DNA from: Parafrankia sp. EUN1f
GTDB lineage: Bacteria > Actinomycetota > Actinomycetes > Frankiales > Frankiaceae
Direction: 5' to 3'
NCBI RefSeq assembly: GCF_000177675.1
Contig: NZ_ADGX01000060.1
Span: forward strand, 1-49,022
DNA: 49,022 nt
The notes below the pieces were generated by a model that did not search any database, had not been told where the DNA came from, and saw only the letters and a program-made list of their open reading frames with translations. This document shows, in pieces, positions 1-49,022 of the stretch. A program made the position numbers and the translations under genes. The stretch's first letter is position 1, and every line of letters begins with the position of its first letter.

Positions 1-259
1 CGCCGAACTCGTCAGACTCGTCAGCTTCGCCATCCAGAGCAGCGAACTTATCCTCAGCAACATCATCCGGCAGACCATCTAAACCAGCGCCGTCGCCGGA
101 CTCGTCAGACTCGTCAGCTTCGCCATCCAGAGCAGCGAACTTATCCTCAGCAACATCATCCGGCAGACCATCTAAACCAGCGCCGTCGCCGGACTCGTCA
201 GACTCGTCAGCTTCGCCATCCAGAGCAGCGAACTTATCCTCAGCAACATCATCCGGCAG
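1..259. repeat. 93-bp tandem repeat, about 2.8 copies in the window
   Basis: The sequence repeats with an exact 93-bp period from the left edge to 259, and it continues beyond the window. I found one difference: A at position 6 where later copies have G, which changes Ser to Phe in the encoded protein. The period equals 31 codons, so gain or loss of copies keeps the frame of the minus-strand gene. Near-identity at synonymous positions points to recent amplification or ongoing homogenisation. Confidence 0.95.
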
Positions 260-415
260 GGCGTCGGGATTTGAGTCGCCTGGTGACGGGGTGAGGTCGG
301 CGGCTGCGGGTCCGTCGCCGTCGAGGGCTTGGGCCTTGGCTTCGGCGGCGGAATCGGTGGGCGGTGGGGACGGTGGGGGGATATCAGCAGAATCGGCTGC
401 TCCATCGACGGGCAT
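1..415 (-). CDS. Acidic tandem-repeat protein, truncated at the left window edge
   Basis: An uninterrupted frame starts at ATG 415 and runs off the window, with 138 codons visible. The start lies 3 nt after the stop of the HerA-like gene, and AGGAG sits 10 nt upstream, so it should be co-transcribed and probably translationally coupled. Residues 1 to about 52 are Pro/Ala/Asp-rich. After that come 31-residue repeats, each containing DDVAEDKFAALDGEADES followed by a Ser/Gly/Asp linker and GLDGLP. Each full unit has 12 acidic residues and a single Lys, so the chain is strongly anionic and probably extended. The codons (TTA, GAT, GTT, GCT, TCT, AAG) are unlike those of the flanking G+C-rich genes. 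There is no signal peptide in the visible part. I do not recognise the family. A flexible acidic adaptor or DNA-mimic role is speculation. The C-terminus is not visible. Confidence 0.75.
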   Translation of the reverse strand, partial: MPVDGAADSADIPPPSPPPTDSAAEAKAQALDGDGPAAADLTPSPGDSNPDALPDDVAEDKFAALDGEADESDESGDGAGLDGLPDDVAEDKFAALDGEADESDESGDGAGLDGLPDDVAEDKFAALDGEADESDEFG

Positions 416-418
416 GGG

Positions 419-3400
419 TCAGGTGCTCCTGTTCTGCCGTTCCACCAGGTCAGCGAGCTGGTCGGCGAGTTTCGCGAGGCCCGGTCCCGCGCATGCCGAG
501 CGCAGTGCGGCGCGTAGGTGGCGGGGTGTGGTGCCGCCGACGAGCTGTCGTAACGCTGGGAGGAGTCCGCTGACCTCGATGTCGCCGAGGCTGACGGCGT
601 CCTGGCCTGCGGCGTTGGCAGGGTGTTCTTGCAGTTCCCGCAATTGTTCGACGACCGTCGCGCCGACGAGCAGGAGGCCGCGGCGGCGCCAGTCAGGCGT
701 GTCGGGATGTGGTCTGGTGGTCGCCCAGGGTTCGCTGGAGGCGCGGACGAGCGTGCGTCGCACGTCCTGCCAGCGGTACTTCCCCGCGGTCCACTGGCGC
801 GTGTCCCCGGTGGCGGCAGGGAGACCTGCGGAGAGTCGGTGCAGGGTGTCCGAGAGGCGGTCGGCTGAGTCGTCCGGGTCGACGAACGGTCGCAGCCCGC
901 TCGCGCGGGCCGAGACGGCGCGGTCCACCGCATGGGCCAGCGCACAGTCGAGGCTTCGGGGTGGCAGCGACGCCAGCCGGGTGCGCAGCTCCGCCGACGG
1001 CGCGGGTGCAGGGAGCTTCAGGAGGTGCGCGAGCCCGATCACCTGGTGCGCGGCGACGGCCTCGACCCAGATGAGCAGGTCGGGTTCGGCTGCGAGGTGC
1101 GCCGCGTCGTTCACTTCCGCGAGGGTGCAGGCCCGCTTGCGGCAGTCGGCCCCGCACAGCTGGCTGCGCCGACCCGCCAGCGGGACACCGTCGTGGCGGG
1201 CGCCCGCGGCGGATTCCCGGTCGGAGCCGGGCGTCATCCGGGTGAGCACCGGCCGGTCCATCCCGTCCACGGTGACCGCGGCCACGCCGGCCGGCAGCGC
1301 GACGACCAGCTCCGACTGGGGGCGCTGGAGGTTCATGGTCGCGCCGACGGCGGCGCGGTCATCGGCCGACGGGAGCCGGTGCATGACCTTCAGCGCGGTG
1401 TTCTTCAACACGTCCGGGACGATCTTCGCGGGAATCTGCTCGACGACCAGGACACCCTCGCCGTAGGCACGGATCTCCGCGAGCAGTGAGGCGAAGAGCT
1501 CGACGGCCGCCGCGGCAGGCCCGTGCTCGACGTTGCGCAACAGGCGGTGGGCCTCCTCGACGACCAGCAGGTGCCGCAGCCGGTCGGCGTCGTCGCCAGC
1601 CACCGCGCCGCGGGCATGCCGGACACGCAGATGCTCGACGATGCGGACCAGCACGGCGCCGAGCAGGAACGCCTTGTCCTGGTCGTTGGTGATGTCCTCC
1701 AGCTCGAAGACCACGTTGCGGGTCAGGAGCGCCCCGATGTCCAGCGGGTGCCCGCCCTCGAAGAACCGGCCGGGTGTGCCCTCCCGCAGCGAGCCGATCC
1801 GGACGTCGACGAAACCCCGGACGTCCGCGGTGACCTGCGTGCCGTAGCCGATCCGCTCGACCACCCGCGACGCGGTGCGCTGCAGGTCGCCGAGTGTCGG
1901 GTAGCGCGGCCGGGCGGCCCTCAGCTCCTCGTCGTCGTGCATTCGCGGCCGGTGGGCTGGGCGCATCCGGCTGGCGACCAGGTCCCAGCCGGCGTCGGAG
2001 TAGCAGACGGTCAGCGCCCGTGCCAGCACCTGCGGGAATGGCTCGTGAGACTCGAACGCCGCCAGGAAGAGTGCCCGGACCAGGTCGATGTGGCTCTGCA
2101 GCGGGAACCCGGGCTCAGGCTCCAGGGGGTTGAGCGCCGCGGGTGCCGCGTCGATCCGTCCCGGCCGGATCACCAGCACCTCGTGGCCGGTGAGCCGACC
2201 GGCCATCCGCGCGTACTCTGCCTTCGCCGGTTCGAGAACCATCCACGGAACCGGGTCGGGTGCGGTGGCAAGGGCCTCCAGCAGGGAGCGGACCGTCTGG
2301 GATTTCCCCGAGCCGGTCGCCCCGCAGACGAAGGCATGCCGGTTCAACGTCGCCCGGCTGACGGCCAGCGGCCCGGCGGGCGTCCATCCGGCGTCGAGCA
2401 CCTCGCCGAGGTGGATGTCGCCACCCGCGGAGTTGTCCGTGCGGTGCGGCGGTTCGGCTGCGGCGATGTGCCGAAGGGCGCCCTCGGGCGTGACGTCGAA
2501 CGTGTGCGGGGCGACGAGAGTGATACCGGGAAGTTCCCGCCGGGGTGGCCGTGCGATCGCCGCGAGCAGCTCCGCGCTCGCCCGGAACGGATACCGAGGG
2601 GCGGTCTGGGCATCGAGCGCGACGGCGAGCGCTTCCGGCGGCTCCGGTGACGGAGCCAGCACGTAGGGCAGGTCGTCGAGGTCGCTCGTGCCGCACAGAA
2701 GCGCCGCGGTCAGGCGGGCGTCGACCGGATCCGCGCCGCCGGCCAGTACCCGCACCTCCCACATGCCGCTCGCGGCCGAGCGGGTCAGCTCGCGGTAGCG
2801 GGCGTCGCTGCGTTCGAGTTCCACGCGGGCCTGCGCGTCTCTGTCCCGCTGCTGTAGGAAGGGGATCGTGCGGAGCAGGTCCGCGCTCTCAGCCTCGACG
2901 GACCTCGGTGACACGGGCGTGGCGAGGACCAGCCAGGCATAGGCGCCGGGCAGGTGTGCGACGTGGTCGTCGAACGAGCCGCGTCGCTGCGCCCGCCCGC
3001 TCGCCGCGGGGGCATGCGCGGGCCGCGACCACAGCGCGTCCGAGATGCCGGTGCAACGTTGCCACACCGGGAAGGCGCCGAGCGCCGTGACGACCGCGGC
3101 TGTCTCGATCGCGACGGCGGTGCCACCAGGCGGATAGAGCACGGGTTCCGGCTCACCGCTGGTGCGCTCTGGCGACGGGGCCGTGGACGTTCCGCGTGCG
3201 GCGGGCGGGAAGCCCGGGTATCCGCCCACGAGGAACCAGGTGTGTGGGTCGCCGGGCCGGCGTAGCCAGGCCACCGCGATCATCCGGCCTGGCGCCGCCC
3301 CGGCGGTCAGTGCGGCGTGCGCGGCGACGAGCGCCGCACACAGCTGTATCGGTGTCTCGTCAGGCTGGCCGTCCTCCGGTGGGCGAGGTACCGAGATCAG

Positions 3401-3439
3401 CCGGTGGAATCGGAGACCGTGCAGGTCCACCGCGTTCAT
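419..3439 (-). CDS. HerA/DUF87-type P-loop ATPase with long N- and C-terminal extensions
   Basis: A 1006-residue protein with a Walker A GATGSGKS at about 372-380 (Lys379) and a Walker B LLVVEEAH with Glu628-Glu629. A following stretch, VVEQIPAKIVPDVLKNTALK, matches the sensor region of HerA/VirB4-like translocases. These ATPases usually form hexamers that pump DNA or power a membrane machine. The first 340 or so residues show no motif I know. After the ATPase core there is a Cys cluster (C761-x3-C765-x4-C770) and about 235 residues of unknown fold. The gene begins 9 nt after the stop of the membrane protein gene and ends 3 nt before the acidic-repeat gene, so the three form an operon. Length far exceeds plain HerA (about 500-600 residues). 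No NurA nuclease partner is adjacent, which argues against the classical HerA-NurA repair pair. ATPase assignment is firm and the role is unknown. Confidence 0.85.
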   Translation of the reverse strand: MNAVDLHGLRFHRLISVPRPPEDGQPDETPIQLCAALVAAHAALTAGAAPGRMIAVAWLRRPGDPHTWFLVGGYPGFPPAARGTSTAPSPERTSGEPEPVLYPPGGTAVAIETAAVVTALGAFPVWQRCTGISDALWSRPAHAPAASGRAQRRGSFDDHVAHLPGAYAWLVLATPVSPRSVEAESADLLRTIPFLQQRDRDAQARVELERSDARYRELTRSAASGMWEVRVLAGGADPVDARLTAALLCGTSDLDDLPYVLAPSPEPPEALAVALDAQTAPRYPFRASAELLAAIARPPRRELPGITLVAPHTFDVTPEGALRHIAAAEPPHRTDNSAGGDIHLGEVLDAGWTPAGPLAVSRATLNRHAFVCGATGSGKSQTVRSLLEALATAPDPVPWMVLEPAKAEYARMAGRLTGHEVLVIRPGRIDAAPAALNPLEPEPGFPLQSHIDLVRALFLAAFESHEPFPQVLARALTVCYSDAGWDLVASRMRPAHRPRMHDDEELRAARPRYPTLGDLQRTASRVVERIGYGTQVTADVRGFVDVRIGSLREGTPGRFFEGGHPLDIGALLTRNVVFELEDITNDQDKAFLLGAVLVRIVEHLRVRHARGAVAGDDADRLRHLLVVEEAHRLLRNVEHGPAAAAVELFASLLAEIRAYGEGVLVVEQIPAKIVPDVLKNTALKVMHRLPSADDRAAVGATMNLQRPQSELVVALPAGVAAVTVDGMDRPVLTRMTPGSDRESAAGARHDGVPLAGRRSQLCGADCRKRACTLAEVNDAAHLAAEPDLLIWVEAVAAHQVIGLAHLLKLPAPAPSAELRTRLASLPPRSLDCALAHAVDRAVSARASGLRPFVDPDDSADRLSDTLHRLSAGLPAATGDTRQWTAGKYRWQDVRRTLVRASSEPWATTRPHPDTPDWRRRGLLLVGATVVEQLRELQEHPANAAGQDAVSLGDIEVSGLLPALRQLVGGTTPRHLRAALRSACAGPGLAKLADQLADLVERQNRST

Positions 3440-3448
3440 CGCATCGCC

Positions 3449-5428
3449 TCAGCCGGCATGCCCGGGAGGCTGCCCCTGCCACGCCGGCTGCGGCGATGGA
3501 AGCGGGTAGGCGTGCGGCGGAGGGTAAGCGCGCCCGGGCCCGCCGTATCCTGGCGCGCCCTGTCCCAGCGCAGCCTGTCCCGGCGCGCCCTCGGGCACGC
3601 GGTTCACGTCCGCGACCTTCGGGAGCAGCACGGTGCCCGGGTTGCAGTCTCCGCTGCGCACCCGGCCCGGGCCGTCGACGGTTCCGACGAGGACGAACGC
3701 CGTCGCAGGCAGGCTCTGCAGGACGGTCGGCTCGACGGTGTACTCGTTCACCCGCTGGTAGGTGGAGCCGTCGTTGCGAGAGGTCGACTCGGTGAAGCTC
3801 CGCGTACTCTGCCACGTTTTGGAGAACGAGCTGCTTACCGAGGAGTTCCGGCTGTCCACCGAGTGCAGTCCGTAGCCCGAGCTGCGGCCTTCCGACACCG
3901 ACTTTCCGGCCTGCTCTCCGTGGCTGGTGCTCACGCCGTCGGCGAGGCTGCGGCCGATCTGTTCGGTGAGCTGGGAGAGCGTGAACCGGTAGCCCCGGCC
4001 GATGAAGTCGGCCGCGAGGCCGGCCTCCCGCGCGTTACCGAGACGCATGATCACGGCAGCCCCCCCGTGGCTGCCGAGCAGGCGTTCGGCGTCGTCGGCG
4101 AGCCGCTCGAACATCAGGATCAGACGGATCTGGGTCAGCTCGGCATGCCGGACGAGTGTGTCGAGCGCGGTGCGGCCGACACGGTCGGCGCCGGCGACCA
4201 CGAGGACCGGGCGGCTGGTCACGGTTGACCGTTGGCGCATTCGCGCGAGTACCGCCTGGACAACGATCCGGTCGACGAGCGCCTTGTGACGGGCCGACAC
4301 CCTGCGGCTCGAGGTGGCGAGCACCCGCAGCTGCCGTTCGGGCCACCAGTCCGGGTCTCCTGACAGGCGCCGGGTCACCGGGCCAGGGGTCGGCTGTTCC
4401 GTGAAGTGGTCGAGCTCGGTCCGCAGGAAGCGGACCTGGTCGGCGACCCGGTCCCGCTGGGCGAGACCGTGCATGCGCTGCTGCAACGCGGCGATCTCCG
4501 CGGTGGTGAGCAGCCCCGGGTGGAGTGCCTCCTCGTGGTTATCCAGCACGCGCAGCGCGGCGGCGAGGCGCGCGAAGGAGTAGGGCGGCGCCAGCCTTGT
4601 GGTGACGGTCCTGAGAATGTCGGCGTCGATGACCCGAAGCGTCGGCTCACCGCCGTCGCGGCGCTCGGCGTCGACGGCGTCGGCGATCAGGTCGGCGACC
4701 TCGTTGGCATCGAGACCGTCGAGCGTCCCGACCTGCTCCAACGCGGCGGGAAGTTCGTGGACGTCCGCCGGAATACCCGCGTGGCCGGCCAGCGAGACGA
4801 GTTCGTCGGCCACGGCGCGTTCGGTCAGGTCGATCAGCAGGATGCCGCGGCCCGACCCCAGAAGGGACGCACCACAGGTGGCGAGAAGGCTGCTCCAACC
4901 GGCCGTTGTTCCACCAAGGACGTCGATTCTCGGGGCTCCGACGGCGTCGAGGGGGAAGTACAGCATCGCCCGCTCGATCCGCTCCGCCTCGGCCTGGTCA
5001 TGTGCGTACAGGCGTTGCCGCCACTGCACGGTCAGAACCTCGTGGGAGCGCTGGTAGTCGGCGAACTCCGCGGACGCCTGGCTGGTCGCGTCGACGATGC
5101 GGCGGTGGAGGGTAGAGACCCGAACGAAGGGGATGGCCGCGATGAACATACCGAAGCTCAGAAGGGCGATAGCGGGAGCCTGATCACCCTCGTGGAAACC
5201 GGCGAGCGACCACAGCCCGAAGAGACCGCCTATCAGCATCCAGGGACCGAAAGATGTCTGCTCCTGCGTGCGTTGAAGGTCGGACACGTCCGGCGGCGAA
5301 GGCGGCTGCCAGATCGGGGGGCGGTGCAGCTCCGGGGACGGCGCGGGCGGTGCCGGCAGAACGTACTCCCAGCCCCAGCGCTCGCGCGGGATGAACAGTA
5401 ACCGGACAAGCTCGGTCGCCGTATTCAC
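3449..5428 (-). CDS. Membrane-anchored degenerate P-loop protein with Ser-rich segment, partner of the HerA-like ATPase
   Basis: A 659-residue protein. Residues 61-77 and 84-104 form two likely transmembrane helices after a Pro-rich cytoplasmic start. At 172-180 GGTTAGWSS has the spacing of a Walker A motif, but Trp178 replaces the catalytic Lys. It is followed by a helix and GILLIDL, as in RecA/FtsK-like folds. VLVVAGAD (408-415) looks like a weakened Walker B. Residues 500-550 are very rich in Ser, and NEYTVEPTVLQSLPATAFVL (561-580) resembles the C-terminal strand region of VirD4/TraG-like coupling proteins (impression only). The last 45 residues are Gly/Pro-rich. It is the first gene of the operon. 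I infer a catalytically dead, membrane-tethered subunit working with the active ATPase downstream. No family name can be given with confidence. Confidence 0.7.
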   Translation of the reverse strand: MNTATELVRLLFIPRERWGWEYVLPAPPAPSPELHRPPIWQPPSPPDVSDLQRTQEQTSFGPWMLIGGLFGLWSLAGFHEGDQAPAIALLSFGMFIAAIPFVRVSTLHRRIVDATSQASAEFADYQRSHEVLTVQWRQRLYAHDQAEAERIERAMLYFPLDAVGAPRIDVLGGTTAGWSSLLATCGASLLGSGRGILLIDLTERAVADELVSLAGHAGIPADVHELPAALEQVGTLDGLDANEVADLIADAVDAERRDGGEPTLRVIDADILRTVTTRLAPPYSFARLAAALRVLDNHEEALHPGLLTTAEIAALQQRMHGLAQRDRVADQVRFLRTELDHFTEQPTPGPVTRRLSGDPDWWPERQLRVLATSSRRVSARHKALVDRIVVQAVLARMRQRSTVTSRPVLVVAGADRVGRTALDTLVRHAELTQIRLILMFERLADDAERLLGSHGGAAVIMRLGNAREAGLAADFIGRGYRFTLSQLTEQIGRSLADGVSTSHGEQAGKSVSEGRSSGYGLHSVDSRNSSVSSSFSKTWQSTRSFTESTSRNDGSTYQRVNEYTVEPTVLQSLPATAFVLVGTVDGPGRVRSGDCNPGTVLLPKVADVNRVPEGAPGQAALGQGAPGYGGPGRAYPPPHAYPLPSPQPAWQGQPPGHAG

Positions 5429-5654
5429 GTCGCCACCGTCGCCGTCACCGGGACCGCCGATGTCGGTGTGGGGCGGATCCGTGCTGGCCGTCGGAGTGCC
5501 ATAGCCACGCAGGTCGTGATCGTGTCAGCGATGCCAACCATTCCTCCACCTCGATGGAGCCCCGGCGGCCCCTACCGAGCGTTCACTGTTCCACGCCTCA
5601 CGTCCTCGAGTCTTTGGCACAGAGCGCAGAGAAGCTTGGGAAACAGCGCACGGC

Positions 5655-6692
5655 TCAGGCTTCCGGGTCGCGAGATTCAGCGTGCCTGAGATCCCTGGGT
5701 GGGGCGCCGTAGGCGGCCCGGAATGCGCGGCTGAAGTCCGCGGGATGGCGGAATCCCCACCGGGCGGCGATATCGCCGATCGTGAGGTGTTCCAACCGGG
5801 GGTTCAGAAGATCATCTTTGCAGCGCTCGAGGCGGCGGCGGCGGACCATCGCACCGACCGTCTCGGGCTGACCCTGGAACAGCTGGTGCAGTGTGCGCAC
5901 GGATATGTGATGGGCCGCGGCAATGGTGGCCGGCCGCAGTTCGCGGTCACCGAGGTTGTGGTCGATGAAGGTGTCGATGCGTGCCCGCAGCACCTGCTCA
6001 CGGGTTTCCACCGGCAGGGTGCGCTGCGCGTCCAGGTGACTCGCGAGGAAGGTGCTGGCCAGGTCGAAGCCGATGCGGCCCAACCGATGCAGTTCAGTCG
6101 AACCATGCGCGGCGGTCTTCTCCCGGAAGCCGGACAGGAATTGGCCGAGCAGCGCTCCCGTCTGGGTCCGCACGAGGAGAGCACTGCCCAGCAGCCGGTC
6201 CGCCGCGTCGCCCGACAACGGCAGGGAAGCTCTGGGCAGCCGCATCAGCGTCACACGTTTCTGGCGACCGTGGTCGAGGAAGTCGGCCGCCAGGGGGTGG
6301 GACGTGTCGAACAGTGCGATATCTCCGGCCTCGAGGCATGTGACATTGCCGGATTGTTCCACTCTGATTGGGCTGCCGTGGACCATGAACAGGTAGTAGT
6401 CCTCCGGGTCATAGCTCCGGATGAGGGCGGGGCTCCGACGGCCCGACAGCGGCGAGAACGTGAGTGTCGTTACGGCGCCACCAGCCAGATCGAACACGTT
6501 GATTTTCCCGCGGAAACAATCAGCGTAGCCACTGGTCGCCACAGTAGGCATGATATCCTGACACATTCGATGCATCCACCACTCGAACCGTTCCCGCGCC
6601 GGAACGACGTCAGTGGACAGGGTCGTTACGGAGTCCCGCACCAGGGGCAGGTTTTGGGACGCAGGTTCAGACACTCGTTTACCGATCCGCAA
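5655..6692 (-). CDS. AraC-family transcriptional regulator
   Basis: A 345-residue regulator. The N-terminal two thirds look like the AraC-like ligand-binding domain (PF14525 type; EDYYLFMVHGSPIRVEQSGN and the following cupin-like strands). The C-terminal 100 residues contain the two helix-turn-helix units, with RPATIAAAHHISVRTLHQLF and LTIGDIAARWGFRHPADFSR. The annotated start is TTG 6692 and lacks a clear ribosome site; GTG 6674 is an alternative. It sits between the ATPase operon and the catabolic cluster, on the same strand as both. The 226 bp after its stop should hold the promoter of the ATPase operon. Target and inducer are unknown. Confidence 0.9.
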   Translation of the reverse strand: MRIGKRVSEPASQNLPLVRDSVTTLSTDVVPARERFEWWMHRMCQDIMPTVATSGYADCFRGKINVFDLAGGAVTTLTFSPLSGRRSPALIRSYDPEDYYLFMVHGSPIRVEQSGNVTCLEAGDIALFDTSHPLAADFLDHGRQKRVTLMRLPRASLPLSGDAADRLLGSALLVRTQTGALLGQFLSGFREKTAAHGSTELHRLGRIGFDLASTFLASHLDAQRTLPVETREQVLRARIDTFIDHNLGDRELRPATIAAAHHISVRTLHQLFQGQPETVGAMVRRRRLERCKDDLLNPRLEHLTIGDIAARWGFRHPADFSRAFRAAYGAPPRDLRHAESRDPEA

Positions 6693-6800
6693 AGACGAAG
6701 TGCGACGGATAGTTCGTACGATCTTACGACCGGAGCCGTATGGATGCGGAGGTATGGCGGTGCCGGTGATGTCCGTATGGACGGCTACCGGTGGATCGGA

Positions 6801-8072
6801 TCAGCTCCCAGCGCTGGACAGTGCGACGAACCGGCGGGCGAGGGTGGCCGCGTGCAGGTCGGTCAGGCGCCCGACCGGAATCTCCGCGACCGGGCCGGCC
6901 AGGCCCGCCACCAGTGCGGGAAGGCGGCGGCGCATCCGGGCTGGTGAAGCTCCCAGGCGCGCGGCGGTGGCGTCGACGCTGCCGTCCGTCTCCAGCCACG
7001 CGTGCAGCAGATCGACATCCGCGGGGGCCAAGCCGGCCAGTGTCCGCTCGGCGAAGGCCCGCAGGCGTTGCGGCGGCAGGCCGACGAGCAGCCGTTCCAG
7101 CCCCAGGTCATCGAAGAGCAACGACGTCCGCTCGCGGTCACGGGGACGCGAACGGTCGTCCCGCGCTGAGGCACCGCCCCGCGCTGGGGTGGCGTCCCGT
7201 ACGGGGTCGCCGGCCTGCGCGTGGCCGGCTCTCAGCAGGGACAGGACCGCGTCCGCCGCGCTGAAGGAGGTGGCCGTCTCCGACGGGTCGATCGGGTCGC
7301 CCGGCACCACCGGTCCCGCGGCGGCGAGAACCGCGCCCGGTGAGCCGAGCTGGAAGGCGAGGTGCCGCGTCAGCCGGCCGAGCTCGGCCGGCACGTCACC
7401 GGACAGCAGCGTCCACGCCCGGTCACCGTCGCGCAGCACCGGGAAGCCGATCACATCACAGGCCCTCGCCCAGGCGTCCTGGTCGCTCCCGCGGTGCCAC
7501 AGCGCCGCACCCGCGTGCGGGATGCGGACATCCAGCCCGGCGTTCTCGGCGACGCGGACGAACTCGGCTGCCGGCCGGATCGCTTCATGGCGCAGATCGT
7601 CGATCACCACATCAACCCCGCGGGCGAGGCCGGCGATGTGGGCGTCGCGCCGCAGCGCCACGATGGCGAGCGCCGTGGTGGCAGCCTCGACCAGCCGATC
7701 GGCGTATGCCTGGTCGGCGTCGAGCAGGAGCACTCCCAGGTAGCGCTGTCCGATGCGCACCGGGCCGCCGCGCCCGCACCAGCCGTCCCGGCACACGACG
7801 GCGGCCGGGCCGAGCGCGGGACGGACCAGCAGGGCGGCCAGTGCGACGGCCGAGCTGCCCGCGGTCGGCCCCCGTGGAGTCGCCGACATCGCCGACTCGG
7901 AGGCGGCCAGCAGCGCGCCGGTCAGGTCGAGCAGCCGAAACACCCGGCCTGTGGCGGTGGCGAGCAGGCCGAGCAGGTCGCCCCACCCCGCGCCGTCGAA
8001 GGCCGCGTTGACGAGGTCGGCCTCCAGCCCGGCCAGGTCCGGAGCCGTCGGAAGCACGGAGGCCGTCGGCAC
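6801..8072 (-). CDS. PucR-family transcriptional regulator (first copy)
   Basis: About 423 residues from GTG 8072, which lies 2 nt after the TAG of the methyltransferase gene, so the two are probably coupled. The C-terminus has the PucR helix-turn-helix form (DLLHAWLETDGSVDATAARL, then ARMRRRLPALVAG). The middle (FVRVAENAGLDVRIPHAGAA and DRAWTLLSGD) matches the GGDEF-like domain common in this family. PucR proteins often control purine, allantoin or other nitrogen-compound catabolism. The position at the end of an amidase/amidohydrolase/Rieske cluster fits a local activator. A paralogue lies at 17141-18544. The longer open frame reaching 9131 is an artefact of read-through into the neighbouring gene. 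Confidence 0.85.
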   Translation of the reverse strand: MPTASVLPTAPDLAGLEADLVNAAFDGAGWGDLLGLLATATGRVFRLLDLTGALLAASESAMSATPRGPTAGSSAVALAALLVRPALGPAAVVCRDGWCGRGGPVRIGQRYLGVLLLDADQAYADRLVEAATTALAIVALRRDAHIAGLARGVDVVIDDLRHEAIRPAAEFVRVAENAGLDVRIPHAGAALWHRGSDQDAWARACDVIGFPVLRDGDRAWTLLSGDVPAELGRLTRHLAFQLGSPGAVLAAAGPVVPGDPIDPSETATSFSAADAVLSLLRAGHAQAGDPVRDATPARGGASARDDRSRPRDRERTSLLFDDLGLERLLVGLPPQRLRAFAERTLAGLAPADVDLLHAWLETDGSVDATAARLGASPARMRRRLPALVAGLAGPVAEIPVGRLTDLHAATLARRFVALSSAGS

Positions 8073-8074
8073 GG

Positions 8075-9160
8075 CTACCGTGCCGACGGTGGCTCGGTGG
8101 CGATGACGGCCAGCTGGCCGGGCAGCAGCGAACGCATGGCCCAGGGCACCAGGCCCACCTCGGCCAGCCAGGACATCAGCACCGGCAGCTCGATCACCTC
8201 GGCCTCCCAGGTGTTCGCCAGCAGGGTCAGCGCCATCGACTGCGGCAGCGCGGCTTCGAGGTCGCGGCCGGTCGGAGGCTGCGCCGGGCGATAGTAGTCG
8301 GAGATCACGACGAAGCCGCCGGGGCGCATCGCTCCCCTGGCCCGCAGCAGCAGCGCCTTGGCCAGGTCGGCGGACTGCAGCCCGAGGACATGCCCGATGG
8401 TCACCACGGCCGCCTCCCCGACGGGCAGGACGGCGTCCAGATAGCTGCCGGCCCGCACCTCGAGACGGTCGGCCACGCCGTGGGTGGCTGCCGCGGCCTG
8501 CGCGAACGGGATGATCGACGGCAGGTCGACGGCCAGACCGCGCGCCCGCGGCCAGACCTGCAGCATCCCGATCGCCCACGGAGCGGCGCCCGCGCCGAGG
8601 TCGAGCACCAGTGCGTCCGGGCCGGGATCGGGCAGGTCCGCGGCGACGGCGGCGGCGACCGCCCGCTGGGTGGGTGCGCTCGCCTGGGCGAGCCGCCCGT
8701 AGAACAGGCCGGCGTCGTCCTCGACGGACCGGGTCGGCCGGCCGCGCCGCAGGGTGGCCGACAGTTCCGGCCAGGCGGACGTCGGACCTGGCGAGAAGCG
8801 CAGCATGTCGGCCATGGACAGCTCGGAGTCGCGCAGCAGGAAGCACCGCGCCGCCGGGGTGAGCGCGAAACGACGCTCCCCGCCGGCCTCCAGCAGGCCG
8901 GCGGCGACCAGGTAGTCCAGGACGACGACGAGCCGCGTCGGCGCGACCTCGGTGCGCGCGGCGAGCTCGTCGACGCCGCCTGGCCCGTCCGCGAGCGCCT
9001 CGAAAACACCCAGGTCGAGCGCGGCCACGACCGCCCAGTAGCGGGTGTAGCCGGCGATGACCTCCCAGATCGGCAGCGGCGGGCCGGCGGGGAAGAGCGT
9101 CCCCTCCAGGTCCGGGCCGGCCTCGGCCCACGCCGCGTGTGCTCCCACCTGCTCCACCAC
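8075..9160 (-). CDS. SAM-dependent O-methyltransferase (first copy)
   Basis: Class I methyltransferase of the plant/polyketide O-methyltransferase type. An N-terminal winged-helix dimerisation domain (PIWEVIAGYTRYWAVVAALD) is followed by the SAM loop VLDLGAGAAPWAIG and later post-motifs (VVTIGHVLGLQ, MRPGGFVVISDYY). The frame is open to GTG 9181, but GGAGG lies just upstream of GTG 9160 and GTG 9157, so I prefer one of these. It is clearly paralogous to the protein at 13278-14408, sharing the N-terminal PIWEVI..TRYWAVVAAL signature. It lies 161 bp downstream of the amidase and just upstream of the PucR gene. The acceptor is unknown; a hydroxyl or carboxyl on the cluster's substrate would fit. 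Confidence 0.85.
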   Translation of the reverse strand: MVEQVGAHAAWAEAGPDLEGTLFPAGPPLPIWEVIAGYTRYWAVVAALDLGVFEALADGPGGVDELAARTEVAPTRLVVVLDYLVAAGLLEAGGERRFALTPAARCFLLRDSELSMADMLRFSPGPTSAWPELSATLRRGRPTRSVEDDAGLFYGRLAQASAPTQRAVAAAVAADLPDPGPDALVLDLGAGAAPWAIGMLQVWPRARGLAVDLPSIIPFAQAAAATHGVADRLEVRAGSYLDAVLPVGEAAVVTIGHVLGLQSADLAKALLLRARGAMRPGGFVVISDYYRPAQPPTGRDLEAALPQSMALTLLANTWEAEVIELPVLMSWLAEVGLVPWAMRSLLPGQLAVIATEPPSAR

Positions 9161-9321
9161 ATGCCCTCCGGGGGTCACCACCAGGCCTCGCCGGACCTGG
9201 TCAGGCCGGATTCACCCGCGGGCGGCACGGCGGGAACGACAGCCCAGGCATCGTATGCACGCCGATCGAACCGTTCCCGCCGCCGCCCACGGCCGCACCG
9301 GCCGCGGCTTCGGGCAAAAGC

Positions 9322-10452
9322 TCACACCGCCGGGAAGTCGCTCTTGCGGATCTTGCAGTGGACGCCCTTGACGTCGTCGACGACCTGGCTGACGGCGAAG
9401 TCTCCGGCGGCGGACAGGTACGCCATCGCAGCGGCGCGGCTCATCCCCACCCGCGTCGACAGGAACGCGACGGCGGCCCGGGTCGCCTTGCGCATCGCCT
9501 CGTCGAGGTCGCGGTCCATGCCGAGCGGCAGCCAGTAGGTGTCCGTCTCGCCGAAGGGCTCGCGCAGCGCGCCGACGACCCGGTCAGCCTCGGCGCCGCG
9601 CAGGACGTCCAGCACAACCGTGGCGCGCAGCGGTGCCTCCAGCGCGGTGAGCGCGACCTCGCCGTCGCCCTGCGCGTAGTGCGGGTCGCCAACGTAGAAC
9701 AGCCCACCGTCGACCTGGACGGGGAGGTAGAACGTGCTGCCGGCGCCGAGCATCGCCACGTCGACGTTGCCCCCGTGACCGCCCGGCGGCACCGACGGCA
9801 CCGGTTCGGTGACGTTCGGCGCGACTCCCATCACGCCGAGGAACGGGGCCAGCGGGAACACCGCCTCCGCGCCGGGCAGGCCCGGGTTGCCGAACGGCAG
9901 CACCCCGTAGTCGAGGCCGCCGGAGCGGCGGGTCCGGACGAACGTGCACACCGAGCCGTAGCGGTCGGGATGGGCGACGTCGGCGTCCGGGTGGCGGACG
10001 GTGCCCTCCGGGAACTCGCCGGCCAGGCATCCGAGCCCATGTCGGTTGCTGATCACACCGAACGGAGCGCGCAGGTCCAGGCCGACCACCCGGACCCGCA
10101 GAAGGTCCCCGGCCACCGCCCCGTCGACCTGGATGGGGCCGGTCACGACATGTGGCCCGGCGTCGAAGTCGTGCACGATGCCGGACGCGGCGATCGCCAC
10201 CTGGTCGGCCGGCACCTCGTCCGGCCGCGCGCCGTGCGCACCGAAGTACGCCACCGGGTCCCGGCCCTGGTCCTCCATGATCCCCTCATGGCTGACCGTG
10301 TCGATCGTGACCGCACTGCCCGGCGCGACCCGCAGGACCGGCGCCGATTCGGCGCCCGGCAGCCAGCCCCAGCGGACGGTGTCCGGCGTCGAGGGCAGGT
10401 ACGCGGCACCGTCGATGCCCGCGGCCGCCGGGCCGGTGCTCAGGGTCGTCAC
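9322..10452 (-). CDS. Acetamidase/formamidase family protein
   Basis: 376 residues from GTG 10452, overlapping the stop of the Rieske gene by GTGA. It matches the FmdA/AmdA family (PF03069), with the conserved SHEGIMEDQGRDP segment near residue 50, GPHVVTGPIQVDGAVAGDLL and a long C-terminal VGDPHYAQGDGEV region. Family members hydrolyse formamide, acetamide or short amides to acid and ammonia in the cytoplasm. Tight coupling to the Rieske oxygenase suggests it acts on an amide made by oxidation or ring cleavage. The family is clear; the substrate is not. Confidence 0.9.
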   Translation of the reverse strand: MTTLSTGPAAAGIDGAAYLPSTPDTVRWGWLPGAESAPVLRVAPGSAVTIDTVSHEGIMEDQGRDPVAYFGAHGARPDEVPADQVAIAASGIVHDFDAGPHVVTGPIQVDGAVAGDLLRVRVVGLDLRAPFGVISNRHGLGCLAGEFPEGTVRHPDADVAHPDRYGSVCTFVRTRRSGGLDYGVLPFGNPGLPGAEAVFPLAPFLGVMGVAPNVTEPVPSVPPGGHGGNVDVAMLGAGSTFYLPVQVDGGLFYVGDPHYAQGDGEVALTALEAPLRATVVLDVLRGAEADRVVGALREPFGETDTYWLPLGMDRDLDEAMRKATRAAVAFLSTRVGMSRAAAMAYLSAAGDFAVSQVVDDVKGVHCKIRKSDFPAV

Positions 10453-11735
10453 GCCGCCACCTCGCTGTTGTTCGCCACGGCGGATGCCGCCGCGGCTGGA
10501 CCAGAAGGAACGCCTGGCACGGGGCCCGCGCCAGCCGCAGGAACCGAGGCAGCCGCAGGAAGCGGGGCACGGTCGGCGCCCGGCCAGTGCGCGGTGTAGC
10601 GGCGGACCAGCCAACGGTTGAACTGCGCCTGCGCCTCCTCCAGGTAGGAGTAGCGCCCGCGCGGGGCGAACCTGCTGGTCAGCCCCTGCTGGACGCCGGT
10701 CGTCGCCTCGACGTCCTGGGCGACGATGCCGTTGACCCCGGCGTTGGAAAGCTCGTACTTCTCCTCGAAGAGGCGGTCGCGCAACGCGTCCGGATGGAAC
10801 AGGTAGTTCACATCCACCGCGATGTGCCCGGCATCGACCGGACGAATCAGAAAGTAGAACGCCTGGTCCGGCGCGACACCGATGCACAGCGTCGGCGGGA
10901 CGAGCGCGAAGGCCGCGCGGGAGCGCTCCTCCTCGGTGATTCCTGGGAAGACCGGGAGCAGCGCCCGCTGCAGCGCGTTGAAACCGCCGTCGAGGTGGAG
11001 AAAGCCGTTCGTACGGGCGATCGCCGCGTCATCGTCGTCGTAGGGCAGGAACTCCGAGCGGTCACTCGGGCAGAAGTCGTGCACGCCGGCATGCAGCCGG
11101 CTCGCGTGGTAGCCGTCGTTGAAGTTCTCGAACATCACCTTCCAGTTCCAGGGCATGGAGGGGCTGGAGAAGGAGTTCCGGGTGACGCACCGCTCCAGTT
11201 CGAAGTTCGCCAGCAGCGCGTCAAGCTTCGCCAGCCGCGGCGCCAGCGGCAACGGGTCGGCCCGCAGGCTGGTGAAGACGAAGCCCTGCCACTGTTCAAC
11301 CGGCAGCGACGGCAGGCCGTGCCGGGAACGGTCGAAACCCTCCGTGCGGCCCATCTCGCGGGCGCCGACCAGCCTGCCGTCGAGGCCGTACGTCCAGTGG
11401 TGGTAGGCGCATTTGAAGGCGCGGCAGTTTCCGCTGCCCTCGCTCACCAGCATTCCGCGGTGCTGGCAGACCGGGGAGAGCACCCGGATCCGCCCGTCCT
11501 GCCCGTGGACCATGGTGAGCCGTTCACCGATGATGTCGACGTTGACGAAGTCGCCCGGGTTCGGCACGTCGGACGCCCGGCCGAGGCAGAGCCATTCCTG
11601 GCCGAAGACGGCCTCCTTCTCGAAGGCGAAGAACTCCGCGTCGGTGTAGACGGCGCGCGGCAGCATGACCGCCTGCGCGGTCGGCCGCACGGAGTCGGCG
11701 AAGGATTCCAGCAGCTGCGGGGTAAGTACCGTCAT
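10449..11735 (-). CDS. Rieske non-haem iron oxygenase, alpha subunit
   Basis: 428 residues. The [2Fe-2S] Rieske motif is C90-x-H92 with C109-x2-H112. The mononuclear iron site is seen in ENFNDGYHASRLH, with His210 and His215, and a later Asp in GIVAQDVEATTGV. This matches the ring-hydroxylating/demethylating alpha-subunit family. There is no beta subunit, ferredoxin or reductase nearby, so it probably takes electrons from proteins encoded elsewhere. An Ala/Pro-rich tail of about 45 residues ends the protein. AGGAAG precedes ATG 11735. It is followed by the amidase in overlap and preceded by the amidohydrolase. Oxidative dealkylation or hydroxylation of an N-containing compound is an inference from context. 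Confidence 0.93.
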   Translation of the reverse strand: MTVLTPQLLESFADSVRPTAQAVMLPRAVYTDAEFFAFEKEAVFGQEWLCLGRASDVPNPGDFVNVDIIGERLTMVHGQDGRIRVLSPVCQHRGMLVSEGSGNCRAFKCAYHHWTYGLDGRLVGAREMGRTEGFDRSRHGLPSLPVEQWQGFVFTSLRADPLPLAPRLAKLDALLANFELERCVTRNSFSSPSMPWNWKVMFENFNDGYHASRLHAGVHDFCPSDRSEFLPYDDDDAAIARTNGFLHLDGGFNALQRALLPVFPGITEEERSRAAFALVPPTLCIGVAPDQAFYFLIRPVDAGHIAVDVNYLFHPDALRDRLFEEKYELSNAGVNGIVAQDVEATTGVQQGLTSRFAPRGRYSYLEEAQAQFNRWLVRRYTAHWPGADRAPLPAAASVPAAGAGPVPGVPSGPAAAASAVANNSEVAA

Positions 11736-11784
11736 GGCGTCTTCCTGATAGGCGGAATGCAGAGGCGGAGCTGCTGGCGGGCGG

Positions 11785-13242
11785 TCAGACCAGCGTCCAG
11801 CGGGATTTCGCGGGCAGTCCGGACCGCGCCGTGATCGCCTCTCCTGCCGCCTGCGCGGCGGCGTAGAGCGCCTCCTCGTCGATCACCGTGTGGTGGTAGT
11901 TCTCGACCACGCGGCGGCCGTCGACCCACACACTGTGCACACCGCGGCCGTCGGCGGACCACACCAGCTGGTTGGCGACGTTGAGCAGCGGGCGCCACTC
12001 GGGGCGGTCGGTGTCATGTGCGACGAGGTCGGCCTTGCGGCCGGGCGCCAGCACGCCGATCTCGTCGGCAAGGCCGAGGCCGCGGGCACCGCCGAGGGTC
12101 GCCATCGCGAACGCCTGCTCGGCGGGGAACATCGTCGGGTCCTGGCGGCCGTCCTTGAACAGCCCGGCGACCAGGTAGGTCGCGCGCATCAGGTCGGAGT
12201 AGTTGCTGGCGTTGTTGCCGTCGGTGCCGATGGCGACGTTGACCCCGCGGGCGGCCATCTCGGGGAACTTCCCGATCCGCGTCACGCCGTAGGAGACCTT
12301 CAGCGCCGTCGTCGGGCAGTGCGCGACGGACGTCCCCGTCTGCGCGAGCAGGTCGATCTCGGCGTCGTCGACGTGCACCGCATGGGTGAGGATGACGTTG
12401 TCACCGAGCACGCCGAGGTCGGCGAGGTGCTCCATCGGCCGGCGCCCGTAGGTGGCGAGGAAGTACGCCGGGTCGACCTCGGCCGGCGACATGTGGAACG
12501 ACAGCCCGGTGCCTCGCTCGCGGGCGAGCCCGGCCGCCGCCTGCCACAGCTCGTCGCTGCAGGTGTTGTGGCCGACGAGAATCGGCCAGGCGGCGATCCG
12601 CCCGTCCGCGGCGGTGGCGAACCGGTCGAGCTCGTCGACCAGCCCCTTGATGGCGTCGTCGGTGTTCTGTCGGTAGACGTCCGGCTCCGGTGGCAGGTCC
12701 CAGGTCCAGCGCCCGACGCGGCCACGGATACCGGTCTCGGCGAGCCCGTCGACGACCGCGTCGAGGAAGCGGATCGTGCCCGCCTCCAGGAAGCTGGTGG
12801 TGCCGCTGCGCAGCATCTCCAACGCGGCGAGCTGGCCGGACAACCGCTCCTCCGGCTCGTTGTAGGCGGCGTAGAGCGGGCAGAGCCAGGCGAAGACGTT
12901 CTCCTCGAAGGGGGTGTCGTCCGGGACGTACCCGCGGGTGAGCGGCTCGCCGGTGATGTGGATGTGCGTGTTCACCAGGCCCGGCGTCAGCACGAACCGA
13001 CGTCCGTCGATGGTTTCGGTGGCCCGGTACCCGGCGACGATCTCGGCGGTCGGGCCGACGGCGGCGATCGTGTCACCGGCGATCGCGACCGCGCCGTCGC
13101 GCAGGACCCGCCGATCGTCGTCCATGGTGACCACGACCGCTCCGGCGATGATCGTGTCGACCGGCACGGCCGCGCCGGCCGGCACAGGCGCGGGCACGTA
13201 GTCGGGTGGGGAGTCAGCTGGGGAGAGGTCCTCGGGAGGCAT
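11785..13242 (-). CDS. Metal-dependent amidohydrolase/deaminase of the TrzA/AtzB/SAH-deaminase type
   Basis: About 486 residues. The amidohydrolase TIM-barrel signatures are complete: NTHIHITGE (first metal ligands), SFHMSPAE, LTHAVHV, and GTDGNNASNYSDL with the catalytic Asp. A C-terminal composite beta-domain ends in a metal-independent hook (SVWVDGRRVV). This arrangement matches the cytosine-deaminase-like subtype that includes S-adenosylhomocysteine/guanine deaminases and triazine hydrolases. The reaction is probably hydrolytic removal of an amino or similar group from an N-heterocycle. ATG 13242 follows GGAAG; GTG 13248 is the in-frame alternative. It lies 35 bp after the second methyltransferase gene and 49 bp before the Rieske gene. 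Confidence 0.9.
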   Translation of the reverse strand: MPPEDLSPADSPPDYVPAPVPAGAAVPVDTIIAGAVVVTMDDDRRVLRDGAVAIAGDTIAAVGPTAEIVAGYRATETIDGRRFVLTPGLVNTHIHITGEPLTRGYVPDDTPFEENVFAWLCPLYAAYNEPEERLSGQLAALEMLRSGTTSFLEAGTIRFLDAVVDGLAETGIRGRVGRWTWDLPPEPDVYRQNTDDAIKGLVDELDRFATAADGRIAAWPILVGHNTCSDELWQAAAGLARERGTGLSFHMSPAEVDPAYFLATYGRRPMEHLADLGVLGDNVILTHAVHVDDAEIDLLAQTGTSVAHCPTTALKVSYGVTRIGKFPEMAARGVNVAIGTDGNNASNYSDLMRATYLVAGLFKDGRQDPTMFPAEQAFAMATLGGARGLGLADEIGVLAPGRKADLVAHDTDRPEWRPLLNVANQLVWSADGRGVHSVWVDGRRVVENYHHTVIDEEALYAAAQAAGEAITARSGLPAKSRWTLV

Positions 13243-13277
13243 CGTCACTTCCGGTTCCTGGGTGTGGATGAGGGATG

Positions 13278-14408
13278 TCAGGGGCGGCGGGCGGTCATCA
13301 CGGTCTGGCCGGGCAGCGGCTGGAGCGTCGCCGCCGGTTCCAGGCCCGCCGCCCGCATCCAGCCGTGCAGGTCGGCGACCCGGAAAATCCCGTCGCCGCC
13401 GGTTGACGCGAGCATGGTGAGGCCCATGAGCAGGGCCGGAGCGGACGGTGCGGTGGGCACCTCCGGCCGCGGGTAGTCGGTGACGACCAGCGTGCCGCCC
13501 GGACGCAGCGCCGCCGCGGCCCGCGCCACCAGGCGGCGCGCTCCCGCGACGGACTCGGCCCGCAACACATGGCCGAGGACGACGACGTCGGCGGCGGCGT
13601 TCGGCAGCTCCACCTCGTGGTAGTCACCCGCGACCACCCGCACCCGGCCACCGGCCCGCACGGCGCCGCTCTCAGCGCCGACCGTTGCACCACCGACCGC
13701 GGCGTCTACCGCGGCGCCACCGATCTCGGCGTCGATCGCCCGTCTGGTCACGGCGACGACCTCTGGCAGCTCCACCGCGAGCGCCCGGGCTCGCGGCCAG
13801 GCCGCCAGGAAGGCCAGCGCCCACGGTGCCGCGCCGGCGCCCAGATCGATGACCAGCGGCTCCGGCCCGACCGGGTGCAGCGTGGCGGCGACCGCACGGG
13901 CGACCTGTCGCTGGACCGGAGCGGTCGCAGCGGCCAACGCGGGGTAGAAGCCACCGGGATCGTCCTCGATCCGCACCGCCGGGGCGCCGCGGCGCAGCGT
14001 CTCGGCGAGCTCCGGCCACCGTTCGTGAGGCCCCGGCGCGCCGCGAACGAGCGCCACCATCGTCCGCGGCGCACCGGCGAGCAGGTACGTGGTCGCGACC
14101 GCACCGAGCCGGTAGCCGACGGCGGGCTCGTGGGTGAGCAGGCCGAGCGCCACCAGGGTGTCGGCGAGCAGCGCCGTCCGGTGCTCGTCCACGCCCACCG
14201 CGGCGGCCAGCGCGGATGCGGGCCGCGGGCCTGCGGCCAGCTGTTCGAACAGGCCCAGGCCCAGCGCGGCGACGACCGCCCAGTACCGGGTGAAGCCGTG
14301 GATCACCTCCCAGATCGGTGCCGGGCCGGGCACGACCGGCTCCGAGGCCAGCTCCGTCGACGAGCTCGGGTCGCGCAGATCACTCGGGTCGCTCAGGTCG
14401 ACGGTCAT
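13278..14408 (-). CDS. SAM-dependent O-methyltransferase (second copy)
   Basis: 376 residues with a winged-helix N-terminus (PIWEVIHGFTRYWAVVAALG) and a SAM-binding loop VIDLGAGAAPWALAFL. It is the paralogue of the 8075-9160 protein and also keeps the VVLGHVLRAES and LRPGGTLVVTDYP regions. An insertion around residues 230-245 is made of Ala/Gly/Val-rich short repeats. Its ATG overlaps the stop of the oxidoreductase gene (ATGA), so the two are translated together. Two related methyltransferases in one cluster suggest successive or alternative methylations, or heterodimerisation. Confidence 0.87.
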   Translation of the reverse strand: MTVDLSDPSDLRDPSSSTELASEPVVPGPAPIWEVIHGFTRYWAVVAALGLGLFEQLAAGPRPASALAAAVGVDEHRTALLADTLVALGLLTHEPAVGYRLGAVATTYLLAGAPRTMVALVRGAPGPHERWPELAETLRRGAPAVRIEDDPGGFYPALAAATAPVQRQVARAVAATLHPVGPEPLVIDLGAGAAPWALAFLAAWPRARALAVELPEVVAVTRRAIDAEIGGAAVDAAVGGATVGAESGAVRAGGRVRVVAGDYHEVELPNAAADVVVLGHVLRAESVAGARRLVARAAAALRPGGTLVVTDYPRPEVPTAPSAPALLMGLTMLASTGGDGIFRVADLHGWMRAAGLEPAATLQPLPGQTVMTARRP

Positions 14409-15448
14409 GGCCGGAGAAGGACCTTGCCGACGGCCCGGCGCTCCTCCAACCGGGACTGCGCCGCGGCGGCGTCGGCGAGCGGGAACTCCTCATCCACCGG
14501 CGTGACCAGGCCGCCACGCCAGTAACGCTCCAGCACCTCGCCGAACTCGCGAGCCGGGTACGGGTCGGAGCCGAGCAGCTTCAGGCCGAAGTGAAAGCTG
14601 TATTCCAGCGGCACCGTCGCCTCGGCGCCGGAGGTGTCGCCGACGAACACCAGCCGCCCGCGGGGCGCCAGGCTGAACAGGGACGCCGGCCACGTCGCCG
14701 GGCCGACATGGTCGAGCACCATGTCCACACCGCGGCCGTCGGTCGCCTCCCGCACCGCGCCCACCACCTGCTCGTATGGCGTGCCCGCCCCGGCAAGGAT
14801 CAGGTGGTCTGCGCCGATGCCGCCGGCGAACGCCAGCTTGTCGGTGCTGCTCGCGGTCGCGATGACGGTCGCTCCGAGCTGCTTGGCGAGCTGCACCGCG
14901 GCGAGGCTCACCCCACTGGCGGCGGCGTGCACCAGCAGCGTCTCGCCCTCGCGGAGGCCACCGACGGGGCTCAGCGCGTGCCAGGCCGTCGTCCAGATCG
15001 TCGGCAGCAGCGCCGCCTCAGCCAGCGGGACATGATCGGGGACGAGATGTGCGTTCAACGCGGGGACCAGCACATATTCGGCGTAGCCGCCGGGGGCGTT
15101 GCCGCCGAGCACCCGCGTGTTCGGGCAGAAACCGTCGTCGCCCCGCAGGCAGGTCTCGCACTTCCGGCACGGCACCGCCGGATTGACCACCACCCGGTCG
15201 CCCTCGCGCAGCTCACCAACGGCCGGGCCGACCGCCACGACCGTGCCGGCGATATCCATTCCCGCGATGTGCGGGGACGCGAACCCGGGTATCTTCGCCG
15301 GACCGCGGCGCTGCATGACGTCCAGGTGGTTCAGACCGCAGGCCGCGACCTGGACGACGACCTCACCGGCCCCCGGAACAGGGTCGGGAACGGTCTCGAC
15401 CGCGAGCACCTCCACGCCACCGAACCCGTGCTGTACGACCGCCTGCAC
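14405..15448 (-). CDS. Medium-chain dehydrogenase/reductase, zinc-type, quinone-reductase-like
   Basis: 347 residues starting at GTG 15448 behind a strong AGGAGG at 5 nt. The N-terminal GroES-like domain has GLNHLDVMQRRG, where Asn replaces the usual catalytic Cys. The structural zinc site is kept (CRKCETCLRGDDGFC). The Rossmann part follows (LLVHAAASGVSLAAVQLAK, and VDMVLDHVGPATW). NAD(P)H-linked reduction or oxidation of an enone or quinone is typical. It is the first gene of the cluster, so the promoter should lie in 15449-15783. Confidence 0.88.
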   Translation of the reverse strand: MQAVVQHGFGGVEVLAVETVPDPVPGAGEVVVQVAACGLNHLDVMQRRGPAKIPGFASPHIAGMDIAGTVVAVGPAVGELREGDRVVVNPAVPCRKCETCLRGDDGFCPNTRVLGGNAPGGYAEYVLVPALNAHLVPDHVPLAEAALLPTIWTTAWHALSPVGGLREGETLLVHAAASGVSLAAVQLAKQLGATVIATASSTDKLAFAGGIGADHLILAGAGTPYEQVVGAVREATDGRGVDMVLDHVGPATWPASLFSLAPRGRLVFVGDTSGAEATVPLEYSFHFGLKLLGSDPYPAREFGEVLERYWRGGLVTPVDEEFPLADAAAAQSRLEERRAVGKVLLRP

Positions 15449-15824
15449 TCACGCCTCCTGTAGTTCTGGCAGTTGTCCATGCCACCGCCGACCACAGCCG
15501 GTACAGGTCCTTTCCCTGGCGAGCCGGCCGGGCGGGGATTCGGCGGAGCCGTTTCCCGCGCCGGCACCGACGCTAGGTCCCGGCGGCGTCAGGCCCGATG
15601 TGCCGGGCGCACAAACGCTGGTCGGACCCACCCGCTCGGCGACTGTCACCGGAACTGCCAGGACAGCGGACGTAGCACTCCCGAAACGGAGCACGCCGGG
15701 CGACATGATCAGTCGCCCGGCGTGGCCAGGGGATACCGCGGACGGGCGAGGTGCCGGCCATCCACGGCCGTCGTGCGGTCGGAACGGATCAGGACGTGAC
15801 CTCAGGACGGATCAGGACGGGACC
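15449..15824. other. Non-coding stretch upstream of the catabolic cluster
   Basis: About 375 bp between the small Cys protein and the GTG of the oxidoreductase, both on the minus strand. It should contain the promoter of the 15448-6801 cluster. No convincing -35/-10 pair or long palindrome was seen. Its right end holds a 23-bp tandem repeat. Confidence 0.5.
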
Positions 15825-15829
15825 TCAGG
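15784..15829. repeat. Two tandem 23-bp units spanning a stop codon
   Basis: ACGGATCAGGACG(T/G)GACCTCAGG occurs twice head to tail, with a further partial copy (ACGGGACCTG) just to the right. The second unit covers the TGA of the small protein gene at 15825. The two units differ at one base. Its role is unknown; it may be simple local duplication. Confidence 0.75.
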
Positions 15830-16127
15830 ACGGGACCTGTACCGCGTAGACCTGCTCGTGGTCGGCGGGTGTCCACATCCAGCCGGCGCCCAACCGGGAG
15901 CCCAGCACGTCGGCCGCGCGTACCGGGTACGGCTCCTCCGGATTCGTCATTCCCCAGCGCCGCGCGATCGTGTGAGCCTCCGTACGCGCGGAGGTGACCG
16001 CCTCCTCCTCATCCGCGTACACGCCGATGATCCTCAACACCGGCTCCTCGATGATTCCGCATTCGATGCAGCCGACCTTGCAGACGAGCCAGCTCACGTT
16101 GTTTCGCACCGAACCCACCCTCCGCAT
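15825..16127 (-). CDS. Small conserved-looking protein with N-terminal Cys cluster, function unknown
   Basis: 100 residues with coding character (Glu/Ala-rich helices, codon use like its neighbours). The N-terminus contains CKVGCIECG, a C-x3-C-x2-C cluster that could bind metal. The rest (VYADEEEAVTSARTEAHTIA and EEPYPVRAADVLG) looks like a small alpha/beta fold. I recognise no family. It stands alone between the catabolic cluster and the DUF1003 gene, with about 270 bp of non-coding DNA upstream. The start could be a few codons further in. Confidence 0.55.
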   Translation of the reverse strand: MRRVGSVRNNVSWLVCKVGCIECGIIEEPVLRIIGVYADEEEAVTSARTEAHTIARRWGMTNPEEPYPVRAADVLGSRLGAGWMWTPADHEQVYAVQVPS

Positions 16128-16394
16128 TCACGACATTTCCAGGTGCCGAGGCTGCCGCGCCTGAACCGCCGAACACGCGGCTTCCAGAATGCGCGACCAC
16201 AACGTGAGTTCAGACGAACTCACGGCGGCCAGGTTACGTAACAGACCATCGGGAATCGCACTGAGCCCGTTATGGGGTGGGCCACCGGTCCGCCGCACGC
16301 CGTTGACCAGCCATCGGCCGCCGGAACAGCCCGAGATCCGGAACCATCGGCAGACACGAAAGGTGGGCGAGGGCGAATCACCCGCGGTGTTCGA

Positions 16395-17024
16395 TCACGC
16401 GGGCTTCGGCAGGCTGGCGGGTTCGGGCGTACCCGGAAGGCCCCCGGCCGGATCCGCCGGACTGCCGTCGAGCCGGGTCCGGCTCCGCGCGACAAGCCGT
16501 TGGACCTCCAGTTCGACCTGTTGCGCGTCAAGCCCCAGCGAACGGCCTATGTGGGCAGACCAGACCTCCGAACGCAGATTCGTCTCGAAGTCGATGTCGG
16601 CACGGATGTTGTCCCGGGCAGACTGACGATTCTGGCTCACCATGACGAAGGTCGACAGGAAGATCGCCTCCAGGCTGACGACCATCGTGAGCAGACCGAA
16701 CGGGTACGGGTCGAAGACCGCCGCCTTGCCGAACACACCCAGGTTGACCAGGATCCATCCGGCGAACCACACCGCGTGCAGATAGGCGAAGCGCATCCTT
16801 CCCGCGGACCTGGTGATCGCGTCCGCGACCCGCTCCTCGGTCCCGCGCATGCGGGCGAAGGTCTCCCGCTCGTGGGGCAACGTGATCATCGAGCGGTGCG
16901 GCGTGGCGGTGACGCCGTCCGCGGGCAACGGCACCTTGGCGTCGCCCGTGCCCCGCGGCCCCGGCTTAAGGGTCACGACGCGCCTCCTCCTGCCCGGCCT
17001 GACGGCCCTCCCGGCGCTCACCAT
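16395..17024 (-). CDS. DUF1003 family membrane protein
   Basis: About 209 residues in the longest frame. The DUF1003 core is clear: FAYLHAVWFAGWILVN forms one transmembrane helix, PYPFGLLTMVVSLEAIFLST the second, and MVSQNRQSARDNIRADIDF is the family signature after it. A soluble helix and a Pro-rich tail follow. The function of DUF1003 is unknown. The basic leader (residues 1-45) may not be translated; GTG near 16974 or the Met about residue 46 are alternative starts. Confidence 0.85.
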   Translation of the reverse strand: MVSAGRAVRPGRRRRVVTLKPGPRGTGDAKVPLPADGVTATPHRSMITLPHERETFARMRGTEERVADAITRSAGRMRFAYLHAVWFAGWILVNLGVFGKAAVFDPYPFGLLTMVVSLEAIFLSTFVMVSQNRQSARDNIRADIDFETNLRSEVWSAHIGRSLGLDAQQVELEVQRLVARSRTRLDGSPADPAGGLPGTPEPASLPKPA

Positions 17025-17140
17025 TCTCGCAAGGCAAGCGGCAACGGCGTCGCCCGCGGACGACCCAAGCTGGCCACATCGGCGGGCTCATCCGGGCGGT
17101 ACCGGACCTGGTGCCCTGGCGGTCTGGGAGGCCGGGAGGT

Positions 17141-18544
17141 CTACGTCGGAGCCGGCCGACGCGCGGTGACAAACGCGCCGGCGGAAGCCGTGGGCGCCTC
17201 CGACAGCGCCTGGAGGACCTCGCGGGCCACCACCGCGGCGTGCAGGCGCCACATGCGGGTCGGTTCGTCGTCCTGCAGACCGAGCAGTTCCCTGACCCGG
17301 TTCATCCGGTAGCCGACCGAGTTGCGGTGGACGTGGATGCGTTCGGCCACCGCGGCCCGGCTCCCGTTGGTCTCCAACCAGGCGGCCAGGGTGACGAACA
17401 GGTCGGGCCGTTCGAGCAGCGGCCCGAGCTCGGCGCGGGTGAACGCCTCCAGACGGCTGCGTGGCACCGCGAGCAGCAGGCCGGCCAGGCCCAGCTCCGA
17501 GTGCACCAGCGTCATCTCGTCGCCACGGTGGCGCAGCAGGGCCAGCACCGCCTCGGCCTCGCTGAACGAGGATGTCGTCTCGGCGAGGTCGAAGCCGTTG
17601 TCGGTGACGACCGGGCCGGCGGCCGCGAGGACGGGGCGGTCCGGCCCGACCATGCCCTGCAGGCGGTCCCGGATGCGGCCGAGCTCGCGCTCGATGTCGC
17701 CGGTGAGCACCGTCCAGCCCAGCTCACCGTCGCGCGCGGTGGGCGACTCGATCCAGGTGAGGCCGGTGCCCCAGGCCCGCCCATGCCGGCCGTCGTAGAA
17801 GAACAGGGCGGCGGCGTGCGGAACGGTCAGGTCGAGACCGAAGCGCGCGGCGGAGCGCAGCATCTCCTCGTGGCCTCGAGGGGATCCGAAACGGAGCTCG
17901 TTCGCCAGTCTGCTGGCGCTTTCCGCCCGCGCGGCGGCCTCCGCGTCCCGCCGCACCGCGACGATCGCCAGTGCGGTCCGCGCGGCGTTGACCAGCGCGT
18001 CCAGGCCATCCCGATCACCATCGGCGGCATCCTGGCCAGCGCTGCCGGCTTCCGTTTCCGGGGCCTGCGGGCCGACACCGACCAGGAGCAGCCCGACGTA
18101 GCGCGAGCCGGCCTGGACGGTCGCACCCCGTCCGCGCCAGCCGTCCTCGCAGGTCACCTCGGTGAATCCGGGTCGGGTCAGCAGCGCGGTCAGTCCGCCG
18201 CTCACCCCGGCGGCTGACCCGGCCGACCCGGCCGTTCCCGGCGGGCCTGCCCAGCCGGCCGTTCCCGCCGTGCCCGGCGGGGTCGCCGCGACGACGTCGC
18301 CGTGCACGCCCAGCAGCCGCACCGGGCGACCGGCCGCGGCGGCGAGCCGGCGGACGACCGGACGCCAGTCGCTGCCCGACAGCGCGAGCTCGGTCAGCTC
18401 CCGGGCCAGCTCGGCGATGTCCGGCTGAGGCTGGGCCCTACCCGGCGCGGGCCGGGCGATGTCCGGCGCAGGCCACGGACCGCCCTGGGCCTCGGTGGTC
18501 CCCTCAGGCGCCACCGTCGTCGCGACGCGGTTGCTGGATGACAC
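17141..18544 (-). CDS. PucR-family transcriptional regulator (second copy)
   Basis: 467 residues from GTG 18544 (frame open to 18631, where an upstream extension looks non-coding). The C-terminal HTH is canonical: LAAWLETNGSRAAVAERIHV and HRNSVGYRMNRVRELLGL. A central GGDEF-like region (SAARFGLDLTVPHAAALFFY, ELGWTVLTGDIEREL) and an N-terminal sensor segment with RPVRLLGVHGDVVAATPPG correspond to those of the 6801-8072 paralogue. The two probably arose by duplication and may respond to related compounds. The gene is monocistronic. The first 50 residues are low-complexity Ala/Pro. Confidence 0.88.
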   Translation of the reverse strand: MSSSNRVATTVAPEGTTEAQGGPWPAPDIARPAPGRAQPQPDIAELARELTELALSGSDWRPVVRRLAAAAGRPVRLLGVHGDVVAATPPGTAGTAGWAGPPGTAGSAGSAAGVSGGLTALLTRPGFTEVTCEDGWRGRGATVQAGSRYVGLLLVGVGPQAPETEAGSAGQDAADGDRDGLDALVNAARTALAIVAVRRDAEAAARAESASRLANELRFGSPRGHEEMLRSAARFGLDLTVPHAAALFFYDGRHGRAWGTGLTWIESPTARDGELGWTVLTGDIERELGRIRDRLQGMVGPDRPVLAAAGPVVTDNGFDLAETTSSFSEAEAVLALLRHRGDEMTLVHSELGLAGLLLAVPRSRLEAFTRAELGPLLERPDLFVTLAAWLETNGSRAAVAERIHVHRNSVGYRMNRVRELLGLQDDEPTRMWRLHAAVVAREVLQALSEAPTASAGAFVTARRPAPT

Positions 18545-18693
18545 CCTGGCGTCACGTCCTCTCGAGCCTGTGTCGGCGGTTGCGGGCTTCCCACCTGCGG
18601 GTTCGCAGGTCCACCGGGCAGGATTACACAACGCTGCGGCTGCTCGGAACCGACGTGCGCGGATTGCGCGACGATGCGCCGGAGCGTGCCGGA

Positions 18694-19191
18694 TCAGTCC
18701 GCCGCGGCGGCCCCGTCCGGCGTCGCCGCGCCGCCGGCGGGCCGCGACCCGGCGGGAACCGCCCCGCTGTCCCAGTAGTCAACGCGGTGCGCGACCAGTC
18801 CGGCCCGCAGGGTGATCAGCCACAGACCGCGAATCCGCAGCGCCCCCTCGGGCATCGACGCCGTCATCAGATACGGGACGGCTACCCTCTCCCCGGCCAC
18901 GACCGGGTCTGCGTCCGGGACGTACCGCAGCCCGGGGAAGGCCGCGAGGAAGCCGGGCAGGCGCTCCCGGTAGGCGGCCCTCCCGACACATCCCCGGCCC
19001 GCCGGCGAGGCGTGCTCGTTGCGGAAGTCCTCGGTCACACAGGCCGCGACGGCGTCCGGATCACCGGCGTTGAGCGCCGCGATGTAGGCCGCGGCCGGCC
19101 GGGGCAGGCCGGCCCACGTCGGTCGTTCCCCGCACAGCGCCTGCTCCCCGCCCAGTGTTGAGGTTCCGTCCGTTGGTGGTGCGGATGTCAC
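18694..19191 (-). CDS. NTF2-like (SnoaL-type) protein
   Basis: 165 residues from GTG 19191, overlapping the VOC gene's stop (GTGA). The fold is recognised from AAAYIAALNAGDPDAVAACV, then FRNEHASPAGRGCVGRAAYR and GLWLITLRAGLVAHRVDYWD, typical of SnoaL-like cone folds that act as small isomerases or cyclases or bind hydrophobic ligands. The coupled VOC partner suggests a two-protein detoxifying or catabolic step. An Ala/Gly/Pro tail ends the chain. No catalytic residues can be assigned. Confidence 0.75.
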   Translation of the reverse strand: MTSAPPTDGTSTLGGEQALCGERPTWAGLPRPAAAYIAALNAGDPDAVAACVTEDFRNEHASPAGRGCVGRAAYRERLPGFLAAFPGLRYVPDADPVVAGERVAVPYLMTASMPEGALRIRGLWLITLRAGLVAHRVDYWDSGAVPAGSRPAGGAATPDGAAAAD

Positions 19192-19772
19192 GACTTCGGG
19201 CCCCACAGTTCGCGGACGGTCGAGAAGACCCGCTGGTTGTGGCTGAACTCGATCACGTTGCCGTCCGGGTCGGTGACGGCGCAGATGTAGCCGATCGGGT
19301 CGGGCATGTCCCGGGGCTCCCAGTGCAGGCAGCCGGCGTCCCGGGCCCGGTCGGCGGCCTTGTCGACGTCCGCGCGGGTGGGCAGCTCGATGCCGATGTG
19401 CGCGAACGGCTTCATGATCCCCTGCTGGCTGCCGCGCGCGTTGTTGAACGCGGCGAGGACCAGCACGAACGGCGTCTCCCACTGCCCGGGGTTGGACAGC
19501 CAGGCGTTGCGGCCGTCGGCGTCCTCCCGTTCGGCCACCACGACCAGCGGAGTCATGCTCGTGTAGAAGGCGACGGACGCGTCCAGGTCGCCCGACGGCA
19601 GCGCGATGTGGGTCCACCGCGGCTGCGCGAGCCCCGGCCCGCCCGTGACCGCGGCGGCACTGTCACTCTCAGGCCTTGCGCTCTCAGGCCGCGCCGCGCT
19701 CTCAGGCCGGGCCGTGCTCTCAGGCCGCGATGTCGTCTCAGGCCGCGCTGCTGTTGTCGCTTCGATCGTCAC
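19188..19772 (-). CDS. VOC (glyoxalase/extradiol dioxygenase-like) family protein
   Basis: 194 residues from GTG 19772 behind GAGGAG at 9 nt. The VOC domain spans about 50-190: WTHIALPSGDLDASVAFYTS with a metal-ligand His, FAHIGIELPTRADVDKAADR with the second, and YICAVTDPDGNVIEFSHNQR with the Glu ligand. A low-complexity leader of RPES(A/T)A-type repeats (about residues 9-38) precedes it. Members isomerise, cleave or bind small substrates using a divalent metal. It is co-translated with the NTF2-like protein. The specific reaction is unknown. Confidence 0.85.
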   Translation of the reverse strand: MTIEATTAARPETTSRPESTARPESAARPESARPESDSAAAVTGGPGLAQPRWTHIALPSGDLDASVAFYTSMTPLVVVAEREDADGRNAWLSNPGQWETPFVLVLAAFNNARGSQQGIMKPFAHIGIELPTRADVDKAADRARDAGCLHWEPRDMPDPIGYICAVTDPDGNVIEFSHNQRVFSTVRELWGPKS

Positions 19773-20069
19773 CCGACGTCACTCCTCATGCTCCGCCCAC
19801 GTGGCGAGGTGGTGCGTCCACGTGGTCCGCCTGTCGCTGTCGCAGCCGCCCGGCCGTCTGGAAGTCCTACCCGGTTCGGCCGCCGGTGCCACGTCCGCCG
19901 GGCACCCGCCGTCGTGCCGCGATGCTAGGAACGGCCCGGTACCCGCACCGATGTGCCAGAAGCACAAAAGATCCGGGCTACCACCCCCGGTCGGCCGGTT
20001 CCGCGTTACACGTTCCGGTCGCCGCCGCGACCGGTCTGGCCGGCTAGGCATCCCCGAAGGTCTGAAGAG

Positions 20070-22958
20070 GTGCTTTTCGCTGATCCCGGGTATACATGGG
20101 CAGTGGACAACGGCTCGGCCGCGCCGGACCCGTGGCCAGCGGCGGAGCCGGTAGCGGCGGCGCGGGCGGCTGACGGCTGGCTGCTGCGAGGCCGCTGGAT
20201 CCTGGCCAGCGAGCCCTCGGCCCCGGCCATGGTCCGCCGGCTGATCAAGGCCGCGCTCGCCGGGGACTCGTGGGCTGACGATCTTCGGCCCGACGTCGCC
20301 CTCATCGCGAGCGAGCTGACGGCGAACGCCTGGCTGCATGGCGAACCACCCGTCGAGGCCCGGCTTTTCGCCGCCCAGGAGGCCGTGCGCATCGAGATCA
20401 GTGACGGCAGCCCCACTCCCCCGGTGTGCCCGCCGGTCGGTGCGCAGGGGCTGACCGGCCGCGGCCTCGGGCTGGTCGCCGCCCTCGCCACCCGGTGGGG
20501 GGTCGACGGCGCCGGCGTCAGCGGCAAGGTCGTCTGGGCGGAGCTGGCCCGCGGGTGCGCCGACTCGGGCACCGCGCCGATCATCGACACCACCATCGAC
20601 ACCGATCCCTCGGCGGCCGGTCGGACCAGCTTCAACGTCAGGCTCGGGGACGTCCCGACGGATCTCCTGCTCGCGGCGAAGAACCATGTCGACGGGCTGG
20701 TCCGGGAGTTCACCCTGGCCACCACAGGTGCGCAGGCCGGGTCGAGCGGGCCGCTGCCCACCAGGCTGGCCGAACTGCTGCGGATCGTGACCACCCGCTT
20801 CGCCGAGCCCCGCAAGGCGATCAAACGCCAGGCGCTGGCCGCCGCGGCGGCCGGCCTCCCGCGCACCACCCTGGACCTCGCTCTGTCGCCCCGTTCCGCG
20901 GTCGCGGGCGAGGCCTACCTCGCGGCGCTGGAGGAGATCGAGAGCTACGCCCGCGCGGCCCGGCTGCTGACCCTGCAGTCACCGCCGCAACATGTCGCCT
21001 TCCGCCGCTGGTACGTCCGCGCGCTGGTCGACCAGCTGCGGGCGCTGGAGGGCGGCGGTGGCCCGATCACGACACCGACCTTCGAGCAGTATCTGCTCAA
21101 CACCCTCGACGCGGAGGTTCTCGCCGGGCGGGCCACCGAACGCGCGGCACGGCTGCAGCGGGTCACCGCCGCGCTGGCCAGCGCGACAACCGCGGAACAG
21201 GTGGCGGACGTCGTCGTCTCCGAAAGTGTGACCGCCCTGGCCGCGTCGGGTGGCGTCCTGCTCGTGCCGGCGGATCCCGGCCACGCCGGGCAGCGCGGCG
21301 GTCAGGTGCTGATCCCGGGCGCGGTCGGGTACGGCGAGGAGCTGATGGCCCAGCTGCGTGCCGAGCGCCTCGACGACCGGCTGCCCGCCGTGGACGCGCT
21401 GCGCAACGGTCGGGCGATCTGGTTGGAGTCCCGGGCCGAGTGCTACCTGCGCTATCCGGATCTGGCCCGGCTGGAGCCGTCGGTGGTGGCCATGTGCTGC
21501 CTGCCGCTGGTGGTCACCAGGCAGGTGCTCGGCGCGCTGCGCTTCTCGTTCGACCATTCGCGCCTGTTCGACGCCGACGAGCGGAACTTCGTCGAGGCGC
21601 TGGCCGCGCAGACCGCGCTGGCACTGGAAAGAGCCCGCCTGTTCACCGCCGAGCGCCACGCCAGGGAGCGAGCCTCGTTCCTCACCGCCGCGAGCGACCT
21701 GTTCGCCTCGACGCTCGACTCCGGCCGGATCCTCGAACGCCTCCTGCGGCTGCTGGTACCGCAGCATTCCGTGGCAGCGGCCAGCTGGCGGATCCCACCG
21801 CACGGCATCTCGGCGGCGGTCCCGCTCGACGCCACCGTCGTCACCGCCGCCGCCGGCGGGGCGGACGTCGTCCGGACGCACGGCGTCCCACCACCGGGCC
21901 CGGTGGTGGCGGCGGCCGGGCGTGGCACGGTCGTCCGTGAGCCGACCACGGGCACGGTGGCCTTCCCGCTCATCGTCGCCGGGCGCACCGCCGCCGTCGT
22001 CGCGTTGGGCCGCGCCGGCTTCGCGGACGGCTCGGCAGGCGGCACCGCGGACGCCACAGCCGACGACGCACCGGGCAGCACGGCGGACGACCCCAGCCTG
22101 CCCGACCGCACGCCCGCCAGGCTTCCCGGCGGCACCACCTTCGCGGGCACCGCCTTCGCAGACACCGCTTCCGAGGGCGAGGAGCTGGTCGAGGAGCTCA
22201 TCCGCCGTGCGAGCGGTGCGTTCGGGAACGCGCTCCAGTTCGAGCGCGAGCGCGAGATCGCGGTGACGCTGCAGCGCAGCCTGCTGCCCCGCCGGCTGCC
22301 GCGCGTCGCCGGGCTCACCTTCGCCTGGCGCTACCTGCCGGGCAGCGCGGGTGCGCTGGTCGGCGGCGACTGGTACGACGTTCTCGCCCTGGAGGGCGGC
22401 CGGGCCGCGCTCATCATCGGCGACGTCATGGGGCACGGGCTGCACGCCGCCGCGACCATGGGGCAGCTGCGCGCGACCGCGCGGGCCTACGCTCAGGACA
22501 GCTTCCGGCCCGCCGCCATCCTCACCGCGCTCGACGCCGCGATGAACCGCCTGGAGCAGGCGAGCATCAGCACAGTGACGACGGCCGTCCTCGACCCGCG
22601 CCGCCGGGTGCTCACCGTGGCCTCGGCCGGCCACCTCCCGCCGTTGCTGATCCCGCGCCGGCGGCGGCCCTGGTTCCCGCCCGTGGAGCCGGGGCCGCCG
22701 TTGGGTGCCGGCGTCGCGGACTACCCGGAGCTGGAGGTGTCGCTGGAGCCCGGAAGCACCCTGCTGCTGTTCACCGACGGGCTCGTCGAGGACCGTTCCC
22801 GGCCCATCGACCAGGGCCTGGAGCTGCTCCGCCGCCACGCGGCGCCCGGCCTGTCGCCCGAACGGCTCTGCGACGGCCTGCTCGCCACCCTCGACCGGAC
22901 CCACGGCAACGAGGACGATGTGGCGATGCTCGCCGTCAGCCTGACGGACGCCGACTGA
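20070..22958 (+). CDS. Multidomain SpoIIE-type PP2C phosphatase with anti-sigma-factor kinase and GAF domains
   Basis: About 962 residues from GTG 20070 (GAAGG at 9 nt); GTG 20103 and an open frame from 19953 are alternatives. Residues about 40-165 resemble an RsbW-like HATPase (DVALIASELTANAWLHGE is the N-box, GLTGRGLGLVAALATRWG the G-box). A helical linker and a GAF domain (about 355-540, CCLPLVVTRQVLGALRFSFD) follow. The C-terminal 235 residues form the PP2C/SpoIIE phosphatase with GGDWYD (about 765), GDVMGHG, AGHLPP, FTDGL and DDVAMLAV. Such proteins switch anti-sigma antagonists in stress or developmental signalling. The kinase-like domain is N-terminal; in many streptomycete homologues it is C-terminal. 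No sigma factor or antagonist lies adjacent. It is divergent from the VOC gene, with about 300 bp between. Confidence 0.88.
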   Translation: MLFADPGYTWAVDNGSAAPDPWPAAEPVAAARAADGWLLRGRWILASEPSAPAMVRRLIKAALAGDSWADDLRPDVALIASELTANAWLHGEPPVEARLFAAQEAVRIEISDGSPTPPVCPPVGAQGLTGRGLGLVAALATRWGVDGAGVSGKVVWAELARGCADSGTAPIIDTTIDTDPSAAGRTSFNVRLGDVPTDLLLAAKNHVDGLVREFTLATTGAQAGSSGPLPTRLAELLRIVTTRFAEPRKAIKRQALAAAAAGLPRTTLDLALSPRSAVAGEAYLAALEEIESYARAARLLTLQSPPQHVAFRRWYVRALVDQLRALEGGGGPITTPTFEQYLLNTLDAEVLAGRATERAARLQRVTAALASATTAEQVADVVVSESVTALAASGGVLLVPADPGHAGQRGGQVLIPGAVGYGEELMAQLRAERLDDRLPAVDALRNGRAIWLESRAECYLRYPDLARLEPSVVAMCCLPLVVTRQVLGALRFSFDHSRLFDADERNFVEALAAQTALALERARLFTAERHARERASFLTAASDLFASTLDSGRILERLLRLLVPQHSVAAASWRIPPHGISAAVPLDATVVTAAAGGADVVRTHGVPPPGPVVAAAGRGTVVREPTTGTVAFPLIVAGRTAAVVALGRAGFADGSAGGTADATADDAPGSTADDPSLPDRTPARLPGGTTFAGTAFADTASEGEELVEELIRRASGAFGNALQFEREREIAVTLQRSLLPRRLPRVAGLTFAWRYLPGSAGALVGGDWYDVLALEGGRAALIIGDVMGHGLHAAATMGQLRATARAYAQDSFRPAAILTALDAAMNRLEQASISTVTTAVLDPRRRVLTVASAGHLPPLLIPRRRRPWFPPVEPGPPLGAGVADYPELEVSLEPGSTLLLFTDGLVEDRSRPIDQGLELLRRHAAPGLSPERLCDGLLATLDRTHGNEDDVAMLAVSLTDAD

Positions 22959-23004
22959 CCACTGACCGCTGACCACTGGCCCGCAGGCTGGCCGCGGCTT
23001 CGCC

Positions 23005-24018
23005 TCAGGGAGCCAGGATCAGGCGCAGCGGGTTTCCCTCCTTGGTGTGCATGCGCCGGACCGCGACACTCGCCTTGCCCAGCGGCAGGACGTCGGTGAT
23101 GGAGCGGGAGAAGTCGAGCCGGCCGTGGTCGACCAGGTCGACCAGCCGCGGCACGACGTCGTCGCCGGAGCCGAAGTGCCCCAGGATCCGGTGCTTGCGG
23201 TAGCTGAAGGTCGTGCTGTCCCGCAGCGTCAGGGGCCGGCCGGACAGCCCGACGACCACCAGGCGACCCTCCTCCGCGAGCACGCCCAGCACCTGGTCGT
23301 AGACCGAGGCGACCCCGGCGAAGTCGAAGGCCGCGTTCAGCCCGGCGCCCTCGGTGAGGAAGAGGATCTGGTCCTTGAGCGTCGGGTCGCGAGGATCGAG
23401 GGCGAGATCGGCGCCGAGCTCCAGCGCCCGCGCCCGCGCGCCGGGAACAGGGTCGACCGCGACGATCGGAAAGGCGCACACGGCCCGGAGCAGCTGGATC
23501 GCGTGCGAGCCCAGACCGCCCACACCCCACACGCCGGCCGCCTCTCCAGGGCGAACCTGCGCGGTGTTGACGATCGCGCTCCAGGGGGTGGAGACGGCGT
23601 CCGGAATGATGGCGGCCTGCTCGAAGGGGATCGAGTCCGGCAGGGCGAAGATCGAGTCGACGCTGGCCAGCGCGTAGTCGGCCCAGCCGCCGTCGTAGTC
23701 GACACCGCGGGTGTAGGTCTCGCCGTCCCTGATCTCGCCGGCCTGCAGGACGACCCGCTGGCCGACGGACCATCCGCCGACCTCGGGCCCGAGCTCCGCG
23801 ATCGTGCCCGCGACCTCGTGCCCGATCGTGACGGTGTCCTCGGCGAGGTGCCGCGGCCGGCCGAGCGAACCGTCGATGAGGTGGACGTCCGACATGCACA
23901 CCCCGGCCGCCGCGACCTTCACCAGCACCTGCCAGGGCCCGGGCACCGGCCTGGGGACGTCCTCGATCGTCAGGGTGCGGCTGGGGACGTGGAGGCGGGC
24001 CGCCCGCATCAGGTCCAC
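23005..24018 (-). CDS. Zinc-type alcohol dehydrogenase, MDR superfamily
   Basis: About 337 residues from GTG 24018, chosen because GGAGGAA lies 7 nt upstream; the frame is open to 24042. Catalytic zinc ligands are visible in GVCMSDVHL and TIGHEVAGTI. The structural four-Cys lobe is absent: the segment QAGEIRDGETYTRGVDYDGG has no Cys. The cofactor site is VWGVGGLGSHAIQLLRAV with a following VAVDP acid, indicating NAD(H) preference. It is convergent with the phosphatase gene (46 bp between stops). The substrate is unknown. Confidence 0.87.
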   Translation of the reverse strand: MDLMRAARLHVPSRTLTIEDVPRPVPGPWQVLVKVAAAGVCMSDVHLIDGSLGRPRHLAEDTVTIGHEVAGTIAELGPEVGGWSVGQRVVLQAGEIRDGETYTRGVDYDGGWADYALASVDSIFALPDSIPFEQAAIIPDAVSTPWSAIVNTAQVRPGEAAGVWGVGGLGSHAIQLLRAVCAFPIVAVDPVPGARARALELGADLALDPRDPTLKDQILFLTEGAGLNAAFDFAGVASVYDQVLGVLAEEGRLVVVGLSGRPLTLRDSTTFSYRKHRILGHFGSGDDVVPRLVDLVDHGRLDFSRSITDVLPLGKASVAVRRMHTKEGNPLRLILAP

Positions 24019-24695
24019 GGATATCTTCCTCCGAATCTTCATCGAGGTGGCAGGGTCGAGGTGGCAGGTATGTGCCGTCGCCGGTCGAGTCCGTTCGTCA
24101 GAGGCCGTTCACCGCGGCGAACGCATGAATCGCACCCTCTCAACAGACGACAATTCCCCAACAGGACGTAGTGCGGCAACAGGCCATCGGCCCTTCGTGG
24201 GACCAGGTACCTGGATGATTTCATCTCCGCCGCCACGCCGGACGCGCAGGTCCCCATCCGCCCCGGCGGTGTGCATCAACGCACCGAACCTTTTTCTCTG
24301 GATCAGCTGCCACGACCGGCCCCGGGCATTCTCGTCGCATTGTCCCGCAATCCCGGGGCGCAACCGTGGACCATCGTCCAACTTGTCCGTTTCACCCGTT
24401 TTAAACCACTGTTTCGCTGCCCGGACGTCGCCTGGCCACGCGGGCGGCATGTCCCGGTCCGCGGCGACCCAGACCACCTGCGGGCGCCTCGGTCACACCG
24501 GCCGGGCGGCGTCGTCGCCCACCGGGCAGGGTTGGGTACCGCCGGCAGGTAGGGTTATCAACTGCAAGAACTCGCCCGCCTCGTGGTGCCGGACCACAGC
24601 GGTGCGTTGATCGCGCACCGTACGCGTTGATCGCGCACCGTGCGGATGGACCACCTCGGCCGCCGAAGCGGCCGACGCAGAGAAGGTCGACGAGG
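24019..24695. other. 677-bp divergent intergenic region
   Basis: The region between the alcohol dehydrogenase (minus) and the GntR gene (plus) has visibly lower G+C than its surroundings and no convincing gene. It contains a perfect 12-bp palindrome CCAGGTACCTGG at 24203-24214 and the 20-bp direct repeats at 24604-24640. It probably carries both divergent promoters. Confidence 0.5.
24604..24640. promoter_or_regulatory. Direct repeat GCGTTGATCGCGCACCG x2, possible GntR operator
   Basis: Two identical 17-bp copies start 20 bp apart, about two helical turns, 55-92 bp before the GntR start at 24696. The first copy also lies in an inverted repeat, GGTGCG-N7-CGCACC (24601-24619). This spacing is what an autoregulated dimeric repressor might use. 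It is an inference only. Confidence 0.45.
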
Positions 24696-25481
24696 GTGGA
24701 CGAGCCGAGGAGAGCACGCAACCGCGAGCGGGTGGTGCCGCGGGAGAAGCCGCAGCGCATCGCCGACGAGCTCCGGCGGCTCATCATCCAGGGTGAGCTG
24801 GCGGACGGCGAGTCCCTCGGGCACGAACCAGACCTGGTCGCCCGCTTCGGTGTCTCCCGCCCGTCGCTGCGCGAGGCACTGCGCATCCTCGAGGCCGAGG
24901 GCCTGATCTCGGTCAAGCGCGGTGTCCTCGGAGGCATCGTGGCGCATCGGCCCAACCATCGGATGACCGCCCGCACGGCCGCCCTCGTCCTGCAGGCACG
25001 CGACGTCCCGCTGGCGGACGTGTACGAGGCGCGCAGCACGCTCGAACGCTTCGCCGCCCAGATCGTCGCCGGCTCCGACACCCACCAGGAAGCCGCCACC
25101 GAGCTGCGCCGGCTGACGGCCGAGCAGCTTGAGGTCATCGACGACCCGGAGCGGTTCGGTCAGGCCAACTCGCAGTTCCACGCCCGGCTGGTCGAACTCG
25201 CCGGGAACCAGACGCTGGGCATCGTCGCGGAGATGCTCAACGAGATCGTCGCACGCGCCGTCGCCGCGGTGAGCCACCCGGAGGACGGTGGGGACCCGCT
25301 GGAGTCGGAGGAGACGCGCCTGCGCGGCCTTCGTTCCCAGGCCCGTCTCGCGGCACTCGTCGAGGCCGGTGACGCCTCGGGGGCCGAGAGGCACTGGGCG
25401 GAGCACATGGCGGTCGTCGGGCGGGTCCTGCTGGCCCATCGCGCGAAGACCGTGATCGACCTGATGCAGCACGAGTACTGA
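24696..25481 (+). CDS. GntR-family regulator, FadR/FCD subfamily (first)
   Basis: 261 residues from GTG 24696 with AGAAGG 9 nt upstream. The winged HTH is at about 20-85 (IADELRRLIIQGELADGE, then ARFGVSRPSLREALRILEAE). The all-helical FCD effector domain follows (VYEARSTLERFAAQIVAG, ANSQFHARLVELAGNQTLG, with the metal-binding His/Asp pattern). FCD regulators respond to organic acids or acyl-CoAs. It is divergent from the alcohol dehydrogenase and faces the second GntR gene across a short convergent gap, so either the dehydrogenase or the acyl-CoA region could be its target. Confidence 0.88.
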   Translation: MDEPRRARNRERVVPREKPQRIADELRRLIIQGELADGESLGHEPDLVARFGVSRPSLREALRILEAEGLISVKRGVLGGIVAHRPNHRMTARTAALVLQARDVPLADVYEARSTLERFAAQIVAGSDTHQEAATELRRLTAEQLEVIDDPERFGQANSQFHARLVELAGNQTLGIVAEMLNEIVARAVAAVSHPEDGGDPLESEETRLRGLRSQARLAALVEAGDASGAERHWAEHMAVVGRVLLAHRAKTVIDLMQHEY

Positions 25482-25567
25482 GCCTTCTCCGCGGAGAGGC
25501 TCAGTGAGCGCCGGGTCGGTGGCCACGGCCGTTCGCGCGGCCGAGCACGGCTGCGGTCGAGGGAACG

Positions 25568-26398
25568 CTACGGCGTGCTGTCGGGGGCCCAGAGGATGTT
25601 ACGGGTCCTCAGCATGGTGACGACACGTTCTCCGTGCTGTTCGAGCAACGCGACGAACGCCGCTTCGGCGCTCGCGCCGTCCCGCGCCTTCACCGCCCGG
25701 TAGACAGTGGAGATCCCCTTCTTCTGCGGCGTGATCGTGCCCGGGACGAGCGCGAAGAAGTTCCCCGGCACGATGCCGACCATCAGGCGGCTCATCGCCT
25801 TGAGCCGGGACGAGGCCGCCAGTGCGAAGATCTGCCGGAGAAACACCTCGTTCGCGTCGAGCACCACCTCCGGGTCGGTCGCCGCGTGCAGCGCGCGCTC
25901 CGCCGTCCGCAACCGGCCGATGCCCTCGTCATCGCCACGCTCGGTCGCACGCGCCGCCGCGAACCCGTAAAGCATGCCGAGGATGCCGTAGTGGTCACGG
26001 ACCGAGTTCTCGTCCAGACCGTGCACGAAGGCGCCGCGGTGCAGCTCGTTGGTCACCCAGCCCTCACGGTCGAGGACGATGATCGCCTCCCGCACCGGAA
26101 TCCGGCTCACGCCGAGCTCCTCGGCGATCTCGTCCTGGCGCACGTGATCACCCTGGCGCAGCACGCCCGAGAAAATCAGGTTGCGGATGTGCTCCGCCAC
26201 CTGGGCACCGCTGCTGCGGCGATCAATCGCCGGGCGGCGGCCGGACACAGGTTCCGCGACAGGCGCCGACGGGACTCGACCATGGGCAGGTATCGGGGGC
26301 TCCTTCTCATCATCCGGCGCTGACGCCAGGCACCGGATCTCTCCACGCCGCCCAGCACAAGACTGAGACAGCCTGTCAATCGTATCCAACCTACGCAC
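25568..26398 (-). CDS. GntR-family regulator, FCD subfamily (second)
   Basis: Up to 276 residues, with about 55 N-terminal residues of doubtful coding character; the true start may be further in. The HTH reads AEHIRNLIFSGVLRQGDHVR then EELGVSRIPVREAIIVLD, and the FCD-like helical domain spans about 130-260. It is in tandem (same strand) with the thiamine-enzyme homologue 126 bp upstream, and convergent with the other GntR gene. A TTGACA hexamer near 26375-26380 on the minus strand, inside the upstream part of the frame, may be promoter sequence rather than coding. Confidence 0.82.
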   Translation of the reverse strand: MRRLDTIDRLSQSCAGRRGEIRCLASAPDDEKEPPIPAHGRVPSAPVAEPVSGRRPAIDRRSSGAQVAEHIRNLIFSGVLRQGDHVRQDEIAEELGVSRIPVREAIIVLDREGWVTNELHRGAFVHGLDENSVRDHYGILGMLYGFAAARATERGDDEGIGRLRTAERALHAATDPEVVLDANEVFLRQIFALAASSRLKAMSRLMVGIVPGNFFALVPGTITPQKKGISTVYRAVKARDGASAEAAFVALLEQHGERVVTMLRTRNILWAPDSTP

Positions 26399-26524
26399 CG
26401 CACCGAGCCAGGCCCGCGCTGGTCAGCGCCGTTCCGCACCGGTCGAAGACAAAGCTGAGGCACGGACGGACACCGGCAGATCCGGTGGAGCGGGACAGGG
26501 CGGAAGGACCCGAGGCCGGGCCGG

Positions 26525-27949
26525 TCACCCGGGTAACCGGTCGGGCCAGGCGAGCGGTGGACCGGCCACACCAACCAGCTCCGCGGTCGCCGAGAAGTCG
26601 ACCGGAACCTCGATCACATGCACGCCGGGCTTCGCCAGCGCCGCCGCGAGCCGATCACGGTGTTCCTGCGCCGAGCGCAGATCGCCGTCATCACCCCAGA
26701 TCTCGACCACGATCGTTCCTGGGGCACCAGCCGCCCGGTCAAGCAGTGTGCCGGTCACTCCGGTCGTGGGCAGGGCGTCGACCACGGCTACGGCGGCCCC
26801 GCCCGGCCGGGACGCCGCGCCGAGCGCACCGGCCAGCGCCACGCCCGCCGAGCCGACCGGCGGCACCCGGACACTGCCGAGCCGGGTCGTCGGCAGCGCC
26901 CGGGCCACCCAGAGCGCCGCATGGCCGGGCTGCGTCCACACGGCGGCGCCGTCCGGCAGCATCTCGGCGATGTCGGCGGCGGCCCGCGCGGGGTTCAGCG
27001 GCGCGGCGGTCTGCTGGTAGAGCGGCTGCACGACCGCGGCCAGCTCCCGGTAGAGCCGCGGGCGCTCCCCGCCGGCCTGGACGCCGACCCCGCCCCGCGG
27101 GCGCAGCGCGGCCGGGGCGCCCACCAGCTCCTCCGGTGCCAGCTCGAGGATCTGATCCGGCCGCACCCCCGCGGCCCGCAGCAGGGCTGTCGGCCACTCG
27201 TCGGCGTCGAGCCCCACGGCGACGACGAGCCCGGACCCGCTGGCGCCGGCGAGCGCCAGGTCGAGTTCCTGCAGGCCACCGGTCCCCAGATGGAAGGGGC
27301 TGTCCCAGCGGAACAGGCCTTTGGCCGTGAAGGTGTTCAGCACACCCAGGCCGGTGCGCTCGGCGAAGGCCCGCAACTGCTCGACGGCACCGGACCGGAT
27401 CACGCCCCGGCCCGCGAGGATGAGATCGACTGGCGGGGCAGCGCTCGCGTCGGCGGAGGTGACGGCGCCCGCACCGGCCGGGAAACGGGCCGCGAGACTG
27501 GGGTCGACCCACAGCCGCGGCAAGCCGGGCTGGTCCGCGGGCGCGCCGCCCGTCGCGGATGACGCGGCCGACGCGGGTAGTACGGCCCCTGCGGATGGTA
27601 CGACCGGCTGGCGTGAGGCGGCCGGGTCGAATCCGAGCCGGACGGCGATCACGCCCAGGCCTCGCCGGCGGGCCTCGGCGACCTCGGCGGCGACGTCCGC
27701 CGGTGAGGAGACCGGCGTGAGCCGCGCCGGCGCCGTGACGGGGCGCGACACCAGGGTGAGCACGTCGCCGTCGAGCACCGCCCCGAGGCCGCCGCCCATC
27801 GTGCCCTCGGCCTCCGCGACGAGCAGCGCGCTCGGCAGATCGGAAGCATCCAGGCATGCGACCACACCGCCGCCCCCGAGCGACGGCCCGCCAGGCGTGC
27901 AGGCCAGGACACCGACACCCAGCCGTGCGAGCAGATCCATCAGTGCCAT
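26525..27949 (-). CDS. Degenerate thiamine-diphosphate enzyme homologue
   Basis: 474 residues, against about 550-600 for acetolactate-synthase-type enzymes. The central domain is recognisable (VDLILAGRGVIRSGAVEQLR, GVLNTFTAKGLFRWDSPFHL). The C-terminal domain aligns in outline (VWTQPGHAALWVARALPTT ... GSAGVALAGALGAA). However, the GDG...N magnesium/ThDP motif is VVDALPTTG here, and the N-terminal PYR domain is shortened: AEAEGTMGGGLGAV sits where the activating Glu segment would be. I infer it does not catalyse a normal ThDP reaction, or works as a regulatory subunit. GGAGG precedes ATG 27949, and the shared 14-bp motif lies 23 bp upstream. Confidence 0.7.
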   Translation of the reverse strand: MALMDLLARLGVGVLACTPGGPSLGGGGVVACLDASDLPSALLVAEAEGTMGGGLGAVLDGDVLTLVSRPVTAPARLTPVSSPADVAAEVAEARRRGLGVIAVRLGFDPAASRQPVVPSAGAVLPASAASSATGGAPADQPGLPRLWVDPSLAARFPAGAGAVTSADASAAPPVDLILAGRGVIRSGAVEQLRAFAERTGLGVLNTFTAKGLFRWDSPFHLGTGGLQELDLALAGASGSGLVVAVGLDADEWPTALLRAAGVRPDQILELAPEELVGAPAALRPRGGVGVQAGGERPRLYRELAAVVQPLYQQTAAPLNPARAAADIAEMLPDGAAVWTQPGHAALWVARALPTTRLGSVRVPPVGSAGVALAGALGAASRPGGAAVAVVDALPTTGVTGTLLDRAAGAPGTIVVEIWGDDGDLRSAQEHRDRLAAALAKPGVHVIEVPVDFSATAELVGVAGPPLAWPDRLPG

Positions 27950-27972
27950 GCCACCTCCACCGATCGCTGCTA

Positions 27973-27986
27973 GGATAATTTATACA
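27973..27986 (-). promoter_or_regulatory. Putative operator, copy 1 of a shared A+T-rich motif
   Basis: On the minus strand it reads TGTATAAATTATCC, 23 bp before ATG 27949. Related copies lie at 37099, 40891 and 43225. A run this A+T-rich is rare in the window. Confidence 0.55.
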
Positions 27987-28083
27987 AAATCAGTGCCGAC
28001 GGCACACCCAGTCCGGGACGCCGGGCAGGCGCCGGGGGCACCGGCGAACTCCAGCCAGGGGAGGAACCACGATCAACAGGACG

Positions 28084-28827
28084 TCACAGATCCTGCCACC
28101 CTTCCTCCCGATCCGCCCGGCTCGGCTGCCGGCCGATCCGCAGCGGTGACAGCGGAGCATCCCGCATGAGGAACCTGTGTCGCGACTCGCTGGCATCCAG
28201 CAGCCGGCGGTGCCATCGGCCCGCGCCCGAGCTCCGGTCCAGCGTGGCCTTTTCGAGGTCGGCCCACGCCGCCCAGCTCGGAATAGCCCAGAGCAGCACG
28301 CATTCGGCGTCATCCGCCATGGCCGTGTGGAATGCACCGACCAGCTGCCACCCATGTTCGGTATAACGCGGAATCGCCTCCTCCGCGACCACGGAGAGGA
28401 ATTCCGGTGCAGTACCCCGCGGCACCCTGATCATTTCATGCGCGTACAGATCGCCGCGCACACCGTCGGCACAGAGCTCGGAAATGGTGCGGGTCCAGGG
28501 GGCCGGAACGAGGATCCGGTCGAATCCGCCGCTGCGGTACTCGGCCGCCTCCAGCCACCATTTCTCGAGCTTCGGGTCCTGGAACGTGGCGCTGGAGGTC
28601 TCATGCTGCAGGCCGGCGGCCAGCCCGTCGAAGCCGTCCTCCTCCCACAGGTTCACGACCTGCGGCCACCGCCCCGTCGTGCCGACGACGCCCCAGACCC
28701 CGTAGCAGAGCTGATTACGCTCCTCCTGCGCGATCGGGCTCCAGTTCGCCGTCATGTGGTGGACGTAGCGGGCCCGGTTCGTACCCTTGATATCAATGAA
28801 CTCGTGCGTGTAGACCTTGGTATTCAC
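28084..28827 (-). CDS. NIPSNAP-like dimeric alpha/beta-barrel protein
   Basis: 247 residues from GTG 28827 with GGGAGG 9-10 nt upstream. Two halves each resemble a ferredoxin-like alpha/beta-barrel (VYTHEFIDIKGTNRARYVHH ... VVNLWEEDGFDGLAAGL; then YAHEMIRVPRGTAPEFLSVV ... CVLLWAIPSWAAWADLEKA). That is the NIPSNAP pattern of Tyr/His strands and WxxxxWADLE-like helices. Proteins of this type occur often in actinobacterial acyl-CoA clusters; their role is not well defined. It is divergent from the acyl-CoA dehydrogenase gene with 155 bp between. Confidence 0.65.
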   Translation of the reverse strand: MNTKVYTHEFIDIKGTNRARYVHHMTANWSPIAQEERNQLCYGVWGVVGTTGRWPQVVNLWEEDGFDGLAAGLQHETSSATFQDPKLEKWWLEAAEYRSGGFDRILVPAPWTRTISELCADGVRGDLYAHEMIRVPRGTAPEFLSVVAEEAIPRYTEHGWQLVGAFHTAMADDAECVLLWAIPSWAAWADLEKATLDRSSGAGRWHRRLLDASESRHRFLMRDAPLSPLRIGRQPSRADREEGWQDL

Positions 28828-28982
28828 GGATCACGCCCTCCCGGCCTCCCGAACGGGGCCAAAGCATGCATCAGACGGTTCCGACAGAATAACTGGTGTC
28901 GTGTTCTGATGGCTAGTACCGTTTTCGTGATAACCATCGGCCACCTTGGCCGTCCGGCGACACCGAACATTCGGGAGGTTCG

Positions 28983-30128
28983 ATGACCTCGTCGTTCAGC
29001 ACGGAACTCGAAGAACTACGCTCGGCGGTCCGGTCGTTCCTCGACGACACCACCGGGGAGAGCGCGGTCCGGGCGTACCTGGGGGCCACCGGGGAATTCG
29101 ACCGCACCGCGTGGTCGGTCCTGGCCGAGCAGCTCGGCCTGCTCGGGCTCGCCATTCCGGAGGAGTACGGCGGCGCCGACCACGGCTTCACCGAACTGGC
29201 GGTGGTGTTCGAGGAGATGGGCCGGGTCCTGTACGGCGGCCCGTTCCTGGCCACCGTCGCGGCGGGCCAGGCGATCCTGCTCGTCGGGGACGCCGCGGCC
29301 AGCGCGGACCTGCTGCCCGCGATCGCCTCCGGCCAGACCGTGGCCACCCTCGCCGTCGCCGAGCGCGACGGGCGCTGGGAGGAGGCCTCCGTCCAGACCC
29401 GCGCGACCCGCACCGGTGACGGTGCCGGTGATGGCGGTGCCGGCTGGCGCCTCGACGGCACCAAGATGTTCGTGCTCGACGGCTGCGCCGCGGACCTGAT
29501 CCTCGTCGCCGCGCGCACCGACCGCGGTGTCGGCCTGTTCGCCGTCGACGGCACGACCGCCGGCACAGCCGGTGGGTCGCGGCGCACCCCGCTGGCGACC
29601 CTCGACCAGACCCGGAAGCAGGCCCGAATCGACCTGGACGGAGTCGAGGCCCGGCTGATCGGCGCCGAGGGAGCCGGGTGGGCCGCGGTCGAGGGCACCT
29701 ACCAGCGTGTTCTGGTCGCGCTCGCGGCGGAGCAGGTCGGCGGCGCGGCCCGGGCCCTGGACATGGCGGTGGACTACGCCCGCTCCCGGTTCCAGTTCGG
29801 CCGGCCCGTCGGCTCCTTCCAGTCGATCAAGCACAAGTGCGCGGACGTCCTGATCGAGGTCGAGTCGGCCCGTTCGGCCGCCTACGCGGCCGCGGCGGCC
29901 GCCGCGACCGACGACCCGGAGCTGCCGCTGCTGGCGAGCCTCGCGGCCGCCTACTGCACGGAAGCCCACCTGCACGCCGCGTCGGAGAACATCCAGATCC
30001 ACGGGGGTATCGGTTTCACCTGGGAGCACCCGGCCCACCTGTACTTCAAGCGGGCGTCCAGTGCGCGGTTGATGTTCGGGGACCCGACCTACCACCGGGA
30101 GCGGGTCGCCCAGCTCATCCCCGAGTGA
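28983..30128 (+). CDS. Acyl-CoA dehydrogenase (FadE-like), short form
   Basis: 381 residues from ATG 28983 (GGGAGG upstream). N-terminal helical domain (LGLLGLAIPEEYGGADHGFT), beta domain and C-terminal helical domain (RFQFGRPVGSFQSIKHKCAD; ENIQIHGGIGFTWEHPAHLY). The usual C-terminal EGT motif with the catalytic Glu is absent; the Glu of TWEH is the candidate base, as in the heterotetrameric FadE enzymes of steroid degradation. Those work in alpha2beta2 pairs, and the other dehydrogenase (33289-34695) is a possible partner. It oxidises acyl-CoA to enoyl-CoA using FAD. It is the only plus-strand gene between 25568 and 43320. Confidence 0.87.
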   Translation: MTSSFSTELEELRSAVRSFLDDTTGESAVRAYLGATGEFDRTAWSVLAEQLGLLGLAIPEEYGGADHGFTELAVVFEEMGRVLYGGPFLATVAAGQAILLVGDAAASADLLPAIASGQTVATLAVAERDGRWEEASVQTRATRTGDGAGDGGAGWRLDGTKMFVLDGCAADLILVAARTDRGVGLFAVDGTTAGTAGGSRRTPLATLDQTRKQARIDLDGVEARLIGAEGAGWAAVEGTYQRVLVALAAEQVGGAARALDMAVDYARSRFQFGRPVGSFQSIKHKCADVLIEVESARSAAYAAAAAAATDDPELPLLASLAAAYCTEAHLHAASENIQIHGGIGFTWEHPAHLYFKRASSARLMFGDPTYHRERVAQLIPE

Positions 30129-30159
30129 GCAGACTCCCCGTGTGAGCGGACGGCACGCC

Positions 30160-30195
30160 GCCGCGTTGGTGAAGCTCACGCTCCACCAACGCGGC
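30160..30195. terminator. Bidirectional hairpin between convergent genes
   Basis: GCCGCGTTGGTG (30160-30171) and CACCAACGCGGC (30184-30195) form a perfect 12-bp stem, with an inner AGC/GCT pair and TCAC loop. It starts 31 bp after the acyl-CoA dehydrogenase stop and precedes the thiolase stop on the other strand. There is no U tract, as is common in actinobacteria. Confidence 0.75.
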
Positions 30196-30217
30196 GCAAC
30201 CCCTGATCCCGGCAGGG

Positions 30218-30246
30218 CGACCCCGAAGATCTGAGGATCTGGGTCG
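30218..30246. terminator. Second hairpin in the same convergent gap
   Basis: CGACCC (30218-30223) pairs with GGGTCG (30241-30246) around an inner AGATC/GATCT stem with a TGAG loop. It may back up the stronger hairpin at 30160. Confidence 0.55.
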
Positions 30247-30322
30247 TTCCAGCAACCAGGATCCGCAGATCTTGCTCGGCGGCAGCGGCGACCCGACGCG
30301 CCAGACGGCGGCTAGGCGGCGG

Positions 30323-31540
30323 CTAGGCGGGGATGCGCTCGAAGATCGCGGTGATGCCCTGCCCGCCGCCGATGCACAGGGTTTCCAGCCCGTACCGGAC
30401 CTCCCGGCGGTGCATCTCGTGCAGCAGCGTCGCGAGGATCCGCCCGCCGGTCGCGGCGACCGGGTGGCCGAGCGAGATCCCGGAGCCGTTCACGTTGAAA
30501 CGGTCCCAGTCCGCGGCGCCGAACCCCCACTCGCGGGTGCAGGCCAGCACCTGCGCCGCGAAGGCCTCGTTCAGCTCGATCAGATCGATGTCCGAGAGCT
30601 TCAGGCCGGCGCGCTCCAGCGCCCTGGCGGTCGCCGGCACCGGTCCGATGCCCATCCGCGACGGTTCCACGCCGGCGACGGCCCAGCTCACCAGGCGGGC
30701 CAGCGGACGCAGCCCAAGCCGCTGCGCCGCCTCCGGATGCGTCACCACACACGCCGACGCCCCGTCGTTCTGCCCGCTGGAGTTCCCGGCGGTGACGGTC
30801 GACTCCGGGTCGGTGCGGCCCATCACCGGCCGCAGCCGGGCGAGTGACTCGAGGGTGGTGTCCGCGCGAGGATGCTCGTCGGTGTCCACCACCGTCGCTC
30901 CGCCGCGCTTCGGCACGGAGACGGGGATGATCTCCTCGGCGAACCGGCCCGCGGCCTGCGCGGCAACGGCCCGCTGGTGCGAGCGCAAGGCGAACTCGTC
31001 CTGCTCGGCACGCGGGATCCCGTACTCGCGCCGCAGGTTCTCCGCCGTCTCGATCATCCCGCCGGGTACCGGGTGGTTCTCGCCACCGGCGGTGACCCGC
31101 CCGCGGGCGAGCGCGTCGTGCAGGGTCAGGTTGCCGCCGCGCGCGCCCCACCGCAGCTCGGTGGAGTAGAAGGCCGCGTTGCTCATGCTCTCCGCGCCGC
31201 CGGCGATGACCACCTCGGCGACGCCGGTCTGCACCTGCATCGCGGCCAGGGCCATCGCCTGGACCCCCGATCCGCATCTGCGGTCGAGCTGCAGGCCGGG
31301 GACGGTGATGTCCAGGCCGGCGTCCAGCGCGACGACACGACCCAGTGCCGGGGCCTCCATCGTCGGGTAGCAGGAGCCGAACACCACGTCGTCGACGTCC
31401 GCCGAGCCCAGACCCGTCCGCTCCAGCAGCCCGCGCACGACCGCCGCGCCGAGCGCGTGCGCATTCAGCGGCTGCAGCGCCCCGCCGTAGCGGCCGACCG
31501 CGGTTCGGACCGGCTCGCAGATCACCGCTTCACGCATCAC
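30323..31540 (-). CDS. Thiolase (acetyl-CoA acyltransferase)
   Basis: 405 residues. The nucleophile Cys89 lies in DRRCGSGVQAMAL, the His motif is in LIELNEAFAAQVL, and the C-terminal signatures are ISLGHPVAATGGR and CIGGGQG, so all four catalytic motifs of degradative thiolases are present. It cleaves 3-ketoacyl-CoA with CoA to give acetyl-CoA or propionyl-CoA and a shortened acyl-CoA. It ends the long minus-strand unit starting at 36964. ATG 31537 immediately after the GTG may be the actual start. Confidence 0.93.
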   Translation of the reverse strand: MMREAVICEPVRTAVGRYGGALQPLNAHALGAAVVRGLLERTGLGSADVDDVVFGSCYPTMEAPALGRVVALDAGLDITVPGLQLDRRCGSGVQAMALAAMQVQTGVAEVVIAGGAESMSNAAFYSTELRWGARGGNLTLHDALARGRVTAGGENHPVPGGMIETAENLRREYGIPRAEQDEFALRSHQRAVAAQAAGRFAEEIIPVSVPKRGGATVVDTDEHPRADTTLESLARLRPVMGRTDPESTVTAGNSSGQNDGASACVVTHPEAAQRLGLRPLARLVSWAVAGVEPSRMGIGPVPATARALERAGLKLSDIDLIELNEAFAAQVLACTREWGFGAADWDRFNVNGSGISLGHPVAATGGRILATLLHEMHRREVRYGLETLCIGGGQGITAIFERIPA

Positions 31541-31642
31541 ACACCATCCCGATCACTCACGCCGCCGTCCATCCGCCGTCCATTCCGCTGACCTGCCCGC
31601 CCGTATGCCCGCGCCCGGGGGCGCGTTCGCGGGCCGTCCGGG

Positions 31643-32470
31643 CTATTCACCCACGGGCGGGGTCTGCGGCGCGAGTTCCACCCAGCGCGGCTCGCGCTTC
31701 TCCACGAAGGCCTGCGGGCCCTCCGTCTGGTCAGGATGCCCCCATACGGAGACCAGCTCGTCGGCGCCGTTGCGGCAGGCGTCGGTCAGGCCGCTCTCCA
31801 GCGCGCCCCACAGTGCCCGTTTCGTCGCCGCCATCGCGGCGGGCGAGTTACGCGCGATGGTCTCGGCCAGCTCACCGGCCCGCTCCCGCAGCCGTTCCGG
31901 CTCGACGAGCTCGCTGACCATGCCGAGCTCGTAGGCCCGCTGCGCCGACATCCGCTCGAACCGCCCGACCAGCGCCATCCGCATCACCGGCTCGAACGGC
32001 ATCTTGCGCAGCAGCGCGATGTTCTCGAACGCCACCACCTGGCCGGCTGACACGTGCGGGTCGAAGAACTGCGCGTCGGACGACGCCAGCACGATGTCGG
32101 CGTCCGCCACGAAGTGGAACCCACCCCCGGCGCACAGGCCGTTCACGGCGGCGATCACCGGCTTGCGCACCTTCTGGTGCCAGGCGGTGAAGTGCAGGTC
32201 CAGCTTCTCCACGGACTCGCGGTAGCGCTCCATGCCCAGCCCGTCGGTGGCGAGCTCGGTCATGTCCACGCCGGTCTGGAACGCCCGTCCCTCACCGGTG
32301 TGGACGATCACCTTGACCGCCGGGTCGGCGTCGAGCTCGGTCCACGCCGTGGCGAACTCGTCCCGCATCCGGCTGCTCATCGCGTTCAGCTGGCGCGGCC
32401 GGTTGTTGATCAACCAGCCGACCGGTCCCCGGCGCTCCACAATCAGGGTCTCGTAGGACGAATAGCTCAC
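31643..32470 (-). CDS. Crotonase-family (enoyl-CoA hydratase/isomerase) protein A
   Basis: 275 residues from GTG 32470, overlapping the stop of the next crotonase gene (GTGA). The fold is clear from GWLINNRPRQLNAMS, the CoA-binding VNGLCAGGGFHFVADADIVL and the ELGMVSELV segment. In the two places where hydratases carry their catalytic Glu residues I see DPHVSAG and no obvious Glu, so the reaction may differ from simple hydration. It is a close tandem paralogue of the 32467-33285 product, nearly identical over the AETIARNSPAAMAATKRALW region. Confidence 0.85.
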   Translation of the reverse strand: MSYSSYETLIVERRGPVGWLINNRPRQLNAMSSRMRDEFATAWTELDADPAVKVIVHTGEGRAFQTGVDMTELATDGLGMERYRESVEKLDLHFTAWHQKVRKPVIAAVNGLCAGGGFHFVADADIVLASSDAQFFDPHVSAGQVVAFENIALLRKMPFEPVMRMALVGRFERMSAQRAYELGMVSELVEPERLRERAGELAETIARNSPAAMAATKRALWGALESGLTDACRNGADELVSVWGHPDQTEGPQAFVEKREPRWVELAPQTPPVGE

Positions 32471-33285
32471 CGATGTGCCTCTCTCACGGGCGGTCCGGGC
32501 TCGGCCCACCGCGGCTCACGTCGCTCGGCGAAGGCCGCTGGGCCTTCCAGCTGGTCGGGATGGCCCCACATGCCCATCAGCTCGGCCGCGCCGGTGACGC
32601 AGGCGTCGGACAGGCCGGACTCCAGCGCGCCCCACAGCGCCCGTTTGGTCGCCGCCATCGCGGCGGGCGAGTTGCGGGCGATGGTCTCGGCGAGCTCCTG
32701 CGCCCGCTCCCGCAGCCGTTCGGGCGGATCGACGATCTCGCTGATCATGCCGAGCTGGTAGGCGCGGGCGGCACCGACCCGCTCGTGCCGGCCGGCCAGC
32801 GCCATCCGGGCGATCGTCTCCGCGGCCATCCGCCGGCTCAGCGCGATCCCCTCGAACGCCGTCGCCTGCCCGACCGACACATGCGGGTCGGTGAACTCGG
32901 CGTCGGCGGCGGCGATGACGATGTCGGCGTCGGCGACGAAGTGCAGACCGCCGCCGGCGCACAGCCCGTTCACCGCGGCGATGACGGGCTTCGCGACCTT
33001 CGTGTGCCACGCGGTGATCTTCAGCTCCGCTCGGCGGGTCTGGCGCGAGTGCTCCCGCAGCGCCGCCGGGTCACGGCTCAGCTGGACCACGTCGAGTCCG
33101 GTCTGGAACCGCTCACCGGCGCCGGTGTTGACGATGACCCGGACCGCCGGATCCGCATCCAGCTCGGCCCAGGCCGCCGGCAGCGCCGAGAGCATGGCGG
33201 CGTCCATGGCGTTGCCGACCTCGGGCCGGTCGAACACGAGCCAGCCCACCGGCCCGTGCCGCTCCACCAGCAGCCCCGACGACAC
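32467..33285 (-). CDS. Crotonase-family (enoyl-CoA hydratase/isomerase) protein B
   Basis: 272 residues from GTG 33285. Contains GWLVFDRPEVGNAMDA, the oxyanion loop VNGLCAGGGLHFVADADIVI and DPHVSVGQATAFEG, again without Glu in the usual hydratase positions. It starts 3 nt after the dehydrogenase stop and overlaps protein A, so the three are translated as a unit. It arose by duplication with protein A and may form a mixed complex with it. Confidence 0.85.
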   Translation of the reverse strand: MSSGLLVERHGPVGWLVFDRPEVGNAMDAAMLSALPAAWAELDADPAVRVIVNTGAGERFQTGLDVVQLSRDPAALREHSRQTRRAELKITAWHTKVAKPVIAAVNGLCAGGGLHFVADADIVIAAADAEFTDPHVSVGQATAFEGIALSRRMAAETIARMALAGRHERVGAARAYQLGMISEIVDPPERLRERAQELAETIARNSPAAMAATKRALWGALESGLSDACVTGAAELMGMWGHPDQLEGPAAFAERREPRWAEPGPPVREAHR

Positions 33286-33288
33286 CCG

Positions 33289-34695
33289 TCAGCTCCGGGG
33301 GACGTCGCGCCAGGGCTTGCCCTGGTACGGGTCGGGCTCGCGGGGCAGGCCGAGCACACGCTCGGCGAGGATGTTCTTGTTCACCTCGGTGGTGCCTCCC
33401 TCGATGGTGTTCGCGCGGCTGCGGAGCATGCCCCGCACCTCGTGGATGAGCGACTCCGCGTACCGGGCGGCGACCGCATCGGCAGCGGTGCCAGCGCCAG
33501 CACCAGCTCCGGCGCCGTTGTCGGCATGGGCGGCGGTGCCGGCGGACGCCGTCTGGCCGGCGTCGGCCACCGGGCTCTCCCAGGCCGCGCCGGACGCCCC
33601 GAGGATCTCGACGGCGAGTGCCTGCATGCGCTGGTTGAGCGTGCCCTGCTGGACCTTGCCGATCGAGCTCTCCGCCCCCGGCGGCAGGCCGGCCCGCAGC
33701 CGCTGGCGCACCCGCTCGTTCGTCCAGCCCCGGATCCGTTCCTCGGTGTAGAGCTTCACGATCTCCTGGCGCGTCACCGGGTCGTCCCAGCCACCTGGCA
33801 GTCCCTGCGCGCTGACCCGGCGGGCCAGGCGGATCAGGCTGGCGATACCCGAGCCGCCGATGCGATCCACGCCGCCCGACCCCGCGCCCGACACCATCTG
33901 CCGCTCACCGGACAGCGTCGCGCCCGCCACCCGCCAGCCGTCGCCGACCCGGCCGATCCGCTGGCTGTCGGGAACGACGGCCTCGTCCAGGAAGACCTCG
34001 CAGAAGTCGACCTCGCCGGTGATGTGCCGCAGCGGGCGGACGTCCACCCCCGGCTGGTGCATGTCCAGCAGGAAGTAGGTGATCCCGGCCCGCTTGGGGA
34101 CGTCCGGATCGGTGCGGGCCAGCAGCACGCCGTAGTCGGCGCGGAAGCCCCAGGTCGTCCAGACCTTCTGGCCGGTGATGATCCACGAGTCACCCTCGCG
34201 GACCGCCCTGGTCGCAAGCGACGCGAGGTCGGAGCCGGCGCCGGGCTCGGAGAACAGCTGGCACCAGAACTCCTCGTTGCGCACGATCGGCGGCAGGAAG
34301 CGCAGCCGCTGCTCCTCGGTGCCGTGCGCGAACAGGGCCGGTGCCGCGTTCGACAGGCCGAGCGGGTTGAGCCGGCCCAGGTTGAACGGACGCAGCTCCG
34401 CGTCGACGACGCGGGCGAGGTCGGGCGCCAGGCCCAGCCCGCCGTAGGCCGGCTCCCAGGTCGGCACGACCAGCCCGGACCGGCCGAACACCGGGTACCA
34501 CCGCTCGTACTCGTCCCGCGAGCGCACCAGTCGGATCGCCGCGGCGCCGCCGCGGCGCCCGGCCTCCTGCCAGGCGGCCGGGACATGCTCGGCCACCCAC
34601 GCCTGGACGGCGGCGCGGACCTGCTCCGCGTCCGGCGACGGCGGGAGCTCCAGCCGCCCGCCCGCGCCCGTGGACGTCCGCGGGCCCTCCACCAT
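33289..34695 (-). CDS. Acyl-CoA dehydrogenase (FadE-like), long form
   Basis: 468 residues from ATG 34695, preferred over ATG 34713 because AAGGAG lies 6 nt before it. Domains: an N-terminal helical part (GLVVPTWEPAYGGLGLAPDL), a middle beta part with the FAD signature WCQLFSEPGAGSDLASLATR and TGQKVWTTWGFRAD, and a C-terminal part ending in ANTIEGGTTEVNKNILAERV, where the Glu in IEGGTTE is the likely base. An Ala/Gly-rich insertion (about residues 395-425, GAGAGAGAG) interrupts the last helical domain; it is probably a flexible loop. It oxidises acyl-CoA and could pair with the short form. Confidence 0.9.
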   Translation of the reverse strand: MVEGPRTSTGAGGRLELPPSPDAEQVRAAVQAWVAEHVPAAWQEAGRRGGAAAIRLVRSRDEYERWYPVFGRSGLVVPTWEPAYGGLGLAPDLARVVDAELRPFNLGRLNPLGLSNAAPALFAHGTEEQRLRFLPPIVRNEEFWCQLFSEPGAGSDLASLATRAVREGDSWIITGQKVWTTWGFRADYGVLLARTDPDVPKRAGITYFLLDMHQPGVDVRPLRHITGEVDFCEVFLDEAVVPDSQRIGRVGDGWRVAGATLSGERQMVSGAGSGGVDRIGGSGIASLIRLARRVSAQGLPGGWDDPVTRQEIVKLYTEERIRGWTNERVRQRLRAGLPPGAESSIGKVQQGTLNQRMQALAVEILGASGAAWESPVADAGQTASAGTAAHADNGAGAGAGAGTAADAVAARYAESLIHEVRGMLRSRANTIEGGTTEVNKNILAERVLGLPREPDPYQGKPWRDVPRS

Positions 34696-34719
34696 CTCGT
34701 GCTCCTTCACCATCGGAAA

Positions 34720-34759
34720 TGCTCGGGTGCTCGGGTGCTCAGGTGCTCAGGTGCTCGGG
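34720..34759. repeat. Five tandem copies of the octamer TGCTCRGG
   Basis: The octamer repeats five times without interruption (G,G,A,A,G at the variable base) between the crotonase gene at 34773 and the long dehydrogenase gene. It occupies the space just before the dehydrogenase start and could alter spacing or mRNA structure between coupled genes. It may instead be simple polymerase slippage. Confidence 0.85.
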
Positions 34760-34772
34760 TCTGGTCCGGTGC

Positions 34773-35606
34773 CTAGCGGCCGCTGAAGCGCGGGCGCCGC
34801 TTCTCCCGGAAGGCGCCGAGCCCCTCCCGGAAGTCCTCGCTGCGCGATGACAGCTCCAGCGCGAACGCCTCGTTGCGCAGCTGGTCGTCCAGCTCGGCGG
34901 TGGCACCGGCGGCCAGCAGCCACTTGGTGAGCCCGACCGCGACCGTCGCGGCTCCCGCAAGCTCGGCCACGATCTCCTCGACGGCGCCGTCCAGCTCGGT
35001 GGCCGGGACGGCCCGGTCGACCAGGCCCCACCGCGCCGCGTCCGCGCCGGTGACCTTCTCGCCGAGCAGCAGCATCCGCCGGGCCCGGACCTCCCCGACG
35101 CGGCGTTGCAGCAGCCAGCTCAGGCCGCTGTCCGGGGTGAAGCCACGATCCGCGAACGGCGCCCAGAAGGTGGCGTCGGCCGTGGTCACGGTGATGTCCG
35201 CGGCGCAGGCGAGGGCCAGGCCGATCCCGGCGGCCCAGCCCCGCACGGCGCAGACGACCGGCGTCTGCACCGTCTGGACCAGCGGGATGAGCCGGTGGGC
35301 GGTGGTCGGCAGCCGCCGCTGGATGCTGCCCGCCCGCGGCCGGACCGCCGCACCGCCGTTGCCGTTGGCGCTGGCGCTGGGCTTCGCGTTGCGGGCGATG
35401 ATGTCCGCGCCGCCGCAGAAGTGCTCCCCGGCGCCGGACAGCACGATCACCCGCACGGATTCGTCCTGGCCGGCCGCCTCGATCTCGTCGATGAGCTGGC
35501 GCATCATGGCGTCGTCGATCGCGTTGCGCTTGTCCGGCCGGTTCAGCCGCAGACGCAGCACCCCGCCCTCGGCGCTGACCTCCAGCCCGCCGGCGGTGCC
35601 GCTCAT
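34773..35606 (-). CDS. Crotonase-family protein C
   Basis: 277 residues. The ATG overlaps the stop of the dehydratase gene (ATGA). The fold is shown by LRLNRPDKRNAIDDAMM, GEHFCGGADIIARN and VRGWAAGIGLALACAADITV, with RGFTPDSGLSWLLQRRVG in the second half. It is more distant from proteins A and B. A 25-residue Ser/Asn/Gly/Ala stretch follows the oxyanion loop and is probably a flexible loop. Hydration or isomerisation of an unsaturated acyl-CoA is likely. Confidence 0.88.
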   Translation of the reverse strand: MSGTAGGLEVSAEGGVLRLRLNRPDKRNAIDDAMMRQLIDEIEAAGQDESVRVIVLSGAGEHFCGGADIIARNAKPSASANGNGGAAVRPRAGSIQRRLPTTAHRLIPLVQTVQTPVVCAVRGWAAGIGLALACAADITVTTADATFWAPFADRGFTPDSGLSWLLQRRVGEVRARRMLLLGEKVTGADAARWGLVDRAVPATELDGAVEEIVAELAGAATVAVGLTKWLLAAGATAELDDQLRNEAFALELSSRSEDFREGLGAFREKRRPRFSGR

Positions 35607-36964
35607 TCGGCGAACCGGTCGATGATGGCGTCGAGCGTCTCGGTGAGGGTGGTGGCGCCACCGGGCGGGTCGGGCAGGACCACCGGCCCGCGCTCACGGC
35701 TGGGCAGCAGGATGGTCGCCGACCCCGGGGTGGTCACGGCGCCGCGCTGGTTCGTCGCGGTCAGCTCGACGTCGACGGCGGGGCGGTCACCCTCGGCGAG
35801 ATAGCGCCGGGTCACCGTCCCGCGCAGCCACTGGGTGTCGCCGACGTAGTTGAACGCCCGGAACTCGCAGCGCAGCTTCCACAGCCATGCGTCGTCGCCC
35901 ATCCAGTCCGTGCACAGGTGGATGAGCCAGGTCTCGCGCATCCGGCCGTAGTCGAAGGTGGTCGGGTTGCCGGAGCGCCGGGCGTACTCGGGATCCCAGT
36001 GGACGCGCTGCAGCACGTCGGGGATGTTCAGCTCGTCGCGATGGTAGAAGCCCGGGATGCGCTTGCGGTTCGCCACCGCGAGCCGCAGCGGAACCACCCC
36101 GTAGAGGCCCATGCCCATGCCGACGTGCCAGCAGACGATGTCGGTGACGGTGAGCGGGCCCTTCACCATGGGGCCGAGCTCGTCCCCGACGGCGACGTCC
36201 TCCCAGTAGCGCGCCAGCGCCCCGCGGCGGGTCTCGGCGGCCGCGGCCTGCTCGATCTCGGCGATCTGGGCGTCGGTGTACGGCGCCGGCTCGATCGCGG
36301 TGTACTTGCCACGCGCGCGGGCCTTCGAGCGCTCGGTACGGATCATCATCTTGTACTGCCCCGACAGCGGCCCGCCCGCGGCGTCGGCGAAGACCTGACC
36401 GGTCCACTCGTGGATGGCCCGCCCGGCGAACTCGCTGACCTTGTCGTGCACGCCGACCAGGGCGTTGCGCCGGCGCACCCGGCTGCCGGGCCGCAGCGGA
36501 GCCCACCATTCACGCACACTGGCGGAGTAGAAGGCGTGGACGCCGCGCAGCGGGTCGCCCTTCATCAGGTCGCGCTGGTCGGCGGGCACCTCGACGACCT
36601 CGTCCTCACCGATCAGCGTGTCCCCGCCGACCAGGGGCGGCGGGGCGATCAGGCCCTGCCAGCGGGTGCCGGCCGCGTAGTCCTCCTCGGCGTAGAGGGG
36701 GTTGTCGTCGCCGTAGGCGGTCGCGACATGCCGGAAGGCGTCCGCGCCGGGCAGGCGGTAGTGCGGCGGCCTCGGGTTCGGCTCGGGCACACCGATACGC
36801 GCGCGCAGGCGGGCGACACCCTCGTCGGTGATCACCCCGCGCGGGCGCCGCGGTGCCGGCTCCGCCGGCGCCGCACCGGTTGCGGCGTCGGCCTCGGCGT
36901 CGGCCCGGGGCTCGCCCTGGGGCTCGGCCTGGGGCTCGGATTCGGGGCTGGGACTGGTCGCCAT
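35603..36964 (-). CDS. Double hot-dog (FAS1-like/MaoC) acyl-CoA hydratase
   Basis: 453 residues from ATG 36964; the frame is open to 37720 but the upstream part is non-coding in style. A Pro/Glu/Ala-rich leader (about 45 residues) precedes an N-terminal FAS1-like dehydratase domain (HYRLPGADAFRHVATAYGDD and RWQGLIAPPPLVGGDTL) and a C-terminal MaoC-like domain (PTTFDYGRMRETWLIHLCTD and GDTQWLRGTVTRRYLAEGD). This arrangement is typical of large actinobacterial hydratases that act on bulky enoyl-CoAs. It is the first gene of the long unit to 30323, and a shared 14-bp motif lies 134 bp upstream. Confidence 0.82.
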   Translation of the reverse strand: MATSPSPESEPQAEPQGEPRADAEADAATGAAPAEPAPRRPRGVITDEGVARLRARIGVPEPNPRPPHYRLPGADAFRHVATAYGDDNPLYAEEDYAAGTRWQGLIAPPPLVGGDTLIGEDEVVEVPADQRDLMKGDPLRGVHAFYSASVREWWAPLRPGSRVRRRNALVGVHDKVSEFAGRAIHEWTGQVFADAAGGPLSGQYKMMIRTERSKARARGKYTAIEPAPYTDAQIAEIEQAAAAETRRGALARYWEDVAVGDELGPMVKGPLTVTDIVCWHVGMGMGLYGVVPLRLAVANRKRIPGFYHRDELNIPDVLQRVHWDPEYARRSGNPTTFDYGRMRETWLIHLCTDWMGDDAWLWKLRCEFRAFNYVGDTQWLRGTVTRRYLAEGDRPAVDVELTATNQRGAVTTPGSATILLPSRERGPVVLPDPPGGATTLTETLDAIIDRFAE

Positions 36965-37098
36965 CTGCCAAGACCTCGCACTCACCTGGGCTGCCTCCGT
37001 TCGTCGGATCGCCGGCTCACCCGCCGGTACCAGCCGGTCACCGGGACCGGCACGGCGGGAACGGGCCGAGCGCCGCCCGGCAGCCATCCAAGGATGAT

Positions 37099-37112
37099 GG
37101 ATATTGTATATA
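37099..37112 (-). promoter_or_regulatory. Putative operator, copy 4 of the shared A+T-rich motif
   Basis: Reads TATATACAATATCC on the minus strand, 134 bp before ATG 36964 and 82 bp after the TetR stop. It lies in a longer near-palindrome, GATATTGTATATATC. Confidence 0.55.
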
Positions 37113-37194
37113 TCAAGGCTCCGCGTTGCGCGACGATCCGAACAAGCGGCGGCCCACCGCGGCGGCCCCGCCGGCAAGGCCGGGCACGCCCGGG

Positions 37195-37884
37195 TCAGCC
37201 CCCGGCGGCCGCCATGGACTCGATGACAGGCACCACGGCCCGCCGCAGATAGTCGCGCAGCACCGGCTCCGACGCGGTCCGGCTGCTGTCGTACATGAGC
37301 AGGGACAGCAGCCAGCGCACGATCGTTTCCACGATCTCGTCCAGATGCCGCTCGAGCCGGGGGTCGTAGTCCACCACCGGCGCGATGATCGGCCTGGCGA
37401 TCGCCAGCGCCTCCACGGACAGCGCGTCGGTGGCGTCCCAGGCCGGGCCGATACCCATGATCGGCCGCAGCGCCGGCTCCGCGCGGAACTCCCGGCGGAC
37501 GGCGACCAGCGCCTCGACCGCGAACTCGCCCGCCGTCGTGGCACGACCGCGTGCGGTGACGGCGACCCGCTCGGCGATCTGTGCGCCGAGCCGGCCCAGT
37601 GCCGCCGAGACCAGTGCCTCGCGGGTGTCGAAGTAGGCGTAGACAGTCGGGCGGGACACCCCCGCGATCGTCGCGACCGCGCTGATCGACGTCCGCTCGA
37701 CGCCACGGCGGCGGATACACGCCGCCGTGGCATCGAGAATCTTCTCCCGGGCCGGGACGGACCGGTCCGCCGGCGACGCGGAGTGGTCGACGGGACCGGG
37801 CGCACGGCCGGACCAGGGCGCGCGCCGTGCGCCGGCGGCGGCCTGGGTCTCGGTCTTGGACTCGGTCTCGTACGCGGGTTCCAC
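37195..37884 (-). CDS. TetR-family transcriptional regulator
   Basis: About 229 residues from GTG 37884, chosen because GGGAGGA lies 5 nt upstream; the frame is open to 37971. The HTH is at about 45-95 (TSISAVATIAGVSRPTVYAY, then FDTREALVSAALG), followed by a helical ligand domain. TetR regulators of acyl-CoA clusters usually bind a CoA ester and derepress the genes. It sits in the centre of the cluster and is my first candidate for binding the four A+T-rich motifs. Its N-terminal 35 residues are low complexity. Confidence 0.87.
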   Translation of the reverse strand: MEPAYETESKTETQAAAGARRAPWSGRAPGPVDHSASPADRSVPAREKILDATAACIRRRGVERTSISAVATIAGVSRPTVYAYFDTREALVSAALGRLGAQIAERVAVTARGRATTAGEFAVEALVAVRREFRAEPALRPIMGIGPAWDATDALSVEALAIARPIIAPVVDYDPRLERHLDEIVETIVRWLLSLLMYDSSRTASEPVLRDYLRRAVVPVIESMAAAGG

Positions 37885-37984
37885 CCGTCTCCTCCCAGGC
37901 TCCGTCGAGCCTATCGCGCGGCGCCGCATCAGCCTGCGCTGCTTGGCCGGCGTCGCTCGGCCGGCCGCCACTGCTCGGCCGGCG

Positions 37985-39370
37985 TTACTCGGCCGCCGCC
38001 GCGTCAGCCGGGTCGGCGGGCTTCGGCTCGGCGGTCAGCAACGGCGAGTGGGTGTTCGACGGCCACTGCGGCCGGTAGTAGCCGCGGAAGTGCAGCTCGC
38101 CACCACGCAGCTCACGGATCGTCAGGAAGTCACCCTTGTAGCCACGGTGGTCGTACGGCGCGAACGTGATGTAGGCGCCCGGGCCGCCGTTCGTGCACGG
38201 CATCCACTTGATCTTCTCGAGGCCGAGCCGGACCTCGCTCGGGATGGGGATCACCGCGTTCGCGATGCCGTGGATACCGGCGCGGGCCGTGTCGTAGCCC
38301 AGCGCGACGACGACGTTGCGGGTCACCCGCCCGAACCTCGCTTCGAACCGCCGGACCATCGCCTCGTAGTTCGGGTTCGCGCCGTCCTCACCGAGCTGGT
38401 CGACGCCGTGCCAGCCCTCCAGGCCCTCCGCCCAGGCGTTGGAGTTGGAGTAGAACATGAACGCGGTGCCCATGAAGCGGGGCGGATCCCAGTCCAGGGC
38501 CTTGAACGCGGCCGCGAAGTGGAACGTCGAGTAGCCGTAGCCCATGTAGACGATCGCCTCGGCGCCCTGCTCACGCATCGTCGCCAGCTTCTCCTGGAAG
38601 CCGCGCGGGTTCGGCCCGAGGCTGACCTCCTTGACGATCTCCACGCCGACGTTCTGCGCGGCGAGCCGGAAGTAGTCCGAGTAGTGGTCCCCGGAGGAGC
38701 CCTTCTCCCAGAAGAACCCGACCTTGGTGTACCCCTGCTGCGCGCACCAGTTGGCGCCCATCACGGACTCGGTCGGGATGTCCCCGTTGGCGACCGTGAA
38801 GCAGTAGTCCCCCGCGAACTTCACGCTGCCGGTCCAGCCGATGCAGGCCACGCCGGTGGCATTGACGACGTCCTGCAGGTTCAGCGAGTTGTCGGAGATC
38901 ATCGGGCCGAGCACCACGACACAGCCGAGCTCGACCAGCTTCAGGTAGCCCTGCCGGACCTTGCGGTAGTTCTCCCGCGGCAGCCCGCGCGCGTCGACCG
39001 TGATGATCTCGACCGGCCGGTCGTAGACACCCTCGTTCAGCGCGTCCTCGATCGCCAGGATCGTCGAGTCGATCCAGTCCGACAGTAACTGGCCGAGATC
39101 CATGTCGACCAGGATGCCGATCTTGACGGGCTCGAACGGGTCGCCCTGGCCGACCACGCCGCGGGTCGGCGGGTACACGACGATCGACTCGACCGCCTTC
39201 TCCCCGACCTGGCCACCGCCCTCGTACCAGCGGCCCTGCGGGTCGTTGTAGGTGACCGCGTCCGTCCCGCGCTCCACCGTCGACACGGCCCGGTCGGGCC
39301 GGGCGATCCCGTGGTCGATCGGCGCCGGGAACATCCGGTGCGCGTACTGCACGGGCTCTTCCTCGCTCAT
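37985..39370 (-). CDS. Leu/Ile/Val-binding-type (Peripla_BP_6) protein with no signal peptide
   Basis: 461 residues. The fold is shown by VKIGILVDMDLGQLLSDWID, CVVVLGPMISDNSLNLQDVV, GYTKVGFFWEKGSSGDHYSD and AEAIVYMGYGYSTFHFAAAF. The N-terminus (MSEEEPVQYAHRMFPAPIDH) is polar and has no signal peptide, Tat motif or lipobox, and no better internal start with a leader is visible. No ABC permease or ATPase lies in the window. It may be a cytoplasmic CoA-ester or acid sensor, or rely on an unusual export route. GGGAG precedes ATG 39370. Confidence 0.83.
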   Translation of the reverse strand: MSEEEPVQYAHRMFPAPIDHGIARPDRAVSTVERGTDAVTYNDPQGRWYEGGGQVGEKAVESIVVYPPTRGVVGQGDPFEPVKIGILVDMDLGQLLSDWIDSTILAIEDALNEGVYDRPVEIITVDARGLPRENYRKVRQGYLKLVELGCVVVLGPMISDNSLNLQDVVNATGVACIGWTGSVKFAGDYCFTVANGDIPTESVMGANWCAQQGYTKVGFFWEKGSSGDHYSDYFRLAAQNVGVEIVKEVSLGPNPRGFQEKLATMREQGAEAIVYMGYGYSTFHFAAAFKALDWDPPRFMGTAFMFYSNSNAWAEGLEGWHGVDQLGEDGANPNYEAMVRRFEARFGRVTRNVVVALGYDTARAGIHGIANAVIPIPSEVRLGLEKIKWMPCTNGGPGAYITFAPYDHRGYKGDFLTIRELRGGELHFRGYYRPQWPSNTHSPLLTAEPKPADPADAAAAE

Positions 39371-39465
39371 CAGCGTGACTCCCTATTCCTCAGGCCCGCG
39401 TGGACGGACCAGATCTTCACAACCGAACCGGGCTCCGACCGACCCAAGGTCGACATACGAGCAGG

Positions 39466-39954
39466 TCAGGACCGATGTAGCAAGGTCATCACCTCGGTCA
39501 CGACGAGCCCGCCGGCCTCGTCGCGGAACTCCGAACGGACCCGGACGAACGTCCGGCGCCGGTCGTCGCGACCGGTCTTCACCTGGACGTCCTCGACCAC
39601 GCCGGTGAGGGTCAGGACGGCACCGACGAGAACCGGCGCGTGGTAGGTGAACTCCTGCTCCGCGTGCAGGATCAGCCCACCACCCGCGCGCAGCTCGCCG
39701 ATCAGCTCGGCGAGATCCACCGCGCCCGGCGGCTGCTCCGGGCTCAGCTCCTGGTACGCCGCGAGCAGGCGGGCGGCGAAGGTGAACGTGGGCGGCGCGG
39801 GAATGCCGGCGAAGCCGGCCTCGGCCGCCGCGTCCGGGCGCTGGTAGACGGGCGAGGTTTCGGTGACCGCGGTGGCGAACGCGGCCACCTGCCCGCGCTC
39901 CACCACGACCGTCGCCGGCCGCAGCTCGCGGCCGGTCACATCAGGTGCACTCAT
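39466..39954 (-). CDS. MaoC-like (FAS1-type) dehydratase, small subunit type
   Basis: 162 residues from ATG 39954. Single hot-dog domain with VVERGQVAAFATAVTETSPV, the gate segment FAGIPAPPTFTFAARLLAA and ILHAEQEFTYHAPVLVGAVL. It lies 37 bp after the DUF35 gene. In steroid side-chain degradation comparable MaoC proteins pair with a DUF35-linked partner (ChsH1/ChsH2), which this set resembles; that is analogy, not proof. Confidence 0.83.
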   Translation of the reverse strand: MSAPDVTGRELRPATVVVERGQVAAFATAVTETSPVYQRPDAAAEAGFAGIPAPPTFTFAARLLAAYQELSPEQPPGAVDLAELIGELRAGGGLILHAEQEFTYHAPVLVGAVLTLTGVVEDVQVKTGRDDRRRTFVRVRSEFRDEAGGLVVTEVMTLLHRS

Positions 39955-39991
39955 GATCAGAACTCCCGGGGAAGGCGAGACTCGGCACGGT

Positions 39992-40399
39992 TCAGGCGGG
40001 CCGGAACACCGGCAGGGTCACCTCGCCGACGTCGGAGAAGTCGACCTCGAGCCGCATGCCGATGGTCAGGTCGGCCTCGGTCACGCCGACGACGGTGGTC
40101 TCCATCCGCGGTCCCTCGTCGAGGTCGACGACGGCGGCGAGGTAGGGAACCCGGTCCCGGAAGGGCGGCAGGTCGTTGGCGTGCACCTGCGACCAGGTGT
40201 AGAGCGTCGCGGTGCCGGCGGCCCGCTCCCAGCTGACGTCCTCGCTCCAGCAGGTCGGGCAGAACGGCCGCGGGTACAGGTGCGCCCGCCCGCAGCCGCC
40301 GCACCGGCGCACCAGCAGCTCGCCGCGGCGCGCCGCCTCCCACCAGGGCGCGGTCTCCGCCTCGATCGTCGGCAGGTCGTACCGTGCGCCGCCGCTCAT
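39992..40399 (-). CDS. DUF35 (OB-fold, zinc-ribbon) protein
   Basis: 135 residues with Cys33, Cys36, Cys47 and Cys50 forming a rubredoxin-like zinc site (RRCGGCGR and PFCPTCWSED), then an OB fold (ATLYTWSQVHANDLPPFRDR). DUF35 proteins form complexes with thiolases, lipid-transfer proteins or MaoC dehydratases. The ATG overlaps the stop of the upstream MaoC gene (ATGA). A structural or CoA-channelling role with the neighbouring hydratases or the thiolase at 30323 is likely. Confidence 0.88.
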   Translation of the reverse strand: MSGGARYDLPTIEAETAPWWEAARRGELLVRRCGGCGRAHLYPRPFCPTCWSEDVSWERAAGTATLYTWSQVHANDLPPFRDRVPYLAAVVDLDEGPRMETTVVGVTEADLTIGMRLEVDFSDVGEVTLPVFRPA

Positions 40400-40824
40400 G
40401 CCGACCGCCGTCGCGGTGCCGCGACCGCCGAGCCGGTGAGGACGACGGCGCCCTTCTCGGTGACCACCCGGCAGTCGAGCTCGACGAGGTGGGTCGCCTC
40501 GTCCTTGCCGCGCACCGTGATCTCGGTGGTCAGGGTGTCGTCCGGCCAGGCCTGCTCGGTGAAGCGAACCTTGTAGCCGCGCAGGTTGCCGATGCCGACG
40601 AAGTCGGTGAGCGCGGTGGCGAGGAACCCGGCGGTGAACATCCCGTGGGCGAACACCGAGCGCATGCCCGCGGCCTGGGCCTTGACCTCGTCGTGGTGCA
40701 TCGGGTTGAAGTCGTGCGACGCACCCGCGTACCGCACCAGGTCGGTGCGGGTGAGCCGATGGCTGCGCGCCGGCGCCTGCTCGCCCTCCCCGAGATCCTC
40801 GAAGAAGACTCCACCTTCGTCCAT
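40396..40824 (-). CDS. MaoC-like (R)-specific enoyl-CoA hydratase
   Basis: 142 residues from ATG 40824 behind GGAG. The catalytic Asp38-x4-His43 pair lies in YAGASHDFNPMHHDEVKAQ, followed by SVFAHGMFTAGFLATAL, typical of the R-hydratase 4/MaoC domain. It adds water to trans-enoyl-CoA to give (R)-3-hydroxyacyl-CoA. It heads the three-gene unit 40824-39466, with the shared motif 66 bp upstream. Confidence 0.88.
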   Translation of the reverse strand: MDEGGVFFEDLGEGEQAPARSHRLTRTDLVRYAGASHDFNPMHHDEVKAQAAGMRSVFAHGMFTAGFLATALTDFVGIGNLRGYKVRFTEQAWPDDTLTTEITVRGKDEATHLVELDCRVVTEKGAVVLTGSAVAAPRRRSA

Positions 40825-40890
40825 GTGCTCTCCTGACGGCGCTCCACCGGCCCCGGCACGGATCAGGCCCGGTCCGACGAGCGAAAGATT

Positions 40891-40904
40891 GGATAGTAAA
40901 TACA
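40891..40904 (-). promoter_or_regulatory. Putative operator, copy 2 of the shared A+T-rich motif
   Basis: Reads TGTATTTACTATCC on the minus strand, 66 bp before the MaoC start at 40824 and just after the stop of the acyl-CoA synthetase gene at 40923. Confidence 0.5.
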
Positions 40905-40922
40905 GTCTGGCGGACCGGCCGG

Positions 40923-43151
40923 CTACCGGCGCGGGATCACGAGCGCGTCGACCGCGACGACACCCCGGCCGGCCGGCCGCACCATGACCGGGTTGATGTC
41001 GAGCTCGGCGATCTGGTCGCCGACGTCGACGGCGAGGACCTGCAGACGCATGATCGTCTCGACGAGCGCGTCGATGTCACCAGCCGGGCGGCCGCGGGCG
41101 CCGCGCAGCAGCCGCACACCCCGGGTGGACTCGATGACCGCCCGGGCCCGGTCCGCGTCGAACGGCGGCACGGCGAACGCGACATCGGCGAACACCTCGG
41201 TGAACACACCACCGAGCCCGAAGGTGATCGTCGGGCCGAACGGCGGCTGGTGCGACAGGCCCAGAATCACCTCGGCGACCGCGTCGGTCACCATCTCGGC
41301 GACGACGACCCCGTCGATCCGGGCGTCCGGGGCCGCCGTGCGGGCGGTGGACGTCAGCCGGGCGTAGGCCGCCCGCACGTCCGCCGCGTCCCGGACACCC
41401 ACGGCCACCAGGCCCAGGTCGGACTTGTGGGCGATGTCGGCGGAGGCGATCTTCAGCACGACCGGGAAGCCCAGCTCCGTCGCGGTCGCGACCGCCTCGT
41501 CCGGTGAGGTGGTGAGCCGCTCCGCCACCACCGGGATGCCGTAGGCCGCCAGCAACTGCTTGGAGTCGACCTCGTTGAGCGCGCCGGAGCGGGTCGCCAG
41601 CAGCGCCCGCGCCCGCGTGGTGGCCCCCGCGGACGGCCGCGGCACACCGGCCTCAGCCTCAGCCTCAGCATCGGCCTCGGTCTCCGCCCCGGTTCCGGTC
41701 TCGGCCCCGGGGGCGAACGGACTGCGGTACTCGCGGACGAGCCGGGAGAACCGCCCGAGCTCGCCGAGCCCGCGCACCGCGGCGCCGAACGAGTGGAACA
41801 GCGGCACACCGGCCGCGCACAGCGCGCGGTACGCGTCGTCGTCGCGGATCGGCGACGTCCAGGCGGCGACCACCGGCTTGCCCTCCCCGGCCTGCGCGCG
41901 CTCGTGCAGCGCGATCAGGTCGCGGGCGAGCGCGTCGCTCATGCCCGGGAACACGCCGGTGATCGGCGCGAACAGCACGTCCACGTTCGGGTCGTCGAGC
42001 ATGATCTCGAGCACTCGGCGGTTCTCCGGGCGCGCGGTGATCACACCGCCGGAGTCGACGGGGTTGTCGCGCTTGAGGTACCAGGGGATGTACTCGCCGA
42101 GGGCGGCGACCGTCTCGGGCGTGAAGTGCGGCACCGGCACGCCTGCCAGGCCGCACAGGTCCGCGACGTGCGACGCCGTGCCGCCGGACATCGCGTAGAC
42201 CGCGACCCCACCGGCCCCCGGGAGCAGGCCGGCGTGGCAGAACAGGCCGGAGATCTCGATGACCTCGTCGATGTCGTCGACCCGGATCACGCCGTACTGG
42301 TCGAACACGGCGTCGTGCACGGCGTCCGGCCCGGTCAGGTGGCCGGTGTGGGCGGCGGCCATGGCCCGGCCCTCCTCGCTGCGCCCGACCTTGATGGCGA
42401 TGACGGGGATGCCGGCCCGCACACAGGCGTCGGCGGCCAGCATGAACGCCCGCCCGTCCTGGAAGCCCTCGACGTAGGTCGCGATCACGCCGACGCCGGG
42501 CCGGGTGGCGAGATGGCCGGCGACGTCGGCCCATTCGATGTCGGTCTCGTTGCCCAGGGTCGCCCACATCTCGATGCCGATCCCGAGCACCTGGCCCTGG
42601 GTGATCGGCCGCCCCTGGTAGCCGGACTGCGTGATGATCGCGAGCTTCCGCCCAGGTAAACCCTGCTGCCAGGGCTCGAAGATGTTCAGGTTGGTGTTGG
42701 GGCCGATGATGCGGGTGGAGCCCGCGGCCAGCTCACGCAGCCGGGCCTCGGCCGCGTCGCCCTCGGCGGTGCCGAGCTCGGCGAAGCCGGCCGAGAAGAC
42801 GATGACGAAGCCGGCCCCGCGGGCCACCGCCTCCTCGACGGCCGGCAGCGGGTCACGGACGAGCACGACCACCACGTCCGGGTCCGCGGGCAGCTCGGCG
42901 ACGGACGGATAGGCCCGCACGCCGAGGATGTCGGGCTTCTTCGGATGCACCGGGACGACGTCGGCGCCGAGCGCGCCGAGGCGCTCGCGAACCTGGGTCC
43001 ACTGGGCCCGCTGCGGGCTACCCTCGGTGTCCGTCGCGCCGACGACGGCGACGACCCGCGGCGAGAACAGCCGCGACCAGTCGATCCGCCGCAGTGCCGG
43101 CGCCCGCTCCGGCGCCGCGGGCGAGGCCGAGTCCACGTCTGGTTCCGGCAA
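40923..43151 (-). CDS. ADP-forming acyl-CoA synthetase (acetate-CoA ligase family)
   Basis: 742 residues from TTG 43151 with GGAGG 6 nt upstream. The order is a CoA-binding Rossmann domain (VVAVVGATDTEGSPQRA), ligase CoA domains with the phospho-His motif AAAHTGHLTGPDAVHDA, a linker of acidic Glu/Ala repeats (about residues 480-497), and an ATP-grasp domain (LLAAYGIPVVAERLTTSPDE, GFPVVLKIASADIAHKSDLG). Such enzymes make acyl-CoA from acid, CoA and ATP with ADP release. It is divergent from the amidohydrolase gene. Confidence 0.88.
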   Translation of the reverse strand: MPEPDVDSASPAAPERAPALRRIDWSRLFSPRVVAVVGATDTEGSPQRAQWTQVRERLGALGADVVPVHPKKPDILGVRAYPSVAELPADPDVVVVLVRDPLPAVEEAVARGAGFVIVFSAGFAELGTAEGDAAEARLRELAAGSTRIIGPNTNLNIFEPWQQGLPGRKLAIITQSGYQGRPITQGQVLGIGIEMWATLGNETDIEWADVAGHLATRPGVGVIATYVEGFQDGRAFMLAADACVRAGIPVIAIKVGRSEEGRAMAAAHTGHLTGPDAVHDAVFDQYGVIRVDDIDEVIEISGLFCHAGLLPGAGGVAVYAMSGGTASHVADLCGLAGVPVPHFTPETVAALGEYIPWYLKRDNPVDSGGVITARPENRRVLEIMLDDPNVDVLFAPITGVFPGMSDALARDLIALHERAQAGEGKPVVAAWTSPIRDDDAYRALCAAGVPLFHSFGAAVRGLGELGRFSRLVREYRSPFAPGAETGTGAETEADAEAEAEAGVPRPSAGATTRARALLATRSGALNEVDSKQLLAAYGIPVVAERLTTSPDEAVATATELGFPVVLKIASADIAHKSDLGLVAVGVRDAADVRAAYARLTSTARTAAPDARIDGVVVAEMVTDAVAEVILGLSHQPPFGPTITFGLGGVFTEVFADVAFAVPPFDADRARAVIESTRGVRLLRGARGRPAGDIDALVETIMRLQVLAVDVGDQIAELDINPVMVRPAGRGVVAVDALVIPRR

Positions 43152-43224
43152 GGCCGACCTCCTCGAATCCGCACTCGAACGCTGCGGCCAGACCGTCTGA
43201 CCTGCGACAGTTGGCTATCGATAT

Positions 43225-43238
43225 CATATACATTATCC
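43225..43238 (+). promoter_or_regulatory. Putative operator, copy 3 of the shared A+T-rich motif
   Basis: Reads CATATACATTATCC on the plus strand, 82 bp before the amidohydrolase start and 73 bp from the divergent synthetase start. It is part of a larger A+T-rich patch at 43215-43240 and could serve both genes. Confidence 0.55.
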
Positions 43239-43320
43239 TCTCTGCAGCCGAGGCGATTCCTTGTTTCGCCGGCCCGGCACAGGCAGCAGCAGGCGAACCG
43301 GTCGACATGGCGAGGCGATC

Positions 43321-44607
43321 TTGACAGATCAATTGACGCATGACCTGACGCAGGCACCGGCCCAGGAGCCGGTCGACGAGACGTTGGTGGCCCGGATCCC
43401 GCGGCTCATCGACATGGACGCACATGTGGTCGAGCCCCCCGACGTGTGGAGCTCCCGGCTTCCGCAGCGCTACCGCGAGGCCGGCCCGCACGTCGTCCAC
43501 GCACCGGCCGGCGAGGTGAAGCTGGTCGGGTCGAGCTACATCGAGGCACCCGGCACCGACGGCCCGGACGTCGCCTGGTGGGTCTACGAGGGCCGCCACA
43601 CCAGCCTCAAGCGCTACATCGCGGCCGCCGGCGTCCCGGCCGACGAGGTGACCATGGACGGCATCACCTTCGACGAGATGCGCCCCGGCTGCTGGAAGGT
43701 TCCCGACCGGCTGGCCGACATGGACCTCAACGGGGTCGAGGCACAGCTCAGCTTCCCGAACTACCCGCGGTTCTGCGGGCAGATGTTCCTGTGGGGCAAG
43801 GACAAGGAGCTGGCACTGCTGTCCGTCCAGGCCTACAACGACTGGATGGTCGAGGAATGGTGCGGCACCTCGGGCGGCCGGCTCATCCCGCTGTGCATCG
43901 TGCCGCTGTGGGACGTCGACCTGGCCGTCGCCGAGGTGCGCCGCAACGCCGCCCGCGGGGTGCGTGCCGTCGCGTTCAGTGAGCTGCCGGCCTACCTGGA
44001 CCTGCCCAGCCTGCACTCCCGGTACTGGGACCCGTTCTTCGCCGCCTGCGCCGAGACCGGCACGGTCGTGTCGATGCACATCGGCTCGGGCACCAAGACC
44101 CCGCAGACGTCGGCGGACGCACCCGAGGCCGTCGCCGCCACGATCCTGTTCGGCAACAGCGCGGCCAGCCTGGTCGACTTCCTGTTCTCCGGGGTGCTGC
44201 ACCGCCACCCGACCCTGAAGCTGATGTACGCCGAGGCGCAGATCGGCTGGATCCCCTACGTGCTCGACCGCGCCGACGACGTCTGGCTCACCCACCGCGG
44301 CTGGGCGCACGGCCAGCAGAACTGCCCCGAGCCGCCGTCGACCTACTACCGCCGGCAGGTCTACAGCTGCTTCTTCAAGGACCCGGTCGGGGTCGGTCTG
44401 ATCGACCGGATCGGCATCGACAACGTGGTCTTCGAGACCGACTACCCGCACCAGGACGGCACCTGGCCGCGGTCCCGCGAGGCGGCGGCCAGCCAGTTCG
44501 GCCACCTGTCGGCGACCGACATCCACAAGATCTCGCGGGGGAACGCGGCCGGGCTGCTCGGCCTGACCATTCCCGGGCCCGAGGCCGCCGGCGGTACCCG
44601 CCCATGA
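43321..44607 (+). CDS. Amidohydrolase_2 family metal-dependent hydrolase or decarboxylase
   Basis: 428 residues from TTG 43321 with GAGG 5 nt upstream; the frame is open to 43261. Family motifs are LIDMDAHVVEPPDVW at the start, VVSMHIGSGTKTPQTS in the middle and NVVFETDYPHQDGTWP near the end, where the Asp and His bind metal. Members include o-pyrocatechuate-type decarboxylases and lactone hydrolases. Co-translation with the AMP-forming ligase (ATGA) suggests the product is then CoA-activated. The substrate is unknown. Confidence 0.87.
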   Translation: MTDQLTHDLTQAPAQEPVDETLVARIPRLIDMDAHVVEPPDVWSSRLPQRYREAGPHVVHAPAGEVKLVGSSYIEAPGTDGPDVAWWVYEGRHTSLKRYIAAAGVPADEVTMDGITFDEMRPGCWKVPDRLADMDLNGVEAQLSFPNYPRFCGQMFLWGKDKELALLSVQAYNDWMVEEWCGTSGGRLIPLCIVPLWDVDLAVAEVRRNAARGVRAVAFSELPAYLDLPSLHSRYWDPFFAACAETGTVVSMHIGSGTKTPQTSADAPEAVAATILFGNSAASLVDFLFSGVLHRHPTLKLMYAEAQIGWIPYVLDRADDVWLTHRGWAHGQQNCPEPPSTYYRRQVYSCFFKDPVGVGLIDRIGIDNVVFETDYPHQDGTWPRSREAAASQFGHLSATDIHKISRGNAAGLLGLTIPGPEAAGGTRP

Positions 44608-46133
44608 GGCTGGTCGACCTGCTCGAACCGCGGCCCGACGACGACACCACTCCCGCGGTCTTCGTCGAGGAGCGGGTGGTCACCCGGGCGGCGATGCGCG
44701 CCGGCGCGGAGGAGCTGGCCGAGCGCCTGCGCGCGGCCGGGGTGCGACCGGGCCACCCGGTCGCGGTGATGCTGCCGAACACCGCCGACGTGGTCGCCGC
44801 GATGTTCGGCGTGTGGTCGGCCGAGGCAGTGTACGTACCGCTCAACCCGCGCAGCTCCGACACGGAGATCGGCCACCTGGTGGATGCCGTCCAGCCAGCG
44901 GCCGTCGTCACCCTGGCGCCCTGGGCCGGGCGGCTCCAGGGCACCACCCGGCCGGTGATCGTGGCCGTCGACGACGAGACGACCGCAACGATCGAATGGC
45001 GCAACGAGACGGGCCCGCTCCAGGCCCCGGACGTGCCCGCCCACGACGCCGACATCGCGCTCGTCCAGTTCACCTCCGGCACGACCGGGCGGCCCAAGCC
45101 CGTTCTGCTGCGGCACTCCGGCTACCTGGCGCTGCTGGAACCGGTGCTGCGCAAGCTGGTCGGCGACGCCGCGGCCGGCGACCTCGCGCGGCGCAAGGCG
45201 CCGATGCCGAACCTCATCCCGACGTCGATGTCGCTGTCGGCCGGCATCTACAACGTGCTGTTCGCGTTCCGGGTCGGCGCACCGGCCGTGATCATGCCGA
45301 CGTTCACGACGGCGGCCTTCGCCACGGCCGTGGCCCGGCACGGGATCCGCTCCACGGTGCTGCCGCCGGCGGCGATGAACATGTTGACCGACGACCCGGC
45401 GATCACCTCGCTGGCGCCGTTGCGGTACGTGCGGGGCATCACCGCCCCGCTCTCCCCACTGCGGGCCCGGATGTTCCGGGACCGCTTCGGCGTCATGGTG
45501 CTCAACTGCTATGGCCAGACCGAGATCGGCGGGGAGATCATCGGCTGGAACGCCGCCGACTCCCGCGAGTTCGGCGAGTCCAAGCTCGGTTCGATCGGCC
45601 GCCCCCATGCCGGCGTCACCCCGCGGGTCGTCGGGGCGGACGGCGCCGAGCTGCCCGTCGACGAGCCCGGCGAGCTGCACGTCCGCACGCCCGCGGTGTC
45701 GGCCGGGTACGCCGACGGCTCGGCGCTCGGCGACCGGCTCACCGCCGACGGCTGGTTCCGCACCGGTGACATCGCCCGGATCGATCCGGACGGCTTCATC
45801 TGGATCGAGGGCCGGGTCTCCGACATGATCAACCGTGGTGGGCTGAAGGTCTTCCCCGGTGAGGTGGAGGAGGTGCTGCGGCTGGTGCCCGAGGTGGCCG
45901 ACTGCGCGGTCGTAGGTGTGCCCGACGACCGGCTCGGCGAGGTGCCCTGGGCCTTCGTCGTGCCCCGGCCGGGGGCAGTGGTGGACCCCGACGCACTGCG
46001 GGACGCCGCTCGCGAGCGGCTCCTGCCGTACAAGGTCCCCGTCCGGTTCGTCGCGGTCGACGAGCTCCCCCGCACCGAGGTCGGCAAGGTCAGAGCCGGC
46101 GACCTGCTCCGTCTCGCCGGCCATCCGGCCTGA
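44604..46133 (+). CDS. AMP-forming acyl-CoA ligase (ANL superfamily)
   Basis: 509 residues; the ATG overlaps the hydrolase stop. Motifs are VQFTSGTTGRPKPVLLRH (P-loop), NCYGQTEIGGE, GWFRTGDIARIDPDGFIWIE, MINRGGLKVFPGEVEEVL and the C-terminal PRTEVGKVRAGDL with the catalytic Lys. It adenylates an acid and then transfers it to CoA. It is the second acid-activating enzyme of the region, with a different mechanism from the ADP-forming enzyme at 40923-43151, which suggests two different acids enter the pathway. Confidence 0.93.
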   Translation: MRLVDLLEPRPDDDTTPAVFVEERVVTRAAMRAGAEELAERLRAAGVRPGHPVAVMLPNTADVVAAMFGVWSAEAVYVPLNPRSSDTEIGHLVDAVQPAAVVTLAPWAGRLQGTTRPVIVAVDDETTATIEWRNETGPLQAPDVPAHDADIALVQFTSGTTGRPKPVLLRHSGYLALLEPVLRKLVGDAAAGDLARRKAPMPNLIPTSMSLSAGIYNVLFAFRVGAPAVIMPTFTTAAFATAVARHGIRSTVLPPAAMNMLTDDPAITSLAPLRYVRGITAPLSPLRARMFRDRFGVMVLNCYGQTEIGGEIIGWNAADSREFGESKLGSIGRPHAGVTPRVVGADGAELPVDEPGELHVRTPAVSAGYADGSALGDRLTADGWFRTGDIARIDPDGFIWIEGRVSDMINRGGLKVFPGEVEEVLRLVPEVADCAVVGVPDDRLGEVPWAFVVPRPGAVVDPDALRDAARERLLPYKVPVRFVAVDELPRTEVGKVRAGDLLRLAGHPA

Positions 46134-46182
46134 GGCGACAGGCCCCGGTCCCACGCGGATCTCCGGGCTGACCTGACGGAAT

Positions 46183-46194
46183 ACCCGCGCGGGT
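46183..46194. other. Perfect 12-bp palindrome ACCCGCGCGGGT
   Basis: It lies 50 bp after the ligase stop and about 170 bp before the beta-propeller start. It may be an operator or part of a weak terminator. In such G+C-rich DNA a palindrome of this composition can arise by chance. Confidence 0.35.
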
Positions 46195-46361
46195 GCCGTA
46201 TGCCTGCTCCGGAAACACGCCGGCCACTTCGGCGCAGGACGGGCCAACAGGCCATCCGGACCGCTGCGGGGCTACCGTCTCCACCGATCGCTGCCGGTCG
46301 ACGCCCGTCGACCTCCGGTGGCTCCGCGATCGGCGAAGGTCGCTTCTGCACCGGAGGCTCG

Positions 46362-47435
46362 ATGTCCCTGGAACTGCGAAACGCAGCCCCGCCTCGCCGT
46401 GCGCAGAGCAGCCACGGGGAGCGGGGATGGAAGCGACGGGCACGGCTCCTGCGGGCCGCCCCGGCCGCGGCGATGGCGTTCGCGCTCCTCGCGCTCGTCG
46501 CGCCCGGCCGGGCCGAGGCGCTGGGGAGCCCGAAGATCTACGTGGTCGACAGTTCGGGATACAAGGTGTCGGTGGTCGACGCCGGCACCAACACCGTCGT
46601 CGGCACCATTCCCGTCATCGCGCCGTACGACATCGCCACCACCAGCTCACCCACTCCCCGGGCCTATGTCACCAGCCCTGACACGGGCACCGTCACGGTG
46701 ATCGACACGACCCGGGACGTCATTGTCGGAACCATCCAGGTCGGCGGCCAGCCCACCGGGGTGGCGATCTCCAACGATCTCAGGCGTGCCTACGTCACCA
46801 ACTACACGGACCCCTTCGTGTCCGTGATCGACACGACGACGAACTCCGTCGTCGGCACGATCCCGGTCAACGCGACGTCGATGGACATCGCCATCCTGGA
46901 CGCCAGGACCTACCACTTCGGCTACGTCACCAACTACGAGGAGGGAACCCTCTCGATCATCAATCTGACCCAGAACACGCTCGTTTCGACGATCCCGGTC
47001 GGCCTGTTCCCGGACGCCGTGGTCGCGACCGACGACCTGCCCGGCCCACGGGTGTACGTCGCGAACTCGGGCGAGTCAACCGTGACGGTCCTCGACGCCA
47101 GAACAGGCATCTCCACCGTCAACCTCGGCGCCGTCGCCTTCCCCGCAGGCCTGGCCATCGATACCGACCCATTCGACCCGCGGGTCTATGTCGCCAGCAT
47201 CACTCTGCAGCCAGGCGGTCTCGCCACCATCGACGCCGACACCAACACCGTGGCGCGCGCCTTCGGCAACGGCGCGTTGACAGATGTCGCGATCTCCGAG
47301 GGCCTCGCCACCCCGCGTCTCTACGTCCTGAACGACACCGCGGACGCCCTGCAGGTACTCAACCCCGACACCGGCGCGACCGTCGCCTCCGTGCCCGTCG
47401 GCACCGCGCCCACCGCCCTGGCGATCCAGAACTGA
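46362..47435 (+). CDS. Secreted YVTN-family beta-propeller protein
   Basis: 357 residues from ATG 46362 with GGAGG 4 nt upstream; the frame is open to 46200 but that part is not needed. An N-terminal Arg-rich n-region, a hydrophobic core (AAAMAFALLALVAPG) and AEA before LGSP give a probable Sec signal peptide with cleavage near residue 55. The mature part is made of about seven propeller blades with the repeating pattern IYVVDSSGYKVSVVDAGTNT, VVGTIPV and RAYVTNY..PFVSVIDTTT. Such lactonase-like propellers are usually extracellular and their ligands are rarely known. There is no catalytic motif. Confidence 0.87.
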   Translation: MSLELRNAAPPRRAQSSHGERGWKRRARLLRAAPAAAMAFALLALVAPGRAEALGSPKIYVVDSSGYKVSVVDAGTNTVVGTIPVIAPYDIATTSSPTPRAYVTSPDTGTVTVIDTTRDVIVGTIQVGGQPTGVAISNDLRRAYVTNYTDPFVSVIDTTTNSVVGTIPVNATSMDIAILDARTYHFGYVTNYEEGTLSIINLTQNTLVSTIPVGLFPDAVVATDDLPGPRVYVANSGESTVTVLDARTGISTVNLGAVAFPAGLAIDTDPFDPRVYVASITLQPGGLATIDADTNTVARAFGNGALTDVAISEGLATPRLYVLNDTADALQVLNPDTGATVASVPVGTAPTALAIQN

Positions 47436-47437
47436 CC

Positions 47438-47465
47438 TCCGCTCCGGCCTTCGGGGCGGAGCGGA
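47438..47465. terminator. Hairpin after the beta-propeller gene
   Basis: TCCGCTCCG (47438-47446) and CGGAGCGGA (47457-47465) form a 9-bp stem 2 bp after the stop, with a 10-base loop. It lies between convergent genes and may act in both directions. Confidence 0.7.
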
Positions 47466-47613
47466 AGCCAGATCCGACGTGTCCCACCGGCGAGGCGGTC
47501 ACGGACGCCCTGCCCGTCATCGTCCCCGGGCTGCTGCGCGCGGGAGTGGGCTGCGAGCTGCGCGTCGCCGAGCACCAGGTGAAACCGACGGTCCCACCGG
47601 ACAGGCACGCCGG

Positions 47614-48891
47614 TCATCCGCCGTTGGCGCACATCCGCTCCCGAACGGGCTGGAACGCGTCGCCCGTCGGATTCACCTGCACGAACGCGTAGCACTCCAG
47701 CAGGACGTCGGAGTTGTTCCGCAGGTCCACCGGGCTGACCAGGCCGCCGGCGTCGTAGCCGGTGAGATCGCGCAGCGCGCTGACGACGCCGGCCCGCGTC
47801 GGGCAGGCCCCGGCCCGCTCCAGCCCCTGCAGGAACAGATCGGTGTAGATGTAGGCGTTCATCGAGTACTCCTGCTCGGCCCGGACGGCCTGCGGAGCGA
47901 AGCGGCTCATCGCCTCGCGATAGCGGTCGATGGCGGGACCGCCGGCCTCGAACGGCCGGAAGTAGACGGGAAACGACACGCCGGCGAGCGCCGGCCCCAA
48001 CCTGGCCAGCCGCGCATGGTCGTACCCGCTCAACGCGACGGTGACCACGAGGCGTGGCATGGTGGTTCGGATGGCCGGCAGGATCTCGGCGAGGTCCTCC
48101 GCCGTGGTCAGGCCGACGATGGAGTCCGCGCCCAGGGCGGCGATCCTGTGGGCGATCTGCGCGGGGCTGTCGGCCAGGCGTGCGTAGGAGACCGCTCCGA
48201 CCACCTTCAGTCCCACCGACTGCAGCGCCTGGGAGTAGCGATCGGCGGCTCCGGTGGTGTTGCCCGCGATCCCGGAGAGCACGATGGCGACCTTCCTCCC
48301 TGAGCTGGCCTGGATGTAACGCCCGATGGTCACCGGTGACGCGTCGTAGGCGTAGGAGAACATGTTCGGGTGCTGGGCCCAGTCCGGGCTCCCGGGCAGG
48401 CCCACGACGGGCACTTCCTGCTCGGTGAGCGCGTCCGTCGACTCCTCGAGTGCCGTGGTGACGGTCACCAGGCCGATCACCTGTCTCGACCCGACGAGCT
48501 CCCTGGTCACCAGCGCGTTGCGGCTCTGCAGGTCCTCGTCGTCGCGCCACTCGTAGACGACCTGACGGCCGTGCACGCCGCCCTCGGCGTTGGCCAGGCC
48601 CAGCCTCGCCTCCACCCCGGACCGGGCCGGCGAGAAGACGTCGCCCGACGGGCCGGAATCGGACAGGACGAGCCCGAGCCGCACCTGGGTGCTGGTCACA
48701 CCGGGACTGGTGCAGGCGTTCGCCTCGACGCCGCCTGATCCGGACCCCGAACATCCCACCGCGCCGGCGAGGACGAGCACGGTGGCCAACCCCAGCGAAA
48801 TTCGCCGCGCCCGTCGATCCCGTACCCACGCACCGCGCGGCGGGAGCGACGACCCGTCGGGAGGGACGCCCTGACGCGAAGATCGACTCAC
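47614..48891 (-). CDS. Lipoprotein substrate-binding protein, Leu/Ile/Val-binding type
   Basis: 425 residues from GTG 48891. An Arg-rich n-region and hydrophobic stretch (ISLGLATVLVLAGAVGC) end in a lipobox-like AVGC, so the mature protein should start at that Cys and be anchored outside the membrane. The Peripla_BP_6 fold is shown by VRLGLVLSDSGPSGDVFSPA, GLVTVTTALEESTDALTEQE and YSQALQSVGLKVVGAVSYAR. No permease genes are in the window. It differs from the 37985-39370 protein, which has no leader. Ligand unknown. Confidence 0.88.
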   Translation of the reverse strand: MSRSSRQGVPPDGSSLPPRGAWVRDRRARRISLGLATVLVLAGAVGCSGSGSGGVEANACTSPGVTSTQVRLGLVLSDSGPSGDVFSPARSGVEARLGLANAEGGVHGRQVVYEWRDDEDLQSRNALVTRELVGSRQVIGLVTVTTALEESTDALTEQEVPVVGLPGSPDWAQHPNMFSYAYDASPVTIGRYIQASSGRKVAIVLSGIAGNTTGAADRYSQALQSVGLKVVGAVSYARLADSPAQIAHRIAALGADSIVGLTTAEDLAEILPAIRTTMPRLVVTVALSGYDHARLARLGPALAGVSFPVYFRPFEAGGPAIDRYREAMSRFAPQAVRAEQEYSMNAYIYTDLFLQGLERAGACPTRAGVVSALRDLTGYDAGGLVSPVDLRNNSDVLLECYAFVQVNPTGDAFQPVRERMCANGG

Positions 48892-49004
48892 ACCAATTCA
48901 CTCCACACGTCCCATGGTGAAACAGAGTAGAACGATTGTCCCACCTCTGCGGCAAGCCTCGGCGAGAGGGTTGCCGGCGCAACCCCTTCACACATGTCTT
49001 CAAG

Positions 49005-49015
49005 TGATGACATCA
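49005..49015. promoter_or_regulatory. 11-bp palindrome TGATGACATCA upstream of the lipoprotein gene
   Basis: A perfect palindrome around a central base, about 113 bp upstream of GTG 48891, in a relatively A+T-rich stretch at the right edge. Possible operator; the part beyond the edge is not visible. Confidence 0.35.
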
Positions 49016-49022
49016 TGCGATG

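What the first reader, a model, noticed from the sequence alone, without database searches (positions are those of the whole stretch)
1..5428. Three-gene operon: pseudo-ATPase membrane protein, HerA-like ATPase, acidic repeat protein
Gaps are 9 nt and 3 nt, so the genes are almost certainly expressed together. One P-loop protein is active-looking and soluble, the other lost its Lys and is membrane-tethered, and the third is a polyanion. No NurA, relaxase or known defence nuclease is nearby. The architecture suggests a membrane-linked DNA or protein pumping machine, possibly for defence, conjugation-like transfer or secretion, that I cannot match to a named system.
Basis: partly seen in the sequence, partly recalled or inferred. 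Interest (0 to 1): 0.9.

Follow-up and report, generated by a model that had tools for sequence, protein, structure and literature searches.

The report
Motor pair that carries swappable toxins
Three neighbouring bacterial genes encode a likely toxin-delivery machine: one working molecular motor, one dead motor anchored in the membrane, and a long acidic carrier protein whose tail in related bacteria is swapped between different toxins, in many cases with an antidote-like gene next door.

Summary
In detail: three co-directional genes, gaps 9 and 3 nt: a membrane P-loop protein (P1) without the Walker lysine, an intact HerA/VirB4-like ATPase (H), an acidic repeat protein (T). T is cut by the contig end; the window shows no toxin or immunity gene.

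Comparison says what T is. Downstream of H in related actinobacteria T has a mostly acidic leader and a variable C-terminal domain. Of 25 T products examined, 9 carry EndoU, YwqJ deaminase, ADP-ribosyltransferase, calpain or Ntox24 above Pfam cut-offs, 2 RNase or RelA/SpoT below them, 14 nothing known. Barstar follows the RNase, MORN the deaminase (4 of 4). In two orthologous loci H is 97%, P1 96% and the leader 81% identical, while toxin tail and next gene are unrelated. Four of six YwqJ domains in 35 Frankiales genomes lie in T.

P1 has Trp (56/61) or Arg (5/61) for the catalytic Lys. Models of P1 and H resemble VirB4/TrwB/HerA.

Best reading: a polymorphic toxin system with its own two-ATPase, type IV-like translocase. 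Export is inferred, not shown. One paper notes a Streptomyces alarmone-synthetase gene beside TrwB/TrwK/TrwI, perhaps a relative.

The parts
3449..5428 (-). P1: 659-aa membrane pseudo-ATPase, VirD4/TrwB/VirB4-like fold, Walker-A Lys replaced by Trp, Ser-rich stretch in the low-confidence part about 477-573, Pro-rich tail
419..3439 (-). H: 1006-aa HerA/VirB4-like ATPase, intact Walker A and B, N-terminal domain and helical C-terminal domain
2..415 (-). T: start of the acidic leader protein (138 aa visible), truncated by the contig end; Pro-rich N-terminus PPPSPPP and three DKFAALDG motifs
1..259 (.). 93-bp tandem repeat (2.8 copies) inside T; the assembly breaks here, and contig C245 begins with the same repeat
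5655..6692 (-). AraC-type regulator directly upstream, same strand; possible regulator (a relative also lies upstream of P1 in L095, 95%, and in the Streptomyces antimycoticus plasmid L141, 37%)
   Evidence: role inferred

Best explanation
The three genes are a polymorphic toxin system with its own two-ATPase translocase. Shown by sequence: P1 is a conserved pseudo-ATPase of the VirD4/VirB4-HerA fold class with a hydrophobic N-terminal segment; H is an intact VirB4/HerA-like ATPase; T is, in relatives, a leader protein whose C-terminal toxin domain is exchanged between close relatives together with a small downstream gene that in the clear cases is a known inhibitor type. Inferred: P1 sits in the cytoplasmic membrane as a receptor and dock; the H ring binds to it; the acidic, often proline-rich, motif-bearing leader of T is the export address, perhaps because a polyanion is gripped by a ring descended from DNA pumps; ATP hydrolysis by H pushes T out, toxin last, to hit neighbouring cells; the immunity gene protects the producer. 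In the window's own copy the leader is present, but the likely C-terminal part on contig C245 matches no known toxin and no immunity gene was found.
For: H and T are tightly joined: gap -8 to +8 nt in 20 of the 25 loci listed (others 24, 28, 48, 60, 283 nt). Of 25 distinct T products examined (22 by hmmscan; 3 more by the PF14431 genome search), 9 have a toxin-type domain above Pfam's cut-off (EndoU; YwqJ in 4 loci; ADPrib_exo_Tox in 2; Peptidase_C2; Ntox24), 2 below it (Ribonuclease, RelA_SpoT), 14 none. Adjacent small genes: Barstar (65.8 bits, cut-off 23.4) overlapping the RNase gene by 4 nt, MORN_2, DUF6406, DUF6086, ankyrin. Cassette swap: L004 vs L102, H 97%, P1 96%, T first 100 residues 81%, last 110 residues 26%, next gene 30%; L012 vs L089, H 89%, P1 88%, tail 25%, next gene 19%. 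Toxin and immunity type co-vary: four YwqJ loci all carry the MORN gene, the two loci sharing the unknown L004-type tail share the DUF2283-like gene. Immunity-gene remnants away from the matching toxin: L089, L138 and L019. Base rate: 6 YwqJ domains above cut-off in 35 Frankiales genomes (about 251 Mb, my sum of listed sizes), 4 of 6 inside T; around the other two no P1 or H in 10.9 and 17 kb. P1 without Lys in 61 of 61, H intact in 51 of 51. Folds: P1 vs VirB4 Z 18.6, TrwB 17.8; H vs VirB4 Z 31.5, HerA 27.5.
Against: No export has been shown. No signal peptide or channel gene was recognised in the operon. In the window genome T has no recognised toxin and no immunity gene downstream; the same holds for the nearest relative L095. 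14 of 25 T products have no recognised domain, and five of 22 leaders are not strongly acidic. P1 is directly upstream of H in 17 of the 25 loci; it lies downstream of T in 5, on the opposite strand in 2 and on another contig in 1. 13 Frankia loci with the order H then P1 have no acidic gene next to H (three of them on contigs under 5 kb), and 13 loci of the Acrocarpospora/Streptosporangiaceae type have MurT-GatD-like genes instead, so the pair can exist without an adjacent T. P1 also occurs without H in its neighbourhood in 13 loci (L104-L107, L111, L127-L134), and five g242 genomes gave no H at E 1e-20. Foldseek itself gave no match at E 0.001 or better for P1 (best TrwB, 0.023), and the P1 model is of moderate confidence (pLDDT 66).
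Confidence: 0.6

Rival explanations
1. P1 and H are only the coupling part of a larger secretion machine (a T4SS or T7SS encoded elsewhere) that exports the toxins; the pair replaces VirD4/VirB4 or EccC.
For: Fold matches to TrwB, VirB4 and EccC (P1 vs EccC Z 11.2); H aligns loosely to full-length TrwK/VirB4 over residues 1-748 (7o43, 557 aligned, Z 18.9, rmsd 8.7). In genus g242 a P1 gene lies convergent with an operon whose 598-aa product has a weak TraG P-loop match (4.7e-5, below cut-off). Ahmad et al. 2025 (PMC12691689, passages read) report an alarmone-synthetase gene of Streptomyces albireticuli beside TrwB, TrwK and TrwI.
Against: No channel or ESX gene is annotated in the plasmid neighbourhoods, though many genes there are 'hypothetical'; no WXG/LXG domain in any of 22 T products scanned. 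Whole genomes were not searched for such components.
Confidence: 0.25
2. An intracellular defence or toxin-antitoxin system: H and P1 sense phage or foreign DNA and unleash T as an abortive-infection effector held by the small protein.
For: HerA-type ATPases work in anti-phage complexes (HerA-SIR2, HerA-DUF4297 among fold matches); H has weak PADLOC HerA and mad8 scores.
Against: NCBIfam anti-phage HerA score 37 against a cut-off of 800. The cargo set (ADP-ribosyltransferase, calpain, RelA/SpoT, EndoU, YwqJ, Ntox24) and leftover immunity remnants are typical of intercellular polymorphic toxins (comparison with Zhang et al. 2012, passages read). No sensor domain was recognised in the leader.
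Confidence: 0.15
3. A cell-envelope or chromosome-linked housekeeping pair in which T is a variable passenger.
For: In the Acrocarpospora/Streptosporangiaceae-type loci P1, with H in 13 and without it in 8, lies beside MurT-GatD-like peptidoglycan genes and has no T (names by eye); the 13 H-first Frankia loci also lack an adjacent T.
Against: Patchy distribution: P1 in 25 of 35 Frankiales, 28 of 197 class and 5 of 396 phylum genomes (overlapping samples), with the pair also on plasmids. Tight coupling of H and T.
Confidence: 0.08
4. A conjugation-like DNA pump.
For: Closest folds are DNA or relaxosome pumps (TrwB, VirB4, HerA, DndH).
Against: No relaxase recognised in the operon; P1 lacks the Walker Lys in 61 of 61; plasmids carrying P1 are mostly typed non-mobilizable (17 of 20, most of them S. 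clavuligerus copies); the variable gene is a toxin in the clear cases.
Confidence: 0.04

Closest known systems
[quoted passage not shown] 2012, PMC3482391; passages read)
   Same: Constant N-terminal part, swapped C-terminal toxin, immunity gene next door, toxin families shared (YwqJ, Ntox24, ADP-ribosyltransferase and others)
   Different: The routes in the passages read (T2SS, T5SS, T6SS, T7SS, PVC, TcdB/TcaC, PrsW, MuF) do not include a pseudo-VirD4 plus VirB4/HerA pair; leader here is mostly a low-complexity acidic chain, in some lineages with short repeats
Type IV secretion ATPases VirB4 (TrwK) and VirD4 (TrwB)
   Same: H fits VirB4, loosely including its N-terminal region; P1 fits TrwB/VirB4 and has an N-terminal hydrophobic segment
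   Different: VirD4-like role taken by a dead ATPase; no channel genes or relaxase recognised in the operon
T7SS EccC (EccCa/EccCb split; recalled)
   Same: Membrane part plus soluble motor of the FtsK-HerA superfamily that exports toxins in monoderm bacteria
   Different: No WXG/LXG substrate domain; P1 has one ATPase-like domain and that one is dead
HerA-NurA and anti-phage HerA (SIR2-HerA, DUF4297-HerA)
   Same: Core ATPase fold of H
   Different: No NurA, SIR2 or DUF4297 partner in the operon; NCBIfam scores far below cut-off; partner is a pseudo-ATPase
Alarmone-synthetase locus with TrwB/TrwK/TrwI in Streptomyces albireticuli (Ahmad et al. 2025, PMC12691689; abstract and passages read)
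   Same: RelA/SpoT-type toxin beside TrwB- and TrwK-like genes, as in our S. antimycoticus plasmid locus L141
   Different: Mentioned in one sentence for one toxin type; includes TrwI; whether it is the same family was not checked (locus not fetched, supplement not read)
NCBIfam NF033849 'serine-rich protein'
   Same: H scores 51 and P1 11.5 bits, to different parts of this one-chain family
   Different: Both far below the cut-off of 650; here two genes

Membership tests
Polymorphic toxin system | conserved N-terminal part with exchangeable C-terminal toxin domains | tested here: met
   L004 vs L102 and L012 vs L089; 9 of 25 T products with toxin-type domains above cut-off. For the window's own T no toxin was recognised.
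Polymorphic toxin system | cognate immunity gene directly downstream | tested here: met
   Barstar after RNase, MORN after YwqJ in 4 of 4, DUF2283-like after both L004-type tails. Not found downstream of the window-type T.
Polymorphic toxin system | toxin kills and immunity protects; delivery to other cells | not testable with these tools
   needs the bench
Type IV secretion system | VirB4-like motor | tested here: met
   H: VirB4 of Thermoanaerobacter Z 31.5, rmsd 3.2, 342 aligned; TrwK (7o43) 557 aligned, Z 18.9, rmsd 8.7. DndH and HerA score similarly, so the match is to the superfamily.
Type IV secretion system | catalytic VirD4 coupling ATPase | tested here: not met
   P1 fold fits TrwB (Z 17.8) but Walker-A Lys absent in 61 of 61; whether a separate VirD4 exists in the genome was not searched
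Type IV secretion system | channel proteins (VirB3, 6, 8, 10) and, for conjugation, a relaxase | tested here: inconclusive
   none annotated beside the plasmid loci and none among the 10 window neighbours scanned; whole genome not searched
T7SS | WXG/LXG-type substrate domain | tested here: not met
   no WXG or LXG domain in 22 T products
T7SS | EccB/EccC/EccD/EccE machinery | not tested
   genome not searched for it
HerA-NurA / anti-phage HerA | equivalog-level HerA score | tested here: not met
   NCBIfam 37 vs 800 and 28 vs 970
CedD archaeal DNA import ATPase | NCBIfam NF053655 cut-off | tested here: not met
   57 vs 600 bits
FtsK-HerA superfamily | RecA-like core with Walker A GxxGxGK[ST] and Walker B acidic pair | tested here: met
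   H: 51 of 51 sequences; Pfam HerA_C, DUF87, FtsK above cut-off

The most novel reading that the evidence does not exclude
A separate class of bacterial protein-export machine: a two-protein translocase made of one live VirB4/HerA-like ring and one conserved dead VirD4-like membrane partner (Lys to Trp), which grips proteins by a long polyacidic, DNA-mimicking leader, in some lineages with short repeated motifs, and exports swappable toxins from monoderm actinobacteria, with more distant forms in other phyla.
Probability: 0.3. Interest if true: 0.93.

Novelty: new variant of a known kind. Interest (0 to 1): 0.8.

Why it matters
If T is exported by P1 and H, it adds a simple delivery route for polymorphic toxins in monoderm actinobacteria, including Frankia and Streptomyces (S. 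clavuligerus pSCL4 carries a P1-H-ADP-ribosyltransferase unit), and a clean case of a pseudo-ATPase kept as a machine part (Trp or Arg for Lys in 61 of 61). It would also test how a motor descended from DNA pumps handles protein, since the leader is mostly a polyanion. The toxins give ready-made readouts, and the 14 unrecognised tails may include new toxin/immunity pairs.

Tried and rejected
Conjugation, HerA-NurA and CedD readings were weighed and rejected on scores and context. Direct profile comparison of P1 with H gave nothing, although both models fit the same fold class. PDB sequence search with the P1 profile gave four weak hits (best 0.005, a 49-position stretch), which I do not use. 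Pfam and NCBIfam gave nothing of use for the L004, L011, L089, L054, L136, L095 and L109 products; the reading of L089 as restriction-endonuclease-like and of L054 as papain-like is by eye and is not claimed. The lipase reading of L143 rests on a weak NCBIfam hit (SA1320 family, 1.1e-4, 21 bits against 230) and a GHSLG motif, and is not counted. Endonuclease V behind the toxin cassettes looked like a functional partner, but it is single-copy where present (12 of 16 genomes) and also present where P1 was not found, so I treat it as a site marker. A search for a conserved small immunity ORF behind the window-type T found none that stood out: a 648-bp stretch is 93% conserved as DNA in L095, and short ORFs match in several frames. 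Composition-based gene picking mis-called some acidic genes (antisense frames); these were re-read from forward ORFs. In some searches the L109 sequence ran past its stop, so its motif and charge values are approximate.

Absences in fold lists are not used as evidence. Other papers looked at: PMC7159879 and PMC9503650 (passages only); neither passage set describes this pair.
Full report
What is in the window. Three co-directional genes run leftwards into the contig end: P1 (5428-3449, 659 aa), H (3439-419, 1006 aa) and the start of T (from 415, at least 138 aa), with gaps of 9 and 3 nt. T stops at the contig edge inside a 93-bp tandem repeat. Another contig of the same genome, C245, begins with the same repeat (258 of 258 bases) and continues an acidic frame of 616 aa to a stop. 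The nearest relative found, G414, has the uninterrupted order with identical gaps (L095; H 97%, P1 91% identical, T 598 aa). The genome also has a second, divergent set on contig C329 (L004; H 56% identical over query residues 54-985).

The two ATPases. H keeps GK[ST] and EEAH in 51 of 51 aligned sequences. P1 has Trp (56) or Arg (5) at the Walker-A Lys position and never Lys in 61 aligned sequences, and its Walker-B-like stretch is mostly of the type hhhAGAD instead of an acidic pair (alignment made). The Trp is so widely kept that P1 looks like a maintained pseudo-enzyme (inference). The P1 model (mean pLDDT 66, pTM 0.63) aligns with DndH-C (Z 18.8), VirB4 (18.6, rmsd 3.6, 314 aligned), TrwB (17.8) and HerA (14.3), well above the unrelated rows at about 8; Foldseek alone ranked TrwB first but with E 0.023. 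The H model (pLDDT 78, pTM 0.65) aligns with DndH-C (33.4), VirB4 (31.5, 22% identity) and HerA (27.5), and loosely over residues 1-748 with TrwK/VirB4 (7o43: Z 18.9, rmsd 8.7; an R388 T4SS chain, 8rtd: Z 20.9, rmsd 9.4). P1 has a strong hydrophobic segment at 84-102 behind a second, weaker one at about 61-78 (by eye), which would suit a two-helix hairpin as in VirD4 proteins (recalled); a Ser-rich stretch of low model confidence follows the ATPase-like domain.

The third gene is a toxin carrier. I listed 25 distinct actinobacterial loci in which a gene follows H (counted by hand, duplicates removed). The H-T gap is -8 to +8 nt in 20 of 25; the others are 24, 28, 48, 60 and 283 nt. P1 is directly upstream of H in 17, downstream of T in 5 (the C329 type), on the opposite strand in 2 (L055, L056) and on another contig in 1 (L136). 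T products start with low-complexity leaders, in the window type with a run of prolines. Two kinds of short repeats occur: DKxAALDG (5 of 22 sequences, two of them the two pieces of the window's T) and DSxALAES-like (5 of 22); 12 of 22 have neither by the strict patterns, and shuffled controls give 0 to 0.015. Leader charge is -10 to -34 per 100 residues in 17 of 22; the exceptions are L021 (+3) and L109, L024, L022 and L136 (-1.5 to -9.5). Of 25 T products examined for domains (22 by hmmscan; three more by a genome search; this set adds L140 and L145, and leaves out L022 and L110 of the listed loci), 9 have toxin-type domains above Pfam's cut-off: EndoU (L024), YwqJ deaminase (L010, L012, L019, L020), ADP-ribosyltransferase (L056, L142), calpain-type peptidase (L055) and Ntox24 (L140). 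Two are below it: Ribonuclease (L102, 21 bits, cut-off 24) and RelA_SpoT (L141, 21, cut-off 27). Fourteen, the window type among them, have none.

Immunity genes. The gene after the L102 RNase overlaps it by 4 nt and is a barstar (65.8 bits, cut-off 23.4). YwqJ tails are followed by a MORN protein in 4 of 4 loci. Others are DUF6406 (after the calpain), DUF6086 (L089), a DUF2283-like protein (L004; 21.6 bits, cut-off 23), an ankyrin protein (L143) or unknown small proteins. In orthologous loci of one genus, L004 and L102, H is 97%, P1 96%, the first 100 residues of T 81% and the flanking endonuclease V 93% identical, but the last 110 residues of T (26%) and the next gene (30%) are at background; L012 and L089 show the same. 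Remnants of immunity genes stay behind: a MORN gene without a usable start in L089 beside a different toxin cassette, a frameshifted MORN in G415, where neither P1 nor H was found, and a partial DUF2283-like stretch in L019. A base rate: YwqJ above cut-off occurs 6 times in 35 Frankiales genomes (about 251 Mb; three more hits lie below cut-off), and 4 of the 6 lie in T; the surroundings of the other two (10.9 and 17 kb) contain neither P1 nor H.

Spread. The P1 profile hits 25 of 35 Frankiales genomes, 28 of 197 in a class sample and 5 of 396 in a phylum sample (overlapping sets). On plasmids, H relatives occur in 41 of 72,556 records (20 with at least 80% coverage; many are S. clavuligerus copies) and P1 in 20. 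Annotated neighbourhoods on Streptomyces clavuligerus pSCL4, an S. antimycoticus plasmid and a Nocardia plasmid show P1, H, T and a small or ankyrin gene in that order; pSCL4's T is annotated ADP-ribosyltransferase (P1 confirmed by profile). In 50,697 phage records only two partial matches to H (41% and 37% of the query) were found at E 1e-15. The pair is not always with T: 13 H-first Frankia loci and 13 Acrocarpospora/Streptosporangiaceae-type loci (MurT-GatD-like genes next door, named by eye) lack it, and P1 without H nearby is found in 13 loci, 8 of them also beside MurT-GatD-like genes.

How it most likely works. Steps shown: tightly packed unit, dead and live ATPase of one fold class, swapped toxins, matching immunity genes in the clear cases. 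Steps inferred: P1 as membrane dock, H as ring motor, the leader as address, export to neighbours. The polyanionic leader may let a ring descended from DNA pumps hold a protein; this is a guess with a clear test. The main weakness for this window is that its own T, as far as it can be followed, ends in a tail of no known family without an immunity gene.

What is known. The passages read of the large survey of polymorphic toxins (PMC3482391; 12 of 45 places shown) list other routes only. Text searches for HerA, HerA-like ATPase, FtsK, DUF87, VirB4, Frankia and barstar with polymorphic toxin or secretion terms listed no paper that I recognised as describing this pair, in a library that lacks most subscription journals and preprints. 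One partial precedent: Ahmad et al. 2025 (PMC12691689; abstract and passages) mention a signal-less alarmone-synthetase gene of S. albireticuli beside TrwB, TrwK and TrwI genes and suggest a type IV system. That may be a member of this family; I did not fetch it. I therefore file the whole as a new variant of polymorphic toxin systems, with the translocase pair as the new part.

Noticed in passing
L004:11060-11851; also L010, L012, L019, L020, L089, L102, L138, L139: An endonuclease V gene, single-copy in the genomes where it was found, sits behind the toxin/immunity cassettes in both lineages of the system, and also behind a YwqJ-MORN-like pair in G426, where P1 and H were not found. It may be only the insertion site, but deaminase toxin plus an inosine-cutting nuclease is suggestive.
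   Followed up: partly
L004:10491-11123 and L102:12029-12676: A NADAR-domain gene (removal of ADP-ribose from guanine is recalled for this family) lies between immunity gene and endonuclease V in these two loci.
   Followed up: no
L104, L105, L106, L107, L111 (genus g242): A P1 relative occurs in genomes where no H was found; in L104 and L107 it is convergent with an operon that looks T4SS-like (by eye; one TraG P-loop-like ATPase below cut-off).
   Followed up: partly
L120-L134 and L027-L031: P1, with or without H, is beside MurT-GatD-like peptidoglycan amidation genes (names by eye) across several genera; no toxin gene there.
   Followed up: partly
L032-L034 (cyanobacteria): Distant HerA relatives (22-23% identical to H for L033-L035) are in L032, L033 and L034, not in L035, followed by low-complexity acidic ORFs; in L034 a 207-aa ORF nearby has an EIHHMPS motif that resembles HNH-type toxins by eye, without Pfam support.
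   Followed up: partly
L145:4518-6059 (Streptomyces sp. NBC_00708 plasmid): A gene annotated zeta toxin ends in the C-terminal part of an H relative; an acidic T-like gene and a gene with a weak HEAT match follow.
   Followed up: no
window 2-415 / L045:3-1853: T of the window has nearly identical 31-aa repeats that broke the assembly, while the relative L095 (H 97% identical) has degenerate ones: perhaps a recent repeat expansion.
   Followed up: partly
L086 (Pseudofrankia sp. BMG5.36): Two P1 genes in tandem before one H.
   Followed up: no
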